Below are positions 1-64,000 of a DNA stretch of 64,000 bases, piece by piece. This DNA comes from an uncultured Lachnospiraceae bacterium. GTDB taxonomy: Bacteria; Bacillota; Clostridia; Lachnospirales; Lachnospiraceae. The notes under the pieces were generated by a model. It saw only the letters and a program-made list of their open reading frames with translations. It was not told where the DNA came from and ran no database searches. The stretch lies in the NCBI GenBank assembly GCA_947173495.1, contig CAMWFQ010000018.1, positions 18,233-82,232 of the forward strand, in the 5' to 3' direction. The translations under genes were made by a program, and so were the position numbers. Every line of letters starts with the position of its first letter. Position 1 is the first letter of the stretch.

Positions 1-731
1 CATACATTGCAGGTTCTCTGCTCTGTTCCCATCCTGGTAACGCTGGGCTCCGCCGCCACTTCCCAGTCGGTAGCCACATGCCCCACTGCCGGAATGCTTT
101 CCGTATAAAAATTGCCGCAACTGCAGGTATGCTTCCGAAGCCCTGCCAGAATACAGCTGGCCTCTCGCTCTGTAGACGCCGTATACTGATGAATATGCTG
201 CGCTTCCTTCTCCTCTTCTGAAGAGGAACTTCCATCCTCAAAGAGAATGTTTTCCTGGGCTACAATCTCATCGCAATAGATACACTTCCGCACACGAAGG
301 CCTTCTCTGTCCGCAGAAGGCTTCCTGACAACCTCCCACTCGTCTGCCAGATGTCCCGTAGACATAACATCCACATAATACGTATCCTGACACTCCCGAC
401 AGGTATATTTAATTCTTCCCGCACTGTAACAGGTTGCCTTTTTATCCACTGTCTCCTCATAATCGTGCACATGCGTATCGGAGACCGATGGCTGACTCAA
501 AGGGGCAGGCGTTGCACTGCCTGCATCCGGAGCAACACTCGCCTCGGGAGCTGTTGTTGGTACCTCTGCAGCCTGTGTCGATGCCTCCAACATCTGAGTC
601 TCATTTCCTTTTTCTTCTACCTTTTCCTGAGGACGGATCATCGAATAGCCGATAATGCCTGCTGTCGCCAGAGATGCCGTGACAGCCAGCACAGCCAGGA
701 TTCCCGTCAATACTTTCATGATTCCATTCAT
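1..731 (-). CDS. Secreted cysteine-repeat protein, 3' end off window
   Basis: The reading frame is open from an ATG at 731 to the left edge, so the gene is partial at its C-terminus. A GGAG ribosome site lies 9 bases before the ATG. The N-terminus starts MNGIMKVLTG and continues with a hydrophobic segment (residues about 6-30) that looks like a signal peptide or membrane anchor. A Ser/Thr/Pro/Glu-rich linker follows. Then come at least two repeats of a module with His-x-His near its start, a conserved Ala-Thr/Ser-Cys, a CxxC or CxC pair (YTCREC, RKCIYC, HTCSCG) and a closing Gly-His. Such modules recur in secreted Lachnospiraceae proteins; the paired cysteines suggest metal binding or disulfides, but the function is unknown. 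It may be anchored or longer beyond the window. Confidence 0.75.
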   Translation of the reverse strand, partial: MNGIMKVLTGILAVLAVTASLATAGIIGYSMIRPQEKVEEKGNETQMLEASTQAAEVPTTAPEASVAPDAGSATPAPLSQPSVSDTHVHDYEETVDKKATCYSAGRIKYTCRECQDTYYVDVMSTGHLADEWEVVRKPSADREGLRVRKCIYCDEIVAQENILFEDGSSSSEEEKEAQHIHQYTASTEREASCILAGLRKHTCSCGNFYTESIPAVGHVATDWEVAAEPSVTRMGTEQRTCNV

Positions 732-807
732 TTTTCTTTTCTCCGCAAATTTACTTCAAATTTTCTCTGTCCAGACTCGCCTGTCAAAAGATTTTTCCAT
801 TACTTCT

Positions 808-836
808 AGTATATATTTTTTGCAGATATTTGTAAA
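808..836 (-). promoter_or_regulatory. Sigma-A type promoter for the left-edge gene
   Basis: On the minus strand TTTACA (836-831) and TATACT (813-808) are separated by 17 bases, about 80 bases upstream of the ATG at 731. This matches a housekeeping sigma factor promoter and is the only good candidate between the tRNA and this gene. Confidence 0.5.
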
Positions 837-928
837 CACTCTGTCACTTAGAAAATTACTGGAAATGTAACTAGCTGAAGCGAAAAGAAAAAATAAGAAA
901 TATCGTATCAAAAAAACAAAAAATATGG

Positions 929-957
929 TTGACAAATTAAAAATCCTGCTGTATAGT
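929..957 (+). promoter_or_regulatory. Promoter of tRNA-Gly
   Basis: TTGACA (929-934) and TATAGT (952-957) with a 17-base spacer stand 40 bases before the tRNA 5' end. Near-consensus sigma-A elements. Confidence 0.7.
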
Positions 958-996
958 ATTATTTGTCCGTTGGATATGGATTTCATACTTACAAAT

Positions 997-1069
997 GCGC
1001 GAGTGGCTCAGTTGGTGGAGCGCGACCTTGCCAAGGTCGAGGCCGCGGGTTCGAGTCCCGTCTCGCGCT
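997..1069 (+). tRNA. tRNA-Gly (GCC anticodon)
   Basis: A 73-base cloverleaf: acceptor GCGCGAG pairs with CTCGCGC, a D-arm with GGCTCAGTTGG follows, the anticodon loop is CTTGCCAAG with anticodon GCC, and the T-arm holds GTTCGAGTC. The discriminator base is T, usual for bacterial tRNA-Gly; CCA is not encoded. The 3' part from 1049 lies inside the repeat shared with 25932-26001, so this 3' half was supplied by the incoming mobile element and the tRNA was rebuilt intact. Confidence 0.97.
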
Positions 1070-1118
1070 CTGGTTAAAGTTGCGGAAATGCTGATAAATA
1101 CAGCGTTTCCGCTATTTT
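1049..1118 (+). repeat. attL: 70-bp tRNA-derived direct repeat
   Basis: This segment (T-arm and 3' end of tRNA-Gly, then its terminator hairpin) recurs at 25932-26001 with one difference (T at the left where the right copy has C, in the first arm of the terminator stem). The integrase gene lies directly inside. The two copies define the ends of the integrated element. Confidence 0.92.
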
Positions 1119-1120
1119 TT
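1082..1120 (+). terminator. Terminator of tRNA-Gly
   Basis: A 12-bp stem (GCGGAAATGCTG with CAGCGTTTCCGC, one G-T pair) with loop ATAAATA is followed by six T residues. It lies entirely within the att repeat except for the last two T residues. Confidence 0.85.
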
Positions 1121-1132
1121 GTTTTAAAATTT

Positions 1133-1160
1133 TTGAATCATTTTGAATCACTTTGAATCA
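1133..1160. repeat. Integrase arm-type sites, left
   Basis: Three copies of TTGAATCA begin at 1133, 1143 and 1153, exactly one helical turn apart, immediately inside attL. The third overlaps the integrase stop codon. The same octamer occurs twice inside attR (25855 and 25866). Arm-type binding by the integrase N-terminal domain is inferred. Confidence 0.6.
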
Positions 1161-2369
1161 CACTGGCATTTTGTCCCCTAAAGCATTTGAAATCAGTGAA
1201 TAAGTCGCATCTTCCGTTAATGGATTATATATGTATGACAAGGTTGTGGACAGTTCCGAATGGCCTAACTGCTCTCTGATTGCATCTATAGGTACGCCAG
1301 CCGCATTAAGCCTCGAAGCATAGGTCTTCCGCATCTTGTGGGTGCTCTTTGTTCCTACTCCCTGGCGTTCTGCATACTTTTCCAGGACGTATGCTATCTG
1401 CCGGGCAGTCAGCCGTTCTCCATCCCGCTCAAACAGATAGGTAGAATGCATATCCAGTTTTTCCAATAATTTTTTGGCCTGCGGAACTAATACAACAAAC
1501 CTGTCACGGTTGGTTTTTGTATGTTCAACAACATAGGTTCGGTTGGCCTCCTGATCCCGTACCTCCTCCCTGACCACATGGAGCTGGTTGCCCATAATGT
1601 CCTCCGGCTTTAATGCAACCAATTCACCTACACGCAGTCCAAGAAAAAAATTAAGCCGGACAGCGATATAGACACTGTCATTTGATTCCTGATACATTGT
1701 ATCAAGATAATGGTTTAATACTTCCAGTTCATCCGTATTATACGTCTGAGTATTTCCTGATTTTTTTACCACCTGCTTATACCGTACGGTTATTTTGACA
1801 TCAGATAATGGATTGTCGAAGATATATTTCTTCCGTTTTGCATAGTCAAACATACCTATCAAAATAGTCTTTGCATTCACCCAGGCTTTACGGGTCAGGT
1901 TAAACTCTTTCACAATACGGTTGCACTCCATCTCCAACACAAATGTATCAATTTCTGAAAGTTTCATACAATGCATTTTTGAAGGTTCAAAATATTTTGC
2001 ATAATGCTGCCTGTGCCTTTTTATTGTATTGGTGCTGTTGGTTATTGCTTTTTTGTATTCCAGCCATTCATCAAACAGCCGGTTGAATGTTAAATTGTCA
2101 AGGTTCGCACTTTCTTCATACAGCTTCACAAGCTTGTCCAGCAGTTCTTCCTCTGTTTTTCCCCGAATAAGCTTTCTGGCTTCACTCCCATTTTTAAAAT
2201 AGGTCGTCCAATATTTGTTGTAGGCATTAGCGGGGGTAATCGAATATGCATGAAGCTTCTTTATGTTTGTTCGTTTGCTTGCCATGATGATATCACGCAC
2301 GTTGCACGTATCCAGAATACCACATTGCAGCAGTTCCTGCAACTGCTGCATGCTAACGTTTGATTGCAT
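1158..2369 (-). CDS. int: Tyrosine site-specific integrase
   Basis: A 403-residue tyrosine recombinase. The N-terminal third contains an AP2-like/arm-binding region and a SAM-like core-binding domain (residues about 85-180). The catalytic domain shows the first Arg in GLRVGEL, the HxxR box in HKMRKTYAS, LGHSEL, and the nucleophile Tyr in TLSYIYN near the C-terminus, so all key residues appear present. The ATG at 2369 follows a GGGGG ribosome site at 7 bases. The stop lies 40 bases from attL, the usual placement for element integrases that attack tRNA genes. It should catalyse integration into and excision from tRNA-Gly. No excisionase was recognised with confidence; a small ORF just upstream is a candidate by position only. 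Confidence 0.95.
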   Translation of the reverse strand: MQSNVSMQQLQELLQCGILDTCNVRDIIMASKRTNIKKLHAYSITPANAYNKYWTTYFKNGSEARKLIRGKTEEELLDKLVKLYEESANLDNLTFNRLFDEWLEYKKAITNSTNTIKRHRQHYAKYFEPSKMHCMKLSEIDTFVLEMECNRIVKEFNLTRKAWVNAKTILIGMFDYAKRKKYIFDNPLSDVKITVRYKQVVKKSGNTQTYNTDELEVLNHYLDTMYQESNDSVYIAVRLNFFLGLRVGELVALKPEDIMGNQLHVVREEVRDQEANRTYVVEHTKTNRDRFVVLVPQAKKLLEKLDMHSTYLFERDGERLTARQIAYVLEKYAERQGVGTKSTHKMRKTYASRLNAAGVPIDAIREQLGHSELSTTLSYIYNPLTEDATYSLISNALGDKMPV

Positions 2370-2561
2370 ATGATTACCCCCTTTCTTTAGTTTTAGATAA
2401 TAAATTTTTCACTATTAAATTAATGCTTTGATTTAAACTATAAAAGCGTTTATCTTTTAGACCACCGGGCTGCTTTTGCCCTTGGCCATATTAACATTAT
2501 TCTTTCCTCATCCGTAACATAAGCACCCCGTAGCATAACTGCCTTTCCTGCATCCTTTGCC

Positions 2562-2693
2562 TTAAACATCATTTCCCCAGGGGCCACCAATAGTTCCCAG
2601 AGCCATATATGATTCCTTCGCATTTTGACATTTAAAGGTAATGCGAGACATGATGCCATTAACAGCTATCTGGGTATCCATTTTCATACACAT
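2562..2693 (-). CDS. Small ORF (43 aa), unknown
   Basis: This ORF starts 8 bases after the stop of the next gene upstream and is preceded by AGAGG, so it looks translationally linked. It encodes residues such as RITFKCQNAKESYMALG and then meets a stop. A second frame, 2450-2659, overlaps it and carries a plausible continuation (VTDEERIMLIWPRAKAARW). The two could be halves of one frameshifted small protein of about 80 residues between ORF and integrase, which is where excisionase-type proteins often sit. No family is recognised, and real coding status is uncertain. Confidence 0.35.
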   Translation of the reverse strand: MCMKMDTQIAVNGIMSRITFKCQNAKESYMALGTIGGPWGNDV

Positions 2694-2701
2694 ATTTCCT
2701 C

Positions 2702-3403
2702 TCACTGGAGCATACTTTCTATATTTTTTTCATAAGCAATCTTAGCTTCCTCCCATTCTCCCTGAAGCCAGACAGCCAACAGCAAATCCTCAATTGGCTC
2801 AAAAAGCATATCTCCCACGAGTTCACAGTATGTATATGAAATCTTCCACCTTTCATACGCCACCATGACTCCAGTTCCCTCTTCATATTCCTTATCATTG
2901 CAAAGACCTAGCAGATAAAACTCATCAAGCCGAGCAACTCTAATATTTTTTTCACTACCTTTATCTGTTCCCGTGTATCCCAAGACCAAAATAGCAGTAT
3001 TAGTAGCAGCTTCAATAAAAATCTGGGCATCATATCTGTCCTCTGTTTTAAAATAAACATATGATTCTGCATCCTTAATGCGTATCATGGCGATAGTATT
3101 AGCCAGTTCAAATTTATCGTTCCCAGATTGTATTATTCCCTTGTCAAAACGCACCTCAGTATTTCCCCTTTTAACACGCAGAATATTCCGGTAGATACGT
3201 AAGATACTTTCCTCATCATCCTTATTAGGTATATGGCTGTTATCGAGCATTTCTTTAAAAGCATTATTGTCAAATACTGGAAACTTAAAATCTGCAATAG
3301 CCCCATTAGGATAAAACTGCATACGTGTCTCCTCAAGTCGGTTTTGCTGCCCTAATATCATCTTTATCAATTTTTTTTCTGCTTTAGATAACTTTTTTTT
3401 CAT
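2702..3403 (-). CDS. Unknown protein, paralogue of 7720-8262
   Basis: A 233-residue soluble protein starting MKKKLSKAEKK with a strong AAGGAG site. No family was recognised. The central and C-terminal parts match the product of 7720-8262: FDKGIIQ with FDEGTIQ, ANTIAMI with GNTIVKC, AQIFIEAA with ARIFIGGA, LDEFYLLGLC with LEEVYLLGMC, and a shared GVMVAYERW/GIMVRYSWE segment near the end. The fold appears mixed alpha/beta with an acidic C-terminal helix. Two copies within 5 kb of one element, flanking the ATPase and the DUF6076 gene, suggest a duplicated accessory function such as a defence or immunity component. That is inference from position only. Confidence 0.7.
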   Translation of the reverse strand: MKKKLSKAEKKLIKMILGQQNRLEETRMQFYPNGAIADFKFPVFDNNAFKEMLDNSHIPNKDDEESILRIYRNILRVKRGNTEVRFDKGIIQSGNDKFELANTIAMIRIKDAESYVYFKTEDRYDAQIFIEAATNTAILVLGYTGTDKGSEKNIRVARLDEFYLLGLCNDKEYEEGTGVMVAYERWKISYTYCELVGDMLFEPIEDLLLAVWLQGEWEEAKIAYEKNIESMLQ

Positions 3404-3584
3404 TTTTTCTCCTTCCTTTCGCTTCGCTCAAGACACAAAATGTAATGAAAAGTAGTTTTGTGCTGAGCATTTTTGTGTAATAGTAAATTTAATAGTTAAG
3501 TATCCTGGTATCAATGGATAATGCACCCGTCTGTTAAGCATTGGTATGCTGTCGGTTCCTTTACAAAGGTGGGAATACCGTAAA

Positions 3585-5210
3585 TCAGCTTAAATACCTA
3601 AGCGGAATAACATAAAACCGCATACCGCTCAGGCTGCTGATCTGCTTTGTCCGAGCATCTTTGCCAGTTTCCAAGACACCTTGACTTTCCAATACTTCAG
3701 CAATTTCACCAATATTTGCAGATGGGAAAAAAGCTGCAAGCCTATCGCCTCGTAAGTATAAACGATTATTGTGTCTTAATCCATCATGCCGATTCTTGTC
3801 AAATTGCTTGTCATCGTTGGCAATAGACATCCGGTCATTTTTGTATAACGCCCGAATGCGCTCTAAACAATTTTGAGCCTTTGGAATTTTAGATTCTCCC
3901 TGCCATACTCGTCTGTCTTGCTCCTGTACTAACTTCATAAGCAAATTGCGAAAGGAATCGAGGACATGATTTGCGATATCGGATGATAAAACTTCGTTAT
4001 CGTGACAATACTCCATAAGTATCACACATGCAGTGCATAAAAAGAAATACATTTCCTTCAATCTGGCATGAATACCAAATTCTTTTCCTTGGTAATGACC
4101 TAACCACTCCCTTAGGAATATAACAACTTCTTGATAGTGAGCAATAAACCACCGTATAAAATAATAGTAAAAGGTCGAAACTATAAGAGGATTGTCTTGA
4201 AAATGCTTAAGTTTTCCCCCATCTGGCGGTGTCATTTCGATTGGTAAGAGTCGCGCAGCATCTGACCCTTTTCCGATAATATATTCCCCTGTGAAAATAA
4301 CACCACATTTTGGAGTGTCATTAACAATCCCCTTCCCTATGACTTTTAACGGCATGGTTCCATCACCGACATACCGTGTGATTTCGATAAGCGTTTCCTC
4401 CTGTTCTTTGCGTATCCGATTAGATTCTGCCGGACATAAATCATCCAGAACAATAGTATCGTCAGAAACCTCTGACAGAATCTTCGTAACTGCAGCAATG
4501 CTCGCATTCAGTCTTGGCGGACTTGCAATCCCCTTTCCCCTGTCGTATAATTGGATAAGAAAACTTGAAAATGTAGTCTTCATTGTTCCTGTTTTCCCAT
4601 ATAAGTAAATGCAAAAATTCGGTTTTGCTCCGGCGTCAATATATGCCTGACGCATTAAATAGACAAGCTTATACATCAAAATAATTCTTCCCGGATTGGG
4701 ACTTAAACTAATGAGAGCAAACATTTCAGATAATGCCTGTCCTTCTGATAGGGTCGTATCAATATCCAACCTTTGCATTTTTTGTTGTTGCTTGATTACT
4801 ATTTGAGGCAATCCGCTGGAAGGAGGCGTGATAACCTCCTTCCCAGTGCAGAATACCGCTTCTCCTTCAACGAATGATAAACCCAAATCTGTTAATTCAT
4901 ACACCCTTTCTTGAGGGGCTCCATCCAATTGTGACCTAATTCCATCTGCCAGATAACGCTGAATTTTTGCGTCAGTAAACTCCGGATCAAATTGACACCG
5001 TTCGTCTAACTTCCTCCACTTTACCTGATCAATATTAGACAATTCCACTTCAATTCTTCTTACATCATCATTATCATCAACCATAATTTGAACTTTAATA
5101 ATCTTATTTACGCATACATCTTCATTGTTATGAATTTTGATAACCTTCTCTACACGGGGGTAAAAGTTACAAAGCTTCTTCCCCTTTTTATCCTTTACGT
5201 CATAGCCCAT
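3585..5210 (-). CDS. P-loop ATPase, SF3-helicase/DUF927-like
   Basis: A 541-residue protein. The central region has a Walker A motif YGKTGTMKTT (residues about 205-214) and a Walker B motif TIVLDDLCP some 50 residues later. Sensor-like GVIFTGEY and an arginine-rich AARLLPIEM follow. This order resembles superfamily-3 style and DUF927 ATPases used by plasmids and integrative elements for replication. The C-terminal 130 residues look like a winged-helix domain. The start codon lies inside the upstream small gene (16-base overlap) and lacks a close ribosome site, so translation is probably coupled. A role in element replication or DNA handling is inferred; an ATPase of a defence module is the alternative. 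Confidence 0.7.
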   Translation of the reverse strand: MGYDVKDKKGKKLCNFYPRVEKVIKIHNNEDVCVNKIIKVQIMVDDNDDVRRIEVELSNIDQVKWRKLDERCQFDPEFTDAKIQRYLADGIRSQLDGAPQERVYELTDLGLSFVEGEAVFCTGKEVITPPSSGLPQIVIKQQQKMQRLDIDTTLSEGQALSEMFALISLSPNPGRIILMYKLVYLMRQAYIDAGAKPNFCIYLYGKTGTMKTTFSSFLIQLYDRGKGIASPPRLNASIAAVTKILSEVSDDTIVLDDLCPAESNRIRKEQEETLIEITRYVGDGTMPLKVIGKGIVNDTPKCGVIFTGEYIIGKGSDAARLLPIEMTPPDGGKLKHFQDNPLIVSTFYYYFIRWFIAHYQEVVIFLREWLGHYQGKEFGIHARLKEMYFFLCTACVILMEYCHDNEVLSSDIANHVLDSFRNLLMKLVQEQDRRVWQGESKIPKAQNCLERIRALYKNDRMSIANDDKQFDKNRHDGLRHNNRLYLRGDRLAAFFPSANIGEIAEVLESQGVLETGKDARTKQISSLSGMRFYVIPLRYLS

Positions 5211-5464
5211 GATTTATTTCTCTTTTGCCTCCTACAAGCCTGAAATCTACAAAATGCATTGACAGCCATCGATGCCGTCCGTACAATTAATGCAAACGTG
5301 TTGATCACAGGAGTAACTGCTTCACATATTTCAGTAACCTTGAATTTTAATTTTTCCCACTTTGATTTTGGTGGTTCTGGGATGGGAATTTCACAGGTAT
5401 CTGGAGTGGATTGCGAATTGTCACACCATATGTCAAGTACCTCTGGTTTAATGATTGAGAACAT
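5195..5464 (-). CDS. Small protein with hydrophobic C-terminal segment
   Basis: An 89-residue ORF with an AAAGGAGG ribosome site about 9 bases before its ATG, overlapping the next gene by 16 bases. It has a proline-rich stretch (IPIPEPPKSKW), an amphipathic to hydrophobic stretch (VINTFALIVRTASMAVNAF) that could contact membrane, then a basic tail (RFQACRRQKRNK). No family was recognised. Its coupling to the ATPase suggests they act together. Confidence 0.55.
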   Translation of the reverse strand: MFSIIKPEVLDIWCDNSQSTPDTCEIPIPEPPKSKWEKLKFKVTEICEAVTPVINTFALIVRTASMAVNAFCRFQACRRQKRNKSWAMT

Positions 5465-5802
5465 TGTGATGTTGCCTCCTTTCGATTTTACCTCCTGTTA
5501 ACATTGCTTTTCATTCGCCCGAAAAGTATATTTTCATATTTAAATAATATTAAAAAACATACATATCGAAAACAAATGATTTTTTTAATATGGAGAAGGA
5601 CTTCTAAGTCGTTCTCCACTGATCCTAATGACTTGAACTTAATATCTCACCACAATTGAACTGTTGGCCAACCTTTGTGATATAAAATATTATATACAGA
5701 TTCTCAGAGGATACAATATAACGTGCCCATTTCGTTTGAATACCGAAACATGCCTATTTTTCTTGTTTTGCTGCTTTCAAAAAAATAGAGGAGGATGCCT
5801 TG
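5465..5802. other. Divergent intergenic region with hairpin
   Basis: AT-rich region between divergent genes. A 12-bp imperfect inverted repeat lies at 5592-5617 (GGAGAAGGACTT with AAGTCGTTCTCC). No T-run follows it on either strand, so it is more likely an operator or hairpin than a terminator. No further gene was seen. Confidence 0.45.
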
Positions 5803-7185
5803 ATGTACATAAACGTTAGTGATAAAGGATATGATTGCATTAAAAATAATGCAATTCTGTTTTCCACAGATGAATCTCACTACTATCTATTTGATTACAT
5901 TGCAAAAGATTTGTCGTCTCTGCCTGAATTATTTAAGCAATATGTTTCCAAAAGGTTAGATACCACTACTTTTGAGGAAAAAGAAGACCAGAATAAAATT
6001 GACGAGTTAAATAGTATTAAAGAAATATTAGTATCCGCCCACCCCTATTATGAATATGCCTATAAAGAAGTTATTCTAAATGCTATTGGGAAATATTTTA
6101 ATGAACTATTGGTTTATTCGATTTTCGAAAAAAATTTGCTTTCACTTGACCGTACTTTGGAAAAAAAATGGTACTACTCAAAACTCACCTGTCTTATGCC
6201 TCGTTCTGTAGTACCATATAGCTGTTACCCCACAGGATTTTCTCCGTTAGATTTTTATAATAAATATAAAGATTGGGTTGATTGTCAGGACTATTCACCA
6301 CAATCTAATGATGAAGAGTTAGTCATTTATGCCCCCCATGAAATGCCAGTTGGATTTTCTGAGGAAATCCAACTGCAGAATTGGGCACATGGTTTACTCT
6401 ATTTTTTATTGGATAGGACAGCAGAACATTTGAAAGATTTAACGCTATCCCAACGAATATGGCTTTATGGTAACATATTTCATTCACAGGAGCCCAAAAT
6501 ACAAGTAGTCAGGAATCTCCGGTTTTCCCCCCTTGCTATATATTCAATACTACCGGACAGTAAAAGAAATACGTTTAACGAGCAAAGTACACCTGATTAC
6601 CGTTATAAAATGCAAGAGCTATTCTATGAGTTTTATGTTAATCGGTTTAATGCGAAAGATGGCATTCCTACGAATTTGGTGAAACCTCTTTCTGATGCTA
6701 TTAAATATGTTAAAACTCTTAAAACAGAAACCTTCCATGAGGAATATAAAATTAATAATTTTCAGGATTTATTATCTATAGAAATAATGTTAATGATTCA
6801 GTCCGGTACAAGAATAAGAAGATGCGATAATTGCGGTAAATATTTCGTATCCCTCAAGCGCAATACTAAATATTGCAAACGTAATGGATCTGGCTTATCT
6901 TGCGCTGACGAAATTAGAAGGAAACGCAGCCAAAAAAAGTATGAAGAAAATCCAGAGTATAAATTATATAATCGAGCATATAAGAAAAATTATGCACGAG
7001 TTTCAAGTAAAACCATAACTCAAGATGAGTTTTATTACTGGGATAACATTGCTAAAGCAAAACGTGACCAAGTCATGTCTGGTAAAATAGGTATTTCTGA
7101 TTTTAATGACTGGCTAGACCAGACTAATTCTCTGGGCAGCATCAAAAAATTAAGCAGAGAACATGCGAAATTTAAGGGGCTATAA
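5803..7185 (+). CDS. DUF6076 family protein with Cys-rich zinc-ribbon-like domain
   Basis: A 460-residue protein. The ATG at 5803 follows GAGGAGG at 8 bases and is preferred over the TTG three bases earlier. The first 330 residues are mixed alpha/beta without a recognised motif. Residues about 340-375 form a probable zinc-binding knuckle: RRCDNCGKYF, then YCKR and a further Cys in SGLSCADE. A long basic region (EIRRKRSQKKYEENPEY) follows, and the whole C-terminal half fits the DUF6076 family of clostridial mobile elements. It is one of the few plus-strand genes here and is flanked by long non-coding spacers, so it appears to be an independent accessory unit. The basic zinc-knuckle end suggests nucleic-acid binding; function is unknown. 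Confidence 0.65.
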   Translation: MYINVSDKGYDCIKNNAILFSTDESHYYLFDYIAKDLSSLPELFKQYVSKRLDTTTFEEKEDQNKIDELNSIKEILVSAHPYYEYAYKEVILNAIGKYFNELLVYSIFEKNLLSLDRTLEKKWYYSKLTCLMPRSVVPYSCYPTGFSPLDFYNKYKDWVDCQDYSPQSNDEELVIYAPHEMPVGFSEEIQLQNWAHGLLYFLLDRTAEHLKDLTLSQRIWLYGNIFHSQEPKIQVVRNLRFSPLAIYSILPDSKRNTFNEQSTPDYRYKMQELFYEFYVNRFNAKDGIPTNLVKPLSDAIKYVKTLKTETFHEEYKINNFQDLLSIEIMLMIQSGTRIRRCDNCGKYFVSLKRNTKYCKRNGSGLSCADEIRRKRSQKKYEENPEYKLYNRAYKKNYARVSSKTITQDEFYYWDNIAKAKRDQVMSGKIGISDFNDWLDQTNSLGSIKKLSREHAKFKGL

Positions 7186-7523
7186 TGGATACTCCCACTC
7201 TTTACTTTTTATTCTCCCTCATTCGAAGTGGTATGGATGGTATATACCACCCATACCATCACTATAGTCTTACAGTAAATTCTATACTAATACAGTGAAT
7301 AATAAATTCCTGACATAATAAAATTGGAAAGTTTGATAATATGTCTGCATTTTTCTAAACAACTATAGAAATTCCAAATTCATGGAGGCACCTTATCTCT
7401 GGAAGTATTTCGTTTAGGCATATTGCTTTCCAACTTCTGTCTACTTTGGACACAAGTTCTGTTCTCTACAAATTCGCCTTTTTTCTGCCTCTGCTTATCC
7501 CTCCCGATGGAAATGTTTAATTA
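7186..7523. other. Intergenic region with 30-bp GGTAT palindrome
   Basis: A 338-base spacer after the DUF6076 gene. Its main feature is a near-perfect palindrome at 7229-7258, built as TGGTATGG-A-TGGTAT and its complement, with one mismatched pair. No T-run follows, so it is not a typical terminator. GTGGTAT units also occur at 13207-13252. Apart from this the spacer shows nothing I can support. Confidence 0.55.
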
Positions 7524-7727
7524 CTACCAACTAAATTCATATCTATACATAGCCAAATGATACCATGGCCCTATATTCTCATTTCGCTCTAAAATAAATA
7601 TTGCAAAAATTATGGGAAGTGCTCCAATAGCACCTCCCACAGTTTCTCTGAACCTTATCCCCCCGCCTTTAAAATATAACGCTTTTTCAAAATAGACACA
7701 AGCGTTCTTCCGCATCTCCCTATTCAT
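7524..7727 (-). CDS. Small putative membrane protein
   Basis: A 67-residue ORF whose ATG overlaps the stop of the upstream gene (ATGAATAG), suggesting coupling. It has one hydrophobic stretch (VGGAIGALPIIFAIFILE) flanked by an Arg/Lys-rich N-terminal part and an aromatic C-terminus. No family recognised. It could be the tail of a decayed gene, because the upstream paralogue is itself truncated. Confidence 0.35.
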   Translation of the reverse strand: MNREMRKNACVYFEKALYFKGGGIRFRETVGGAIGALPIIFAIFILERNENIGPWYHLAMYRYEFSW

Positions 7728-8262
7728 TTTTCTTCTTATATTCATCCCATTGTTTTTCCAAATACTCAGATAAAACCAGTTCCTTGATCCGTTGAACATC
7801 GGGTTTTCTGATAATCTTACAACTGCCACTCAATTCCTCCCATGAATATCTGACCATAATCCCTATTTCTTCTTCCACATCTGTCCTATCAGCCTTCTCA
7901 ACCGCTAGGTTAGAATCTTTACCTGTATCATTTTTATCTTCTATCTTACTACACATTCCCAAAAGGTAAACTTCTTCCAAATTGATATCCACACCCTCAC
8001 CATCATCACAATCATCATCGTCTCCGTCGGAAGCATTACTGTCCTTATAACTTTCAAGTAACAGTAAAGCCTCTTTGGGGGCACCCCCGATGAATATTCG
8101 GGCTTTCCATTTATCTCCTGCTTTCATAAAGAAAATATCATCACCGAAAAATTCGTTACAGCACTTAACAATTGTATTGCCCAGCTTGTATTTACTGTCT
8201 GTACATTGTATTGTCCCTTCGTCAAAGTCTATCTCAACATTTCCATTCCTTCCATTTTGCAC
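7720..8262 (-). CDS. Truncated paralogue of the 2702-3403 protein
   Basis: About 180 residues matching the middle and C-terminal parts of the 2702-3403 product (FDEGTIQ, ARIFIGGA, LEEVYLLGMC, GIMVRYSWE, a final KQWDEYKKK). It carries an extra highly acidic insertion (DGDDDDCDDGEG) and a second inserted stretch after KIEDKND. The frame stays open up to an in-frame stop at 8293-8295, and the translated upstream residues (AAVYRINLV) still match the paralogue (RIYRNILRV). The homologous N-terminal 60-70 residues are missing, and no ATG with a ribosome site is present; a GTG at 8262 is the best start. It is probably a 5'-truncated gene copy. Confidence 0.5.
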   Translation of the reverse strand: MQNGRNGNVEIDFDEGTIQCTDSKYKLGNTIVKCCNEFFGDDIFFMKAGDKWKARIFIGGAPKEALLLLESYKDSNASDGDDDDCDDGEGVDINLEEVYLLGMCSKIEDKNDTGKDSNLAVEKADRTDVEEEIGIMVRYSWEELSGSCKIIRKPDVQRIKELVLSEYLEKQWDEYKKKNE

Positions 8263-8359
8263 CAGATTAATTCGGTATACAGCAGCAATTTCTCACTCCC
8301 AGTTCTTTTTTATTGTTGTCAGATTTATAATATATAAATAACTTTTTATTATAATAAAA

Positions 8360-9355
8360 TTACTTACCATCAATCATAAACTCATACAGACATTTCAGAT
8401 GCTTTACACCGTGGCGTTTGCTTATGGTAACCGGTGATACATTTATCTTTGCAAAAGCACCCATCAGCTTTTCCATATTTCTGCAGTCCATTGCTTTCTG
8501 TGCAAGGTAAAGCGATTTCTTCTCCGGAATAAGAGCCACCAGATGTACCATCTTCCTTCGCAGTCTGGTGTCCTTTACATCCCTTTGTATCATCTCTACA
8601 GCTTTATCCTTTTTATAGAAATCTCCAAATGGCACTATCCACGTAAAAGTATCCATAAATATTTCCCTGCGCTTTCTTATCAGTTCTGCTATCTGGCCAT
8701 ATACGTCAGATGTTTTAGTATAGGCTTTTACTGCTTTGGACTTTGCAAGCCTTACTTCTGCCCGGAGGATTCCTTCCGATTTCCCGGAAATTGATTCCAG
8801 TTTTTTCCTGCTGATATCCGTCTGCTTAAGCTGCTTCACAAGTACACCCTCCAAATCGTAAAGCAAAAACTCAATGCCATTACTGTTCCCCTCCAGACAG
8901 AAGCTTGTATTATCATTAAAGCACTCATATTTCATGGGAGTAAAACCTTTCACTCTGCCAATACGCCGCAGTACTTTCAGATATGCGGATACTGTTTTAC
9001 TGTCGCCGGCATGGATATCTGCGGTGACAGCCATACCTGATAAGATGAAATCATCCAGGTTATATTTGAAGCCAAAATATTCTCTGATACGCTTATCCAG
9101 CTTACGGATAAATTTATCAGGGTCGGTAATACTCCATTTAGGTGATGCTCCCGAATTAACAAGCAGCTTTATTTTCTTCCTGTACTGGCTGTTCCGGTAG
9201 GTGACTGTTATCCCTTTTGAATCCAGAGTGTGGTCTGTGTATTCATCTTCCGCTTTCTCCATAGATTCCCGATTGCCACATGCTTTCATAAAAACCTTAT
9301 GGAATTTTTTACTGTCCAGCACCATAGATAGCTCAAAAATCTGATTTATGTACAT
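8360..9355 (-). CDS. Putative replication initiation (Rep-like) protein
   Basis: A 331-residue protein. The ATG at 9355 follows GGAGG at 8 bases and is preferred over an upstream TTG. It resembles phage/plasmid replication initiators of the Phage_CRI/gene II class: an N-terminal region with TVTYRNSQYRK, a central GILRAEVRLAKSKAVKAY (the conserved E-x-R-L of such initiators), and a helical C-terminus. A clear HUH pair and catalytic Tyr context are not evident to me, so assignment rests on overall pattern and on its place next to the primase-helicase. It could instead be a diverged relaxase, which would make it the element's mobilisation protein. Confidence 0.45.
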   Translation of the reverse strand: MYINQIFELSMVLDSKKFHKVFMKACGNRESMEKAEDEYTDHTLDSKGITVTYRNSQYRKKIKLLVNSGASPKWSITDPDKFIRKLDKRIREYFGFKYNLDDFILSGMAVTADIHAGDSKTVSAYLKVLRRIGRVKGFTPMKYECFNDNTSFCLEGNSNGIEFLLYDLEGVLVKQLKQTDISRKKLESISGKSEGILRAEVRLAKSKAVKAYTKTSDVYGQIAELIRKRREIFMDTFTWIVPFGDFYKKDKAVEMIQRDVKDTRLRRKMVHLVALIPEKKSLYLAQKAMDCRNMEKLMGAFAKINVSPVTISKRHGVKHLKCLYEFMIDGK

Positions 9356-9583
9356 ATGCTTTTCCTCCAATATGCAAATATTTTTTACATATTAGTCATG
9401 GCAGTTTCATATTCTATACGGTTCAAAACCGTATAATAACATATATTTTGATTCCCAGTACCTGACAAACATTGCGCTTAACCTTACTGATATTAAAATC
9501 GGATTATCCATTAACATACTTTTAAAAGCCAGAAGATAATCGGCGCAGCCATTTCAGCCACGCCGTTTACATAGATTTTCTAA

Positions 9584-12265
9584 TCAGATTTTCCCATAGT
9601 CAAAATTTTCAATCATCTTTGCCTGGCTAAGTGGGAAATTAGAGAAAAGATGTACTTCACATCTGTTCCGGAGCAGCCGTGCCCGACCCACGGCCTGCTC
9701 CAATTCGCTTTCAATCATCCATAAATGGACCTTTCTCAGACCCTCATCCTGGAATGTCGTAAACTGAAATCGGTATCCGTTGTAGTTTATTGTCTGGAGT
9801 TCCATTTTTTCATCTTCATCAAATTCCAGCCCCATAGAGAGTGCCGCAAGTTTGTATATAAATTCTGCATGGTATGGTGTACCTATCACAAGGATGTCCT
9901 GCCCTTCCAGCATATTGCTGCCTTCCGTATTTCCAAAGTGCAGCTCTCCTATCTTCTGATTCATAAAAGTAATCACATTTTCACTGCCCATGCCAAACCG
10001 GAGCATCAGCGATTCTACCATCCCTGGATGATTTGCCAGACTGGTCCTGCTCATGGATTTCTCATAGTATTGTTTTAATTCACCCATATATCTGGCCTTT
10101 TTGCACTCATAAAAGTCCACATTCTCTTTCCCAAAGTACCACCCGTATATCTCTTTATCTGCCGTAGCTGAAACCATAATGTATTTTTCTCCCGGGAAAT
10201 CTGCCGGCTTTAGGAATACAACCGTATCCTTTTTCAGGTTCTTTTCATCTTCTTTCCTTCTTACATAAAACTGTTCTGCGCTGCAAAAGGCCGACAGGTC
10301 AAATGGCATTGTGCCTTTATCTTCTTCACCCTCATCCCATTCAAACCCTTCTGCTTCTATGCAGGACTGCGTTTTGGCATCCTCTAATATTCCCTTTATT
10401 TTTTCCTGGAGCTGGCAGTTTGCCGTTTTTTTCTTTAACTTTTCCAGCCTTGAAATGCTTATTTCTCCCTGATTTGATATGATGCTCTTAAACAAAATAT
10501 CTTCGTCTATAATAATGGAGCCAAATTCATCAAGCCTCGCTTTGTCCATGCTTAGCAGATACCGGTGGGTAGTAATGACACAGCCCTTCCATGTTTTTAA
10601 TTTTTCCCGTTGCTTCATATACTTCTCCAAACAGGGAATTTCTTCTTTTTCCAATCGTTTTTTTATGTATCGATGGACGCGGCGGTGCTGCCCCCCTTTA
10701 TACAGCTTCTGGATATATTCCCATATTTCATCCGGTATCCCATCCTTAATTTCTTCAAGGGACGGCGTTTTACTGACTTTAATACCCTTGCTTTTGGCTT
10801 TCTCAAATATTTCTTTCTTAAGGAGGTTTGTCGGCACAGCAATAATAAATCTTGTATCTGGATTCTCCTGCATGAGTTTAAGGTAGCTGTGAGATTTTCC
10901 TGCCCCAGTCATTGCTTTAATGACATAAAACTTTTTACTACTGGCATAAAAGGCGCTGCTGATTGCATCATAAACATCGTCCTGCATATCTTCCATGGAG
11001 ACGAACTCCTCATGGTATCCGGCAATCTTCTCCATGCTCCCGCGTTTTGGATGTACTGTAGAAAGGATATTTTTACAATGGGTACATTCTTTATGGTATA
11101 GACAATATTTATCACAGGACTGTGGATAATAGCCGTTCTGTTCCATATACGAAAGATGTACTTTCCATTTCTCATTCTTAACATCATCAGGATACAGTAT
11201 CGGGTACTCTAATCTTTTTTTCATAAAATATTTTGTACCTGAATCAACATGTATCAGGTTAGTTGCAATACCAAATAATTCATCATGGGATAATTTTCTA
11301 CTGCCATTAGCAAATTCATGGAATAGCTTACATTTATTCATATCCTGCAAAACTCCGGTTCTGTATTCCTTATGATTTTTAGGTTTTTCATCCGGAGTTT
11401 TGACAGAAGAATTTCTGGTGCTACTGAAATTTATAAGATAATATTTATTTGGGAAAATTTCGCCATCTGCTTTTATATTAGAATTATCCTGATTATATAT
11501 AATAACTGTTGGCGAATTTTTCCCATTTATACCATATTGAGAAGCACCATAATCTTCTGTCGGATTATCTGTTTCAGGCAGATAATCCGTTACTGTAACA
11601 TCCAATAACCCTTTCTTATTCAATGCTATTCCTGTTTCTTTAGATAATCCTTCGATATGTTCCTTATAATGATTATCCTTGTACTTTACTCTCATGCAGC
11701 ATGTATAGTTCCTGAATATCGACTCTATATTGGTCTCTGGTAACTTATCATCATAATAAATCAGTTCTTTACCACCAAAGTACAGTTTGGATACATCCTT
11801 ATAGCATGAGGGGTCGGCCTCCGGGAACATCCTCCCCATTGCAAGCTGCATGGCCTCGGCAACTCTCCTGTCTGTAACAGGTGCATCATTAAGAAATACA
11901 ACCCTGAATTTATCATGAACCGTACTTGACATCGTATCATAAGCAAATAAAATGGGAAGTTCATACTGACTGGCCCTCTCTTTTACTTCATCAAATGTAA
12001 GCTTCTTCTTTGAATCTTTATTATCAAAATCCAGAGCAAATAACTGCTGTTGCTCAAAGTTTTCCTTATTGCGCTTTCCATTTTTAAATGTAGCTGGACT
12101 GAACGTGCATCCTTCATTCCCAATTCTGGTAATTACCCTCTTTAATTCGTCCCGACTTAATTTCTTTGCCGATCTGGCTATTTTGTTATTAATCCTTCCT
12201 ATTTCATTACCGGAAGGCTTAGACTGATAACGTTGGTCATCATACGAAATTTTGATTGTATCCAT
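9584..12265 (-). CDS. Primase-helicase replication protein
   Basis: An 893-residue multidomain protein. The N-terminal 200 residues look like an archaeo-eukaryotic/phage-type primase-polymerase core (LFALDFDN, then HDKFRVVFLNDAP and SKLYFGG). A cysteine cluster at about 380-400 (CDKYCLYHKECTHC) suggests zinc binding. From about residue 430 there is a superfamily-2 helicase: Walker A MTGAGKSHSY, SIIIDEDILF as motif II, MVSATADKE as motif III, and EQAVGRARLLRNR as motif VI. The ATG at 12265 has an AAGGAG site. This is the likely replicative enzyme of the element. A Rep-like gene lies downstream and a T-rich terminator upstream isolates it from the PIN operon. Confidence 0.8.
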   Translation of the reverse strand: MDTIKISYDDQRYQSKPSGNEIGRINNKIARSAKKLSRDELKRVITRIGNEGCTFSPATFKNGKRNKENFEQQQLFALDFDNKDSKKKLTFDEVKERASQYELPILFAYDTMSSTVHDKFRVVFLNDAPVTDRRVAEAMQLAMGRMFPEADPSCYKDVSKLYFGGKELIYYDDKLPETNIESIFRNYTCCMRVKYKDNHYKEHIEGLSKETGIALNKKGLLDVTVTDYLPETDNPTEDYGASQYGINGKNSPTVIIYNQDNSNIKADGEIFPNKYYLINFSSTRNSSVKTPDEKPKNHKEYRTGVLQDMNKCKLFHEFANGSRKLSHDELFGIATNLIHVDSGTKYFMKKRLEYPILYPDDVKNEKWKVHLSYMEQNGYYPQSCDKYCLYHKECTHCKNILSTVHPKRGSMEKIAGYHEEFVSMEDMQDDVYDAISSAFYASSKKFYVIKAMTGAGKSHSYLKLMQENPDTRFIIAVPTNLLKKEIFEKAKSKGIKVSKTPSLEEIKDGIPDEIWEYIQKLYKGGQHRRVHRYIKKRLEKEEIPCLEKYMKQREKLKTWKGCVITTHRYLLSMDKARLDEFGSIIIDEDILFKSIISNQGEISISRLEKLKKKTANCQLQEKIKGILEDAKTQSCIEAEGFEWDEGEEDKGTMPFDLSAFCSAEQFYVRRKEDEKNLKKDTVVFLKPADFPGEKYIMVSATADKEIYGWYFGKENVDFYECKKARYMGELKQYYEKSMSRTSLANHPGMVESLMLRFGMGSENVITFMNQKIGELHFGNTEGSNMLEGQDILVIGTPYHAEFIYKLAALSMGLEFDEDEKMELQTINYNGYRFQFTTFQDEGLRKVHLWMIESELEQAVGRARLLRNRCEVHLFSNFPLSQAKMIENFDYGKI

Positions 12266-12330
12266 AGTGGTTTAACTCCTTTACAAGATTTTTTAATTTC
12301 ATGTAGGAGTCGATTACAAAAAAAATTTGC

Positions 12331-12363
12331 AAAAAAAGAAGAACAGAATCGCTCTGTCCTTCT
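12331..12363 (-). terminator. Terminator after the PIN toxin-antitoxin operon
   Basis: On the minus strand AGAAGGACAGA pairs with TCTGTTCTTCT around a 5-base loop and is followed by seven T residues. It lies between the antitoxin gene and the primase-helicase start. Confidence 0.8.
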
Positions 12364-12440
12364 TTCCTTCCAGTCATTATCAGTTTAATTACCACCCCAC
12401 TACTTTTATAGGGTTACAATCATATGCCTGTATTCTATAA

Positions 12441-12647
12441 TTAGTAATTATCCGCATTCTTTAACAGCATATCTATCTCTTCCAGACTCATATCCGGCTG
12501 TTCCTGTTTTTCTTTCGTATAATCTCCATACCCCATATCATACTGCTGCATAAACTTTACCATTCCAACAGGCCCAAGTGCCTCCTGTAATGCTTTTATT
12601 CCTGCATTTCTCACATCTATTGGGCTGCTTAAATTAACATCTAACAT
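12441..12647 (-). CDS. Antitoxin partner of PIN toxin
   Basis: A 68-residue protein with a GGAGG site at 8 bases, starting one base after the toxin stop. It contains the typical ALGPVGMVKFMQQYDMGYGDY core found in small antitoxins paired with PIN toxins and ends with an acidic EEIDMLLKNA helix. It is expected to bind and neutralise the adjacent PIN ribonuclease and autoregulate. Gene order is reversed (toxin first), as in some families. Confidence 0.7.
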   Translation of the reverse strand: MLDVNLSSPIDVRNAGIKALQEALGPVGMVKFMQQYDMGYGDYTKEKQEQPDMSLEEIDMLLKNADNY

Positions 12648-13085
12648 TCAGATTACCTCCCATGCAAATCTAAGTGGATTGACCACCCTCGTTCCCAGCT
12701 TCAATTTCTCTGCCATTTTTTCCAGTTTATCATCAGTTGTCAAAAATACGTCTGCATTAGCCTCTTCTGCCGATGCAATGTGAAGGCTGTCAAATGTCCG
12801 TATCTTTGAGGCTGATATAATTTCTATAGACCGTTTTTTGATCTTTTCTGTATATGGCATATGCATACCTGCCACACGATACAGGTCAAGTACCTTCTGT
12901 TTTTTATTTTCATCCTGCATACGGCTCATTTCAAGTTCCAATATTTCACTTCCGGCAATGAGCACCTGTTTCATCTGTCCCATTTTCAAGACTGTCAAAA
13001 TAACTTCACTTTCCAAATGGATACGCTCCTGTGTCTGGTCATCAAATGGCCTGTTATAGCAGCAATTATCCAGATAAATTATCAT
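12648..13085 (-). CDS. PIN-domain ribonuclease toxin
   Basis: A 145-residue PIN-domain protein. It begins MIIYLDNCCYNRPFDDQ with the first conserved Asp, carries Glu in the ESEVIL/ILELEMSR region, and has later acidic residues in FDSLHIASAEEANADVFLTTDD, which matches the VapC-type catalytic quartet. The ATG at 13085 is preferred to a TTG 18 bases upstream, which would overlap the GGAGG ribosome site. Together with the next gene it forms a type II toxin-antitoxin module, probably serving stability of the element. Confidence 0.8.
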   Translation of the reverse strand: MIIYLDNCCYNRPFDDQTQERIHLESEVILTVLKMGQMKQVLIAGSEILELEMSRMQDENKKQKVLDLYRVAGMHMPYTEKIKKRSIEIISASKIRTFDSLHIASAEEANADVFLTTDDKLEKMAEKLKLGTRVVNPLRFAWEVI

Positions 13086-13206
13086 CTGCAAAAGCACCTC
13101 CAACTTCCTTCTTTTTACATTGTACTTTATTTCTGATATTTATTCAATCACTCATATTTTTTAACATATGTCAGATTTAAATTTTTTATTATGCCTTTAT
13201 TTAGCT

Positions 13207-13252
13207 GTGGTATCAGGTGGTATTGGTGGTATCCGTTCCACTCATACCACCC
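13207..13252. repeat. GTGGTAT iteron cluster
   Basis: Three direct GTGGTAT units (13207, 13217 and 13226) and one inverted ATACCAC (13244) lie in a 46-base stretch upstream of the PIN operon. The same unit builds the palindrome at 7229-7258. Iteron-like binding sites are suggested. Confidence 0.5.
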
Positions 13253-13270
13253 TTGCCATTTGTACAACTT

Positions 13271-13315
13271 AAAAGTTGCATATCCGCTATATCTGACTGC
13301 AGATATGCAACTTTT
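13271..13315. repeat. Inverted repeat with 37-bp motif shared with 20744-20780
   Basis: AAAAGTTGCATAT (13271-13283) and its exact complement (13303-13315) flank a 19-base centre. The inner 37 bases, 13275-13311, align without gaps to 20744-20780 at 29 of 37 positions, with GTTGCA..ATCCG and TGCAGA.ATGCAAC conserved. The rest of the spacer 13086-13458 shows no gene. A protein binding site such as a centromere or origin element is a reasonable inference. Confidence 0.55.
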
Positions 13316-13458
13316 ATCCCCTTATTCCGTCCACAAATACAAAATCTGCAACACATTGCTTGCATATGCTGTCATTTTTACAACATATTCAGGTGGGGCA
13401 GCACGGATGCTAATGCTGGTATCAAACAGCATGGGAAACATTTGCATTGCCCATTTTA

Positions 13459-13803
13459 TTATAAAACCATATACTTAGCCATGCGGCTTCCATATGCCAT
13501 ATCCAGTACATCCGGTATGCATTCTTCCATACAGCGGTATTTATCCCGCAGCATCTCTTCCAGTAATATCTGCCCTCCATCCACTTCCGGTATGTCTGTT
13601 GTAATTTCATACTGCTCATAATAAATATAACCTGCATACCCTTCCTCAATATCTTCCGGAAGCAGGTTGGAGCCGTCACCTTCTGCAATGCGGATGATTT
13701 GTCTCATCTCCGGAACATACACAAATATGTCATCATACCCTTCGGATTTCTTTCCTTTAATCTCCTCTGGCGGCTGTTTCCTGTCTGTATCTTTCTCGCC
13801 CAC
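13459..13803 (-). CDS. Small acidic protein, unknown
   Basis: A 114-residue acidic protein. A GTG start at 13803 lies 8 bases after GGAGG; the upstream TTG overlaps that site and is less likely. It has a charged N-terminus (GEKDTDRKQPPEEIKGKK) and a central IFVYVPEMRQIIRIAEGDG. No family was recognised. It is the first gene downstream of the DUF5688-Rad52-YqaJ cluster on the same strand, so probably co-transcribed with it. Confidence 0.55.
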   Translation of the reverse strand: MGEKDTDRKQPPEEIKGKKSEGYDDIFVYVPEMRQIIRIAEGDGSNLLPEDIEEGYAGYIYYEQYEITTDIPEVDGGQILLEEMLRDKYRCMEECIPDVLDMAYGSRMAKYMVL

Positions 13804-13907
13804 AATATCTACCTCCAAAATTTTTCAGTCTGTCTCCTTCTCTCTGCATTGGAAAAAGGAAAGCCGGATTTAAACTCCCAGCTTTCCTTCCGGCATCTCC
13901 TGCTGTC

Positions 13908-14810
13908 TTATGCGGCAATCCTCAACGTCCCTGCCTTACGCTCATATAGATAAATATGGTCTGAAAGACGTTCCTCAATAGAAACTGCATCCGCATTTAT
14001 CTCTGTTACCATATCTGCCAGTTTCCGATAAGGTACTGTCTCATCTGCCGGGATTATGATACACTCATGTACGGAACTTGGAAGCACGATAAAATCACCA
14101 CCCAGTTCGTCACTAACCCGCTTTAAAGTCCCGCTGTCCAGAATCTCCGCAGCGCCGAATACCCTCGCCTTGTTAGTCAGCACATGCATCTCTACCGGTG
14201 TACTGACTGGCAGTAGGAGCTGGAATCCTGGCATCATGCTCCGGAGAACTTCGTCCATGCTCTCAAATAACGGTTCCCCCGCGAGCCGCATATTTGAGGC
14301 AGCAGCCTGATAAAGGCTTTCTTCTGTCTGCCGCCATATCTCCATATAGTTGTCATTCACCAGGAAAGCTCCTGTGCTGCCGTCTTTAAACCCTTCAACC
14401 TGTACCTGGTAAACTACTGCAAGGTCAAGGAACTTCCTGTAGGGCTTCCCTTTTAAAAGCTCCTTATTACTTTCAAAGTTTATCAGCTTTGCATAAATAC
14501 GGGACTTCATCATATCCCACTTCCGGAAACCATCCAGTCCGGCATCCTTAAGGTCATCCATATGCTCCATAAGTTCCTGATAAACCTCGCCTGCAATCTC
14601 TTCAATTCCTCTGCCCCTATTTTTATACTCATCATAATACCCTTCCAGATAGACGCTTGGCCTCACCTGCTTCTCCGGGCTCATCATTATAATGGCGGTC
14701 TTCTTTACCCCGTTGTTTTTAAGGTTCTCAGTAATGCTTACATTAAAAATATCTCCTGCCTTCTCCGCCACTCCCTTTAATACTTCCTCTGCAAATTCTT
14801 TCAGTTCCAT
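13908..14810 (-). CDS. DUF5688 family protein
   Basis: A 300-residue protein with GGAGGAAAGGAT before its ATG. The sequence pattern fits the DUF5688 family: an N-terminal FAEEVLKGVAEKAG, a conserved PSVYLEGYYDEYKNRG, a LAVVYQVQV core, and a C-terminal VLPSSVHECIIIPAD segment. The family is common in clostridial integrative elements and has no established function. Many members appear to handle host or metabolic stress by annotation only, so I assign none. It lies 11 bases after the Rad52-like gene in one operon. Confidence 0.7.
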   Translation of the reverse strand: MELKEFAEEVLKGVAEKAGDIFNVSITENLKNNGVKKTAIIMMSPEKQVRPSVYLEGYYDEYKNRGRGIEEIAGEVYQELMEHMDDLKDAGLDGFRKWDMMKSRIYAKLINFESNKELLKGKPYRKFLDLAVVYQVQVEGFKDGSTGAFLVNDNYMEIWRQTEESLYQAAASNMRLAGEPLFESMDEVLRSMMPGFQLLLPVSTPVEMHVLTNKARVFGAAEILDSGTLKRVSDELGGDFIVLPSSVHECIIIPADETVPYRKLADMVTEINADAVSIEERLSDHIYLYERKAGTLRIAA

Positions 14811-14821
14811 ATCCTTTCCTC

Positions 14822-15598
14822 CTACGCTGCTTTTGTCTTTGCAAGTGCTTCCATCACCCTCTTATAGGTTTTCTCATTCATGGACTCCGGTGCTGTAATC
14901 TTATATCTTTCCTGTACTGCTTCCATTGCAACTCCTGTCCTCTTAAGTTCCGACTGCAAAGAGGCCATCTGCTCTTTAGAAAGTCCCTCTTTCTGTGATT
15001 CCTGTCTCTGCTGGCTGTTTTCCTGTTTTCCTTTTGGCTCTGCTTTTTCCTTCCGGCTCACGGTATCCGCTTTGGCTTTCAGCTCATAGACTGTCTGTCC
15101 TTTATCATTATGGATAATAAGACCTGATATCTCACGGTCATTGCTGTATGTAATGGAGAGCACTGAAAAACGGTCATTACAGTAATAACGCTTCTCCTTA
15201 TTGGAACCCTCTTTCATCTGGATTGAAGTTTTTCCTGCTGGAATCCAGATAAAGGGAGCTGAATACAGCTCCCTCCCAATCCCCCAGTTGAAGCACGCCC
15301 TCTTGAAGCTGTCCGATGCCTGGGATTTCTCTTTCTCCGTATATCCCATCGTGCCTACATCCTGTTTGGCAATCCACTGCATGGTTTCTCTGTCAAATAC
15401 CTCTACGGTGCAGTAGAGATTTCCGTCAATGCACTGATGGCTCCTTTTCCATCCAAAAGCTCCGAAGGTCTCGTCAAGGATGCGCTGGTCCACCCTCGCA
15501 TCCTTATATAATAAGAGGCTAAGCCCCTTTTCGTTTATCACCGACACCCTGCATTCAATCTCATCCGCCTTAAGCAGCCTTATCAGGTTCTGTCCCAT
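14822..15598 (-). CDS. Rad52/22-family single-strand annealing protein
   Basis: A 258-residue protein. Its N-terminal 140 residues match the Rad52/Rad22 annealing domain: FGAFGWKRSHQ, LYCTVEVFD, and the diagnostic QASDSFKRACFNWGIGRELY segment. The C-terminal 80 residues are a charged, Gln/Lys-rich linker and a short helical tail. It should anneal complementary single strands. The next gene downstream of transcription is not its exonuclease; that gene (YqaJ) lies directly upstream at 15619, so the pair forms a Red-like recombination module. Good AGGAGG ribosome site. Confidence 0.85.
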   Translation of the reverse strand: MGQNLIRLLKADEIECRVSVINEKGLSLLLYKDARVDQRILDETFGAFGWKRSHQCIDGNLYCTVEVFDRETMQWIAKQDVGTMGYTEKEKSQASDSFKRACFNWGIGRELYSAPFIWIPAGKTSIQMKEGSNKEKRYYCNDRFSVLSITYSNDREISGLIIHNDKGQTVYELKAKADTVSRKEKAEPKGKQENSQQRQESQKEGLSKEQMASLQSELKRTGVAMEAVQERYKITAPESMNEKTYKRVMEALAKTKAA

Positions 15599-15618
15599 TT
15601 TTCCTCCTTCCCAGCTTC

Positions 15619-16548
15619 CTATGCCGCTTTCACCTCAAACCTTCTGGAATGGGAGAGTTTCCCGTAATCGGCATAAAGCTCCGGACATTCCTCACGTATA
15701 CGCTTCGTATCTAATTTGGTGGAATCAATGTTCTTCCATGAGACACGAAAATGCTCACTGCTTGCAAGCTCATTGTCCTGCATGAAAAGCTTCACCTCCT
15801 GCTCTATCTGCTTCTGTTCCTCCTGTAATTCTGAAATAAATCCAAGTATCTCCTCACGTCTCCTTAATTTTTCATCAAAGCCAACAAGTTTGATGGTGCT
15901 CGCTTTCCTTGCCGTATGGAAATACTGCTGGATTACCTCGTCACAGGCTTTACTCCCATCCGGTGGCGGAATAATTCCTTTCACCACATGGTTATTCCAG
16001 AAATTATCTTCTATCGAGATAAGGCGCCCAATCAGTTCCTCATCCCACTCTATTTTCCTGTAGGTGAACCCCTTCCCAAGGATTAACGCCGCTATATACC
16101 ACACCCTTTTTCCTGTGACCGCCATATAGTGGCAGCACTGCATCACATAATGGAGAGGGATATCCCCATCCGCCCATTTATCCGCATTCCAGGCGCTGGC
16201 GGTCTTGCACTCCAGTCCTGCGTCCTCACCGATGACCAGACGGTCAACATCGGCAATCATAAAGGGGTGCTCCTTACTGCGGTACATAAAATTGGATTTT
16301 CTCACCTTAAGTCCTGTAGCTTCCGTAAACCTCTGTGCCACGTAATCCTCAAGGTCATGCCCAATGCGCATTGCCTCATTATCCTGTTCCTCTGTTTCCC
16401 CACTGGTCTTATCCTGAAAAACCTTCATTGCACTGCTGAACGGGTTCACCCCGCAGACAGCGCCTGCGTCGGAACCTCCGATACCTGTTTTCCTTAAGCG
16501 GAGCCATTCCTCATTACTGGTTCCTGATAATGATATTTTATCAAACAT
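15619..16548 (-). CDS. YqaJ-type viral recombinase exonuclease
   Basis: A 309-residue protein; the ATG at 16548 follows GAGGAGG at 6 bases, and an upstream in-frame start lacks a site. N-terminal WLRLRKTGIGGSDAGAVCG is the YqaJ signature, followed by GHDLEDYVAQRF, the catalytic Asp in MIADVDRLV, and the E-x-K of LECKTASAW, together the PD-(D/E)XK lambda-exonuclease-like centre. The C-terminus is helical. It should resect double-stranded ends to feed the annealing protein encoded next. Confidence 0.9.
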   Translation of the reverse strand: MFDKISLSGTSNEEWLRLRKTGIGGSDAGAVCGVNPFSSAMKVFQDKTSGETEEQDNEAMRIGHDLEDYVAQRFTEATGLKVRKSNFMYRSKEHPFMIADVDRLVIGEDAGLECKTASAWNADKWADGDIPLHYVMQCCHYMAVTGKRVWYIAALILGKGFTYRKIEWDEELIGRLISIEDNFWNNHVVKGIIPPPDGSKACDEVIQQYFHTARKASTIKLVGFDEKLRRREEILGFISELQEEQKQIEQEVKLFMQDNELASSEHFRVSWKNIDSTKLDTKRIREECPELYADYGKLSHSRRFEVKAA

Positions 16549-16584
16549 AATCTTCCTCCTCTGCTGTTTCTGATAAAATAAAGC

Positions 16585-16620
16585 TAAGGGCAAACAGGAG
16601 TTATACCCCATCTGCCCTTA
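16585..16620 (-). terminator. Intergenic hairpin between DUF932 and YqaJ genes
   Basis: TAAGGGCA and TGCCCTTA form an 8-bp stem with a 20-base loop; on the minus strand a T-rich stretch follows. It is probably a weak terminator or attenuator. Confidence 0.4.
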
Positions 16621-16681
16621 ATTATTCTTTCCGTGATATATTGTTTTCCTTAAGGCCAAAAGGTTAAATACCTCTTCCTGC

Positions 16682-17614
16682 TTATGCAGCTTTCACAAGC
16701 TGGTAAGCCTTATCAATCAGCGGATTTCCATCAATGGTTCGGGCAAACACGTTCTCCTTATAATTCGCTGTCCTTCGCAGCGGTCTGCTGTGTGTGGCAA
16801 AATCTGATACCGCATTGAGGAACCGGTATGCATTTTTCCCCACTTTCTGCAAATCAGGAGCCTCATAATAACGCTGCTCCATATCTCTGCGGAGCTTCAT
16901 AATGTTCCTGCTCTGGATAGGTGTCGGCTCTTCCTCCATGGGAAGGAGCAGTTCAATATATTCCCTCACCTGTTCATCCGTCATCTTCTGTCTGCGTAAC
17001 TGCTCAAACTCAATGCCGAGGCTGTCCATATAGCTCTCCGCCATGAAGAGCGTATCCTTTGCCTCCTGTATCTTGTCATGGATGCTGCCTGTGTGGACCA
17101 TGGAAAAACTTCTTTTTGCGTTATCCAGCGCAAGGTTCAAAGTATTGTTGCATACCACCCTCACAGGAGTTACAGCCACTTTCACAGAACCGGAGCCGTC
17201 ATGGGTATTTGAAAATACCAGATAGGGGCTGATACGCTCTCCTGCAATGACATACTCTTTCGGCAGCCTTGCAAGCAGCCATACCCTCCTCCCTTCCTGC
17301 AGTGACCCTGCGGTCTCATACCGTACCCCTTTTCCAAGCAGTTCATCGGTGAAGCTGAAAGCATCCGTATTCTGTACCACCTTATAGCGGTCAGACACCA
17401 CCCCCAGCACTTTCCTGTCGGAGCTCCTCACATTTGCCTTATATCCTTTTATCAGTTCCTGATTATCTGTATATACAGGTTCCTGAACCACCGTCCAGTC
17501 AAGCCCCGCAAGTTTAAGGGCTTCTGCTGATGCTGGCGCTTCCATTACAATCGTACCTAATCCATGCCACGGTTTCTCCCTTACTGAAAACATTGATTCT
17601 ACATATGCTGCCAT
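16682..17614 (-). CDS. DUF932 family protein
   Basis: A 310-residue protein. The ATG at 17614 lies 9 bases after AAGGAG; a nearer ATG at 17623 has no spacing and is unlikely. It shows the DUF932 pattern: PWHGLG near the N-terminus, KANVRSSDRKVLGVVSDRYKV, then PYLVFSNTHDGSGSVKV and VRVVCNNTLN. Such proteins occur on plasmids, phages and integrative elements next to recombination genes. They are unsolved but are thought to assist DNA metabolism. Here it leads the YqaJ-Rad52 gene set. Confidence 0.85.
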   Translation of the reverse strand: MAAYVESMFSVREKPWHGLGTIVMEAPASAEALKLAGLDWTVVQEPVYTDNQELIKGYKANVRSSDRKVLGVVSDRYKVVQNTDAFSFTDELLGKGVRYETAGSLQEGRRVWLLARLPKEYVIAGERISPYLVFSNTHDGSGSVKVAVTPVRVVCNNTLNLALDNAKRSFSMVHTGSIHDKIQEAKDTLFMAESYMDSLGIEFEQLRRQKMTDEQVREYIELLLPMEEEPTPIQSRNIMKLRRDMEQRYYEAPDLQKVGKNAYRFLNAVSDFATHSRPLRRTANYKENVFARTIDGNPLIDKAYQLVKAA

Positions 17615-17668
17615 CTGTAACATCTCCTTTTCTTTTAAATTTTTTGTCGGACAGGTATGGCAGAACGT

Positions 17669-17697
17669 AAAAGGAGCCCCCATTTAAGGGAGCTCCC
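17669..17697 (-). terminator. Hairpin with T-run upstream of DUF932 gene
   Basis: On the minus strand GGAGCTCCC and GGGGGCTCC pair (one G-U) around TTAAAT and are followed by TTTT. It lies 55 bases before the DUF932 start, so it ends upstream transcription or attenuates this operon. Confidence 0.5.
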
Positions 17698-17808
17698 GTT
17701 TTCCATTCCTTATCCTTTTTTCTGGTTACCTGATGCCTCCACTCCATAAACCGCATCTGTCACAGCAGATACTTTCCTGTGCCGCTTTACAGATACTATG
17801 CGGCCAAG

Positions 17809-17928
17809 CTATGTCTCTGCGCTTTTCATTCTGCCTATGCTTCCGATAAGCCTGACAATAGACATGGCTGCGGCAATCAGCGCTGCAGCCGCTTTTAAAA
17901 TACTCTCAGCTAATTTCAGTCCTCCCAT
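17809..17928 (-). CDS. Micro-ORF, 39-residue amphipathic peptide
   Basis: An ATG at 17928 is preceded by an excellent GGAGGAGGA site at 4-5 bases. The product starts MGGLKLAESILKAAAALIAA, continues AMSIVRLIGSIGRMKSAET, and is a single Ala/Ile-rich helix with a basic end. The composition resembles membrane-active small peptides or small integral membrane proteins. It stands alone between a terminator-like hairpin and an unknown gene. No family was recognised. Confidence 0.5.
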   Translation of the reverse strand: MGGLKLAESILKAAAALIAAAMSIVRLIGSIGRMKSAET

Positions 17929-18190
17929 GCAGTCCTCCTCCTTTCCCTTTGCTGTTTCTACCGCTGTGGGCTCTGCTGGCCTACTGACAGAATATATCAG
18001 TATATGGTCTGCATATACGATAGGGGAGGCATGGGAAGTAAACATAAATATTTTATTCCATCAGGGAAACGGTACTTAAATATCTCCCTGTCCTATACCG
18101 CAAACTCAGCCTCATTTTTATACTCCGCTCTCGGGAACTTTCTGTATAATTCAGCCTTTTATTTTTCTTCTTCATATCAATTACTCTCTA

Positions 18191-18517
18191 TCAATTAACT
18201 TTGTATCCTAATCTTATTGTTAAACCACAATAGTTACTTATAACCTTATAAATTCTATCGAGCGAGTCAGTAATAACTTCTCTGCTGTCAGAACTTGTTT
18301 CAGGATCTTTCAAATAAGGCTTATATTTATCATAGTATTCAATAAGCTTCTCGATGTTTTCAAAAACCTCCTCTAACCTTTTAATAACATCTTCATGGGT
18401 TATCTTAGAAGCATCAATGCCAATGACACTGTCTGCCAATAAACCAAGAATCTCCATAGATTTCTCAATATCTTTTCCTAGCTCTTCCGTAATATTAAAT
18501 ATTTCATGATCTGGCAT
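18191..18517 (-). CDS. Small helical protein, unknown
   Basis: A 108-residue acidic, largely helical protein with a GAGGAGAG ribosome site. It contains a probable coiled-coil stretch (VIKRLEEVFENIEKLIEYYDKY). No family was recognised. It lies in the accessory block beside the NERD-domain gene and is on the same strand, so it may be part of that module. Confidence 0.6.
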   Translation of the reverse strand: MPDHEIFNITEELGKDIEKSMEILGLLADSVIGIDASKITHEDVIKRLEEVFENIEKLIEYYDKYKPYLKDPETSSDSREVITDSLDRIYKVISNYCGLTIRLGYKVN

Positions 18518-18737
18518 TTCTTTCTCTCCTCACTTTTCAATAATATTTGACAACAGGTCTGGCATTGGACAGCCGGGTTCTGAGTATGATAATAAAAACA
18601 AGAATTCCCCGCTTTCTTGATTATGTACAACCTATTTCGAAGATGCCAATGCTCGCTCCAGCATTTCAGCCAAAGAATGCTCTGATTAATTTTGCTACTA
18701 TATCAAATACAAAATGGCACATAGGTATAGTAAATTA

Positions 18738-20123
18738 TTATTTCAACTCTCTAACATCATCACCCATGATATTAATTTTATATTTCTCAATCTCATCCAC
18801 ACAAAAATCGCTGGTTCCACCGACTGGTTGGGCATCCGAAAGAATATCCATTATTGTTTCTTTTAATCTGTCTACATACAATACTCGACACATGTTACAA
18901 TTTTCCGCACCTTCAAGTATAAGTGTAGGATTAGAAAAAACAAGCAAACTATGTATTGGCACATGAGGGAGTATGCTTTTCATAAGTGCTTCATGGCGCT
19001 GGATCTGATAAAAAGGATTTTCTACCCCTTCTAAACACCCATTGTTGTTGGGGTCTCTTACCCATTTACCGTCTGAATAAATCTTTACCCTGCCTTTCCA
19101 ATATTTGGTTTCAATCAGGATAATACCTGCATCGCTTACAAGAATATGGTCATATTCCTGTGGGACATCAATGAATTCAGAATTTTTGAGAAGAATACTG
19201 CCATAGCGGTATTTCGTCTCGCAATTCTTTTTTATCGTCTTAAATGAAAGTGATGACTCAACAGAAAGCCATTTAATTGCATATTCAACCTTCTCCTCTC
19301 CCGCATCACTGCTATTTTGAAGTTTTTTTACAATAGCATCAATCTCTTCTTTTTTCCTATAAATATCAAATCCGCAGTATTTTTCAGAAAAGCCCTTCCC
19401 GTCAACTATCAGGGAACCTTCTATAAGCAAATCACGATATATTTCCTTTAGTCTCGTTAACTTGCTGACATATCTTTTAAATTGTCTTATCTCCTTCTTA
19501 TTTGCTTCAAGAAAATCCATAATCATTTGATCACCTTTACACAATTCTGGAGATTTTGCCTCTTTTTGAAACAACATCTTTATAGGAGCTGTTTTTTGGG
19601 CAAGATAGGATTCCACGTTTTCAAGCAATTCCAAATAATCGTACGGATATTTTATGCATGTAGACTTCTCACCTTCCTCACCATACTCTGCTATAATAAC
19701 AATATTATAGCTATCACTTACTACAATATCTTTACAGCGACTATAGCTTGCCCAATCCTCTTCAAAAGGCCCACACCATATCTTTTCAGGAACCAAGCTG
19801 CTACATACATTTGTCAAACACACCGAACCTTTAAGTCCCAGAAAGCCTACGCTCCTAGATTCACTCAGAACATAACAAAAGGACTTCCAAAAATCCACTT
19901 GAAGAAAAGGAATTTCCGTAATAAGTCTACCATTATCATGTACAATTTCCGAAATGACTGTGATGTTCCCATATATTTTCACAAATTCATCAAAATCCAA
20001 TTCATCCACCATTCTTTTTACAGTATACTCACGCTTTTTATCAACAATCTTTATCAAAGCATGTGTATTAGCCGTAATTTCCATTTTCATATCACCGCAA
20101 GAAATAATTTTAGCAAATTTCAT
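18738..20123 (-). CDS. NERD (nuclease-related) domain protein
   Basis: A 461-residue protein with GGAGGG 5 bases before the ATG. The first 290 residues are an unassigned domain with several Cys and Trp residues. The C-terminal part is a NERD domain of the PD-(D/E)XK type: YDHILVSDAGIILIETKYWK (Asp, then E-x-K) followed by the Gln of NPFYQIQRHEALMK and a LLVFSNPTL strand. It is expected to cut or bind nucleic acid, but the target is unknown. It is divergent from an HTH regulator at 20334 and followed by a small helical gene. NERD proteins occur in phage-defence islands, so a defence role is plausible but unproven. Confidence 0.75.
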   Translation of the reverse strand: MKFAKIISCGDMKMEITANTHALIKIVDKKREYTVKRMVDELDFDEFVKIYGNITVISEIVHDNGRLITEIPFLQVDFWKSFCYVLSESRSVGFLGLKGSVCLTNVCSSLVPEKIWCGPFEEDWASYSRCKDIVVSDSYNIVIIAEYGEEGEKSTCIKYPYDYLELLENVESYLAQKTAPIKMLFQKEAKSPELCKGDQMIMDFLEANKKEIRQFKRYVSKLTRLKEIYRDLLIEGSLIVDGKGFSEKYCGFDIYRKKEEIDAIVKKLQNSSDAGEEKVEYAIKWLSVESSLSFKTIKKNCETKYRYGSILLKNSEFIDVPQEYDHILVSDAGIILIETKYWKGRVKIYSDGKWVRDPNNNGCLEGVENPFYQIQRHEALMKSILPHVPIHSLLVFSNPTLILEGAENCNMCRVLYVDRLKETIMDILSDAQPVGGTSDFCVDEIEKYKINIMGDDVRELK

Positions 20124-20244
20124 TTATACCCTCCGAATTTCACACTATAAACATACTAGCATTTTCTGAACCAAATCACTTATACGGAGACATAACTCAA
20201 AAGAATAAATATGCCATCTTCTCTTTTATTTTTATATGCTTATA

Positions 20245-20298
20245 ATAGCTCATTCGCCTATACAATCTATTTTATCATAGCTCATTCGCCTATACAAT
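20245..20298. repeat. Two 22-bp direct repeats upstream of HTH gene
   Basis: ATAGCTCATTCGCCTATACAAT occurs twice, at 20245-20266 and 20277-20298, 32 bases apart (about three helical turns). They lie between the divergent NERD and HTH genes and end in TACAAT, a -10-like word. They are probable operators for the HTH protein. Confidence 0.55.
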
Positions 20299-20333
20299 AG
20301 CAATTAGAAAACTTATTGGATGAGGTAAGCAGA

Positions 20334-20681
20334 ATGGATTATATATTATTAGGGCAAAAAATACGTGCGGCTCGCATGTCAGCCGGATTGTCACAGGAAC
20401 AGTTAGCTGAAATGGTAGGACTTACCAGCCAGCATATTTCCCATACCGAAGTTGCTTCTACCAAGGTCAGCCTCCCTTCTCTCATTAAGATTGCCAATGC
20501 CCTACATACCAGCGTTGACAGACTGCTTTCCGACAGCATCCATGATTCTAAATCCTATCTGATGGATGATGTGCAAGCAGTCTTTTCCGACTGCGATTCC
20601 GATGAAATATACGTCATGCTGGAAGCCGCAAATGCCATCAAAAAATCTATCCGGGTGCGGAAATTAAAACGTGTAGACTGA
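20334..20681 (+). CDS. XRE-family HTH regulator
   Basis: A 115-residue protein; the ATG at 20334 is preferred over a TTG 18 bases upstream. Residues about 5-60 form a Cro/C1-type helix-turn-helix (GQKIRAARMSAGLSQEQLAE, then VGLTSQHISHTE and LIKIANAL). The C-terminal 50 residues include a helical DSDEIYVMLEAANAIKKS segment. The tandem repeats directly upstream suggest autoregulation and control of the divergent NERD gene. Confidence 0.85.
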   Translation: MDYILLGQKIRAARMSAGLSQEQLAEMVGLTSQHISHTEVASTKVSLPSLIKIANALHTSVDRLLSDSIHDSKSYLMDDVQAVFSDCDSDEIYVMLEAANAIKKSIRVRKLKRVD

Positions 20682-20743
20682 ATAGTCATCTCAGCCATCC
20701 AAAATCGTCATCATTCAATCATCTCTAGACTTGCCGATTAATT

Positions 20744-20780
20744 GTTGCACATCCGTTGCGTCTGCTTGCAGACATGCAAC
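20744..20780. repeat. Second copy of the 37-bp motif
   Basis: GTTGCA..ATCCG and TGCAGA.ATGCAAC at the same spacing as in 13275-13311 (29 of 37 identical, no gaps). It lies in the 248-base spacer between the HTH gene and the end of the ParR-like gene. Further GCAAATCC/GGCAAC words follow up to 20855. A binding site for the partition proteins is a candidate role. Confidence 0.5.
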
Positions 20781-20929
20781 ATTTCCTCTCTGATTTCTTC
20801 TTTATCCGTCAAATATGCAGCAAATCCGCTTCATCCGGCAACAAAAATGCAACAGACACCCGCTATGGAGCGCCTGCTACATTTCAATATCATATCCCTT
20901 ATCACTTCCATTCCGTTCTCCGGAACACC

Positions 20930-21307
20930 TTACCTGATAAAATCCAGAACACCACTGAGCTCATCGGGTAAACTCCCACATGCCTCTGGTAGTCCTGCTT
21001 CTTCCATCATAGGCTTCTCTGGAATCTTCTGTACATTTACAGTACCGATACCGGCAAGCAGCGCGCCTACCAGCTTCATCCCCTGTGACTGTATTTCTTC
21101 ACGTACCATTAAAAGCATATGCTCATGAAACTGCTGACGCTCTGCCATCTCGATTTTAACATTAAGATATTCCTCAAGGATTCCCTTTACACAGGCAGTC
21201 AGTGAAGCGGAACTTCCTGCTTTCTCTGACAGTTTCAGGTATAATTCCTTATCTGCCTTATCATCCATATTGAAACGGATAAATATGGATTTCTGGTTTG
21301 CAGCCAT
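20930..21307 (-). CDS. ParR/StbB-like partner of ParM
   Basis: A 125-residue protein starting MAANQKSIFIRFNMDD, with AAGG and the ParM stop just upstream (start 4 bases after the stop). The N-terminal 60 residues have a ribbon-helix-helix-like pattern (SIFIRFNM, then two helices) as in plasmid DNA-binding adaptors. The C-terminal half is variable with a Gly/Pro-rich tail. Position directly after parM indicates the adaptor that links the ParM filament to a centromere. A longer start at 21418 would lie inside parM and is rejected. Confidence 0.7.
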   Translation of the reverse strand: MAANQKSIFIRFNMDDKADKELYLKLSEKAGSSASLTACVKGILEEYLNVKIEMAERQQFHEHMLLMVREEIQSQGMKLVGALLAGIGTVNVQKIPEKPMMEEAGLPEACGSLPDELSGVLDFIR

Positions 21308-21311
21308 CAGT

Positions 21312-22232
21312 TCACCTTCTCTCCAGCATCTGACCAGCAAGGAACTCATAGCCTTTTGCGTTGGCGCACAGGTCACAGTCATAAGCTGTATGGCTCCTGT
21401 ACTTTCCTGCATGGTCACGGGCCATCAGCGCACCGCCGCCTACATAGATGATATTGATATAGTCAAGGCTGTAGCCTCGTTCGGAAAGTTCCAGTTCCAG
21501 AGAATGTATCTTTTCCTGCATCATCCCATGAATCAGCTCCGCATAAACTGCTGGCAGATTGCCCCCTTCTTTTAACATGACCTTCATAATCTCATGTTCA
21601 GGAATATCCTTTCCGGTCTGTATTTTCATATCCCGCTGTATTTCTTTGAGCCATTTGACCATCGCCTTCTCAATCGTGATGGATTTGCTCTCAATCGGAA
21701 GACCATTCCGTACATAAACGACATCGGTAGTCTTGCTTCCAATATCCACTATCAGGTAATCGTCCTTCATATTGCCAAGCCTTGAAGCAATCGCTGAATA
21801 GCACTGCGGACATACAATCACTTTTACAATCGTCACGGAATAATCTTCTCCCTCATAGGAAAATTCCATTGTGTTTTGCTGACCATAGTAATCAATCAGT
21901 TTCAGCTTATCCCTTCCATAATTAGAAAACGGCAGCCCCACCGCGAGTATGATATCTGCTTTATGTAATACTGCTTTACGGAGTTCCATTGCGATACCAG
22001 CCATTGTACGGAGCCTTGCAGAATCATCCGATATCTTATCCTCTGTGATTGCTGACCTGCCTTCTCCTACCTTAAAATATTCCCCATCATAAAACAGAGA
22101 GTTCTCCTTTAGCGTTGGTTCTACAGCTCCAAGTCTGTGTACGCCGTTGTCAAATATAAAATTTGCAGTCTTCCCAAGCTGGTAGCCGTCATCAAAACCG
22201 ATGATACAGCTCCCGTTTTTCAGCTTAATCAT
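21312..22232 (-). CDS. parM: ParM/StbA actin-like segregation ATPase
   Basis: A 306-residue actin-fold ATPase. It shows phosphate 1-like IIGFDDGYQLGKTAN near the N-terminus, phosphate 2-like LIVDIGSKTTDVVYVRNG at about 175-195, and the adenosine motif INIIYVGGGALM at about 265. All three are in the order expected for ParM. It has a good AAGGAG site. It polymerises to push apart plasmid copies. Its presence implies that the element replicates as a plasmid at least transiently after excision. Confidence 0.9.
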   Translation of the reverse strand: MIKLKNGSCIIGFDDGYQLGKTANFIFDNGVHRLGAVEPTLKENSLFYDGEYFKVGEGRSAITEDKISDDSARLRTMAGIAMELRKAVLHKADIILAVGLPFSNYGRDKLKLIDYYGQQNTMEFSYEGEDYSVTIVKVIVCPQCYSAIASRLGNMKDDYLIVDIGSKTTDVVYVRNGLPIESKSITIEKAMVKWLKEIQRDMKIQTGKDIPEHEIMKVMLKEGGNLPAVYAELIHGMMQEKIHSLELELSERGYSLDYINIIYVGGGALMARDHAGKYRSHTAYDCDLCANAKGYEFLAGQMLERR

Positions 22233-22249
22233 GATAAAGTCTCCTTCCC

Positions 22250-22465
22250 TTACAGGATATCGGATAAATCAATACCCAGTTCTTCCATCTCTTTCCTATC
22301 AGTGCCAAGGTCTCCATACAAAAACTCCAGAAATTCGCTGTCACTGTTGTACCTGTCTGCATGGGCTTCCGCATAAAGCCCCAGTGCATTTCCCAACAGA
22401 ATTTTCAGACGCTCCTTAGCTGTAGCTTCCAGTATTTTCTCTCCATTTCTGTTATACAGGCTCAT
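22250..22465 (-). CDS. Small protein, unknown
   Basis: A 71-residue ORF overlapping the upstream gene by 14 bases and ending 18 bases before parM. It is acidic and helical (KERLKILLGNALGLYAEAHA; EMEELGIDLSDIL). No family recognised; it is co-transcribed with the partition operon. Confidence 0.6.
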   Translation of the reverse strand: MSLYNRNGEKILEATAKERLKILLGNALGLYAEAHADRYNSDSEFLEFLYGDLGTDRKEMEELGIDLSDIL

Positions 22466-23018
22466 GTTTTCCCTCCGTTTCTTTCAGTCTCAGCTGTGTA
22501 AATACCTTTTCCTTCCTTGATGCATTGTCCCTTATAACCGCCTGCGGGTAATTTTTCATCAGCTCGTCTTTTTTCCTTAAAGCCGCCTCCATGCTGCCGC
22601 AGATATATGTCCATGCCATCTTTTCCCCTTTCCTGTTAAAGACATAGACATTCGCCCCTTCCCATGTGAAATCGTCAAGGTTTGCATTTACATAGGCATA
22701 TTCTTCAATGATGAAGTCTGCCAGGAGGGACGCCATGGCATGCATGGCCGCCCCATCCTCACGCAGCGTCTTAAATGTGCCGAGCTCTGCGCTCCCTTCC
22801 ACGCCGCCTTCAAAATACTCTATCCAGAGGTTCAGATAAATGCCCTCATTAATCCCATAGGCAAGGCTGCTTTTTAAGTCAAATTCGTAAGTCCATATAG
22901 AGGAAGGCTTACCTGTCACATGGCTGTAGTCAAGGATATCCGGCATTTTTCCCTTTTCTTTCAGGATATCCAGTATTTTATTGAATAACCCTTCCGTTGT
23001 CATCGGCCTGCTTATCAT
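22452..23018 (-). CDS. Hypothetical protein of the ParM operon
   Basis: A 188-residue protein whose start overlaps the upstream stop (ATGA). It appears alpha/beta, with WTYEFDLKSSLAYGINEGIY and NVYVFNRKGEKMAWTYI strands and a charged C-terminal tail. No family was recognised. An internal ATG (MTTEGL) is an alternative start. Confidence 0.65.
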   Translation of the reverse strand: MISRPMTTEGLFNKILDILKEKGKMPDILDYSHVTGKPSSIWTYEFDLKSSLAYGINEGIYLNLWIEYFEGGVEGSAELGTFKTLREDGAAMHAMASLLADFIIEEYAYVNANLDDFTWEGANVYVFNRKGEKMAWTYICGSMEAALRKKDELMKNYPQAVIRDNASRKEKVFTQLRLKETEGKHEPV

Positions 23019-23509
23019 ATGGCGCCACCCTTCCCGGCGGCAATCCCTCGGAGGAACCCCTGCTCGAACACAGCATATTTTGTGTCCTCCGTACAGGCGC
23101 AGAATTCATCCATGGCGGCGTTAAATTCCTCTTTGGGCACATAATGCCTTAAGATATCCACAACTGGCTCTAACCTGTCACACCTCTCCACCGCCAAAGT
23201 GGAATATTCGTTCCTGATATTTTCATCCAGCCTGCTCTCCACATTGCACGTCCTGTCCACGGTAAGCAGCTCCACGGCATACCGGAACCCGAAAAGGAAA
23301 CCCTGGCGTTCATTTACCATGGCATACTCGGAAAGAATCCCCTCAAGCCCCATCCACTGCTCATGGGCTTCTTCATCATCTGCGCTGAAAATATTTCCCA
23401 TAACATAGGCTTTCAGCTTTTTCCTCGCATCCTTCGTTTCGGGTAAATCGCCGTATTCCTCCGTACCCATTAAACTGTTATAAATCCTGTCAATAGCCTT
23501 TAATCCCAT
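23015..23509 (-). CDS. Helical protein, possibly DUF6809-like
   Basis: A 164-residue, mostly helical protein with GGAGGG before its ATG. The segment ERQGFLFGFRYAVELL, preceded by EEAHEQWMGLEGILSEYA, resembles the conserved F-x-x-G-F/Y-x-x-G/A pattern of the DUF6809 family common in clostridial elements. This is my pattern match only. It opens the four-gene run ending in parM and the ParR-like gene. Confidence 0.55.
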   Translation of the reverse strand: MGLKAIDRIYNSLMGTEEYGDLPETKDARKKLKAYVMGNIFSADDEEAHEQWMGLEGILSEYAMVNERQGFLFGFRYAVELLTVDRTCNVESRLDENIRNEYSTLAVERCDRLEPVVDILRHYVPKEEFNAAMDEFCACTEDTKYAVFEQGFLRGIAAGKGGAI

Positions 23510-23752
23510 TTCTTTCCCTCCCTCTTTCCTTTGCAGCCTCCAACGGCCTCCTTTGCTTCTTCTTTGTGGTTTTTCCTTTCATTTCCTTTCCTGAAACCTC
23601 CTGAATAAGGAAATCCCCATGCCGCAAAATAGTATGGGGACTGTTTATAGTGTCAGTTTGAGAATATATACTTGTATAAATACTTTATTCTACTGCCATT
23701 TTGACTTTTATAAAAAAGACTGGTAACATACAAAATGGGAGGTATAAGGATT

Positions 23753-24604
23753 ATGGGTGGAAACATAAGAGAAATCCGGCTTGATGATATGGTCCCGTTT
23801 AGAGGCCATTCCGGACAGACATATGAAGGCGGACGGCTGCAGCAGCTGGCAGACAGCATTAAGCAGCATGGCCTTCTATGTCCTGTCATTGTCCGCTCCA
23901 CAGATAACGGAAAATATGAAATTATATGCGGGCATAACCGTACCAAAGCAATGCGGTTATTAGGACGTGATTCTATCCCTGCAGATATAAGGGACGGTCT
24001 GTCTGATGCGGAAGCATTGGAATTATTCTACGACAGCAACCTAAACCAGCAGTCCTTTTCTGACTGGAATTATTCACAGAAAATCGAAGCGGTAAAATAC
24101 TCGGAGAATTTAATGAAAGAGCATTCAAAACAAGGAAAACGGACGGATTTGGAAAGGAAAAAAGCTGCAGGGACGGATAACGGAACTTCTGTCCAGACTG
24201 GACAGAAGTTAAATGAAAAACCTGCGGGCACCACGACAAGGGATAAGATGGCGCGCCGCCTTGGCATATCTACAGCGACTTTCAGCAAATACAGGCGTAT
24301 CATCAGACTTCCCGATAACCTCCGCCAGTCTGTTGCACGGCTGCTTGATGAAAAAAGGATAACCTTTGAAGCTGCCTATATAATTTCCAGTCTGGGGCAT
24401 AAGGATATCGAAAGCCTGACAGAGGGCATGAAAAGCCAGCCTGATGCAAAAATTAACATGGACAGGTTAAAGGAATTCTCCGCCAGGAAGAAGCCAGACC
24501 CATCCCATCTGATAGTCCGTGCCATATCAGACAGCAAAGCGCCAGGTATTCTGGGCATCCTGGAATTACCGGAAAAGCCAATATTGGTAAAGGCAATTAA
24601 GTAA
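23753..24604 (+). CDS. ParB/Spo0J-like partition protein
   Basis: A 283-residue protein; the ATG at 23753 follows GGGAGG at 10 bases. The N-terminal ParB/sulfiredoxin-fold domain shows LADSIKQHGLLCPVIVR and IICGHNRTKAMRLLG (the G-x-R-R-like box is GHNR). A central HTH region follows (MARRLGISTATFSKYRRII). The C-terminus lacks a clear dimerisation match. No ParA ATPase is adjacent, so it may act as a transcriptional regulator, or as a CTP-dependent clamp with another partner. It is divergent from the ParM operon. Confidence 0.85.
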   Translation: MGGNIREIRLDDMVPFRGHSGQTYEGGRLQQLADSIKQHGLLCPVIVRSTDNGKYEIICGHNRTKAMRLLGRDSIPADIRDGLSDAEALELFYDSNLNQQSFSDWNYSQKIEAVKYSENLMKEHSKQGKRTDLERKKAAGTDNGTSVQTGQKLNEKPAGTTTRDKMARRLGISTATFSKYRRIIRLPDNLRQSVARLLDEKRITFEAAYIISSLGHKDIESLTEGMKSQPDAKINMDRLKEFSARKKPDPSHLIVRAISDSKAPGILGILELPEKPILVKAIK

Positions 24605-24649
24605 CCAAAAAGTATAATATCCGCATTACTGAACTATTTTCTGGTATAA

Positions 24650-24678
24650 AAAGGCATCCTCAGATTGAGAATGCCTTT
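24650..24678 (+). terminator. Hairpin after ParB-like gene
   Basis: AAAGGCAT and ATGCCTTT pair, extended by CTC/GAG, followed by CATTTTA. It can serve converging transcripts. Confidence 0.5.
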
Positions 24679-24726
24679 CATTTTATATATTCAATATAAT
24701 GCCTGCTATGACCTGACATTACCTGC

Positions 24727-24912
24727 TTATAACCTTTTCAGCAGGACAGCTCTGTCTTTCTCCGATATCTGCATGGCGGTCATAGCCTCTTCATCCGACC
24801 ATTTCATAGATTTCATCAAATTCTTCACTGATTCATACAAAGTATCTATTCTTTTTCTTTCCGCATAACTTTCTGCATAGCTTTCCGCATACTTTTCAAC
24901 TGCTTCACACAT
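24727..24912 (-). CDS. Small Rpn-tail-like protein
   Basis: A 61-residue ORF with AGGAGG 10 bases before the ATG. It begins MCEAVEKYAESYAESYAERK, an internal heptapeptide-like repeat, then LMKSMKWSDEEAMTAMQIS. This matches the C-terminal tails of Rpn-family recombination nucleases, which carry similar EKYAE repeats and a terminal HTH-like helix. The catalytic domain is absent. It may be a separately translated tail or a remnant. Confidence 0.5.
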   Translation of the reverse strand: MCEAVEKYAESYAESYAERKRIDTLYESVKNLMKSMKWSDEEAMTAMQISEKDRAVLLKRL

Positions 24913-24934
24913 AATTTTCCGGCCTCCTTCTTCC

Positions 24935-25297
24935 TCATCTGTTTCCTGTTTCCAGAGGAACGACTGCCAGTGTCTTTCCTAAAGGAGCCAAAACTTTCAA
25001 AATTGTATCCAGTTGTGGGCTTGTGCTGCCTTTTTCCATTCTTGCAATAACAGGCTGTTTTACACCGCTTAATTCTTCCAGCTTTTTCTGACTTATACCC
25101 TTTTCCTGCCTTGCCTTTATCAGTTCCCCGATAATGGATACCCGTAGCTCGCTCTCCGCTATTTCATCCGTTGTAAGAATGCTTTCCATAAATTCCAGAA
25201 CATTCTCGCCAACAGCTTCTTCTCCCCGCTTGCTCAAATCAGCCAGATTCTCTTTCGCCTGTGCTACAGCTCGTGAATATTCTCTATTTGTCCTCAT
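24935..25297 (-). CDS. HTH antitoxin of HigBA-type pair
   Basis: A 120-residue protein with GGGAGG before its ATG, overlapping the toxin gene by 14 bases. An N-terminal helical region is followed by a Cro/C1 helix-turn-helix ([20 protein letters not shown], then [20 protein letters not shown]). It should neutralise the toxin and repress the operon through the inverted repeat at 25702-25721. Confidence 0.85.
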
Positions 25298-25649
25298 GAT
25301 GTTTCCTCCCTTGATAATCCATCAAATTTCGTTTTGCCCGCTCAATTTCCTTCCGTGGAGTTTTTTGTGTTCGCTTCATAAAAACATGTAAAAGAACAAA
25401 ACCGCTGCCATCCCATGCTGCAAATAAGATTCTGTCTCTCAATGGCCGTAATTCCCATATATTTCCATCAATATGTTTTATATACGGCTCTCCTGCTCTC
25501 GTTCCATATACACTAAGTGTTTTTACGTAATCCATGATTTTATTCAACTTGACCCGACTGTCCTTATCTTTCTTTGCAGCCAGTCCTGCAATATATTCCT
25601 TTACCGGCTCTTTGCCGTTCTTATCCCTATAAAAATAGATTTCGTACAA
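25284..25649 (-). CDS. RelE/HigB-like toxin (Gp49 family)
   Basis: A 121-residue protein. It shows the Gp49/HigB pattern: [18 protein letters not shown] at the N-terminus, then [13 protein letters not shown] and [20 protein letters not shown], and a terminal RAKRNLMDY helix. The start is TTG, 9 bases after GGAGG; no ATG is available nearby. It is a ribosome-dependent mRNA interferase by family. The module lies close to the right end of the element and probably stabilises it. Confidence 0.85.
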
Positions 25650-25931
25650 ATTTATTTTCCTCCTGCTATAAATAAACTATACCTTAAAGTTATCAAAAAG
25701 TCAATAACTTTTAAGTTATTGGCTTCTCTGTGAAAAATACTATCCAGATGAAGTTGCAAGGCAAATTGAGTCCCTTGTGAATATGGCAAAACAGCTTATG
25801 CAGGAAATCTCCGTATTATTTATTCCAAAGATACATAAGCCATACTTGCGAGTTTTGAATCAAAGTTGAATCACAGCGTGCAACGTGCCTCTCCTTTCCT
25901 TGATTTTAGCGGGTTTCAGAACAGCGATATA
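25650..25931. other. Right-end spacer with operator and gene remnant
   Basis: A perfect 9-bp inverted repeat, CAATAACTT and AAGTTATTG separated by TT (25702-25721), with a further half-site AAAGTTAT at 25686, lies upstream of the toxin and is its likely operator. On the plus strand an unstarted frame of about 50 codons (ending VLNQS then TGA at 25867-25869) may be the 3' remnant of a lost gene. Two TTGAATCA sites (25855 and 25866) follow. Confidence 0.45.
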
Positions 25932-26001
25932 GTTCGAGTCCCGTCTCGCGCTCTGGTTAAAGTCGCGGAAATGCTGATAAATACAGCGTTTCCGCTATTT
26001 T
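25932..26001 (+). repeat. attR: right copy of the 70-bp repeat
   Basis: Matches 1049-1118 with one mismatch. It contains only the 3' part of tRNA-Gly and the terminator hairpin, so it is the remnant left by integration. Its last two bases overlap the stop codon of the next host gene. Confidence 0.92.
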
Positions 26002-26464
26002 ATTTCCTTACTTTACCTGTCACTTTCTCTACTACCAGCTTGAAAACCGTTGTATGAGGCATTACCGACTTATTGAACGGAAAGTTTTCCTGATGATAAT
26101 GTTTCATCAGGATACATAAAGCATTGTACTTTTCATCATCAGAAAGTATTTCAATATATCCTTGCCCGATAACGCTTTTGTACGCCATTGTACAATTCCC
26201 GCTTTCCATTTCCGTTACTAATTTATGCCCACAGTCCATTTCAAAGCTGGCTCTGTTATCCTTTTTGATTAAATCATACTTTGTACCCTCCAGGGCTCCA
26301 TGAAAATACAGTTCAATCTTGTCTTCTTTTACAGACATTCCAAAATTAAGCGGTATTATATACGGATATCCATTATTATTTAAAGCGACCCTGCACACAT
26401 CACACTTCTCCATAATGGCTGCAATATCTCTAAATTCTTTCACTTCTCTATCTGAACGGCGCAT
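26000..26464 (-). CDS. NimA-like flavin-binding protein
   Basis: A 154-residue member of the pyridoxamine 5'-phosphate oxidase split-barrel superfamily, NimA (5-nitroimidazole reductase-related) type. Features: VCRVALNNNGYPYIIPLNFG, IELYFHGALEGTKYDLI (substrate/FMN contact region), and a conserved CxMAYKSVIGQGYIE-like strand followed by PFNKSVMPHTTVFKL. It binds FMN and probably reduces small oxidised compounds; nitroimidazole resistance is possible but not shown. The gene is host DNA directly outside attR, with a strong GGGAGG site. Confidence 0.85.
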   Translation of the reverse strand: MRRSDREVKEFRDIAAIMEKCDVCRVALNNNGYPYIIPLNFGMSVKEDKIELYFHGALEGTKYDLIKKDNRASFEMDCGHKLVTEMESGNCTMAYKSVIGQGYIEILSDDEKYNALCILMKHYHQENFPFNKSVMPHTTVFKLVVEKVTGKVRK

Positions 26465-26706
26465 TTTGACTGCCTCCCTTACAAAGCTTTCGTGTGTTTC
26501 CCTGAAGTTGGTATTACCCCACTCCCATCCTGTATCAGTTTCAGAAGAAAATATAAAAATAACATCGGTATATTTTAATTTTCAGCATACCATATTTCCC
26601 CCTGTTTTTCCACTCCATTTTATAGACCTCTCAGTGAATTTCCCGGCAAACGATTTTTGGGAAGATGGTATCCTCTTCCCAAAAGGTGTGACGCCCCATA
26701 TATTTT

Positions 26707-27366
26707 TTATTTCCGTTTCAAGTTCCCTATATTCCTTTCCTGCTCCGGCCCGCAAAATAACGCTTTCAGCTCAGCTGCCGCCTGCCTGATATCCGGCTGC
26801 GCCATCACTGCGGAAACAACGGCCAGACCGTCAATTCCCACAGAGCCAAAAAAGGCTGCGTTTTCTTTGCAGATACCGCCTATCACCACAATGGGCAATC
26901 TGATGGCCTGCCGGATTCTTTTCAACTCCTCCACAGACACAAATTCAGCATCCGGCTTCGTCTTTGTGGAAAACATAGCGCCAACCCCCAGGTAGTCGGC
27001 TCCGGCTTCCCCGGCTTCTTTTGCTTCACTTACGGAATGAACGGACACTCCCAGGAGCATGTCTTTCCCGATCATCCTTCGGACAGCTTCCGCCGGAATG
27101 TCGCCCTGCCCCATATGCACACCGGCTGCCCCTGCCGCTATGGCAATATCGGCACGGTCATTTATAATAAGGGGCGTGCGGTATCTGTCTGTAATTTTCC
27201 TGATCTCCAATGCCAACTTATAAAATTCCAAAGAGGAGATCTCCTTTTCACGGAGCTGGACCATCGTGCAGCCTCCTGCCAATGCCTGTTCTACTGCCTC
27301 TGCCAGCGTTTTTGTGCTCATACATGATCTGTCTGTCACAAGATACAGCGAATAATCAGTTTTCAT
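26707..27366 (-). CDS. thiE: Thiamine-phosphate synthase
   Basis: A 219-residue TIM-barrel enzyme that joins HMP pyrophosphate and thiazole phosphate. Visible motifs: GCTMVQLREKE, the diphosphate/Mg site LIINDRADIAIAAGAAGVHMGQ, GVSVHS, the DYLGVGAMFSTKTK loop and PIVVIGGI. The ATG at 27366 follows GGGGGG; it overlaps thiD by 11 bases, so the two are coupled. Expression should follow the TPP-type riboswitch upstream of thiD. Confidence 0.95.
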   Translation of the reverse strand: MKTDYSLYLVTDRSCMSTKTLAEAVEQALAGGCTMVQLREKEISSLEFYKLALEIRKITDRYRTPLIINDRADIAIAAGAAGVHMGQGDIPAEAVRRMIGKDMLLGVSVHSVSEAKEAGEAGADYLGVGAMFSTKTKPDAEFVSVEELKRIRQAIRLPIVVIGGICKENAAFFGSVGIDGLAVVSAVMAQPDIRQAAAELKALFCGPEQERNIGNLKRK

Positions 27367-28180
27367 CCTGTACTGCCCCCCTTTCCGCGGCTCTGCATTG
27401 ATAAAGCTGATAAAAATGGTGGGTCGGGCCGCAGCCCTTCCCGATAGCAAGAGAATGCTCAATAGCCATTGTCACATAGTCCTTTGCACCCTGAACCGCC
27501 GTCTGCAGATCATTTCCCCTGGCAAGCAGGGCGGCGATGGCGGAGGAAAAGGTACAGCCTGTTCCATGGGTATTCTTCGTGTTGATCCGTTTTTTTTCAT
27601 AGGAACGTATCTTCCTTCCGTCGAACAGAACATCCAGCGCGTTTCCGGCTGCATGGCCTCCCTTGATGATAACCGCCCTGCAGCCCATTGCATGGATTTT
27701 TTCTGCAGCATCTTTCATATCCGCGGCTGAATTGATCCGGATACCGGCAATTCTTTCAGCCTCCGGAATATTCGGTGTCAGAACATCTGCAAGGGGAAGG
27801 ATCGTCCCGATCAGGGTTTCAACTGCTGAAGGCTCCATAAGCGGGCATCCGTTCTTGGCATACATAACCGGATCAATCACAATGTTTGAGGGGTGATACT
27901 GCGCCAGTTTTTCAGCCGCTTTCCTCATACACTCAGGAGTGGAAAGCATTCCTACCTTGACGGCATCCACTTCTATATCCTCAAAAACCGCATCCATCTG
28001 TTTTCCGATCATATCCGGACTGATATTCTGAAGATCAATCACCCTGCTTGTATTCTCCGCCACCACTGAAGTAATGACGCTCATTCCGAAGACCCCCAGC
28101 GCGGAAAAGGTCTTAAGATCCGCCTGTATACCCGCTCCGCCGCTGCAGTCAGATCCTGCAATACTCAATACTTTTTTCAT
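27356..28180 (-). CDS. thiD: Hydroxymethylpyrimidine/phosphomethylpyrimidine kinase
   Basis: A 274-residue ribokinase-fold kinase that phosphorylates HMP and HMP-P for thiamine synthesis or salvage. Motifs: SIAGSDCSGGAGIQADLKT at the N-terminus, VIDPVMYAKNG, DVLTPNIPEAERI, IIKGGH and the anion hole NTHGTGCTFSSAIAA. The ATG at 28180 lies 10 bases after AGGAGG. The riboswitch and terminator end about 210 bases upstream, with two structured repeat copies in between. No thiM was seen nearby. Confidence 0.95.
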   Translation of the reverse strand: MKKVLSIAGSDCSGGAGIQADLKTFSALGVFGMSVITSVVAENTSRVIDLQNISPDMIGKQMDAVFEDIEVDAVKVGMLSTPECMRKAAEKLAQYHPSNIVIDPVMYAKNGCPLMEPSAVETLIGTILPLADVLTPNIPEAERIAGIRINSAADMKDAAEKIHAMGCRAVIIKGGHAAGNALDVLFDGRKIRSYEKKRINTKNTHGTGCTFSSAIAALLARGNDLQTAVQGAKDYVTMAIEHSLAIGKGCGPTHHFYQLYQCRAAERGAVQDEN

Positions 28181-28218
28181 GAAATCATATCCTCCTGTAT
28201 ATTTACTCAATTGGGCCC

Positions 28219-28390
28219 GCGCAATCGAGCAGGGAAGGCTTTCCACTACTCGCGCGCGGCCCGCATGCTGCGTTAGCAATAACTTCATCTGTGCGCCCCT
28301 GCGCAATCGAGTAGGGAAGACTTTCCACTACTCGCGCGCGGCCCGCATGCTGCGTTAGCAGCAAATTTCCTTATGCGGGCCTGCGCATAA
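28219..28390. repeat. Two tandem copies of terminator-associated structured repeat
   Basis: Copy one (28219-28296) and copy two (28301-28390) share GCGCAATCGAG.AGGGAAG, CTACTCGCGCGCGGCCCGCA and TGCTGCGTTAGCA. Copy two folds as an outer TGCGCA pair enclosing two hairpins: CGAGTAG/CTACTCG, and GCCCGCAT/ATGCGGGC topped by GCTGC-GTTA-GCAGC. Copy one lacks the right arm of the second hairpin. Related copies lie at 38043-38130 and 45718-45815. Confidence 0.7.
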
Positions 28391-28422
28391 AAAAAAGAGC
28401 CTCTCATGATCAGAAGCTCTTT
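28389..28422 (-). terminator. Terminator of the TPP leader
   Basis: On the minus strand AAAGAGC and GCTCTTT close a hairpin followed by eight T residues, 25 bases after the aptamer. It is the likely expression platform for thiD-thiE. Confidence 0.7.
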
Positions 28423-28446
28423 CAAAACGCAAAACGGCGTAAGAAA

Positions 28447-28526
28447 TTGCTTCCCTACGCCGGTATTAGCCGACAGGTCCAGAGGTCAGGTCTTAACCTT
28501 TTTCAACTTGTTCAGTTCCCTCGCAA
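28447..28526 (-). promoter_or_regulatory. TPP riboswitch (Thi-box), divergent 5' half
   Basis: The minus strand carries ACCTG..GGCTAATACC.GCGTAGGGAAG, closely matching the conserved 3' half of TPP aptamers (P4, P5 and the pyrophosphate sensor side). TTGC (28526-28523) and GCAA (28450-28447) can form P1, and GAGG/CCTC a P2. The 5' half is unusual: the CTGAGA pyrimidine-sensor consensus is not present in clean form and an extra AGGT-TAAG-ACCT helix is possible. The location directly before a terminator and thiD-thiE supports the call. It overlaps the last codons of the upstream gene. Confidence 0.7.
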
Positions 28527-28931
28527 ACACAGATTGTTTTTATTCAGTTTAAGCTGCTCTTCCAGCAGTTTTTGCTTTTCATCTTCCGTCCCGTCAAACG
28601 CCTCCAGGAACTTTTTCCACTCCTTCTGGGTATAGGCCCGGGCGCCGGTCTGAATCTTCGGTTCCGTTTCTCCCGTCCGAACCTTTTTCAGCAGCTCCTG
28701 TTTCCTGTCCCGGAGAATCCCCACCAGTTCTTCTGTATCCGGGCGTCCGGATGCCGCCAGAAGTGCGCTGAAGGAATCAGACTTTGATGTCTGCTCCGCC
28801 TTTTTTGTTTTCTGCCATGCCGGAATCTGACCGGCACAGCCTGACTTAGAACCTGTAATAATCATATCTTTCCCTGTTCCTTTTATTCCTTTTCCCGGAT
28901 ATCCTTCCGGCCCTCTGATGAAGATTACCAT
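28512..28931 (-). CDS. Small charged protein, unknown
   Basis: A 139-residue, Lys/Glu-rich, helical protein. Its ATG at 28931 overlaps the stop of the DUF6033 gene (ATGGTAA); an internal ATG at 28865 is an alternative. The C-terminal half (YTQKEWKKFLEAFDGTEDE, then EEQLKLNKN) resembles short proteins often encoded next to DUF6033 genes. It should be co-transcribed with that gene. Confidence 0.6.
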   Translation of the reverse strand: MVIFIRGPEGYPGKGIKGTGKDMIITGSKSGCAGQIPAWQKTKKAEQTSKSDSFSALLAASGRPDTEELVGILRDRKQELLKKVRTGETEPKIQTGARAYTQKEWKKFLEAFDGTEDEKQKLLEEQLKLNKNNLCLRGN

Positions 28932-29662
28932 TTAAAATCAATGTGCTGTCCGATGCCTCTCTCCGGCTCGCTCCAGAGCGTGTCGCTCCGTGAGCTGTAC
29001 ACAACGTCGTTTATTTTCTGAATCAATTCTTCTATGGAGGAAGCTGTCACCGTAACCAGATCCTCCCGGGTCTCAGTCTTTTCAGCGGATTTTTCCGCCC
29101 GCTTTTCCTCTGCGGTCTTTTCAGCTTCTTTTTTGGCGTCCGCTTTCTTCTCTTCCGCCTTTCTGGACGCGTTTCTTTTGATCCTCTCTCTCTGTGCCGC
29201 CAGAGATTTATCCACCACTGCAAAGAAAGATGCATTTCCGCCATCATTTACCTGCATTCCAAAACCCTTCACCACCGAGGCGTTGCTGCCCAGGCTTGCT
29301 TTCATCTGCGGAAGCTTGTGAGTGGCATTGCTGATGATGGCCTCATACTGCTTGCGGAAATTCTCGTCAGTTGCCATCCGCTCGATCTTTTCCTCGTCAA
29401 TCAAAACCACCATTTTATTGGGATTTGCATAGCTTGCCGCCTGTGCCCTGGCAGCCTGCTTCCTATCGCTGCTGACCAGAATAAAGTCCATGTTGGAATA
29501 CTTTTTCTTTAATTCCTCGTAATACTTCTGCCCCTCTTCACTGAGCTCAGGTTTCCCTATGGTTTTGCCATAGTTCGCCGGCTTTTTCTTATTTACCGAA
29601 GTCTCGTATGCCGCCGCATTTGCCTGGGCTGCATTCTCTGTCTGTGTTATCAGTGCGCTCAT
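28925..29662 (-). CDS. DUF6033 family protein
   Basis: A 245-residue protein starting MSALITQTENAAQANAAAYE. It shows the DUF6033 pattern: Tyr/Lys-rich linker, GKPELSEEGQKYYEELKKKY, NMDFILVSSD, KMVVLIDEEKIERMA and FGMQVNDGGNASFFAVVD. A long Lys/Glu/Ala coiled region (KKADAKKEAEKTAEEKRAEK) follows. No signal peptide is seen. The function is unknown. The 5' UTR is made by the repeat at 29671-29764, which ends 8 bases before the start codon. Confidence 0.75.
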   Translation of the reverse strand: MSALITQTENAAQANAAAYETSVNKKKPANYGKTIGKPELSEEGQKYYEELKKKYSNMDFILVSSDRKQAARAQAASYANPNKMVVLIDEEKIERMATDENFRKQYEAIISNATHKLPQMKASLGSNASVVKGFGMQVNDGGNASFFAVVDKSLAAQRERIKRNASRKAEEKKADAKKEAEKTAEEKRAEKSAEKTETREDLVTVTASSIEELIQKINDVVYSSRSDTLWSEPERGIGQHIDFKW

Positions 29663-29670
29663 ATTTTCCC

Positions 29671-29764
29671 CATTTCTGCGCTGCTTTGTTGCGCAAAGCC
29701 ATGATATGGCTAAATCCATAAAATGGATTAACAAGTTTGTGGATGCAGCGCAGACACAAACTTG
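29671..29764 (-). repeat. Start-codon-linked 5' UTR repeat, copy 1
   Basis: On the minus strand the repeat reads GTTTGTGTCTGCGCTGCATC, then CACAAACTTG, a 35-base insertion private to this copy, then a TGCGC..GCGCA hairpin and GAAATG, ending 8 bases before the DUF6033 ATG. Other copies: 30229-30287, 35394-35460 and 60159-60222. Confidence 0.65.
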
Positions 29765-29889
29765 CAGAGGAAAGATTTGAAAAATCTTTCACTCTTTTCC
29801 TCCTTGATTGTTTGCCAGAAATCCATTTCTCCTTTAATATATCGGCAGAAAAGGAGGTTTGTATTATACCTCAAAGCACTCTCCGCGCG

Positions 29890-30219
29890 TCAGAAATTCC
29901 CGCTGCTCTCCACATTCAATACAAAATAAACGATGCCGCCCTTCAGCATCTGCACCGGAAGAGAAGACATGCCGGCTCCTCCGGACTGGAGAGAGGGTTC
30001 CATCCGTCCTCCTGCATGAAGCTTCAAAATCTGCAGCGCTTCCTCAAGCCTTCCCTCCTCCAGGCCGATCAGAATGGTCACACTGCGCTTTTTAAGGAAT
30101 CCGCCCGAGGAATTCAGGAGTGTTACATAAAATCCATGTTCATTCAAATCCATAACCACATCAGGATAATCGTCTCCCTGAAGAACTGCCATAACGAGTT
30201 TGTCACATTTTACATTCAT
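29890..30219 (-). CDS. darA: Cyclic-di-AMP receptor (PII-like, DarA/PstA family)
   Basis: A 109-residue PII-like protein. It shows the family pattern KLVMAVLQGDDYPDVVMDL, then GFYVTLLNSSGGFLKKRSVT, where TLxxSTGGFLxxGNTT-like residues bind c-di-AMP, and ILIGLEEGRLEEALQILK. Longer upstream in-frame sequence is not coding; the ATG at 30219 follows AGGGA. It is an intracellular sensor of the second messenger, partner unknown. The 5' UTR repeat ends 9 bases before the start. Confidence 0.9.
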   Translation of the reverse strand: MNVKCDKLVMAVLQGDDYPDVVMDLNEHGFYVTLLNSSGGFLKKRSVTILIGLEEGRLEEALQILKLHAGGRMEPSLQSGGAGMSSLPVQMLKGGIVYFVLNVESSGNF

Positions 30220-30228
30220 CTTTTCCCT

Positions 30229-30287
30229 CATTTCTGCGCTTTTTTGCGCATGACAAGTTTGTGCGGGCAGCGCACAGGCACAAATCT
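30229..30287 (-). repeat. Start-codon-linked 5' UTR repeat, copy 2
   Basis: Minus strand: AGATTTGTGCCTGTGCGCTG, then CGCACAAACTTGTCA, a TGCGC-AAAAAA-GCGCA hairpin and GAAATG, 9 bases before the c-di-AMP receptor ATG. TTTGTG and CACAAA can pair. Confidence 0.7.
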
Positions 30288-30343
30288 TTCCGCCTCCGGC
30301 TGTCATTTTCAATATGTTATTATACCTGTCCGCCAAACGAACA

Positions 30344-31759
30344 TCAACTGATTTTGCGGACACCCTGGTTTTCCGTACCTGAAGGGCACATCCCGCTCCG
30401 GGCCGCCTCCTCGTCCGCCAGGCGCCTGATCCTCTTCCACTTTTCAGTAAGGAAGTAAGCCAGCATGCATACCATACCAAAGGTGAAGCTGATGGGGAAA
30501 CAGGCCATAATATATCTCCCATCTATATAGCGTCCGATCAGATAGGCGCTGGGGATCCGTACCACCCACAGCATCAGAATATTGATGATGGTAGGATACT
30601 TTACCTCCCCCATCCCGTTGATGAAGCTGATAATACCGTTAAACACTGCAAAAGTCCAGGTAAAAGGCAGTACCACCCGAATATAAATCGCCGCCTGATC
30701 CAGCACTGCCTGATCTCTGGTGAAGATTCCCAGAATCGGACGGCACAGCGCAGTCACCAGCAGCCCGGCTGTCAGTGTGAATAAACCGGAAAATACCGGG
30801 ATCGTAATACCTCCCTTTTTCAGCCGTATGTAATTTTTACTTCCCAGATTTTGTCCGGAAAAGGTGGTAGCCGCCGAGGAAAAAGAGTTGATGGCGATGT
30901 TGGCGATCCCCGTCACCTTGGTAGCCACCGAGCAGGCCGCCATAAAGGTTGAGCCCTGGGCATTGATCAGAGACTGCATCAGCACATGGCCTATGGAATA
31001 GATGGAGTTATTCAGTCCCAGAGGAAGTCCTACCCGGATAATAGAGCCCAGCATATCCCTGTCCGCTCTCCCGGGCAGCACCTTATATTCCAGCTCCGGA
31101 TATTTCTTTTTGATATAAAAGATGCTGAACGCCCAGGAACTGTACATGGCCAGAATGGTTGCCAGCGCAGCGCCTGCCACATCCATCCCCAGAGCTGCAA
31201 CAAACAGAATGTCCAGAACAATATTGATCACACAGGATACCAGCAGAAAAAGCAGGGAGGCCCTGCTGTCACCCACGCCGCGCAGAATTCCGGCATTCAT
31301 ATTATAGCCCATATTCCCCAGGGTACCGAAGAAGATGATCCTCAGATAAGATACCGCCAGGTCCCAGGCATCTTCCGGGGCCTGCATGAATTTCAGGATC
31401 AGGGGTCCCAGAAAAAATCCGGCCAGCGTCAGCGGAATGGCACACATATACAAAAAGGAGGATGAGGTGGCAACCAGCCGCTTTAAGCTTTCCGAATCCC
31501 CGCTTCCTGTATACTGGGATACCAGGATGGACACCCCCATACCGATCCCCAGAAAAATACATAAAAAAACCTCTACCGGCTGGGCACTGGTGCCCACCGC
31601 CGCCAGAGAAACAGAATTACAGAAATTACCAATGACCAGTGTATCTACCGTACTGTAAAGCTGCTGCAGAATATTCCCGATACAAATGGGAAGCGCAAAC
31701 AGCACCACCAGCTTCATGATCGGTCCCCTCGTCATGTCAATTTTCTTTTGAGAATGCAT
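30344..31759 (-). CDS. MATE family multidrug/Na+ antiporter
   Basis: A 471-residue protein with 12 predicted hydrophobic segments in two repeats. N-terminal MTRGPIMKLVVLFALPICIG and LQQLYSTVDTLVIG are typical of the MATE NorM/DinF-like branch, as is GVSILVSQYTGSGD. A C-terminal cytoplasmic tail (EKWKRIRRLADEEAARS) follows. It exports cationic drugs or metabolites using an ion gradient; the substrate cannot be read from sequence. It stands as a single gene. Confidence 0.92.
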   Translation of the reverse strand: MHSQKKIDMTRGPIMKLVVLFALPICIGNILQQLYSTVDTLVIGNFCNSVSLAAVGTSAQPVEVFLCIFLGIGMGVSILVSQYTGSGDSESLKRLVATSSSFLYMCAIPLTLAGFFLGPLILKFMQAPEDAWDLAVSYLRIIFFGTLGNMGYNMNAGILRGVGDSRASLLFLLVSCVINIVLDILFVAALGMDVAGAALATILAMYSSWAFSIFYIKKKYPELEYKVLPGRADRDMLGSIIRVGLPLGLNNSIYSIGHVLMQSLINAQGSTFMAACSVATKVTGIANIAINSFSSAATTFSGQNLGSKNYIRLKKGGITIPVFSGLFTLTAGLLVTALCRPILGIFTRDQAVLDQAAIYIRVVLPFTWTFAVFNGIISFINGMGEVKYPTIINILMLWVVRIPSAYLIGRYIDGRYIMACFPISFTFGMVCMLAYFLTEKWKRIRRLADEEAARSGMCPSGTENQGVRKIS

Positions 31760-31892
31760 GGAACTGCCCTTCTTTCTATTTACTTACTCCTCAATCCGCT
31801 TATTCCTCAATATACTCCCTTTGATCCTGAAAAGCTACCCTTTTTCACTTTACTGAAAGCATTACGTAACTGTGAATCCGAAGGCTGAATCG

Positions 31893-32807
31893 TCACAGCA
31901 CTACTCCAAGGCTCCCCTCCGCATGTCCAAAACCAAAGGAGCCCTCCTTAAAATCGATACAAATCCGATCTCCCTGGAAATACCAGGTCACTGTATTCTG
32001 TGAAAGTGCATCTGAAATCTCCTGCCTCACTGTCGTTTTATCAAAATCCAGTTCCGGATAGTTTTCATAGAGCTGCTTTTCTATGGTTTCCTTCACGGCC
32101 TCATCCACTGTCATAAATTCCGAGAGATTCAAAGCTTCGCCTGTCTGCGGATTGAAATTATAAGTTTCAAAATAGTTGTCCGGATGAGGTCCTCCTGCCT
32201 CTACGCTTCTTAAGATCACTATGCTGACTGCCTGTCCGTCACATCTGGTGATATTTACCTGACTGCTCTGGCTTCGAATCGGCATATCCTCTCCCCCATT
32301 CTCTTCTGCAGTCGCCAGAAATTCACCGCTCCAGGCCTGATATTCCTCATTGACAACGTCGATCGCTGATACCAGAGCGCCATATTCTTCTCCGCTCACG
32401 GTAAATACCGGATATTCCGCATAGGCAATTTCTTTGCCGGATGCATCCTCCTTTACAGAACGAAGGATCTCCCATGAAATCACCGGTGCCGCCGAATCAA
32501 CTGTTGTACTGTTCTGAACCGCGCCTTCCTCTGTTTCAGTTTCTTTGTCGCCTGTACCGGCCGCATCTCCCTCTTCCGTCCGGGGGCCTGCTTCCTTTGT
32601 TCCGTCTGTTCCCATTTCAGTCCCCAGCGCCTGTACCGGATCCTCTTCGGGTATTTCTTCCAGCTGAAGTCCGGAAGCAGCCGGCGCCTCCTGCTCCTGC
32701 GCCGCTGAATCTCCGCCGCAGCCTCCCATACACAATACAAAAGTAAGCATCAGTGCAATCATTCCTGTTTTATCTATTTTTATTGTTTTTCTTTCTGACA
32801 TTTCCAT
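31893..32807 (-). CDS. Lipoprotein with DUF3298/RsiV-like domain
   Basis: A 304-residue secreted protein with AGGAGG 5 bases before the ATG. A signal peptide ends in a lipobox-like CMGGC. A long Glu/Thr/Ala-rich linker (residues about 35-105) leads to a domain with YAEYPVFTVSG, VNEEYQAWSGEFLA, GGPHPDNYFETYNFNPQTGE and a final FGHAEGSLGV, matching DUF3298 (as in PdaC and RsiV). Possible roles are cell-wall interaction or lysozyme-type signal sensing. No partner sigma factor is adjacent. Confidence 0.75.
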   Translation of the reverse strand: MEMSERKTIKIDKTGMIALMLTFVLCMGGCGGDSAAQEQEAPAASGLQLEEIPEEDPVQALGTEMGTDGTKEAGPRTEEGDAAGTGDKETETEEGAVQNSTTVDSAAPVISWEILRSVKEDASGKEIAYAEYPVFTVSGEEYGALVSAIDVVNEEYQAWSGEFLATAEENGGEDMPIRSQSSQVNITRCDGQAVSIVILRSVEAGGPHPDNYFETYNFNPQTGEALNLSEFMTVDEAVKETIEKQLYENYPELDFDKTTVRQEISDALSQNTVTWYFQGDRICIDFKEGSFGFGHAEGSLGVVL

Positions 32808-32880
32808 TCAATCCTCCTTTTTTTATCTCCGTACTGATTATAGCGTAATATATGGAAATTGAAAACAGAATTTTCGGCTA

Positions 32881-32910
32881 TTGACAGGCTCCTGCCTGAA
32901 AGCTTAGAAT
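32881..32910 (+). promoter_or_regulatory. Promoter of flavin reductase-rubredoxin gene
   Basis: TTGACA (32881-32886) and TAGAAT (32905-32910) with an 18-base spacer, 27 bases before the ATG. Confidence 0.55.
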
Positions 32911-32936
32911 GAATCCATGAAAGGAGGAATGTACGT

Positions 32937-33554
32937 ATGGACAAAGCAACTATGTATAAGCTGACCTATGGTCTGTTTGTTCTTACTTCCGGTTCTGAAG
33001 GCAAAGACAGCGGCTGTATCATCAATACTGCCGGCCAGGTGACTTCTGATCCCAACCGGATCAGCATTGCCGTTAACAAAGCAAACTTTACCCATGATCT
33101 TGTCAGGGAAAGCGGCAGGTTCAATATTTCTGTTCTGAGTCAGGAGGCTGATTTTTCACTTTTTAAACACTTCGGCTTTCAGTCGGGCAGAGATGTGGAT
33201 AAATTTGCCGGTTTCCCGGACTGTGCACGCAGCGCGAACGGACTTTACTATGTAACCAGAGGAACCAACGGCTTCATCAGCGCCAGAACCGAACAGACGA
33301 TTGATCTTGATACGCATACCCTGTTTATTGCCTCAGTGAAGGATATGAAGGTATTATCCGATGTTCCTTCCGCAACCTATGCTTATTATCAGTCTTCCAT
33401 TAAACCCCGGCCGGAAAAACCGAAAGCTTCCGGTAAAACGGTATGGCGCTGCAGTGTATGCGGTTATATTTATGAGGGGGAGGAACTTCCGGCGGATTTC
33501 ATCTGTCCCCTGTGTAAGCATCCCGCTTCGGATTTTGAGAAAGTAACAACATAG
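32937..33554 (+). CDS. Flavin reductase-rubredoxin fusion (Hrb-like)
   Basis: A 205-residue high-molecular-weight rubredoxin. Residues 1-150 are a flavin reductase-like split barrel (GSEGKDSGCIINTAGQVTSD, then VNKANFTHDLVRESGRFNIS). A Pro/Lys linker follows. The C-terminal rubredoxin has CSVCGYIYEGEELPADF and CPLCKHPASDF with the four iron-binding cysteines. Such proteins pass electrons from NADH to flavodiiron NO/O2 reductases, so protection from oxidative or nitrosative stress is likely. The ATG follows AAAGGAGG at 9 bases. No flavodiiron gene is adjacent. Confidence 0.92.
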   Translation: MDKATMYKLTYGLFVLTSGSEGKDSGCIINTAGQVTSDPNRISIAVNKANFTHDLVRESGRFNISVLSQEADFSLFKHFGFQSGRDVDKFAGFPDCARSANGLYYVTRGTNGFISARTEQTIDLDTHTLFIASVKDMKVLSDVPSATYAYYQSSIKPRPEKPKASGKTVWRCSVCGYIYEGEELPADFICPLCKHPASDFEKVTT

Positions 33555-33561
33555 ACTCTTC

Positions 33562-33594
33562 CATCGAGCAGGGGCGGATTTTTGTCCCCTGCCC
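33562..33594 (+). terminator. Hairpin after the rubredoxin gene
   Basis: GCAGGGG and CCCCTGC flank CGGATTTTTGT. It lies between convergent genes. The preceding ATCGAGCAGGG resembles the start of the structured repeat family, so it may be a degenerate half copy. Confidence 0.4.
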
Positions 33595-33600
33595 GCAGGA

Positions 33601-34680
33601 TCAGAACTTAAGGGACTGCTTTTTATCCTGTGGTAATGCATACAATAAAATGTTCACCTGAAATTCTTCCTCCGTGTGCTGAATTTCCATATTTCCATTA
33701 TATTTTTCCACCACTTTCCTTACGCTGATAAGACCTATACCGTGGCTGGCAGCGTCCTCCTTTGTGGTCAGAAACCTTCCTTCCTTTTCGTTCAGATTCC
33801 CATTATATGTATTTTTAATACGGATGTTGATCATTCCTCTGTCGTACTGTATCAGTATTGCAAGTTCTTTTTCCCGGCTTTTCTTCATAGCCTCGTAAGA
33901 ATTCCGCAACAGATTACTTAAAATCATATTGATATCAAAGTCATCGACTTTGATCCCCTGTACTGCCCTCGTATCAATCGTGATGGCTGCCCCGATCTTT
34001 TTGATCTCAGGGATCGCGTAATTCATGACACAGTCGATGCATTCATTCCCTGTCTCAATATATTTTCTGTCCGTTCCGGCATACTGATTCATTTTTTTCA
34101 GATATTCCAAAGCTTTTTCATATTCGCCGCGGTCAATATAATCGCTGATCATATTCATATGATGCTTCATGTCGTGCCGCATTGTCCTGTAAGTATCATT
34201 GGTATTCTGCATAACATTCAGCTGCCTCTGATACATCTGCATCTGCCGTCTGTATATTTCCTTTTCTTCTGTTTTTTTGTGCTGAACAAGATATTGCTCA
34301 AAGAGAAGATACAGAAATAAAAAGAAGGAAATGCTCCGGATCTCCGGCCGGATCCCTTTTCCGCTGATAAACAAAATACCTGCAAAGTTTTCGGCGGCTG
34401 CTTCCACCCCTATGTTAAGAATTGCTGCCAACATCTTTTTCTGCTTCTGCCCCCGGTAACCGGCCGCAATAATAGAAAAGAGGCATGCTCTGTCCAGTAT
34501 CAGAGCAACCCCTTTGTCATTCCACATAAAATGTATCAGTATGTTTATCAAAAAATAAGCCGTATAAAGATACGGCGTACAACTTTTCTCCCCCTTTTTT
34601 CCAAAAAACACTCCGGTAAAGCTGTAAATAACATAAAGTCTGAAGATGTTTAAAAGCAAATACAAAAATTCCTCCCCCAT
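33601..34680 (-). CDS. AgrC-like GHKL sensor histidine kinase (orphan)
   Basis: A 359-residue protein; the ATG at 34680 follows GAAGG. The N-terminal 125 residues hold several hydrophobic segments (membrane sensor). The phosphoacceptor region is TMRHDMKHHMNMISDYIDRG, and the GHKL ATPase shows NMILSNLLRNSYEA (N box) and SHGIGLISVRKVVEKYNG (G box). This is the AgrC/ComD-like class that senses peptides. No LytTR response regulator or peptide gene lies next to it; instead an XRE gene is divergent. A diverged partner must be elsewhere. Confidence 0.85.
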   Translation of the reverse strand: MGEEFLYLLLNIFRLYVIYSFTGVFFGKKGEKSCTPYLYTAYFLINILIHFMWNDKGVALILDRACLFSIIAAGYRGQKQKKMLAAILNIGVEAAAENFAGILFISGKGIRPEIRSISFFLFLYLLFEQYLVQHKKTEEKEIYRRQMQMYQRQLNVMQNTNDTYRTMRHDMKHHMNMISDYIDRGEYEKALEYLKKMNQYAGTDRKYIETGNECIDCVMNYAIPEIKKIGAAITIDTRAVQGIKVDDFDINMILSNLLRNSYEAMKKSREKELAILIQYDRGMINIRIKNTYNGNLNEKEGRFLTTKEDAASHGIGLISVRKVVEKYNGNMEIQHTEEEFQVNILLYALPQDKKQSLKF

Positions 34681-34891
34681 TTTCAACCTTCTCTTTCCTG
34701 TTTCCTTTTCACAACATACAATGAATAGCCATTCTTCTGCTTTATCTTACAGCAATCCTCATAATCTCACCTTTTATGCACAATATAACTATTTTACACG
34801 GTATATAATCCTGCTATTTTTTATAATATAACCATTCAAATCGGCATATTACCTCCCGGATTTATATAAACTGTTAAAAGAGGTGATTGCA

Positions 34892-35221
34892 ATGAATGAG
34901 AATGAAAAATTCGTACGTGACAGAATCACTGAGTTGAGAATGCAGGCTGAAGTATCTGAATATCAGCTCAGTATGGAACTGGGGCACAGTAAATCTTATA
35001 TACAATCCATCAGCTCAGGCAGATCTCTGCCTTCTTTATCTGCGTTTTTTGAAATATGTAATTATTTCAATATCAGTCCTCTGGAATTTTTTGACGAAAC
35101 CATGAAAAATCCGGATCAGCTTCACCGAATCACCGACAAATTGAAACTCCTTTCTGAAAATGATCTGGACTTTTTTGAAGAGATACTGGATAAGTATCAC
35201 AGCAATTTGCAGAACAGATAA
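34892..35221 (+). CDS. XRE-family HTH protein
   Basis: A 109-residue protein; the ATG at 34892 follows AAAGAGGTG, and a GTG nine bases upstream overlaps that site. The Cro/C1 helix-turn-helix lies in residues 5-65 (RITELRMQAEVSEYQLSMEL, then SYIQSISSGRSLPSLSAFFE). A short acidic C-terminal segment follows. Divergent from the kinase gene; they may regulate each other. A clear terminator follows at 35237. Confidence 0.8.
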   Translation: MNENEKFVRDRITELRMQAEVSEYQLSMELGHSKSYIQSISSGRSLPSLSAFFEICNYFNISPLEFFDETMKNPDQLHRITDKLKLLSENDLDFFEEILDKYHSNLQNR

Positions 35222-35236
35222 CTTTTTCATATCAGG

Positions 35237-35272
35237 GCCCCGGACGCTTAACCCGTCCGGGGCTTCTTTTTC
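35237..35272 (+). terminator. Terminator after the XRE gene
   Basis: GCCCCGGACG and CGTCCGGGGC form a 10-bp perfect stem with a 7-base loop, followed by TTCTTTTTCTT. Confidence 0.85.
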
Positions 35273-35393
35273 TTGCTTTTCCTGCTGTTCTTCCTTATAA
35301 TGGTAGTGGCAACTAAATTTCAATACTGGAAACTGTATTTAAAAGCTGAAGGATATGTGAAAAATCACACTGATGTGCCGATTTTTCACACGC

Positions 35394-35460
35394 AAATTTG
35401 TGTCGGAGCGTCACAAGTTTGTTTTGATGATATGCTCTGTCGCATAAACGCTCCGGAATG
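35394..35460 (+). repeat. Start-codon-linked 5' UTR repeat, copy 4 (divergent)
   Basis: AAATTTGTGTCGGAGCG, then CACAAGTTTG, GATGATATGC and CGCATAAACGCTCCGGAATG, ending 9 bases before the ATG at 35470. Same order as copies 1-3 with diverged stems (GGAGCG with CGCTCC). Confidence 0.5.
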
Positions 35461-35469
35461 GAGATTTTT

Positions 35470-37386
35470 ATGGGAAAAGAAGATTATATCAGCGCATATA
35501 AAATGGGAAAAAGGGACTATCAGGCAAGAATGCTCAGAGGAGAGCGGCCCACGCTGCAAGTCCTGGATGACATAATGCCGGCGAAGGGCGCCTATTCCGA
35601 GATTCCCCTGGGTCTTGTTCAGATTCCCATCGACCAGATCGTGGGGACGAAGACCGTTGGAAGAAGCAATTCCTTTGCAGGAAATTTCATGCCTATTCTG
35701 CGTGACAATACCGAGTTTGCCTCCAAATGGTCCATTTTAAGCACCAGTCATGTGGAAGAGGGTATCCGGGATCCCATTAAGGCATATGAATACATGAATA
35801 AGTTTTATGTGGAAGAAGGCAATAAACGCGTCAGCGTCATGAAATATTTTGGGGTGGTTTCTATTCCCGGAAATGTGACCCGCATTGTTCCCAGACGTAC
35901 AGATGAAAAAGAAAATAAAATCTATTTTGAATTTCTGGACTTCTATCAGCTGGCTCCCATTAACTATATCTGGTTTTCTCAGCCGGGAAGCTTCAAAAAG
36001 CTGCAGGAACTTGTAGGGAAAGAGCCTGGGGAGCAGTGGACAGAGGATGAATTATTAAAGTTCAGTTATATTTTTACCCGGTTTACGGCAGAATATAAAG
36101 CAAAGGGCGGCAGCAAACTGAAGATCACCGCCGGCGATGCTTTTCTGGCTTTCATCACGCTGTATGGATATGACGAGATTGAAGATAAGACTACGAACGA
36201 GCTGAAAACCCTGATTGCTAAAACCTGGGAGGAATTCGAACTTCTCCAGGAAGAACACGGGCAGGAAATCGAGCTGAAGATGAAGCCAAACCAGGAGAAA
36301 AAATCTCTCCTCAATATTCTTCTTCCTCTTGGTATATCCAGGCTGAAAGCGGCCTTCATTTATGAGAAAACTCCGGGTACTTCCGCGTGGACCTATGCTC
36401 ATGAGCTGGGCAGACTTTATCTGGAGCAGACCTCCCCTGACGTGCTGAGTACCGTCAGTTACGAAAACGGTACCACTGAAAACATTGATTCTCTCCTGGA
36501 GGATGCCATTGCCAACGGATGTAATCTGATCTTTACCACCACTCCTGCCTTCGTACCGGCAAGTGTAAAGGCGGCTATCGCCAATCCGGATGTCCGGATT
36601 CTGAGCTGTTCTTTAAATACTTCGCACCGATATATCCGTACCTACTATTCACGGATGCATGAGGCCAAATTTCTTATGGGGGCCATCGCCGGCGCCATGG
36701 CTGAAAACAACCGGCTGGTCTATGTGGGTGATTATCCAATTTACGGCTCTATTGCTAATATCAACGCGTTTGCACTGGGAGCAAAAATGATCAATCCCCG
36801 TTCCGAGGTCTATCTGGAATGGTTCAGCAGAAAGGAAATCAATATCGAAGAAAGAATAAGAGAAATCGGTCCCTCCTGTATTTCAGGAAGGGATATGGTG
36901 ATTCCGGAAGATGCCTCCCGCTTTTTCGGTATTTATCATATGGAAGACGGTTATCCCCGCAATCTCGCCATGCCTCTGTATCACTGGGGGAAATTTTATG
37001 AACAGCTGATCAGAAGTATTATGGATGGAACCTGGAAATACGATGAAAATCCTTCCTCTGTCAAAGCCATCAATTACTGGTGGGGCATGTCGGAAGGGGT
37101 AATCGATGTGATCTTTTCCAAACGTCTGCCGATCGGAACCAAACGTCTGGTAGAGCTTTTAAGAGCCACCATCAATTCCGGAGAATTCAATCCCTTTTCC
37201 GGTATTCTTTACTCGCAGACCGGCGTGGTTCAGGATGATGCCGGCCGCAGCATGACTCCTGAAGAAATTATGTCCATCGACTGGCTCGCCGAAAACGTGA
37301 TTGGTACCATCCCCACCACGGACGAACTGACCAAGCAGGCGGAGCCTGTGATCAAACAGCAGGGCGTTATCAAGAAAGAAGGTTAA
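35470..37386 (+). CDS. Cytoplasmic ParB-like/BMP-like ligand-binding protein
   Basis: A 638-residue protein with TGGAG 6 bases before the ATG. Residues about 40-160 contain a ParB-like segment (VQIPIDQIVGTKTVGRSNSF and EEGNKRVSVMKYFG). A linker follows, and residues about 300-600 match the basic membrane protein/PnrA-like substrate-binding fold (KAAFIYEKTPGTSAWTYAHE, LIFTTTPAFVPASVKAAIAN, MGAIAGAMAENNRLVYVGD). There is no signal peptide or lipobox, so unlike normal BMP lipoproteins it should act inside the cell, probably binding a nucleoside-like ligand. It overlaps no transporter and is followed after 7 bases by a phosphoesterase. Confidence 0.75.
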   Translation: MGKEDYISAYKMGKRDYQARMLRGERPTLQVLDDIMPAKGAYSEIPLGLVQIPIDQIVGTKTVGRSNSFAGNFMPILRDNTEFASKWSILSTSHVEEGIRDPIKAYEYMNKFYVEEGNKRVSVMKYFGVVSIPGNVTRIVPRRTDEKENKIYFEFLDFYQLAPINYIWFSQPGSFKKLQELVGKEPGEQWTEDELLKFSYIFTRFTAEYKAKGGSKLKITAGDAFLAFITLYGYDEIEDKTTNELKTLIAKTWEEFELLQEEHGQEIELKMKPNQEKKSLLNILLPLGISRLKAAFIYEKTPGTSAWTYAHELGRLYLEQTSPDVLSTVSYENGTTENIDSLLEDAIANGCNLIFTTTPAFVPASVKAAIANPDVRILSCSLNTSHRYIRTYYSRMHEAKFLMGAIAGAMAENNRLVYVGDYPIYGSIANINAFALGAKMINPRSEVYLEWFSRKEINIEERIREIGPSCISGRDMVIPEDASRFFGIYHMEDGYPRNLAMPLYHWGKFYEQLIRSIMDGTWKYDENPSSVKAINYWWGMSEGVIDVIFSKRLPIGTKRLVELLRATINSGEFNPFSGILYSQTGVVQDDAGRSMTPEEIMSIDWLAENVIGTIPTTDELTKQAEPVIKQQGVIKKEG

Positions 37387-37393
37387 CCTACAT

Positions 37394-38017
37394 ATGAGAA
37401 TACTGGTAATTGGAGATGAAGAGTCAAAATATCTCTGGGATTATTTTGAAAAAAGCAAACTGGATGGAATTGATCTGATCATCTCCTGCGGCGATCTGGA
37501 TCCCAACTATCTTTCCTTCCTGGTGACACTCTCTTCTGTTCCGGTATTGTATGTTCACGGCAATCACGATGGAAAATATGAAAAATTTCCTCCTGAAGGA
37601 TGCGTCTGTATTGAAGATCAGATCTATATCCATGAGGGAATCCGTATCCTGGGACTGGGCGGTTCCATGCGGTATCGCCCGGGCGCCCATCAATACACAG
37701 AACGGCAGATGCGGCAGAGAGTTGCCAGGCTCTGGTTTCAGCTGATCCGCAGACATGGCTTCGATATCCTGGTGACGCACGCGCCTGCCTATCAGCTAAA
37801 CGATGGCCGGGACCTCCCCCATCAGGGTTTTCAGGTATTCCGCACTCTTATGGAAAAGTACCGGCCCAAATACTTCCTTCACGGACATGTGCATATGTCC
37901 TACGGCAGACAGCACAAACGATACGATAAGTATCTGGACACCCATGTAATCAATGCTTACGAAAGGTGTGTCTTTGATTTCGAAGATGATAACCCGAAAG
38001 AACATCTTCGGCGGTAA
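37394..38017 (+). CDS. Calcineurin-like metallophosphoesterase
   Basis: A 207-residue protein 7 bases after the BMP-like gene. Metal-binding motifs are in family order: GDEE near the N-terminus replacing the usual DxH, GD in ISCGDLD, GNHD in YVHGNHDG, HAP in LVTHAPAY and GHVH in FLHGHVHMSYG. The first motif is modified (Asp present, His absent). It likely hydrolyses a phosphoester or nucleotide; pairing with a putative nucleoside sensor is suggestive. Confidence 0.85.
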   Translation: MRILVIGDEESKYLWDYFEKSKLDGIDLIISCGDLDPNYLSFLVTLSSVPVLYVHGNHDGKYEKFPPEGCVCIEDQIYIHEGIRILGLGGSMRYRPGAHQYTERQMRQRVARLWFQLIRRHGFDILVTHAPAYQLNDGRDLPHQGFQVFRTLMEKYRPKYFLHGHVHMSYGRQHKRYDKYLDTHVINAYERCVFDFEDDNPKEHLRR

Positions 38018-38042
38018 TCCTGACGATTCCGGGAGATTTCAG

Positions 38043-38130
38043 ATCGAGTAGGAAGATTTATCTTCCCCTACTCGCCGCGCCCCCCATGTGCCGCTTTAGC
38101 GGCATACTTCCTCTGCATGGGGAGGCGCAA
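38043..38130. repeat. Terminator-associated structured repeat, variant copy
   Basis: ATCGAGTAGGAAGATTTATC, CCCTACTCGCCGCGCC, then a second hairpin CCCCATG..CATGGGG topped by GCCGC-TTTA-GCGGC. The stems differ from the 28301 and 45718 copies but remain paired. It abuts the terminator at 38135. Confidence 0.65.
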
Positions 38131-38134
38131 ATAA

Positions 38135-38174
38135 GGGAGGCAGTGACTTCTGCAAGTCGTTGCCTCCCTGTTTT
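38135..38174 (+). terminator. Bidirectional terminator
   Basis: GGGAGGCAGTGACTT and AAGTCGTTGCCTCCC pair with one mismatch; TGTTTTC follows on the plus strand and TTATTT on the minus strand. It separates the phosphoesterase and surface-protein genes. Confidence 0.8.
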
Positions 38175-38261
38175 CGGGCTGTCTGCTTCTGACAGCTCCT
38201 TATCGTTGATGTGCGCCTTACTTCATTTGCCCCCTGCGCCTTTAAGAGGCCTCAGGCAATC

Positions 38262-40838
38262 TTAACCTTCCATCAGTTCTCTGCGTTTCTTTGCATCGGC
38301 GATTGTCATAAGTACCAGACATCCGCCGGACAAAAGAATCAGCATATACCATACTGCGGAAAGGTCTCCTGTTTCAGGAACATCCGCCAGAGGTACTTCC
38401 TCATCTTCAAGCTCTACCAGACCATCCGGTGAAGCTGACATGGGAACTCCCTCATCGCTTAATTCTGTTAAGCCTCTGACCTGTCCGGCCAAAGGTACTT
38501 CTGTATCATTTAATTCTGTCGTGTTTTCGGCAAGATTAACCACAATCGTTCCATCTGCGCCTGTTGCCGGTGTCGCTGCCAGAGGAACGTCCGTATCGCC
38601 AAGGTCCGCTGTGCCTGCATTGCCGGTGCCAGTACCACCTGCTCCGCCGCCAGTCTCTGTATTGCCGTCTCCGTTTCCGCCAGTCGTCCCTCCGGTGGTT
38701 CCGCCGTTCCCTCCGGGATTCTGTGCATCCGCTTCTCTTCTGGCTTCTTCTGCTGCCGTTTGCGCATCCTCAGCGTCCTTCTGTGCCTTGTCAGCCGCAT
38801 CCCTGGCATCATCATAAGCCTGTTTGGCGTCCTCCGCTTTCTGCCTGGCATCCTCTGCTGCCTTCTCTGCGGCATCCAGTTCCGCTTTGGCCGCTGCGGT
38901 GTTGATGGTGCCATCGGCAAGCTTCAGAGCGGCTAATTTCTGAGCGGCGGCCTGGACAGCAGCCTGAGCGGCGGCCTGGGCTGTTAAGTAATCCGCAAAA
39001 GCCTGATTCATGGCTTCCTGAGCTTTCAGTGCCTGAGCGGCCGCTTCTTGGGCGGCGGCGCTGGCGGCATCGGCTCTCTTTTTAGCTTCCTGAGCAGATG
39101 CCTGATTGTACTTACTGGCTGTCAGATTCTCATTGGCTGTGGTAAGCTCACTATTTTTGGAATCATATGCACTCTCTGCATCTGCTATAGCCTTATTCTG
39201 CGTATTGAGCGCCTTTCTTGCATCCAGCACCTTCTGTGTTGCTTCGTCAAATGCAGAATTGGCCTCTCTCACTGCTGTTTCGGCATTAGTTACTGCTATT
39301 TTAGCAGTTTCAAGCTTATCCTGAAGCTCTGAATGTTCGGTCGTCAACTCACCGAGTTTACACTCTTCATTTTTTATTTGCTCTCTTAATCCGCCTAATT
39401 CGTTAAGTGCAGACTCATTCTTCTTTTTTGCCGTATTGAAATTATCCTCGGCAATCTTTGCCTGCTTTTGTGCAAACTCTAACAACTCCACTCCAAGCGC
39501 TTTGGCATCATTCCCAGTAGCATCCTTATACTTTTCCTCCAAAGCTTTCAAATCAGGATTTCCTGGGTTCGCCGCTTTCACTTGCTCAAGCAATTCTTTT
39601 ATTTTCCCTGGAATACCTTGAACATTATTTGCGTCTGTAACTATTTTATCGGCTTTATCCTTTGCTTCTTGCGCTTCTTTGTATTCTCTCTCAGCCCCTT
39701 CATAATCTGCAATTTGATTTTGCAAACCGGCAATCTTAACCCCCAAGTCTTTGATTTCCGTATCGATTGTAGCTTTTTCACCTTCGATTTTGGTCTGACT
39801 TTCAACTGCTGCTCTATAATTCTCCGCTGCCTGCAATGTCGCCTCTGACTTCCTTGCCGCATCATCTAATGCTCCTTGTAATGCCGTCTCCAAACCCGGA
39901 ATCTTATCCTGCCCATCTTTTAATTCTGCCCCCAGCTTACTCAGCTCACCTGTCAGTCTATTTACCTCACTCTGAGCAGCATCTACTGCAGCATCATAGC
40001 TCGTAAGATCTCCTGCATTCTCCGCAGCCTTTTCCGCCACCTTGGCTGCAAGCGCCGCTTCCGCTGCATAAGCTTCCGCCTCTGCTTTGGTTGTCACTGC
40101 AGCATTATAAGCTGCTTCAGCATTTGTCAGCTTTTCCTGGGCTGCATTAAGCTCTCTCTGAGCTGCATCAAGGGCTGCCTGGGCTGCAATCTTCTGCGCC
40201 CCAATCTGGCTCTCCGCCTCTGCAAGCGCCTGATCATATGCCTCCTGAGCCGCCTGAACCGCTGCAGATGCCGCCTGATAAGCTGCGTCTGCATCTGTCA
40301 TAGCCTGCTCCGCCTTCTCAGCCGCCGTATTGGCTATTTCCGCCTGATCTGCTGCCGCCTGGGCTGCCGCTTCCTTTTCTTCCACGGTAGCATCTGCTGA
40401 TTCGGTGATCTTTTTAGCATCCTCCGCCGCTTTTGCCGCCTGGGCTGCCGCCTCTGACTGTTCTTCCGCTGTCTTGGCGGCTTCCTCAACTGCCTGAGTA
40501 TGTTCGTCAACTATTCCTTTGACTTCCTCTACCTTTTGATCAATCGCAGTTGTGGTATCGCCTACAATCTTCTCAATCTCGGCATTTGCCTCTGTAACAG
40601 CCTTATCTGCGTCATTTGCAGCATTTGTCACTTCCTGCCCCGGAAGATCAGCATTATTCGGCAACTGGTTTACTGCATTGGTACTGGTTTCAGAAGTATT
40701 TTTTGCAGCATCCTCAGCCACCTTCTGTCCGCCTTCTGCGATCGCTGCATCGGTAGGTTCTGTCACCACATCATTCAGCGCATCCTTCACAGCTTCCGCC
40801 GTTTTTTCCTCTACTGGCTTATCTGAGGATTCCTTCAC
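38262..40838 (-). CDS. Ala-rich coiled-coil surface protein with sortase-type C-terminus (out of frame with its signal peptide)
   Basis: 858 residues from a GTG at 40838; the frame is open upstream to the G8 tract, so the true body begins near 40950. It is nearly all Ala/Glu/Lys/Gln-rich helix (long coiled coils), then a Gly/Thr/Asn-rich stretch. A C-terminal set of four related units ending in D-x-E-VP-L/M-A (DTDVPLA, DTEVPLA, DEGVPMS, DEEVPLA) leads to VPETGD, a hydrophobic segment and a KKRRE tail, the sortase pattern. It should be a wall-anchored fibre. It lacks its own signal peptide; that is encoded upstream in another frame (40934-41071). Confidence 0.8.
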   Translation of the reverse strand: MKESSDKPVEEKTAEAVKDALNDVVTEPTDAAIAEGGQKVAEDAAKNTSETSTNAVNQLPNNADLPGQEVTNAANDADKAVTEANAEIEKIVGDTTTAIDQKVEEVKGIVDEHTQAVEEAAKTAEEQSEAAAQAAKAAEDAKKITESADATVEEKEAAAQAAADQAEIANTAAEKAEQAMTDADAAYQAASAAVQAAQEAYDQALAEAESQIGAQKIAAQAALDAAQRELNAAQEKLTNAEAAYNAAVTTKAEAEAYAAEAALAAKVAEKAAENAGDLTSYDAAVDAAQSEVNRLTGELSKLGAELKDGQDKIPGLETALQGALDDAARKSEATLQAAENYRAAVESQTKIEGEKATIDTEIKDLGVKIAGLQNQIADYEGAEREYKEAQEAKDKADKIVTDANNVQGIPGKIKELLEQVKAANPGNPDLKALEEKYKDATGNDAKALGVELLEFAQKQAKIAEDNFNTAKKKNESALNELGGLREQIKNEECKLGELTTEHSELQDKLETAKIAVTNAETAVREANSAFDEATQKVLDARKALNTQNKAIADAESAYDSKNSELTTANENLTASKYNQASAQEAKKRADAASAAAQEAAAQALKAQEAMNQAFADYLTAQAAAQAAVQAAAQKLAALKLADGTINTAAAKAELDAAEKAAEDARQKAEDAKQAYDDARDAADKAQKDAEDAQTAAEEARREADAQNPGGNGGTTGGTTGGNGDGNTETGGGAGGTGTGNAGTADLGDTDVPLAATPATGADGTIVVNLAENTTELNDTEVPLAGQVRGLTELSDEGVPMSASPDGLVELEDEEVPLADVPETGDLSAVWYMLILLSGGCLVLMTIADAKKRRELMEG

Positions 40839-40933
40839 AGCTTCCTCAACAGCCTTCTCGACGGCTTCCTCAACAGCCTGTTTGTTGGGATCGTTCTCGC
40901 CTTCACCCGACAGATTGTTCGTTTTTAATTGTC

Positions 40934-41071
40934 CTATTTCACCCCCCCCGCATTTGCTGTTCCTGCTCCAAGATTCGTCTCGCCTTCAGCCGCGTACACC
41001 GCTACACTCTGACAGCAAAGCGTTACCGCAACAGAAAAAGCAGCCAATTTCTTTAGCTTCTTCAGCTTCAT
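40934..41071 (-). CDS. Signal peptide of the surface protein, ending at a G8 tract
   Basis: The ATG at 41071 follows AGAAAGGAGAG. The product begins MKLKKLKKLAAFSVAVTLCC and ends its leader at AVYAAEGETN. It reaches GTANAGG, passes through eight G residues and stops at TAG (40936-40934). Adding one G to the tract would join it directly to the body of the 38262-40838 gene (..AGGGEIGQLKTNNLSGEGEN). So this is the 5' end of that gene in the out-of-frame state, or the result of a base-count error. Confidence 0.75.
   Translation of the reverse strand: MKLKKLKKLAAFSVAVTLCCQSVAVYAAEGETNLGAGTANAGGVK
40942..40949 (-). repeat. G8 homopolymer switch site
   Basis: Eight consecutive G on the coding strand, about 40 codons into the surface-protein gene, at exactly the point where the signal-peptide frame and body frame must meet. 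Homopolymer G tracts at this position are classic slipped-strand phase-variation sites. Confidence 0.65.
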
Positions 41072-41376
41072 TTTAACTCTCCTTTCTGTAAAATAAGATT
41101 TGACAACTTCCTGCATTTGGAAATTATCTACTTTTCAGTATACGCTCTTTGTTCACATAACACAACGCTTTCTTTCTTCTTTTCAGCATTCGCTGTGACG
41201 ATGCGGCCTTCGGCGATGGGATTTTGCACTCTTGTATCACTTTCTCACGGTCTGTGCAGTTAATGCACAGACCTGGCTGAATAGTCACCATGCCGTTTAT
41301 GTATTGTGCCGATATATTGACATTTTAATTGTTTCATGCCATACTAATATCAGAAAACTTATCAGGAGGCTTTCGT
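41072..41376. other. Intergenic region with hairpin related to the 46141-46287 repeat
   Basis: 305 bases between divergent genes. At 41249-41273 GGTCTGTGCA and TGCACAGACC form a perfect 10-bp stem, preceded by TCTCAC and followed by CTGAATAGTCAC. The same layout with different stem letters occurs at the right side of the 46141-46287 repeat. No gene seen. Confidence 0.4.
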
Positions 41377-43272
41377 ATGGAATATATGGACGTGCATACT
41401 GCTTCCCAAAAATGGGGGCTGAAAGAACGCCGTGTAACTGCTTTGTGCCGCAGCGGCAGGATTATGGGGGCGGTCAAACAGGGCAAAAGCTGGATCATTC
41501 CCATTGCCGCCGCTAAACCGGCAGATGGCAGAAGGGCCGTCTCCGCATTGGATGATGCCGCCGCTTCCGGTACTCTGACGCCCCTTCCTATCGGTGTCTC
41601 GGATTTCAGGGAAACTGTAACAAACTATTATTATGTGGATAAAACTCTTTTGATCAGGGATTTTCTGGATACACTGCCCAAAGTGTCGTTGTTTACCCGC
41701 CCAAGGCGGTTCGGGAAAACATTGACCATGGATATGCTACGCACTTTTTTTGAAAAAACAGACGAGGATACGTCTGTTTTTTTCAAAAACAAAAAAATCT
41801 GGGCATGCGGTGAAAAATACCGGAAGCATCAGGGCATCTATCCCGTGATTTTCCTTACCTTCAAAGATCTGAAATATAACACCTGGGAGGAAACGCTGAC
41901 AAATATCCGCGCTCTTATCGCAAAAGAGTATCTCCGGCATTCAGAGATATTTTCCAGCAAAAAATGCAATGAATTCGACAGAAAATACTGTCGTGAACTA
42001 ATCGATGGCTCCCTCACGCCTGCCCTGCTGCCGAATGCCCTCTCCTATCTGTCCGAGATGCTGGAAAAGCACTGGGGCAAAGCGCCTGTTATCATCATCG
42101 ACGAATATGATACTCCTATCGAACATGGATTCCTGAGCGGCTTTTATACAAAAGTGGTTGATTTTATGCGCAATTTCTTTTCTGCGGCTTTCAAGGACAG
42201 CAGGCATCTTTCCTATGGATTTCTCACCGGCATCCTGCGCATTGCCAAAGAAAGTATATTCAGCGGTATGAACAATCTGAAAGTCTATTCTATTCTGGAT
42301 GAACGCTTCGACAGCTATTTCGGATTCACCAGAGATGAAATCAGGGAAATGATGCAGTATTATAACCGGGAAGACAAATATGATGAGGTCTGCAGCTGGT
42401 ATGATGGATATCGTTTTGGAAACACAGATATCTTTAATCCCTGGTCTGTCCTCAATTATCTGGATGATGCCTGCCATCCGAAAGCTTTCTGGCAGGCCAC
42501 CGGAAATAATGATATTATCAGACAGATCATTGCCGGCTCTTCGTCAGAAGTCGGAGAGCATCTGCAATTACTGATGCAGGGTCAAACCATTTCCGCCTAT
42601 GTGGATACCTCTGTGATCTATCCCGAAATCCAAAATGATCCTTCTTCCATATACAGCTTTCTTCTCACGGCCGGTTATCTGAAGATCGTCTGTCAGGAGG
42701 AACGCCATGAGGAGAATGCCTTCTGTGAGCTGGCGATCCCAAACAAAGAAATTTTCTATGTATATGAGAAAGAGATCCTTTCGGCATTCTCCGGTATCTT
42801 CCGGCAGTCAACTGCCATTGCCATTCAAAAAGCCATTCTGAAACAGGATATTCCCGGTTTGCAGAAGGAACTACAGTCATTCCTGCGTCAGACCATCAGT
42901 ATCTATGACGAGTCTCAGGAAAGCTTTTATCAGGGTCTGATGCTCGGCCTTCATGCTATTATGAATAATCGCTATCAGGTAACCTCTAACCGGGAAGCCG
43001 GAGATGGAAGATATGATATCCAACTGGCTCCCTATAACAGGTTGCTGCCCGGTATCCTGATTGAACTGAAAGTCCTTGGCAGACAGGAGGGAAAAGGGGA
43101 AGACACTGTGACCGTAAAGCTGAAATCTCTTTCTCAAAAGGCATTGATGCAGATCGATCGTATGGATTATGCCGCATCCATGCTGGAAACCGGGATCTGT
43201 CAGATCATAAAGATCGGCATTGCATTTTATAAAAAGCAGGCTGAGATTTCATATATTGTGCAGACTCTCTAA
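41377..43272 (+). CDS. AAA-ATPase with PD-(D/E)XK nuclease domain and N-terminal HTH
   Basis: A 631-residue protein; the ATG at 41377 follows AGGAGG at 7 bases. Residues 1-45 resemble a MerR/excisionase-like HTH (YMDVHTASQKWGLKERRVTA). From about 70 comes the AAA-ATPase_like domain: LPIGVSDFRETVTNYYYVDK, Walker A-like FTRPRRFGKTLTMDML, Walker B VIIIDEYDTPI. The last 130 residues are PDDEXK_9-like (YQVTSNREAGDGRYDIQLAP, then GILIELKVL with E-x-K). Such proteins are abundant in gut Bacteroidetes and Firmicutes; the function is unknown, possibly DNA targeting or defence. The HTH fusion is less usual. Confidence 0.85.
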   Translation: MEYMDVHTASQKWGLKERRVTALCRSGRIMGAVKQGKSWIIPIAAAKPADGRRAVSALDDAAASGTLTPLPIGVSDFRETVTNYYYVDKTLLIRDFLDTLPKVSLFTRPRRFGKTLTMDMLRTFFEKTDEDTSVFFKNKKIWACGEKYRKHQGIYPVIFLTFKDLKYNTWEETLTNIRALIAKEYLRHSEIFSSKKCNEFDRKYCRELIDGSLTPALLPNALSYLSEMLEKHWGKAPVIIIDEYDTPIEHGFLSGFYTKVVDFMRNFFSAAFKDSRHLSYGFLTGILRIAKESIFSGMNNLKVYSILDERFDSYFGFTRDEIREMMQYYNREDKYDEVCSWYDGYRFGNTDIFNPWSVLNYLDDACHPKAFWQATGNNDIIRQIIAGSSSEVGEHLQLLMQGQTISAYVDTSVIYPEIQNDPSSIYSFLLTAGYLKIVCQEERHEENAFCELAIPNKEIFYVYEKEILSAFSGIFRQSTAIAIQKAILKQDIPGLQKELQSFLRQTISIYDESQESFYQGLMLGLHAIMNNRYQVTSNREAGDGRYDIQLAPYNRLLPGILIELKVLGRQEGKGEDTVTVKLKSLSQKALMQIDRMDYAASMLETGICQIIKIGIAFYKKQAEISYIVQTL

Positions 43273-43281
43273 CCATTCCCC

Positions 43282-44076
43282 TCACATCCTCGCCTCCATC
43301 AGACTGCTGGAGGAATACCTCCGCAGTCCCCTGTAAAATACCGCCGCCGCCGCGGTCGCAATCAAAATTGTATATAGCAGCACCGCGGCCAGCATCTCTG
43401 CGTCAAATCTTACCACAATATGCACCGGATGATAAACTGCCATTCCCACCGGAATAATAAAATAGAGCAGGAATCTGGAAACTCCCCTGAAAATCCCGTC
43501 CGGATAGGTGGCAAAGCTGATGATTCCCATGGTCAGCTGTCTCCCCAGTATCTCCATACGCACAAACCAGAAAGACAGGCTCCCCAGCAGCAGAGCAAAG
43601 GCCGTAAAAATGACGGTTCCCGTTACAGTGAACAATACAAGAAGAAAAAAACGCCCGATACTGGAACAGAAAAGACTCAGAAGGAGTACTCCGTACAGAA
43701 GATCTCCCACCGCTGAAATATTGGTGGACGAGGTCATCACACCCAGCAAAACATTCTTGGGCTGCACCAGATAAGAATCCAGCTTGCCGCTGATGATAAG
43801 CTCCGGCAGGGAGAACACTCTCGCAAACAGAACATGGGACAGTCCAAAGGAAGCGGCGGTCAGCCCCCACAGCAGCAGAATCTCCCGCATGGTATATCCG
43901 CCCACATCCTTCCTCAACCGAAACAGGACAAACCACTGCACCAGTATGGACGCGTTATTCAGCATCATAAAACAGATATTGGTCAAAAAGGTGACCTTAT
44001 TGATCATCTCCTTCATGATATTGTATTTTATGGAAAGTACACATACCCGAAGCTGGTTTTTAACCGCCGTTGACAT
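43282..44076 (-). CDS. ABC-2 type permease (DUF990 family), second subunit
   Basis: A 264-residue integral membrane protein with about six hydrophobic segments. It has the family pattern LRVCVLSIKYNIMKEMINKV at the N-terminus and ELIISGKLDSYLVQPKNVLLG in the middle, the part that defines COG3694-like permeases. The start at 44076 overlaps the previous gene by 17 bases. With the next two genes it makes a three-gene exporter of unknown substrate. Confidence 0.85.
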   Translation of the reverse strand: MSTAVKNQLRVCVLSIKYNIMKEMINKVTFLTNICFMMLNNASILVQWFVLFRLRKDVGGYTMREILLLWGLTAASFGLSHVLFARVFSLPELIISGKLDSYLVQPKNVLLGVMTSSTNISAVGDLLYGVLLLSLFCSSIGRFFLLVLFTVTGTVIFTAFALLLGSLSFWFVRMEILGRQLTMGIISFATYPDGIFRGVSRFLLYFIIPVGMAVYHPVHIVVRFDAEMLAAVLLYTILIATAAAAVFYRGLRRYSSSSLMEARM

Positions 44077-44851
44077 AGAGCTTCCTAACCCCCTTTCTGT
44101 AGACCAGAAACATAAACGCGCAGCCGGCAGCCAGATACAGCGCCTGCGCCAAAACAATCTCCACCCATTTATCCGCGCTGAAGTCCACGATCAGCTTGGC
44201 CGGTCCATAGCAGACCGTATAGATGGGTGTGAGCTTAAACACCGGCTGTAAGGCAGCCGGAAATATTTCAACGGGAAACATGGTTCCCACTACCAGGATC
44301 AGCTTGTCATACAGCCACTGGAAGGGGTTGGCGTCCTCGATCCAGAAGGAAATCAGGCTGATACATATTTTAAACACTGCATTGATGGTGATTCCCAATA
44401 TCAGGCAAAGTATCATGGCCGGCAGCGTCACGATACGAAAACGGGGGACCGGCCCCACCATCCATGCTCCTATCACTGCCGCAAGTCCGGCGTACATGGG
44501 CAGCCGGATGCTCCATTCGCCGGTATACTTCGCCAGAATATACCAGGTGTAATGATAGGGCTTATTCATCAGATAAGCTATATTGCCGCTGCGGATATCC
44601 ATCGTCACCTGTCTTGCCGCCGCTCCTGCGTTGGATCCGAACCAGATCATCTCCGTCATCATCACGTACCAGATCATCTGCGCTTTCGTATAGCCGGCAA
44701 TCACTTCTTCAGGCGTCCGGTATATATATTCCCAGAGGCGGATAAAAATAAAAATGAATACGAAATAAGCGAAAAATCCCATTGCAATATTTGCCGCATA
44801 CTGAAGGTTTTCCATCAGAACTGACCGATAGATCACCGCATATTTTCTCAT
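44060..44851 (-). CDS. ABC-2 type permease (DUF990 family), first subunit
   Basis: A 263-residue membrane protein with about six segments. DIRSGNIAYLMNKPYHYTWY is the conserved loop of COG4587-like permeases. The start overlaps the ATPase stop (ATGA). It pairs with the permease downstream in a heterodimeric exporter, possibly for antimicrobials, by family. Confidence 0.85.
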   Translation of the reverse strand: MRKYAVIYRSVLMENLQYAANIAMGFFAYFVFIFIFIRLWEYIYRTPEEVIAGYTKAQMIWYVMMTEMIWFGSNAGAAARQVTMDIRSGNIAYLMNKPYHYTWYILAKYTGEWSIRLPMYAGLAAVIGAWMVGPVPRFRIVTLPAMILCLILGITINAVFKICISLISFWIEDANPFQWLYDKLILVVGTMFPVEIFPAALQPVFKLTPIYTVCYGPAKLIVDFSADKWVEIVLAQALYLAAGCAFMFLVYRKGVRKLYVNGG

Positions 44852-45654
44852 GATATCGCCGTCCTCCCTTCCGATTTATAGATTTCCATAATGGTATTTT
44901 CCAGAGAAGAGCCGGATCGATGAAGGTGCTCCATAGAATCATCCAGCACGATTTTACCGGCATTTACAATGATCATCCGGCTGCAGAGCTTCTCGATATC
45001 TCCCACGTCATGGCTGGTGAGAAAAACCGTCGTGTGAAGTTCTTCATTCATCTGCCGGATCAGACTCCGGACACTCTCCTTTACCACCGGATCCAGCCCA
45101 ATGGTAGGCTCATCCAGAAACAATACACTGGGCCTGTGGATCAGCGAAGCTGCAAACTCACACCGGATTCGCTGTCCAAGGGAAAGATTTCGGACCGGCG
45201 TATTGATAAAAGAACTCAGCTCAAAACGCTCCGCCAGCTCTCCGATACGCCTTTGTACCTCGCCATCCGGAATATCATAGATGGCTCCGAAAAACTGAAA
45301 ATTATCATAAGGCGTCAGGTGCGTCCAGAGCTGCTCCTTCTGTCCAAATACCGTCCCAATCCGGTAGGCAAGCTGCTTTCGCTTTTTCGTTGGATCAATG
45401 CCCAGTACCTGCACTTTTCCGCCATCCGGATAAAGGATACCTGTCAGCATCTTAATGGTCGTACTCTTTCCCGCTCCGTTAGGGCCGATAAATGCCAGCA
45501 TCTCTCCTTCTTCCACCTCAAAGGAAATCCTCTCCACCGCTCTGATCTCCTCTGTCTGCGGATGCAGGATCGCCCTGATACTGCCCTTCATTCCCTTTTC
45601 CTTGCGCTTCACGCGAAAGGTCTTCGATAAGTTCTCCACTTTGATTGCCTGCAT
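44848..45654 (-). CDS. ABC transporter ATP-binding protein
   Basis: A 268-residue ATPase. Walker A FIGPNGAGKSTTIKML, Q-loop region FGQKEQLWTHLTPYDN, signature LSLGQRIRCEFAA, Walker B VLFLDEPTIGLD and switch His in FLTSHDVGD are all present. An ATG at 45654 lies 9 bases after GGAGG; one at 45660 is too close. A structured repeat and terminator lie upstream, so the gene probably has its own promoter nearby or is reached by read-through from 46056. Confidence 0.93.
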   Translation of the reverse strand: MQAIKVENLSKTFRVKRKEKGMKGSIRAILHPQTEEIRAVERISFEVEEGEMLAFIGPNGAGKSTTIKMLTGILYPDGGKVQVLGIDPTKKRKQLAYRIGTVFGQKEQLWTHLTPYDNFQFFGAIYDIPDGEVQRRIGELAERFELSSFINTPVRNLSLGQRIRCEFAASLIHRPSVLFLDEPTIGLDPVVKESVRSLIRQMNEELHTTVFLTSHDVGDIEKLCSRMIIVNAGKIVLDDSMEHLHRSGSSLENTIMEIYKSEGRTAIS

Positions 45655-45717
45655 TTTCATTTTCCTCCCCACGGCGTGTTCTTTGATCTCTCATATGCTC
45701 CTCCGTTTCTCCACGGT

Positions 45718-45815
45718 GCGCCACTGCAATCGAGTAGGGAAGGTTTATCTTCCCCTACTCGCCGCGCGGCCCGCATGCTGCGTTAGCAGCAAATTTCCTT
45801 ATGCGGGCCTGCGCA
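45718..45815. repeat. Terminator-associated structured repeat, third complete copy
   Basis: TGCAATCGAGTAGGGAAGGT, CCCTACTCGCCGCGCGGCCC, TGCTGCGTTAGCAGC and ATGCGGGCCTGCGCA follow the same fold as 28301-28390; the last 55 bases are nearly identical. It abuts the T-run of the terminator at 45817-45868. Confidence 0.75.
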
Positions 45816-45816
45816 T

Positions 45817-45868
45817 AAAAAAGAACCGCTCTGCTACATACACCTTCGTGCATATACCATGCGGTTCT
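45817..45868 (-). terminator. Terminator of the 24-residue peptide transcript
   Basis: Minus strand: AGAACCGC and GCGGTTCT enclose a smaller GTATATGCAC-GAAG-GTGTATG hairpin and are followed by six T residues. It ends the transcript that starts near 46050. Confidence 0.7.
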
Positions 45869-45951
45869 CTCTATCTTTACTGATGATTCCCGCATAGCCA
45901 AATAAGACTTTCCGTCTTACGGCCATGCGTTCGGCTGGCTGTGCGCCGCCC

Positions 45952-46026
45952 TCAGGCTGTGACCGTAATCTGAAAAATCTGAAGCATTGAAATCACCATA
46001 AACAGATTTTTGAAACTTTTAAGCAT
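45952..46026 (-). CDS. Micro-ORF, 24-residue hydrophobic peptide
   Basis: An ATG at 46026 lies 8 bases after GGAG. The peptide begins MLKSFKNLFMVISMLQIFQ and ends ITVTA: a basic start and a single hydrophobic helix. A near-perfect promoter lies 30 bases upstream. After the stop, the RNA contains a long paired region (CGCATGGCC..GGCTATGCG, with TAAGAC-GGAAA-GTCTTA inside) and then a terminator. It may be a membrane-active peptide (type I toxin-like), a leader peptide for the ABC exporter downstream, or a small regulatory RNA. No family is recognised with confidence. Confidence 0.5.
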   Translation of the reverse strand: MLKSFKNLFMVISMLQIFQITVTA

Positions 46027-46055
46027 ATTTTTGTCTCCACCGTAAATTTTCAGAT

Positions 46056-46084
46056 ATCATATCACAGCATTTTAAATCTGTCAA
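46056..46084 (-). promoter_or_regulatory. Strong promoter of the micro-ORF transcript
   Basis: TTGACA (46084-46079) and TATGAT (46061-46056) with a 17-base spacer on the minus strand. Two direct repeats of ATAAATTCAGAAAT lie upstream (about 46087-46118). There is no long gene within 380 bases downstream. Confidence 0.75.
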
Positions 46085-46140
46085 ACATAAATTCAGAAAT
46101 AACATAAATTCAGAAATAGTTGACACTGTAACGTTTCGTC

Positions 46141-46287
46141 AGTTACTATTCACGGCCCGGGGGCCGCTCATAGCAACGATTCGGGACGGTATTTGAAGTT
46201 TTGCTGCGCAAAAACCGCCCCTCGCCCCTGAATCATGTTCTCACGGAATGCGCAGTTCAGCGCATTCCTGAGCCGTGAAAAGTAACT
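46141..46287. repeat. 147-bp MITE-like palindromic repeat
   Basis: AGTTACTATTCACGGC at the left end and GCCGTGAAAAGTAACT at the right end are inverted copies with one mismatch. The interior has a GAATGCGC..GCGCATTC hairpin next to TCTCACG. The right end lies 4 bases from the carB stop codon. No ORF inside. Confidence 0.55.
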
Positions 46288-46291
46288 TTCG

Positions 46292-49200
46292 TCACTCCAT
46301 TTTATCGTGGATCTCTCCGTGCAGCTCCTGAAGAGACTTCACCTCGCTGCTCTTATGGGTCTTCAGATAATGAATTCCCTCTGCGGTCACTTTTGCGGCG
46401 GCAATCGTTGTGATATAAGGCACCTTCACCTTAATGGCAGCTTTGCGCAGATAACTGTCGTCATGCACGCTGTCCTTCCCTACCGGGGAATTGATGATCA
46501 GGTCAAAGTCTCCGTTGGTGATCATATCTCCCACATTCGGACGGCCTTCATAAAGCTTCTTTGCCTTAACGGCAGGAATGCCTGCTGCCGTGATCAGATT
46601 ATAAGTTCCTTCCGTGGCTACGATCTGGAATCCGTCCTCCGCCAGGCTTCTTGCCACCTCAACCACTTCATCCTTATCCTTCTTATTGACGGATATGAGC
46701 ACCCTCCCCTCAAGAGGAAGCTTTGACTGCACGGCCTCCTGCGCCTTGAAGAAGGCTTCCCCGTAAGAGCGGGACAAACCGAGCACTTCTCCTGTGGAAC
46801 GCATCTCCGGCCCAAGGATCGGATCTACCTCCGGGAACATGTTAAAAGGGAATACGGCTTCCTTCACACCATAATTGGGAATCACCTGTTCCTTCAGCTT
46901 TGGTACGGGGGAAGGACGTCCTGTCAGCTCCGAAGTGATGATATCCGTTGCCAGCGGCACCATACGGATATTGCAGACCTTGGAAACCAGCGGTACGGTA
47001 CGGGATGCCCTGGGATTTGCCTCCAGTACAAAGACCTTTCCATTCTCAATGGCATACTGCATGTTCATCAGTCCCTTTACATGCATTTCTTCTGCGATCT
47101 TTCTCGTATATTCCTTGATGGTCTCCACACTTTCCGCCGGAATGTGAACAGAAGGAATAATACACGCCGAATCCCCGGAATGGATTCCCGCCAGCTCAAT
47201 GTGCTCCATCACTGCAGGAACAAAGGCATGGCTGCCATCGCTGATGGCATCCGCCTCACATTCCAGCGCATGGTTCAGGAACCGGTCGATCAGAATTGGC
47301 CGATCCGGCGTCACTCCGACCGCGGCGTTCATATATTCCCGCATACTCTCATCATCATAAACCACTTCCATTCCTCTGCCGCCCAGTACATAGGAAGGGC
47401 GGACCATCACCGGATAGCCGATCCCGGCCGCAATGTCAAGCGCTTCCTTTACCGTTGCTGCCATACCGGATTCCGGCATGGGAATTTCCAGCTTCTCCAT
47501 CATGGCGCGGAACTGATCCCGGTCTTCCGCCAGATCGATCACTGCAGGAGAGGTCCCCAGAATCCTGACGCCGTTCTTTTCCAGTTCAGAGGCCAGATTT
47601 AAAGGGGTCTGACCGCCAAACTGGGCGATCACTCCCAGAGGTTTTTCCTTATGATAAATACTCAGCACATCCTCCAGTGTAAGCGGCTCGAAATACAGCT
47701 TATCGGAAGTGTCATAATCCGTAGATACCGTCTCAGGGTTGCAGTTAACGATAATAGTCTCAAAACCCAGCTTTTTCAGCGCCATGGCCGCATGGACACA
47801 GCAATAATCAAATTCAATCCCCTGTCCGATCCGGTTGGGCCCGCCGCCCAGGATCATGATTTTCTCTCTGTCATTGTTTACCGGATTTTTATCCGGCGCA
47901 TTATAAGTGGAGTAGAAATAGGCGCTGTCCTGTGTTCCGCTCACATGAACGCCTTCCCAGGCCTCTTCCACTCCCAGCTCCAGACGCCGCCTGCGGATAT
48001 CATCCTCCGGGACTTCCAGGAGCTGGCTTAAATATTTGTCGGCGAAGCCGTTCTTTTTGGCTGTCACCAGCATTTCATCAGGCAGCATTCCACCCTTTCT
48101 CTGCAGGATCGCCTCCTCTTCCTCCACCAGCTCCTTCATCTGCTCGAGGAAATAAGATTTGACCCTGGTAATTTCATAGATTTCCTCTGTTGTCGCTCCC
48201 TTGCGCAGCGCTTCATACATCAGAAAATGCCGTTCGCTGGAAGGGGTGATCAGTTTGTGGAGCAGTTCTTCCTTCGATAACGCACTGAAATCCTTCACAT
48301 GACCTAACCCGTAACGCCCTGTTTCCAGAGACCGGATGGCTTTCTGCAAGGCTTCCTTGTAGGTCTTTCCGATACTCATGACTTCTCCCACGGCACGCAT
48401 CTGAGTTCCCAGCTTGTCCTCCACACCCTTAAACTTTTCAAACGCCCAGCGGGCAAATTTAATAACCACATAGTCCCCATCCGGCACGTACTTATCTAAC
48501 GTCCCATATTTACCGCAGGGGATGTCCTTTAGCGTCAGACCGGCAGCCAGCATGGGGGAAACCAGCGCAATGGGGAACCCGGTTGCCTTGGATGCCAGAG
48601 CGGAGGAACGGGAAGTCCGGGGATTGATTTCAATGACAATGATTCGGTCTGTCACCGGATCATGGGCAAACTGTACATTCGTACCGCCAATCACCTGCAC
48701 AGATTCTACGATCCGGTATGCCTGCTCCTGAAGCCGCCTCTGGCATTCCTCCGAAATCGTCAGCATGGGAGCGCAGCAGAAGGAATCTCCCGTATGCACT
48801 CCCAGCGGATCGATATTCTCAATAAAGCAGACTGTAATAATGTTATTATCCGCATCACGCACCACTTCCAGTTCCAGCTCTTCCCATCCCAGAATTGACT
48901 CCTCAACCAGAACCTGCCCTACCAGAGATGCCTGCAGTCCCCTGGCGCATACCACCTTCAGCTCTTCCCGGTTATATACCAGACCGCCGCCTGCGCCGCC
49001 CATGGTATATGCCGGCCGCAGAACCACCGGGTACCCCAGCTTTTCCGCAATCGAAAGCGCTTCCTCCACAGAATATGCCACTTCGCTGCGGGCCATCTCG
49101 ATCCCCAGCCCGTTCATTGTCTTTTTGAATTCAATACGGTCTTCTCCCCGCTCAATGGCATCTACCTGTACTCCAATCACTTTTACATGGTACTTATCCA

Positions 49201-49522
49201 GAATACCTGCTTTATTCAGTTCCGCGCACAGATTCAGACCAGACTGCCCTCCCAGATTCGGAAGCAGCGCATCGGGGCGTTCCTTTGCAATGATCTTCTC
49301 CAGCCGCTCTACATTGAGCGGCTCTATATACGTTACATCTGCGGTCTCCGGATCCGTCATAATGGTTGCCGGGTTGGAATTAACAAGCACGATCTCATAT
49401 CCCAGCTTCCGCAGTGCCTTGCAGGCCTGCGTTCCCGAATAGTCAAACTCGCATGCCTGACCGATAATAATCGGCCCCGATCCAATGATCAATACCTTAT
49501 GAATATCTGTTCTGCGTGGCAT
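46292..49522 (-). CDS. carB: Carbamoyl-phosphate synthase large subunit
   Basis: A 1076-residue enzyme of usual full length; the ATG at 49522 follows GGAGG at 7 bases. The two homologous ATP-grasp halves are clear: VLIIGSGPIIIGQACEFDYS in the first and IMILGGGPNRIGQGIEFDYC in the second. GGQSGLNL and GGQTPLNL are paired, and MNMQYAIENGKVFVLEANPR belongs to the second site. The C-terminal MGS-like allosteric domain follows (VLISVNKKDKDEVV, TEGTYNLITAAGIPA). It makes carbamoyl phosphate for pyrimidines and arginine. No carA is adjacent, so the small subunit must be encoded elsewhere. Confidence 0.97.
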   Translation of the reverse strand: MPRRTDIHKVLIIGSGPIIIGQACEFDYSGTQACKALRKLGYEIVLVNSNPATIMTDPETADVTYIEPLNVERLEKIIAKERPDALLPNLGGQSGLNLCAELNKAGILDKYHVKVIGVQVDAIERGEDRIEFKKTMNGLGIEMARSEVAYSVEEALSIAEKLGYPVVLRPAYTMGGAGGGLVYNREELKVVCARGLQASLVGQVLVEESILGWEELELEVVRDADNNIITVCFIENIDPLGVHTGDSFCCAPMLTISEECQRRLQEQAYRIVESVQVIGGTNVQFAHDPVTDRIIVIEINPRTSRSSALASKATGFPIALVSPMLAAGLTLKDIPCGKYGTLDKYVPDGDYVVIKFARWAFEKFKGVEDKLGTQMRAVGEVMSIGKTYKEALQKAIRSLETGRYGLGHVKDFSALSKEELLHKLITPSSERHFLMYEALRKGATTEEIYEITRVKSYFLEQMKELVEEEEAILQRKGGMLPDEMLVTAKKNGFADKYLSQLLEVPEDDIRRRRLELGVEEAWEGVHVSGTQDSAYFYSTYNAPDKNPVNNDREKIMILGGGPNRIGQGIEFDYCCVHAAMALKKLGFETIIVNCNPETVSTDYDTSDKLYFEPLTLEDVLSIYHKEKPLGVIAQFGGQTPLNLASELEKNGVRILGTSPAVIDLAEDRDQFRAMMEKLEIPMPESGMAATVKEALDIAAGIGYPVMVRPSYVLGGRGMEVVYDDESMREYMNAAVGVTPDRPILIDRFLNHALECEADAISDGSHAFVPAVMEHIELAGIHSGDSACIIPSVHIPAESVETIKEYTRKIAEEMHVKGLMNMQYAIENGKVFVLEANPRASRTVPLVSKVCNIRMVPLATDIITSELTGRPSPVPKLKEQVIPNYGVKEAVFPFNMFPEVDPILGPEMRSTGEVLGLSRSYGEAFFKAQEAVQSKLPLEGRVLISVNKKDKDEVVEVARSLAEDGFQIVATEGTYNLITAAGIPAVKAKKLYEGRPNVGDMITNGDFDLIINSPVGKDSVHDDSYLRKAAIKVKVPYITTIAAAKVTAEGIHYLKTHKSSEVKSLQELHGEIHDKME

Positions 49523-49590
49523 AAAATGTCCTCCAATCTTATTCAAACTGTACTTCTGTAACAGGCGCCCGATCAGGTTTGAAAATTGCT

Positions 49591-50901
49591 CTAGGACGCA
49601 TCCTGCAACTCATCAAAAGCTGCCATACATTCATCCACCGTAGCGCCGTTTAACAACTCCCGTACGATCCGGCAGGTATTTCCCCACTGCTCCACCTTCA
49701 ACCCCGCATTAGAGCCCAGCACATAGATGCCCTCCTCAATCCTGTCATTCAGCGGAACCAGGGCAGGAACGCAGTCTGTTTTTATATTTTCAGAAGGCGA
49801 AATCACTCTGTTTATCTCTGTATAAGCCTGAAGCGCTTCATCGGAAGTTATGATATCCAATACCTTCGCCGCATCCTCTCTGTGCTGCGCATTCGCGCCA
49901 ACTCCAAAGCCTGTCATCGGCATTACCGGCATCTGCCCCCGGCTGCTGGGAAATCCGATGACCAGCATCTCAAAATCTGTTTTTCCATATGAGGTTTCTG
50001 TATTTGCCGCCCCCCAGTAAGCCATGACAATGGGGGTTTTCTGCGCCAGAAAATCAGGTCCTTCTCCTTCAATGGCTTCGCTGACTCTGGCCTTTTCAGC
50101 ATCAATATAACCGCAATCAATCAGCTCCTGAAGGAATTCAAAACCGGGGCGCATATAATCGCTGTACCTGGCCTCCCCACTGTTGAGCGCCTCAATCTGC
50201 GTCTCTGTATCTCCCCCATTATACAGATCTGCATAGGCCTGGGCAAACACAAAATTTTCCAGCCACCAGCGGTTCGCCCCCACAGGAGTCTCTACTCCAT
50301 TCTCCCTGAATATCCGACAGCATTCCAAGAACTCCTCCGGTGTATTGGGAAGCGCAATCCCGTATTGATCAAACATATCCTTATTAATAAACAGGCCGTA
50401 AGCTACCACCTCCTGTGGAATCGCTACCAGCTTTCCGTTTACTGTATTTGCAATCCTGATGATCTCGCGCAGATTCCCTGCACTCTCAAGATCTGAAAGA
50501 TCCATCAGCTTTCCCTCTGCTCCCAAAGCCAGAATTGTATCAGGATTGAGCAGGTAAAGATCGTCCATATCATTGCGTGCTCTCTCGAGAATAACATCAT
50601 CATACGTTTTATCCTGATAATCCTCCGCCGTATAGGTTTTATACGCCACACTGACTCCCAGCTTATCTTCCGCCATTGCAATTGTCAGATCTGATGCGCT
50701 TCTTGCGGTGTTTTCCGCATCCGGATCGCTTTTCTCCATAGGGCTGAACAGGTTGACCACCCGTTCTTCCTCTTCCTCCTGAGCAATCAGATTTTTAAGT
50801 TCCTCTTCCTTTCCACAGGAAACCAGTAGTACCAAAAATGCAGCGCACGCCAGACATACTGCTCCCTTTCTTCCGGTTATCTGCTTCTTACTCCTGAACA
50901 T
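49591..50901 (-). CDS. Extracellular solute-binding lipoprotein (family 1)
   Basis: A 436-residue lipoprotein. The signal peptide ends in LVLLVSCGKEE (lipobox Cys). An acidic linker (LIAQEEEEERVV) precedes a sugar-type periplasmic-binding fold with GKLVAIPQEVVAYGLFINKD, FDQYGIALPNTPEEFLECC and a late MTGFGVGANA. The ATG at 50901 has AAAGGA before it; an ATG at 50916 would overlap the kinase stop (ATGA) but lacks a site. No permease is adjacent. With the upstream hybrid kinase it probably forms a nutrient-sensing pair. Confidence 0.85.
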   Translation of the reverse strand: MFRSKKQITGRKGAVCLACAAFLVLLVSCGKEEELKNLIAQEEEEERVVNLFSPMEKSDPDAENTARSASDLTIAMAEDKLGVSVAYKTYTAEDYQDKTYDDVILERARNDMDDLYLLNPDTILALGAEGKLMDLSDLESAGNLREIIRIANTVNGKLVAIPQEVVAYGLFINKDMFDQYGIALPNTPEEFLECCRIFRENGVETPVGANRWWLENFVFAQAYADLYNGGDTETQIEALNSGEARYSDYMRPGFEFLQELIDCGYIDAEKARVSEAIEGEGPDFLAQKTPIVMAYWGAANTETSYGKTDFEMLVIGFPSSRGQMPVMPMTGFGVGANAQHREDAAKVLDIITSDEALQAYTEINRVISPSENIKTDCVPALVPLNDRIEEGIYVLGSNAGLKVEQWGNTCRIVRELLNGATVDECMAAFDELQDAS

Positions 50902-50912
50902 ATTGATTCCTT

Positions 50913-53483
50913 TCATTCTATATATTGCCTGATCACTTTCTTTAATAATACAATATCCAGCGGCTTGGCCACATGGGCATTCATCCCTGCATCCAGCGCC
51001 GCCTTTTCGTCCTCGACAAAGGCGTTTGCCGTCATGGCTATAATCGGTATACTCCCTGCATCCTCCCGCTTCAGAGCCCGGATTGCCCTTGCAGCATCAT
51101 GTCCGTTCATCACCGGCATCTGCACATCCATTAAGATTGCATCGAATTCACCTTCCGCTGCCCGCGAAAAGCGCTCCAGCGCCAGTGCCCCATTTTCGAC
51201 AACTTCACAGGACGCACCCTCCATCTCCAGAATTTCCCTCAGAATTTCGGCATTGATTTCATTGTCTTCTGCCGCAAGAAAATGGAGTCCTTCCAGATTC
51301 CTGGTTTCTTCATGCTCTGTCCCGCTCTCTTCTGTCGCTCTTTCCTCCAGCTCCGTAATCTTTTCCTGGAGTGCGGATACAAAAAACGGTTTCATAAGAA
51401 TCCCATCATAATTCTTCTGAGGCATTTCTTCTATCCTGTCCGCCCCTTCCGCGTCATGCTCCACCAGAAACAGAATCAGCGCGCCATCTGTGAGTTTCTT
51501 TTGCAGCTCTCTGACCTTTTGGATACTGTCCGGATCTACCACGTTCCGGTCCAGCAAAACAAGCTGATAATTTCCGCCGTTATCTCCCGCCCGCTCTAAC
51601 GCCTCCTTCACGCTGACAGCAACATCTGTCTGAACGCCTGTATCCTCCATAAGAGACTGTATATTCTCCAGCCCCTTCCTGTCACTGTCCGCCGCCAGAA
51701 TACGGGATATTCCCCTTTTTTCCCAAAATGTCCTGTCCGTCCGGCCTTCCATAATGCGAAGTTCCAGCTCGACCCGGAAACATGACCCCCGGTTCACTTC
51801 GCTGGTCACATCTATGGTTCCGCCCATAAGTTCAACAATACTCTTGGTGATCGCCATTCCGAGCCCGGTCCCCTGCACTTTATTCGTCGTACTGTTTTCC
51901 GCTCTGGTAAACGCGTCAAAAATCGTTTCCAGATACTCCGGCGTCATTCCGTATCCATCATCCTCCACCTCGATCAAAATATGCTCATATTGACCGGAGC
52001 GCTGTCGGAGCCCTATGATACGGAACCAGATATGGCCGCCTTCAGGCGTATATTTTACAGCATTGGAAAGAAGATTAATCAAAACCTGGTTGATCCGGGT
52101 CTCATCTCCTATCAGATACTCATGTCGAATACCTGTCACTTCCACATGGAATTCCTGCCTTTTTGCCTTTGCCATTGGCTGAATGATCGCATCCACAGAT
52201 GAAATCACATCATTGAGCGCAAACTTCTCAAAATTCAGCACAACTTTCCCGCTTTCAATCTTGGAAACATCCAGGATATCATTGATCAGGCTCAGCAGAT
52301 GCTGCCCCGATGCCATAATTTTCCTGGTATATTCCCGTACCTTAGCCGGGTTCTCCGCATCCATGGCCAGAAGCGCCGTAAATCCAAGGACCGCATTCAT
52401 CGGTGTGCGGATATCATGAGACATGTTAGAAAGAAACATTGTCTTGGAATTGCTGGCGATCTGAGCAGCCTGAAGCGCCTCTGCCAGCTGCCGGTTATGA
52501 ATCTTTCGCTCTTCTTCCCGTTCTTTCCGGACTTTATCCTGCTCTCTCCAGTTAAAATAATATAAAGCAACACACACAAAAAACGCCACCAGCATAGCGA
52601 CGACGACTATCAGAATATTATGATTAACGGTTCTTCCCTCCTGCTGAATCGCCTCCACAGGCACATAGCCCACCAGAAAGATCGTCCCGTTATTAACGGA
52701 CCACATATAATTGAGTGCCTTTACACCCCGGATATCGTGATAAAATAAAAGGTCTTTTCCGTTTTCCAGGCAGTCCTCTACTTCCCTCCTGATCTCCTGG
52801 TCCTGAATGTTGTTCGCGCGATAAAAATCGTCCAGATTTAAGTGCCCCGCACTCCGTTTGCCCATTCCCTTGGGCTTCAGGACGAATCGCTCGCTTTCTG
52901 CATCCATAATGTACAGAGAAGCCTGCTCATTATAAAATCCATCCGGAAGAGACCTGTCAATGGCATCATAAGCGTATTCCACATAGAGCGTACCGATCTC
53001 CCGTCCCCGGCTCTCCACAGGGCATTTTATGGTATAAGACCATGTTCCCATGTAATTCACATAGGAAAAAGAAACCGGCATGCCTTTCACGGTTCCTCCT
53101 GCAGAAAAATTCAGTTCCTCCTCTGTAAACACTTCCCCTGTACTGGAAACTCCCTCCTTTTCTCCGGACAGAATCAATGACATCTTTGTCATCGTCTGAT
53201 TCCTCTCATAGGCAAGAATATATGCCTCCGGATCCTCCTCTCTTGCAATCTCCCGAGCAATCAGTGCCTGAAATTCCGCCTCATTCTCCAGAATTGTCTC
53301 AATGGTGCACTGGATCAGATCCAGGCTTTCACTCAGATTCTGTATTGCCGATGCAGACATCTCCCGGGATATCTGTCTTGATACTGTATATACTACTGTC
53401 CCTAAAATACAAAAAACCAACACAATGGAAATGAGGAGCGACGTCTCTCTTTGCTTTTCTCTTTTGACCGGCTTCTCTTTCAT
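50913..53483 (-). CDS. Hybrid sensor histidine kinase with two receiver domains
   Basis: An 856-residue membrane kinase; the ATG at 53483 follows GGAG at 7 bases. A first TM (LLISIVLVFCILGTVVYTV), a dCache-like extracellular region of about 250 residues, and a second TM (NILIVVVAMLVAFFVCVALY) come first. HisKA has FLSNMSHDIRTPMNAVLGFT, and HATPase has INQVLINLLSNAVKYTPEGG and GTGLGMAITKSIVELMGG. The first receiver is degenerate (LAADSDRKG, LVLLDRN). The second is complete (AAEDNEINAEILREIL, ILMDVQMPVMNG, KPLD). It overlaps or abuts the binding-protein gene. No separate output regulator is adjacent. Confidence 0.93.
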   Translation of the reverse strand: MKEKPVKREKQRETSLLISIVLVFCILGTVVYTVSRQISREMSASAIQNLSESLDLIQCTIETILENEAEFQALIAREIAREEDPEAYILAYERNQTMTKMSLILSGEKEGVSSTGEVFTEEELNFSAGGTVKGMPVSFSYVNYMGTWSYTIKCPVESRGREIGTLYVEYAYDAIDRSLPDGFYNEQASLYIMDAESERFVLKPKGMGKRSAGHLNLDDFYRANNIQDQEIRREVEDCLENGKDLLFYHDIRGVKALNYMWSVNNGTIFLVGYVPVEAIQQEGRTVNHNILIVVVAMLVAFFVCVALYYFNWREQDKVRKEREEERKIHNRQLAEALQAAQIASNSKTMFLSNMSHDIRTPMNAVLGFTALLAMDAENPAKVREYTRKIMASGQHLLSLINDILDVSKIESGKVVLNFEKFALNDVISSVDAIIQPMAKAKRQEFHVEVTGIRHEYLIGDETRINQVLINLLSNAVKYTPEGGHIWFRIIGLRQRSGQYEHILIEVEDDGYGMTPEYLETIFDAFTRAENSTTNKVQGTGLGMAITKSIVELMGGTIDVTSEVNRGSCFRVELELRIMEGRTDRTFWEKRGISRILAADSDRKGLENIQSLMEDTGVQTDVAVSVKEALERAGDNGGNYQLVLLDRNVVDPDSIQKVRELQKKLTDGALILFLVEHDAEGADRIEEMPQKNYDGILMKPFFVSALQEKITELEERATEESGTEHEETRNLEGLHFLAAEDNEINAEILREILEMEGASCEVVENGALALERFSRAAEGEFDAILMDVQMPVMNGHDAARAIRALKREDAGSIPIIAMTANAFVEDEKAALDAGMNAHVAKPLDIVLLKKVIRQYIE

Positions 53484-53639
53484 TGATAATCTCCATTCCG
53501 CCATTTCGGGAATCATTGTCCGGATCCCAGACTCCTGTCTTTGCAGAAAAGAAAAGTTCCTGCTGTTTCCGTAAGACAAATCCTTACTGCTTTTGATATT
53601 ATCCTGCTATTATTATACTCTTTTCCCTGATTTAGTGTC

Positions 53640-53672
53640 AATAGCCGCCGGGAAACGATCCCGACGGCTATT
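53640..53672. terminator. Terminator between kinase and microcompartment operon
   Basis: AATAGCCGCCGGGA and TCCCGACGGCTATT form a 14-bp stem with one mismatch around AACGA. It lies after the end of the microcompartment operon and upstream of the kinase promoter region. Confidence 0.7.
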
Positions 53673-53714
53673 TATAGTTGGTGTTACTATTCTGATTTTC
53701 TGACCTGAATCTCC

Positions 53715-54509
53715 TTATCCTCCGATCTGGCACATAAGAGCGGTCTTTTTCTCCACCATATCTTTTAAATGATTCATCTTCTCCTGAGACGGAAGCGGCG
53801 TATCCTTCAGAAGATAAGGGCGTCCTAATCCCTCATACTTTCCTTCGCCATAATTATGATACGGCAGCAGATGAATCTGCTCCACTCCGGGAAGAGAATC
53901 CGCATAGGAAGCAATCTGCATGATTTCTTCCTCCGTATCATTAAAGCCCGGTATCACCGGCACCCGGATAATCAGCTCGCACATCCGGCTTTGTGCAATC
54001 TTCATGGCGTTTTCCACCATCAGCGTATTTTCCCTGCCGGTAAATTCCTTATGCTTTGCCGCATTCATATGCTTGATATCCATCAGATAGGTGTCCAGGT
54101 ATGCCAGAACTCCTTTTATCACCTCAAACTTTGCATATCCCATACTCTCCATTGCTGTGGTGATTCCCATATCCTTTGCGCCATGCAGAAGTGCGGTCGC
54201 GAATTCCGGCTGCAGAAGGCTTTCTCCGCCGGATAAAGTCAGGCCGCCCCCGGAGCGTCCATAATAGGGCATATCTCTGGCAACCGTCTCCATCACTTCC
54301 CTGACCGTCACATCTCTTCCCATCACTTTGGGTTTTCCATTCACCGTCATGGTCTGGATCTCATACTCCTGAGACTCCGGATTGCAACACCATTTACAGC
54401 GCAGGGCACAGCCCTTTAAAAATACAATGGTACGAATCCCCACCCCGTCATGAATCGAATATCTCTGTATATCGAAAATTCTTCCTGAAACATTTAAGTA
54501 GTCTTTCAT
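53715..54509 (-). CDS. Glycyl radical enzyme activase (radical SAM)
   Basis: A 264-residue radical SAM enzyme. FLKGCALRCKWCCNPES holds the CxxxCxxC cluster, and GGGLTLSGGESLLQPEFA the GGE motif. It is short: no ferredoxin-like double CxxCxxCxxxC insertion is present, unlike many diol-dehydratase activases, so it resembles the pyruvate formate-lyase activase layout. It installs the glycyl radical on the product of the gene upstream. Last gene of the operon. Confidence 0.93.
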   Translation of the reverse strand: MKDYLNVSGRIFDIQRYSIHDGVGIRTIVFLKGCALRCKWCCNPESQEYEIQTMTVNGKPKVMGRDVTVREVMETVARDMPYYGRSGGGLTLSGGESLLQPEFATALLHGAKDMGITTAMESMGYAKFEVIKGVLAYLDTYLMDIKHMNAAKHKEFTGRENTLMVENAMKIAQSRMCELIIRVPVIPGFNDTEEEIMQIASYADSLPGVEQIHLLPYHNYGEGKYEGLGRPYLLKDTPLPSQEKMNHLKDMVEKKTALMCQIGG

Positions 54510-54617
54510 TCCTGTTCCCCTGCCTGTTGCAGGCCTTTCCTGCGATGCTGCGCCAATAGGAAGGCCAAAGGTTTCCTTCCGGACCTGTACCTCTCACGCG
54601 TCTCTGCTCTCCGGCCC

Positions 54618-57149
54618 TTATCTGTCGGCCGCCTGTTCTGTCCTGCGGATAATATCATCCTGCAGGGATTTGGATAATGTGGTGAAAAGTGCCGAATATC
54701 CGGCCACCCTGACCACCAGCCCGCTGTATTTCTCAGGGTGCTTCTGCGCATCCAGAAGCGTCTGGCGGTCTACAACGTTGAACTGCATATGCATACCCTT
54801 CTGATCAAAGTAACCGCATACCAGAGACACAAAGCTCTCCAGGCCCTTTTCTCCCGCCATTGCCGTGGGGTGCATCTTCATGTTAAACAGAGTTCCGTTG
54901 CTTGCAATCCCGTGGTCAAGACGCGCCACAGAATTACATGCGGCCGTAGGACCATTCACATCCTTCCCGGAAGAAGGGGATACTCCGTCCGCCACAGGCA
55001 TATGAGCAAGTCTTCCGTCCGGAGTCGCTCCTGTCTGCGCGCCTAACGGCACATTTGCGGACACGGGATAAAGTCCTGCCTGGAAAATACCTCCCCGCGG
55101 ATTCCTGTAGGTTTCAAGCGGTCTTGTATAGGTGTAGGCCGCATCCCTCGCCAGGGAATCCACCTCGTCAATGTCATTGCCAAACTTGGGCAAAGCGTCG
55201 ATCATGGCAAGAATCTCTTCATAACGGGCCTTTTCCGCCGCCGGCAGCTCCATGGTAAGAACACTCTGGACTGTTGCCGCAATCACATCCCCGGTCACTT
55301 CTTTTCCCTGTGCCTTTAAAGCTCCGGCTACCTGAAGCGCGATCTCCTTTGCGGTAATAGCATCAAATCCCTGTCCGAAGTTCATCTCAAGGGCTTTTTT
55401 CAGCTCGCCTAATGTCACTTTTTTCTCCTCAAACACCAGTTTTTTCACTGTATATAAGGAATCCGCCACATTGGCAATACCGAACCCCTGAGGACCGGTA
55501 AAGTTATAGACCGCTCCGCCCTCCTGCAGGCTCAGTCCACGCTTCATACAGTCATCCACCATGCAGGATTCAAAAGGTAAAGGACAAAGGATCCTGTGCG
55601 CCATATCAATGGCATTATCCGCATTTACAAGAAGCGAAATATTGTATTCCATCTGCTTTTTATAAGCGTCATAAAATTCATCAAAGGTCTTAAAGCTTTC
55701 CACATTGCCCGTATGGATACTGGCTTCTTTTCCTGCGTCGTATCCATTGGAGAATACCATCTCCAGCGGACGGCACATATTGAAGAATGCAGCGTCATGC
55801 CATCCTTCTGTCTTTCCGCTCTTTTGGGGCTCCACACAACCGATAATATTATAATCCCTGGCATCCTCCAGCGTCAGTCCTCTGTTAATCAGAGCCGGAA
55901 TAATTACCTCGTCATTATAGTAAGCAGGAAGCCCGATGCCTGTCCGGGTCAGCTCCGCCGCATACAGAAGCAGCGCTTTGGGCGAGCGGTTCCACACACG
56001 AATGGACAGGGACGGCTGAGGCAGAAATACATGTCTGGCAGCGGAAATACACATGAAGGACAGATCATTGGTAGCATCCTTCCCCTCTGTCGTCTGACCG
56101 CCCACGATCAGATTCTGGAACAGAGAATATCCTGCAAATCCTTCCGCGCTCACGGCATCACGGCATTTATTCAGATCATTCAGCTTGACCCAGATGCAGT
56201 CCAGCAGTTCCTGGGCCCGCTCTCTGGTAAGCCTTCCGCTCTTTATATCCTTTTCATAGTAAGGATACATATATTGATCAAACCTGCCGGGGGAGATGGA
56301 ATGTCCGCTGGATTCCAACTGTAAAAGCTGCTGTACAAACCAGAATGACTGACATGCCTCCCAGAAGCCGTCCGCACCGTTTCGAGGAACTCTGCCGCAG
56401 TTCTCTGAAATCGTTAAAAGCTCCTGCCGTCTTGCGGCATCCCTCTCCTTATCTGCCATTTCCTTCGCCAGGCGGGAATATCTCTCCGCATACCCTATCA
56501 CTGCATCACAGGAGATCAGCACTGCTCTCAGAAACGTGTTCTTGGCCGCATAGTTTTCATCTCCAAAATGGCAGTCCGCCAGCTCCGCTTCCGCCTCCTG
56601 CTTAATTCCCTCAAAGCCAATCCGCAGCACCTTGTCATACTGCACTGTTATATGGCCTACTCCGTTATAAAAATAGTTTCCGGGCGTAAAAAAATTATGC
56701 TCCATAGCCCGCAATGTCTCCGGCGCCATATAGCTGGTGGCCAGCTCGCTGGTAGTCTTACCCTTCCAGTAGCTGTCAGCCGCTTTTAACCTCTTTTTGG
56801 TATCATCTGAAATATAAAAAGGATCTGCAGACCGATGCTCCACCGTATCAAATTCAGCTTCCAGCCATTCATAGGAAAATTCCGGATACGTCTGACATCC
56901 TCTGGGAGCAATTGTAGAGCTTCCCACCACCAGCTCTTCCGGCCGGATGATAATGGGAATATTTTCCAGTATATGGGCAAAAGCAAGCGCTCTGCGCATC
57001 ATAATGGGCTGCCCTTCCGTTGCTTTGTAAGACTCTGTGATCAGCTCCGCTCTGGCCGCTTCAATTTCCGGCATCTTTGCATACAGATGTGCGACCAGTC
57101 TTGCAATCCTTTCTGTTTTTTCAATAGGTGTAGCATCATACGTGTTCAT
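54618..57149 (-). CDS. Glycyl radical diol dehydratase (B12-independent propanediol type)
   Basis: An 843-residue glycyl radical enzyme; the ATG at 57149 lies 5 bases after GGGAGGG. The thiyl Cys is in YNIIGCVEPQKSGKTEGWHD, and the C-terminal glycyl loop is VVRVAGYSALFTTLS. The CVEPQ..GKTEGWHDAAFFN context is that of B12-independent glycerol/1,2-propanediol dehydratases, rather than choline lyase or pyruvate formate-lyase. It converts 1,2-propanediol to propionaldehyde, with glycerol possible. No N-terminal encapsulation extension is obvious. Confidence 0.92.
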   Translation of the reverse strand: MNTYDATPIEKTERIARLVAHLYAKMPEIEAARAELITESYKATEGQPIMMRRALAFAHILENIPIIIRPEELVVGSSTIAPRGCQTYPEFSYEWLEAEFDTVEHRSADPFYISDDTKKRLKAADSYWKGKTTSELATSYMAPETLRAMEHNFFTPGNYFYNGVGHITVQYDKVLRIGFEGIKQEAEAELADCHFGDENYAAKNTFLRAVLISCDAVIGYAERYSRLAKEMADKERDAARRQELLTISENCGRVPRNGADGFWEACQSFWFVQQLLQLESSGHSISPGRFDQYMYPYYEKDIKSGRLTRERAQELLDCIWVKLNDLNKCRDAVSAEGFAGYSLFQNLIVGGQTTEGKDATNDLSFMCISAARHVFLPQPSLSIRVWNRSPKALLLYAAELTRTGIGLPAYYNDEVIIPALINRGLTLEDARDYNIIGCVEPQKSGKTEGWHDAAFFNMCRPLEMVFSNGYDAGKEASIHTGNVESFKTFDEFYDAYKKQMEYNISLLVNADNAIDMAHRILCPLPFESCMVDDCMKRGLSLQEGGAVYNFTGPQGFGIANVADSLYTVKKLVFEEKKVTLGELKKALEMNFGQGFDAITAKEIALQVAGALKAQGKEVTGDVIAATVQSVLTMELPAAEKARYEEILAMIDALPKFGNDIDEVDSLARDAAYTYTRPLETYRNPRGGIFQAGLYPVSANVPLGAQTGATPDGRLAHMPVADGVSPSSGKDVNGPTAACNSVARLDHGIASNGTLFNMKMHPTAMAGEKGLESFVSLVCGYFDQKGMHMQFNVVDRQTLLDAQKHPEKYSGLVVRVAGYSALFTTLSKSLQDDIIRRTEQAADR

Positions 57150-57150
57150 C

Positions 57151-57918
57151 TTAACCCTCCCAATACCTGCATTCAACGCCCAGCTTCTCAAATGCCTTCA
57201 GCCAGTCATCCGCCGGCTTTTTATCCGTCACGACTACGTCCACTTCTGATAATCCGCATATTCTGGAGAATGCTGCTTTTCCAAACTTCGTAGAATCCAC
57301 TGCCAGATAATTTTTTCCGGCAGAGGAAAGTATATTCTGCTTCATGCTTCCGCTGTCATCATTGCCGTCCGTGACTCCCTTTTCCAGGTCGATTCCCTTA
57401 CAGGAAAAAAATGCCTTCTCCACATTATAAGAGCGGATACTGTCTGAAGCATTTTTCCCAACCAGAGCCATGGTACCTGACTTCAGATGCCCTCCGGTGG
57501 CAATGATATCCCACCCCGATACATCCGACAGCTCCAGAAGGATTTCTATGGAATTGGTGATTACTGTCAGATGCTTTTTGTTCTTGATGCTCTTGGCAAT
57601 AAACACCGCCGTGGTAGATGCATCCAATATAATATGATCGCCCTCTTCAATCTCTTTATTTACCAGTTCCGCAATCTTCTGCTTTTCAACCGGATTGGCT
57701 TTCCATCTTACATTGAAGGGCAGATCGATACTGCTCTTTTCATTGAGGACAGCCCCGCCGTAGCTTTTGATCACATGCCCGTCCTCTTCCAGCTTTTCCA
57801 GATCGCGCCTGATGGTCTCCTCTGACACATCAAACTCTCTGCTCAGCTCATTTACAATGACCTTTTTGTTCTCATGGATCTTTTCTAATATCAGGTTTCT
57901 TCTCTCAGCCGCTAACAT
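57151..57918 (-). CDS. DeoR-family transcription regulator
   Basis: A 255-residue regulator. The N-terminal winged helix shows RRNLILEKIHENKKVIVNEL and VSEETIRRDLEKLEEDGHVI. The C-terminal sugar-phosphate-binding domain has ADHIILDASTTAVFIA-like residues and LTVITNSIEILLELS. It lies within the operon between shell and enzyme genes, so it probably regulates it in response to a pathway intermediate such as a sugar phosphate. The ribosome site is GGAGG at 4 bases. Confidence 0.92.
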   Translation of the reverse strand: MLAAERRNLILEKIHENKKVIVNELSREFDVSEETIRRDLEKLEEDGHVIKSYGGAVLNEKSSIDLPFNVRWKANPVEKQKIAELVNKEIEEGDHIILDASTTAVFIAKSIKNKKHLTVITNSIEILLELSDVSGWDIIATGGHLKSGTMALVGKNASDSIRSYNVEKAFFSCKGIDLEKGVTDGNDDSGSMKQNILSSAGKNYLAVDSTKFGKAAFSRICGLSEVDVVVTDKKPADDWLKAFEKLGVECRYWEG

Positions 57919-57948
57919 CCGTCCTCCATGATCATTGATTTCATTCTT

Positions 57949-58497
57949 TTAGAATATATATTTTTTCAGTTTATCGGAAGGTCGTGGGATCACGGAACTG
58001 TCAAGGAACATTCCCTTATCTCCCGCCTGGGCTTTCGCCCTGTCAATGGCTGCCTCCACTGCTGAAACGCTTCCTGTGAGGATCATATAACTCTTGCCGC
58101 ACATGCCCTTTGCCAGACGCAGCTCAATCAGTTCAACGATTGCCGTCTTAGCCGCCACATCCGCTGCTGAAATCAGAGCTGCCACATCATAGGTCTCCAG
58201 AATCCCTATCGCATCAATATCATCCGGCTGCGCGGTCCCGTAAATTGCCGGGAAAATTGATTCGTGAGGATTTCCCAGAACAAAGGTATCTATCACCTTA
58301 TCCCGGAAACGCCCTTCGGCCCGCTCTACGGAAGCGCTCACCGCGCTCAGCTCACCGCTCACCAGAACAACGAACTTACCCGGGCAGGTAACCTCCGCCT
58401 GCAAAATTTCCACGTCCGCAGCCTTTGCCATCTCATCTGCTGCCAGGAACCCTGTAGACACTGTTGTAATTTCCACCATACCAATCGCTTTGGCCAT
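57949..58497 (-). CDS. Trimeric tandem-BMC shell protein
   Basis: A 182-residue protein made of two BMC domains. The first begins AIGMVEITTVSTGFLAADEM, and the second IGILETYDVAALISAADVAA. Both end with the RAK/PRP pattern (SSVIPRPSD at the C-terminus). This is the PduT/EtuB-like trimer class. A single Cys (KGMCGKS) lies in the second domain near where some members bind an Fe-S cluster, but the canonical site is not clear. Confidence 0.93.
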   Translation of the reverse strand: MAKAIGMVEITTVSTGFLAADEMAKAADVEILQAEVTCPGKFVVLVSGELSAVSASVERAEGRFRDKVIDTFVLGNPHESIFPAIYGTAQPDDIDAIGILETYDVAALISAADVAAKTAIVELIELRLAKGMCGKSYMILTGSVSAVEAAIDRAKAQAGDKGMFLDSSVIPRPSDKLKKYIF

Positions 58498-58554
58498 TTT
58501 TTTATCCTCTCATACCTTCTGACTTGTGCCTCTTCTCAGGAACTGCTTCGTTCC

Positions 58555-59877
58555 TTATCCCCGCACGACTACCTCTCTCTCGTCGGCCTTCTCCACCACA
58601 CCGTCAATGGAGCAGTGGATGGACACGCTCAGGCCTTCTGCCGCCTCTCCGATCTTCTGTCCTTTCCTTACCTGCTCTCCCGCCTTAACGAGAGGACGGG
58701 CAGGCGCCCCGATATGCTGGCTCATCTGGATCCGCACATATTTCGTCGAGGGCGTTGTATCAATAAAGGGCGCCGGCACATCATAGGAGTATAATCCCAG
58801 CTTGGCTTTCAATCTCTTTACAGGAACCTTTTTCAGTTCTCTGTCAGGGCTTACTTCCTTAACCTCCGGATTCTCCGCCCGTATCCCTGCTTTTTTCAGT
58901 CCGTTTTTAAACTCGGCTATCACGCTTCTGGGTGAAAGCCCCTGGGGACATGCATAATTTTCGCACAGGCCGCAGCTGCTGCAGTATGCGGTGTTTACAT
59001 ATACCGAAAGATCGCTTACATCATGATCCGCCAGCGCTCGCATAACCCTGTGGGGCTCTATGGGATGCCCCAGTGCATGTCTCGGGCACATTTCCGTACA
59101 GGTCCTGCACTGACAGCATGATGACGCCGCCCTTCTTCTTTCTATATCCAGATTCTTATTCATACGTCTTACCACTTTGTGTTCCCTGGGCAAAATGATA
59201 ATGGCGTTTGTTGTCTTTGTGATCACTGTACGTTCTGTTCCCAGCTTTCCCATCATGGGACCGCCCATCACATAGGCCGGATCTTCCACCGTCACCTTTC
59301 CAGCCAGTGAAACAGCTTCCTTTACTGTGGTTCCCAACGGAATTCGTACGGTGAGAGGCTTGTCAATCTCACCTACGATGGATACCAGTTTGTTCGTCAC
59401 CGGTATCTGCAGATGAACAGCTCTGTACAGGTTATACATCGTCTCTGTATTGTATACCACCACGTTTTCATCAATGGGAAGTCCTCCCGGTTTGATCACA
59501 CGCCCCGTGGCCTCATAGATCAGGATAACCTCATCTCCCATGGGATAAGTTGCGCGCACTGCGCAGATCCTCACCTTCGGATAATCTTTCAGTACCTCTT
59601 CCAGTATCTGGATGGTATGTACATGGGTATCTTTTACTCCCACAACCGCTTCTTTTGCTCCCAGCGTCTCTCTCACCTCATCCAGCATCTGTATAATCTC
59701 TTCTGCATGCATGGCCAGAAGCTGCCTGTGGAGCTTTAAAAGCGGCTCGCATTCCACACAGTTTAAAATTACTGTGTCCGCTTTGTCTGTCATTTTTGCA
59801 TAAGATGGGAAACCGGCGCCTCCGGCCCCCACCACGCCATATTCTCTCGCTATTTCTTTCAGTTCATTCATCAGCAT
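58555..59877 (-). CDS. PduS/RnfC-like iron-sulfur electron carrier
   Basis: A 440-residue protein. The N-terminal RnfC-like core has VVGAGGAGFPSYAKM and the SLBB region (LVSIVGEIDKPLTVRIPLGT). Two 4Fe-4S sets follow: CCQCRTCTEMCPRH and YCSSCGLCENYACP. The C-terminal domain is barrel-sandwich-like (GAPARPLVKAGEQVRKGQKI). In propanediol compartments PduS reduces cofactors with NADH. In this B12-independent system it may recycle NAD or donate electrons to the activase. The start overlaps the BMC-P stop by 7 bases. Confidence 0.9.
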   Translation of the reverse strand: MLMNELKEIAREYGVVGAGGAGFPSYAKMTDKADTVILNCVECEPLLKLHRQLLAMHAEEIIQMLDEVRETLGAKEAVVGVKDTHVHTIQILEEVLKDYPKVRICAVRATYPMGDEVILIYEATGRVIKPGGLPIDENVVVYNTETMYNLYRAVHLQIPVTNKLVSIVGEIDKPLTVRIPLGTTVKEAVSLAGKVTVEDPAYVMGGPMMGKLGTERTVITKTTNAIIILPREHKVVRRMNKNLDIERRRAASSCCQCRTCTEMCPRHALGHPIEPHRVMRALADHDVSDLSVYVNTAYCSSCGLCENYACPQGLSPRSVIAEFKNGLKKAGIRAENPEVKEVSPDRELKKVPVKRLKAKLGLYSYDVPAPFIDTTPSTKYVRIQMSQHIGAPARPLVKAGEQVRKGQKIGEAAEGLSVSIHCSIDGVVEKADEREVVVRG

Positions 59878-60149
59878 GACTGCTTACTCCAATCCTGTCC
59901 CTCGTCGATGATACCTACGATTGCCGCGTCCACAGGCGCATCTGCCATATCACATCCGACCCTTGCGGCGGATCCCGAAGCTACCAGAACAAATTCACCG
60001 ATGCCCGCACCGATGATATCGATCGCCACGATGCGCTCTCCAGCCCCCTTCATGGACTCGGCCGGCTCCACAATCATGAATTTGTTGCCTACCAGCTTCT
60101 CGCTTTTCCTGGTGGAAAACACGCTCCCCACTACTTTTCCTATTATCAT
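59871..60149 (-). CDS. Pentameric BMC-P vertex protein (EutN/CcmL)
   Basis: A 92-residue EutN/CcmL family protein: MIIGKVVGSVFSTRKSEKLV, LVASGSAARV, and PVDAAIVGIIDEG. It closes the vertices of the shell. The start codon is 9 bases after a 5' UTR repeat copy, so its translation or transcription may be set independently from the rest of the operon. Confidence 0.95.
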   Translation of the reverse strand: MIIGKVVGSVFSTRKSEKLVGNKFMIVEPAESMKGAGERIVAIDIIGAGIGEFVLVASGSAARVGCDMADAPVDAAIVGIIDEGQDWSKQSC

Positions 60150-60158
60150 GTTTCACTC

Positions 60159-60222
60159 CATTTCTGCGCTGATTTTTGCGCATATCGAGTTTGTGGCAAG
60201 CAACGCGCAGACACAAATCTCG
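60159..60222 (-). repeat. Start-codon-linked 5' UTR repeat, copy 3
   Basis: Minus strand: AGATTTGTGTCTGCGCG, GCCACAAACTCGATA, a TGCGC-AAAAATCA-GCGCA hairpin and GAAATG, 9 bases before the BMC-P ATG. It sits inside the microcompartment operon, in a 236-base gap after pduL. Confidence 0.7.
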
Positions 60223-60385
60223 TATCCTCACTTCCGCACAGTCTCTTTTGCCTGTGACCGGCATGAATGCGCACGTCCGCACAGGGAATTTTGCTGCATT
60301 TGCAGCATGCGGACGGCGCAAACGGAAACAACTTCAGTCGTTTTCTGTAACAATAAGCTGTCCGGCAAAACGTGTCAGCACATGT

Positions 60386-61039
60386 TTACATCTTCCGGAT
60401 AATTCTGGCAAAGTCATCCTGCTTTACCTGACAGGCATTGGCTTCATCCGTATCAATATGCATCTCCAGCGAGAAAGATTCATCCACACGTATCTTGACA
60501 TTGTCCAGTACCGCGCCTCTCTCATTCCCCATACGGACGGAGACGTAGTCGCCATCCTGCAGGGATGCGGCTGATGCCTGGGCAGGTGTCATGTGGATAT
60601 GCCTTGCTGCAACAATACAGCCTTCCTTTAAGTACAGAACCCCTTTCGGCCCTACTAAAGCGATGGGGGCGGATCCGGCCGTATCGCCTGACTGCCGCAG
60701 GGGTGCTTTCACTCCCAGCGTGCGCGCATCCGTAGCGGAGATTTCCACCTGGGATTTACTCCGCACCGGCCCCAGTATGCGGACATTCTCAATGGCACGA
60801 AGCTTCAACCCCACCAGGGTGCACTGCTCGTTTGCGGCAAACTGGCCGCCCATCAGGTCCTTCTTTTTGGTGAGCTGATAACCCGCTCCAAAAAGTGTCT
60901 CCACATCCGCCTGGGTGAGGTGGATGTGCCTTGCAGACACACCCACCGGTACGCTCATCAGGTTTTCGTTCTTTTTGGACTCTTCAATGGTCTGAAGCAC
61001 CATTCTTGTAATTTGCTCTACGCTGCCCCATCCATCCAT
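60386..61039 (-). CDS. pduL: Phosphate propanoyltransferase PduL
   Basis: A 217-residue PduL. Zinc-binding His clusters VSARHIHLT and AARHIHMTP are visible, with GVKAPLRQSGDTAGSAPI between the two barrel halves. An N-terminal helix (SVEQITRMVLQTIEESKK) looks like an encapsulation peptide. It converts acyl-CoA and phosphate to acyl phosphate and recycles CoA in the lumen. The ATG is 2 bases after the stop of the shell gene. Confidence 0.95.
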   Translation of the reverse strand: MDGWGSVEQITRMVLQTIEESKKNENLMSVPVGVSARHIHLTQADVETLFGAGYQLTKKKDLMGGQFAANEQCTLVGLKLRAIENVRILGPVRSKSQVEISATDARTLGVKAPLRQSGDTAGSAPIALVGPKGVLYLKEGCIVAARHIHMTPAQASAASLQDGDYVSVRMGNERGAVLDNVKIRVDESFSLEMHIDTDEANACQVKQDDFARIIRKM

Positions 61040-61040
61040 A

Positions 61041-61322
61041 TTACTGTACCTTCGGTAAAATCATTTCCACATCGTTGTGAGGTCTGGGGATTACATGGGT
61101 AGCAACCAGCTCTCCCAGTGAACTTGCACGGCTTGCGCCTGACTCTACTGCAGACTTCACAGCGCCTACATCGCCGCGTACCATAACGGTTACAAGCCCG
61201 GAACCGATCTTCTCTGTTCCAACTAATGTTACATTTGCTGCCTTGCACATTGCATCTGCTGCCTCAATTGCTGCTACAAGACCTCTGGTTTCTACCATTC
61301 CCAATGCTTCGAGTGATGCCAT
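61041..61322 (-). CDS. Hexameric BMC-H shell protein (PduA/EutM-like)
   Basis: A 93-residue BMC domain, [20 protein letters not shown] to [12 protein letters not shown]. It is about 85% identical by eye to the 61855-62136 product, so one is a recent duplicate. The pore loop region is KIGSGL. A major shell tile. Confidence 0.95.
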
Positions 61323-61405
61323 AATTCATTCCTCCTGTTTTTGTTTTACTTTGTTTTTGTTTTACTTTCTTATTTTCTTTGCTGCTATCTGCAGCCCGCG
61401 CCGCT

Positions 61406-61837
61406 CTATATTGGCTTTTCTTTATTCTGGCTGCTTGTGTTTCTGGTCCTTCCGGGCGCTTTCTTCTTCTCCGGCACCTCTTCCTTTTCCTTTGGTACAA
61501 AATCCGGCGGATCTTCACCCAGCATTTTTGATTGAGAAGAAGGCTCCGGTTTTCCCTTAAAACGGCTGGCTGACAGCTCTACCATCCTGACGATTTCAGG
61601 ATGAGGATTTGGGATGATCCCGGTTGCCGCGGGCTTTTTGAGCGCCTGTGTACTTCCGGCCTCGACCGCCTGCTTCACTGCCGATACATCTCCCTCCACC
61701 ACCAGAGTGACCAGCCTTCCGCCCAGTTTTCTTTCCCAGGTAGCAAGCGTCACATCCGCCGCCTTACACATAATGTCCAGCGCATCCATGGCTGCCACTA
61801 CTCCGGTGATCTCTATGAATCCATATGCATTGCTCAT
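61406..61837 (-). CDS. BMC-H shell protein with charged C-terminal extension
   Basis: A 143-residue protein. The BMC domain comprises the first 90 residues (YGFIEITGVVAAMDALDIM, ATGIIPNPHPE). A 50-residue tail rich in Lys, Glu, Pro and Ser (PDFVPKEKEEVPEKKKAPGR) follows. The layout resembles PduK/EutK-type tiles, but the tail has no Cys motif or HTH. The tail may bind cargo or nucleic acid. Confidence 0.9.
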   Translation of the reverse strand: MSNAYGFIEITGVVAAMDALDIMCKAADVTLATWERKLGGRLVTLVVEGDVSAVKQAVEAGSTQALKKPAATGIIPNPHPEIVRMVELSASRFKGKPEPSSQSKMLGEDPPDFVPKEKEEVPEKKKAPGRTRNTSSQNKEKPI

Positions 61838-61854
61838 GCCGTATCTCCTTGCCT

Positions 61855-62136
61855 TCAGGCTTTAAATTTGGGAAGGATCTTCTCTACATCGCTGTGAGGC
61901 CTGGGAATTACATGTGTTGCAACCAGTTCTCCTAACTTACTTGCAGCATTTGTTCCTGCCTCAACGGCAGCCTTTACTGCGCCCACATCGCCGCGAACCA
62001 TAACGGTTACCAGTCCGGAACCGATCTTTTCCGTTCCGATCAGAACAACTTCCGCTGCCTTGGTCATTGCATCCGCTGCCTCAATCGCTGCGGTGAGTCC
62101 TCTTGTTTCTACCATTCCTAAAGCTTCCTGTGACAT
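61855..62136 (-). CDS. Hexameric BMC-H shell protein (PduA/EutM-like)
   Basis: A 93-residue BMC domain ([32 protein letters not shown]), near-duplicate of the 61041-61322 product. Main facet tile of the compartment. Confidence 0.95.
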
Positions 62137-62152
62137 TTTTTACCTCCTAATA

Positions 62153-62491
62153 TCAGTTCTTATCAAGTGCGCTGATCTTCAGCATTTTTTCCGTATCTTG
62201 TGTAGGTCTTGGAATAATGTGCTTACATACCACGCCTGTATTTGCCAGTGCAACCTCCTCTGCTGCTCTCATGGCTTCCTCCACATCTGCAATGCTGCCC
62301 CTGAACTTCACTGTCACCAGAAGGGGCACCGGAAGGGAGTCCGCATTGGCCGGTTTGTTTTTGTCAAATACTTCCAAATGAACATTTGCTGCCTTACAGC
62401 CGGCATCTGCGGCCAGGAAAGCACATACAAGCCCGAATACCTCCAACAGGCCTACTGCTTCCAGCTGTTCGCGTGATGTCATCTCTTCCAT
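62153..62491 (-). CDS. BMC-H shell protein variant
   Basis: A 112-residue BMC-domain protein: EAVGLLEVFGLVCAFLAADA to CKHIIPRPTQDTE. It has an inserted loop of about 12 residues (DKNKPANADSLP) not found in the two standard tiles, likely altering the pore or edge. An ATG at 62482 is an alternative start. First shell gene after the alcohol dehydrogenase. Confidence 0.9.
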   Translation of the reverse strand: MEEMTSREQLEAVGLLEVFGLVCAFLAADAGCKAANVHLEVFDKNKPANADSLPVPLLVTVKFRGSIADVEEAMRAAEEVALANTGVVCKHIIPRPTQDTEKMLKISALDKN

Positions 62492-62512
62492 AACTTATTC
62501 CTTTCGGCTCAA

Positions 62513-63742
62513 TTACTTGTTTACGATTGCAATCTTCAGTCCGGTCATTGCAAGATTGGTCTTCAGCGCCTCATTGATCTCCTCCAGCGGATATCGGTGG
62601 GTGATCAGCTCGGAAAGCGGAAGTCCGATTCCCTTTGCTCTCTTCAGAAAATCAAAAGTGGTCGCATAATCTCTTAAGGTGTATACCCAGGAACCCACCA
62701 GCGTGATCTCCTTCGAGCACAGGTCAAAGTGAGGATTGATGGTTGCATCGCCGCCATTTACAAAAAATCCCAGCTCACAGAGTCCTCCGCCGTTGCGGAT
62801 GAACTTGTAGATATTGGCGTGAGCCGCCGGATTACCGGTACACTGGAAGGCGAAATCAGCCAGATGACCATCAAAGGTATCCTTTACGCCTCCTGTGAGC
62901 GCTTCAATTCCCTGAAAATCCTTAAAGCTTACTGTATGAGTTGCACCAAGCTTTTTCGCAAAATCAAGACGCATCTGGTTGCCATCCACTGCTGTGATAT
63001 TCTCAATTCCCATGGTCCGCAGCACTGCAATACAGATAAGACCGATCGGTCCGCATCCCTGTACTACAACACGGCTGTTGAATCTCAGAATTCCTGTAGT
63101 CTTTGCTCTTTCAACCGCATGCACCAACACCGCACAGGGCTCGATCAGGATACGGGAATCCAGATCCAGGTCGCTCACATTGAAAACAGTGGAACCGCCA
63201 CGGATCAATATGTAATCGGAAAACCAGCCATTCAGATGAACGTCGTCATCGGGAAGAAGGCCATATACATCCGCCTCGCCCACATTCTGTTTGTTCAGGT
63301 CATACATCGTAATGTCCGGGCTGTCCTTGAAGATCATGCAGGTTACAACCTTGTCTCCAATGTGAAGATCTTTTCCGGCGCTGTCCTTCTTGACATTCTT
63401 ACCCATTTTAACGATCTCGCCGGTTCCCTCGTGTCCTAATGCTACCGGGATCAGGCTGAAGGGATCGCGTTTAAATTCATGGGCGTCTGTTCCGCAGACA
63501 CCGCACCCTTCCACCTTCACCAGAATATCGTCATCTCCCACAGCAGGCATGGGGAATTCTTTTACTTCAAACTTTTCCAGGGCTGTCAGCATCGCCACAT
63601 GGGCCTTTTCCGGGATCTTCGCCCCGGCGCTTTTGGTCCCGGAGCATTTTGCTCCGTTGCCTGCAGGCGCCGCACTGCCCTGAGACATCTGATTCAGGAT
63701 CTGCTTGACGATCTGCTCAAGCTCCTGCTCATTAACTGCCAT
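62513..63742 (-). CDS. Zn-alcohol dehydrogenase with encapsulation peptide
   Basis: A 409-residue MDR-family dehydrogenase; the ATG at 63742 follows AGGAGG at 9 bases. The first 20 residues (NEQELEQIVKQILNQM) form an amphipathic helix followed by a Gly/Ala/Ser linker, the standard layout of a microcompartment targeting peptide. The enzyme has GCGVCGTDAHEF with Zn ligands, GHEGTGEI, and a Rossmann site VVQGCGPIGLICIAVL. It probably reduces propionaldehyde to propanol and regenerates NAD inside the shell. A longer in-frame start in the upstream tandem repeats is rejected. Confidence 0.92.
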   Translation of the reverse strand: MAVNEQELEQIVKQILNQMSQGSAAPAGNGAKCSGTKSAGAKIPEKAHVAMLTALEKFEVKEFPMPAVGDDDILVKVEGCGVCGTDAHEFKRDPFSLIPVALGHEGTGEIVKMGKNVKKDSAGKDLHIGDKVVTCMIFKDSPDITMYDLNKQNVGEADVYGLLPDDDVHLNGWFSDYILIRGGSTVFNVSDLDLDSRILIEPCAVLVHAVERAKTTGILRFNSRVVVQGCGPIGLICIAVLRTMGIENITAVDGNQMRLDFAKKLGATHTVSFKDFQGIEALTGGVKDTFDGHLADFAFQCTGNPAAHANIYKFIRNGGGLCELGFFVNGGDATINPHFDLCSKEITLVGSWVYTLRDYATTFDFLKRAKGIGLPLSELITHRYPLEEINEALKTNLAMTGLKIAIVNK

Positions 63743-63757
63743 AATATTGTTCCTCCT

Positions 63758-64000
63758 ATTCCAGTTCCGCAGCTTCTCTCCAGTGCCCCTTGGTCTGGCT
63801 CGATTTTCGGCCGCTTCCCGCGTCCGCAAATTGTGCCGGGCACTTCCGTTTCGCTGCTGATTCCAGTTCCGCAGCTTCTCTGCGCCGCCCTTGGTCTGGC
63901 ACATTTTCCGGCCGTTTACACGTCCGTAAACTGTGCCGGCGGCTTCGTTTCGCTGCTGATTCCAGTTCCGCAGCTTCTCTCCAGTGCCCCTTGGTCTGGC
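63758..64000. repeat. Tandem repeat of about 100 bp
   Basis: Units begin at 63758, 63860 and 63959 (102 and 99 bases long, third cut by the window edge). Each opens ATTCCAGTTCCGCAGCTTCT and contains CCTTGGTCTGGC and a CCG.AAA.TGTGCCGG segment. They lie directly upstream of the alcohol dehydrogenase ribosome site and could be 5' UTR or operator repeats. Confidence 0.75.

What the first reader, a model, noticed from the sequence alone, without database searches (positions are those of the whole stretch)
40934..41071. G8 tract separates signal peptide from an 860-residue surface protein: phase-variation switch
The signal peptide (start 41071) and the wall-anchored coiled-coil body (38262-40950) are in different frames. 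They meet exactly at eight G residues, and one added G would fuse them into a complete exported protein. Homopolymer slippage at this place is a known way to switch surface antigens. In this sequence the protein is off for export. A wrong base count in the assembly is the main alternative.
Basis: partly seen in the sequence, partly recalled or inferred. Interest (0 to 1): 0.8.

Follow-up and report, generated by a model that had tools for sequence, protein, structure and literature searches.

The report
G-run switch on surface-protein export
In a bacterium of a Lachnospiraceae genus, a run of eight Gs lies where a predicted export signal and the predicted surface protein behind it are in different reading frames, and longer G runs coincide with frame breaks in many other genes of the same genus, so the run is likely a random on/off switch for export of that protein.

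Summary
On the minus strand an ATG at 41071 with a ribosome-binding-site-like sequence starts a 45-codon predicted signal peptide, which stops just after a G8 run (40942-40949). A body with 892 open codons behind the run and a sortase-type anchor (NCBIfam LPXTG_double, above cut-off) lies in another, overlapping frame. The genome has four sortase genes and three relatives of this protein with in-frame signal peptides and no G run.

Context favours slippage over an isolated lesion. G runs of 9 or more exceed expectation in this genome. In the genus, genes with G9+ runs change frame there in 21 of 32 cases, against 38 of 376 for G5-G7: close to the two thirds expected if length drifts freely. 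A/T runs show no such excess. Seven secreted-protein genes in four species have the run just behind the signal peptide, all out of frame.

Bifidobacterium breve sortase pilins are a proven precedent. Length variation at this run could not be tested, and a start for the body without signal peptide is not excluded. Most likely it is a slipped-strand phase switch, now off for export: a new member of a known kind within an apparently unreported genus-wide set of poly-G switches.

The parts
41077..41084 (-). Shine-Dalgarno-like AAGGAGAG
   Evidence: sequence
40934..41071 (-). 45-codon upstream frame: predicted signal peptide (KLKKLKK, hydrophobic stretch, YAAEGE) running into a stop just after the G run
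   Evidence: signal peptide judged by eye, no predictor run
40942..40949 (-). G8 run where the two frames overlap
38262..40985 (-). body frame, 907 codons stop to stop, no stop inside; no Pfam domain in the part tested (from GTG 40838)
38283..38465 (-). sortase-type anchor (NF033073 LPXTG_double: VPETGD, membrane stretch, KKRRE tail)
   Evidence: 61.8 bits against cut-off 48

Best explanation
The G8 run lies in the overlap of the predicted signal-peptide frame and the predicted surface-protein frame, and it is likely a slipped-strand phase switch that now keeps the protein from being exported. Shown: the run sits inside the overlap of two open frames, the body has no internal stop and carries a sortase-type anchor, and many other genes of the genus change frame at long G runs. 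Inferred: replication occasionally adds or drops Gs, so a minority of cells would make the joined, exported, wall-anchored protein while the rest stop translation soon after the signal peptide. Also inferred: the benefit would be a mixed population facing antibodies, phages or changing attachment sites. Most of the relatives of this protein are instead preceded by c-di-GMP-I riboswitches, so one adhesin-like family would be controlled in two ways, by signal and by chance.
For: Frames, start, stop and anchor. Four sortase genes in the genome. Three own-genome relatives with in-frame signal peptides (by eye) and no G run. Excess of G8+ runs. Same-pipeline control: frame change at 21 of 32 G9+ genes in the genus against 38 of 376 G5-G7 and 7 of 60 A/T8+. 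Pieces searched apart hit one family at adjoining positions: L031 Acyl_transf_3 6-77 and 70-289; L098 Aminotran_1_2 3-144 and 153-356. Seven signal-peptide or lipobox junctions with a run, all out of frame by eye: window, L033, L042, L086, L087, L096, L107. Same-site runs of different length in homologues: L042 G9 and L086 G10; MBOAT L093 G9 in frame and L114 G11 out of frame. Precedents: PMC9187656 (abstract and sections 15, 21, 22 read); C. jejuni cgtB, where a population holds 8 or 9 Gs, so runs this short do switch (PMC6437147, passages).
Against: No read data, no second isolate and no match to the head in other species, so no variation was seen at this run. Own-genome G8 genes are mostly in one frame (7 of 10) and in the other species all four are. 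All four own-genome G9 genes, and all seven signal-peptide cases, are out of frame; under free drift 0 of 7 in frame has probability 0.06. The GH3 gene split at G9 (L029) has six aligned relatives without the run, so at least one own-genome case may be a fresh lesion rather than a kept switch. The regulator copy L111, out of frame at G10, changes frame a second time about 45 codons further on, so it looks decayed or misassembled. An internal start for the body (GTG 40838) is not excluded.
Confidence: 0.7

Rival explanations
1. The run length is wrong in the assembly and the gene is intact.
For: Accurate counting of G runs is hard, as PMC9187656 itself warns (section 22). The genome is a 52-contig draft. 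The second frame change in L111 and the C6 break in L025 show that some frame breaks in the related assemblies are not at long G runs.
Against: A/T8 runs in the same genome show no convincing break: 26 in one frame; 8 flagged by a loose classifier, which by position and sequence lie at gene starts, ends or between genes; 13 not scored. G5-G7 genes break at the baseline rate. The pattern recurs in several separately assembled species and at homologous sites.
Confidence: 0.11
2. A recent ordinary frameshift has killed the gene; it is a young pseudogene and the G run only made the lesion likely.
For: Out of frame now; GH3 relatives lack the run seen in this genome; no match to the focal head in other species; L111 carries a second frame change, as decay would give.
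Against: 892 codons behind the run are free of stops. Homologous secreted proteins keep a G run behind the signal peptide in two species (L042, L086), and the 2:1 ratio across the genus fits drift of live runs.
Confidence: 0.12
3. RNA polymerase or ribosome slippage at the G run yields a steady small amount of joined protein without any DNA change.
For: G runs can cause transcript slippage (recalled, no call); the L101 and L111 homologues have the same length and the same state at the run in two species.
Against: The spread of lengths and states among homologous runs (MBOAT, L042 and L086) and the roughly 2:1 ratio of out-of-frame to in-frame genes fit DNA length drift better.
Confidence: 0.06

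Closest known systems
Bifidobacterium breve sortase-dependent pilins bbr_0113 and bbr_1889 (PMC9187656; abstract and sections 15, 21, 22 read)
   Same: Sec signal and LPXTG body in two frames separated by a G tract; gut commensal; tract-length mixture shown by deep sequencing
   Different: Different phylum; the pilin heads an operon with its own sortase; the focal protein has a doubled-motif anchor and its neighbours (AAA-ATPase/PDDEXK, phosphoesterase) are not pilus genes; slippage proven there, inferred here; their second frame lacks a Shine-Dalgarno, here GTG 40838 has a GAGG in front
Campylobacter jejuni poly-G contingency loci (PMC4965091, abstract start seen in search listing: 29 loci with G/C tracts of 7 or more in NCTC11168; PMC6437147, passages seen: cgtB with 8 or 9 Gs)
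   Same: Many G runs inside genes; on/off switching of surface-glycan genes by tract length
   Different: Gram-negative; here also lipoprotein and secreted-protein genes with the run right behind the signal peptide
Group A Streptococcus mga polycytidine tract (PMC10330708, title and abstract start seen in search listing)
   Same: Single-base tract in a Gram-positive changes surface protein output
   Different: Acts through a regulator, not through the frame of the surface protein itself
c-di-GMP riboswitch-controlled sortase substrates such as C. difficile CD2831 (PMC6447587, abstract start seen in search listing)
   Same: Most relatives of the focal protein carry c-di-GMP-I riboswitches upstream
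   Different: The focal gene has no such riboswitch

Membership tests
Slipped-strand phase-variable surface gene | Homopolymer inside the coding region at a point where frames change | tested here: met
Slipped-strand phase-variable surface gene | Tract length varies between cells or isolates | not testable with these tools
   no reads and one genome per species; no match to the head in 36 other genus genomes
Slipped-strand phase-variable surface gene | Switch is reversible and changes protein output | not testable with these tools
   needs culture and reads
Slipped-strand phase-variable surface gene | Genome and genus carry other such tracts | tested here: met
Sortase-anchored surface protein | C-terminal sorting signal | tested here: met
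   NF033073 above cut-off
Sortase-anchored surface protein | Sortase encoded in the genome | tested here: met
   four PF04203 genes above cut-off
Sortase-anchored surface protein | In-frame N-terminal signal peptide | tested here: not met
   signal and body in different frames as assembled
c-di-GMP riboswitch-controlled adhesin family | c-di-GMP-I riboswitch upstream | tested here: not met
   none near the focal gene; present at 7 of 8 other members fetched

The most novel reading that the evidence does not exclude
A whole Lachnospiraceae genus, and scattered other genera of the family, run a Campylobacter-style set of poly-G switches. A recurring 'export switch' places the G run directly behind signal peptides and lipoboxes, so that surface proteins and nutrient-binding lipoproteins are exported by only a random subset of cells, while sister surface proteins stay under c-di-GMP riboswitch control.
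Probability: 0.53. Interest if true: 0.75.

Novelty: new member of a known kind. Interest (0 to 1): 0.62.

Why it matters
Phase variation in gut commensals is mostly described through DNA inversions (recalled). If poly-G slippage is a standing feature of Lachnospiraceae, assemblies will keep reporting live surface, glycan-modifying and uptake genes as pseudogenes, and strains counted as clonal will differ at their surfaces. It is directly testable by recounting G runs in deep isolate reads.

Tried and rejected
Protein searches with the whole body and with residues 355-560 gave two weak hits and none; only the 7994 candidates sharing most words were scored, probably swamped by low-complexity words. 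Only the anchor region worked (22 proteins); the best identity is 55%, so none is a second copy of the focal body. A genome-contig scan with the body found no relative. Solved structures: no match. No structure was predicted, because a repetitive body with no usable alignment would give little.

A naive frame-break classifier flagged 190 of 2000 random positions and many A/T runs, so it was dropped and replaced by the left/right-frame test with G5-G7 and A/T runs as its own baseline. That test drops runs with under 40 codons before or 60 behind, within 300 bases of a stretch end, with frames that do not overlap at the run, or with longer open frames on the other strand. It scores L086 as in frame because an upstream open frame is longer; by eye its signal peptide is out of frame, and I left the count as the script gave it. 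In other genera only G9 runs passed: 3 of 10 out of frame, not clearly above the 1 of 25 baseline (P 0.06), so the family-wide claim is weak.

A DNA search for the lipoprotein L033 found only short matches elsewhere in the genus. L028 (ABC ATPase, G8) was left out of my hand count as ambiguous upstream. The argument that the regulators L101 and L111 are both conserved while out of frame was dropped after one search showed a second frame change in L111; confidence in the best reading was lowered from 0.72 to 0.70, in the novel case from 0.55 to 0.53, and that of the pseudogene rival raised from 0.10 to 0.12. Rfam near the focal start gave only chance-level matches. Promoter scan: no convincing site close upstream on the minus strand.

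Eight paper searches for poly-G, homopolymer or slippage switches in Lachnospiraceae, clostridia, Firmicutes or gut commensals listed no such report for Lachnospiraceae. Passages of four listed papers were checked and none describes one (PMC12413058, PMC11868660, PMC13317340, PMC6437147); the other listed papers, PMC9187656 apart, were seen as listings only, and the library is open-access only.

Full report
What is there. On the minus strand, a start codon at 41071 behind AAGGAGAG opens a 45-codon frame that reads by eye as a signal peptide (lysine-rich start, hydrophobic stretch, YAAEGE) and stops at 40934-40936, a few bases after eight Gs at 40942-40949. In another frame a body is open from 40985 to 38262, 892 codons of it behind the G run. 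The body, tested from GTG 40838 on, has no Pfam domain and ends in a doubled-motif LPXTG anchor (NF033073, 61.8 bits against a cut-off of 48). Start-like codons in the body frame begin 37 codons behind the run. The first, GTG 40838, has a GAGG in front, so a start there is possible; it could only give a protein without a signal peptide. As assembled, the signal peptide and the anchored body cannot be made as one protein.

Where it is. The window lies in a 4.58 Mb draft genome of 52 contigs, unnamed. The genome has four sortase genes above cut-off, so an exported copy could be anchored.

Relatives of the protein. Three more genes in this genome share the anchor region, with signal peptides in frame (by eye) and no G run of six or more. 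Seven of the eight non-focal members fetched (three from this genome, five from other species) have one or two c-di-GMP-I riboswitches upstream on the gene's strand; L027 has none. The focal gene has none. Two related proteins carry thioester domains (P0003, P0004), so the family looks adhesive. One member in G002 (L025) changes frame at a C6 run.

Is the G run special? Exact G-run counts in the genome are 410 G6, 39 G7, 13 G8, 5 G9, 1 G10 and 1 G13. A constant drop-off from G6 to G7 would give 3.7 G8 and 0.4 G9+. Of the 20 G8+ runs, by my reading, eight lie inside genes in one frame; six lie inside genes that change frame there (GH3 L029, acyltransferase L031, lipoprotein L033, methyltransferase L035, secreted protein L042, the focal gene; for L035 only the left piece matches a family); one is ambiguous (L028), one is on the C side of a gene (L040) and four are outside genes. 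The genome has 12 Acyl_transf_3 matches, 11 above cut-off, and three of the 12 carry a G8 run (L030, L045, L031). I take that as more than random placement would give, but I did not count the genome's genes.

Controls. The same left/right-frame test was applied to all qualifying runs in the sequences held. In the genus, frame change at G9+ was 21 of 32, against 38 of 376 at G5-G7 (Fisher P 3e-12) and 7 of 60 at A/T8+ (P 2e-7). Other species of the genus alone give 17 of 28 against 14 of 103 (P 1.5e-6). I read the baseline of about 10% as gene borders. Two thirds out of frame is what free drift of run length predicts. In this genome alone the automatic comparison of G8+ with A/T8 is weaker (7 of 14 against 5 of 27, P 0.07). 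By hand it is 6 of 14 against 0 of 28 (P 0.0006): the 28 are 26 scored in frame plus two flagged runs at the very start of a gene; six other flagged runs were read as gene borders by position and sequence, not by homology, and 13 runs were not scored. G8 alone is not a strong class: 7 of 10 in one frame here, 4 of 4 in the other species.

Genus-wide pattern. G9+ runs occur in 30 of 37 genomes of the genus. I examined 69 runs: 20 from this genome and 49 from seven other species, not every site of those seven. Genes interrupted include sugar- and peptide-binding lipoproteins (L033, L096, L107; L087 with a DUF3502 domain), acyltransferases, methyltransferases, an aminotransferase, regulators and an ABC ATPase (L109). 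In seven secreted-protein genes of four species (window, L033, L042; L086, L087; L096; L107) the run lies directly or shortly behind the signal peptide or lipobox, and all seven are out of frame by eye; one search had scored L086 as in frame. Homologous sites: L042 and L086 (38% identity behind the run) share the run behind the signal peptide at G9 and G10; MBOAT genes L093 and L114 have G9 in frame and G11 out of frame at the same motif. The BTAD-like regulators L101 and L111 have G10 in both and are out of frame in both, but L111 changes frame again about 45 codons further on, after which it matches L101 at 86% over 237 residues; I no longer count this pair for the switch. Across the family 124 of 200 genomes have G9+ runs, with a few extreme genomes, but the ten runs that could be scored there do not prove the same behaviour.

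How it most likely works. Slipped-strand mispairing at the G run changes its length in some cells. Where the frames join, the protein would be exported and anchored; elsewhere translation stops within a few codons of the run. This is inferred; neither variation nor protein was seen. The mechanism and even the layout are shown in Bifidobacterium breve pilins, where the signal and the LPXTG body lie in two frames at a G tract and deep sequencing shows mixed lengths (PMC9187656, abstract and sections 15, 21, 22). Runs as short as 8 or 9 Gs are mixed in a C. jejuni population at cgtB (PMC6437147, passages). The B. breve paper also warns that database lengths of G tracts can be wrong, which keeps the assembly-error rival alive.

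Verdict. The locus itself is a new member of a known kind. The wider finding, a poly-G switch set in a Lachnospiraceae genus with repeated placement behind signal peptides, was not found described in eight searches of an open-access library.

Noticed in passing
L019, L020, L021 (own genome), L023-L026 (other species): One or two c-di-GMP-I riboswitches precede seven of eight relatives of the focal surface protein; four have a pair.
   Followed up: partly
L025 (G002:C106), minus-strand position about 1957: A relative of the focal protein with two upstream riboswitches changes frame at a C6 run in its N-terminal part.
   Followed up: partly
G182, G184, G232, G096, G143: A few genomes of the family have far more G9+ matches than the rest (for example 149 in a 1.6 Mb and 112 in a 5.2 Mb genome, overlapping matches counted). 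One stretch each of G182 and G232 was fetched.
   Followed up: partly
L101 and L111: A BTAD-like regulator is out of frame at the same G10 run in two species; in L111 the frame changes again about 45 codons later, and the rest still matches at 86%.
   Followed up: partly
L045 (G000:C49), C run at 2599-2611: A G13/C13 run outside any long frame, about 1 kb behind an acyltransferase gene that itself carries a G8 run.
   Followed up: no
L038 and L039 (G000:C14 and C15): G10 and G8 runs between genes, beside GC-rich sequence that by eye looks like one repeated intergenic element.
   Followed up: no
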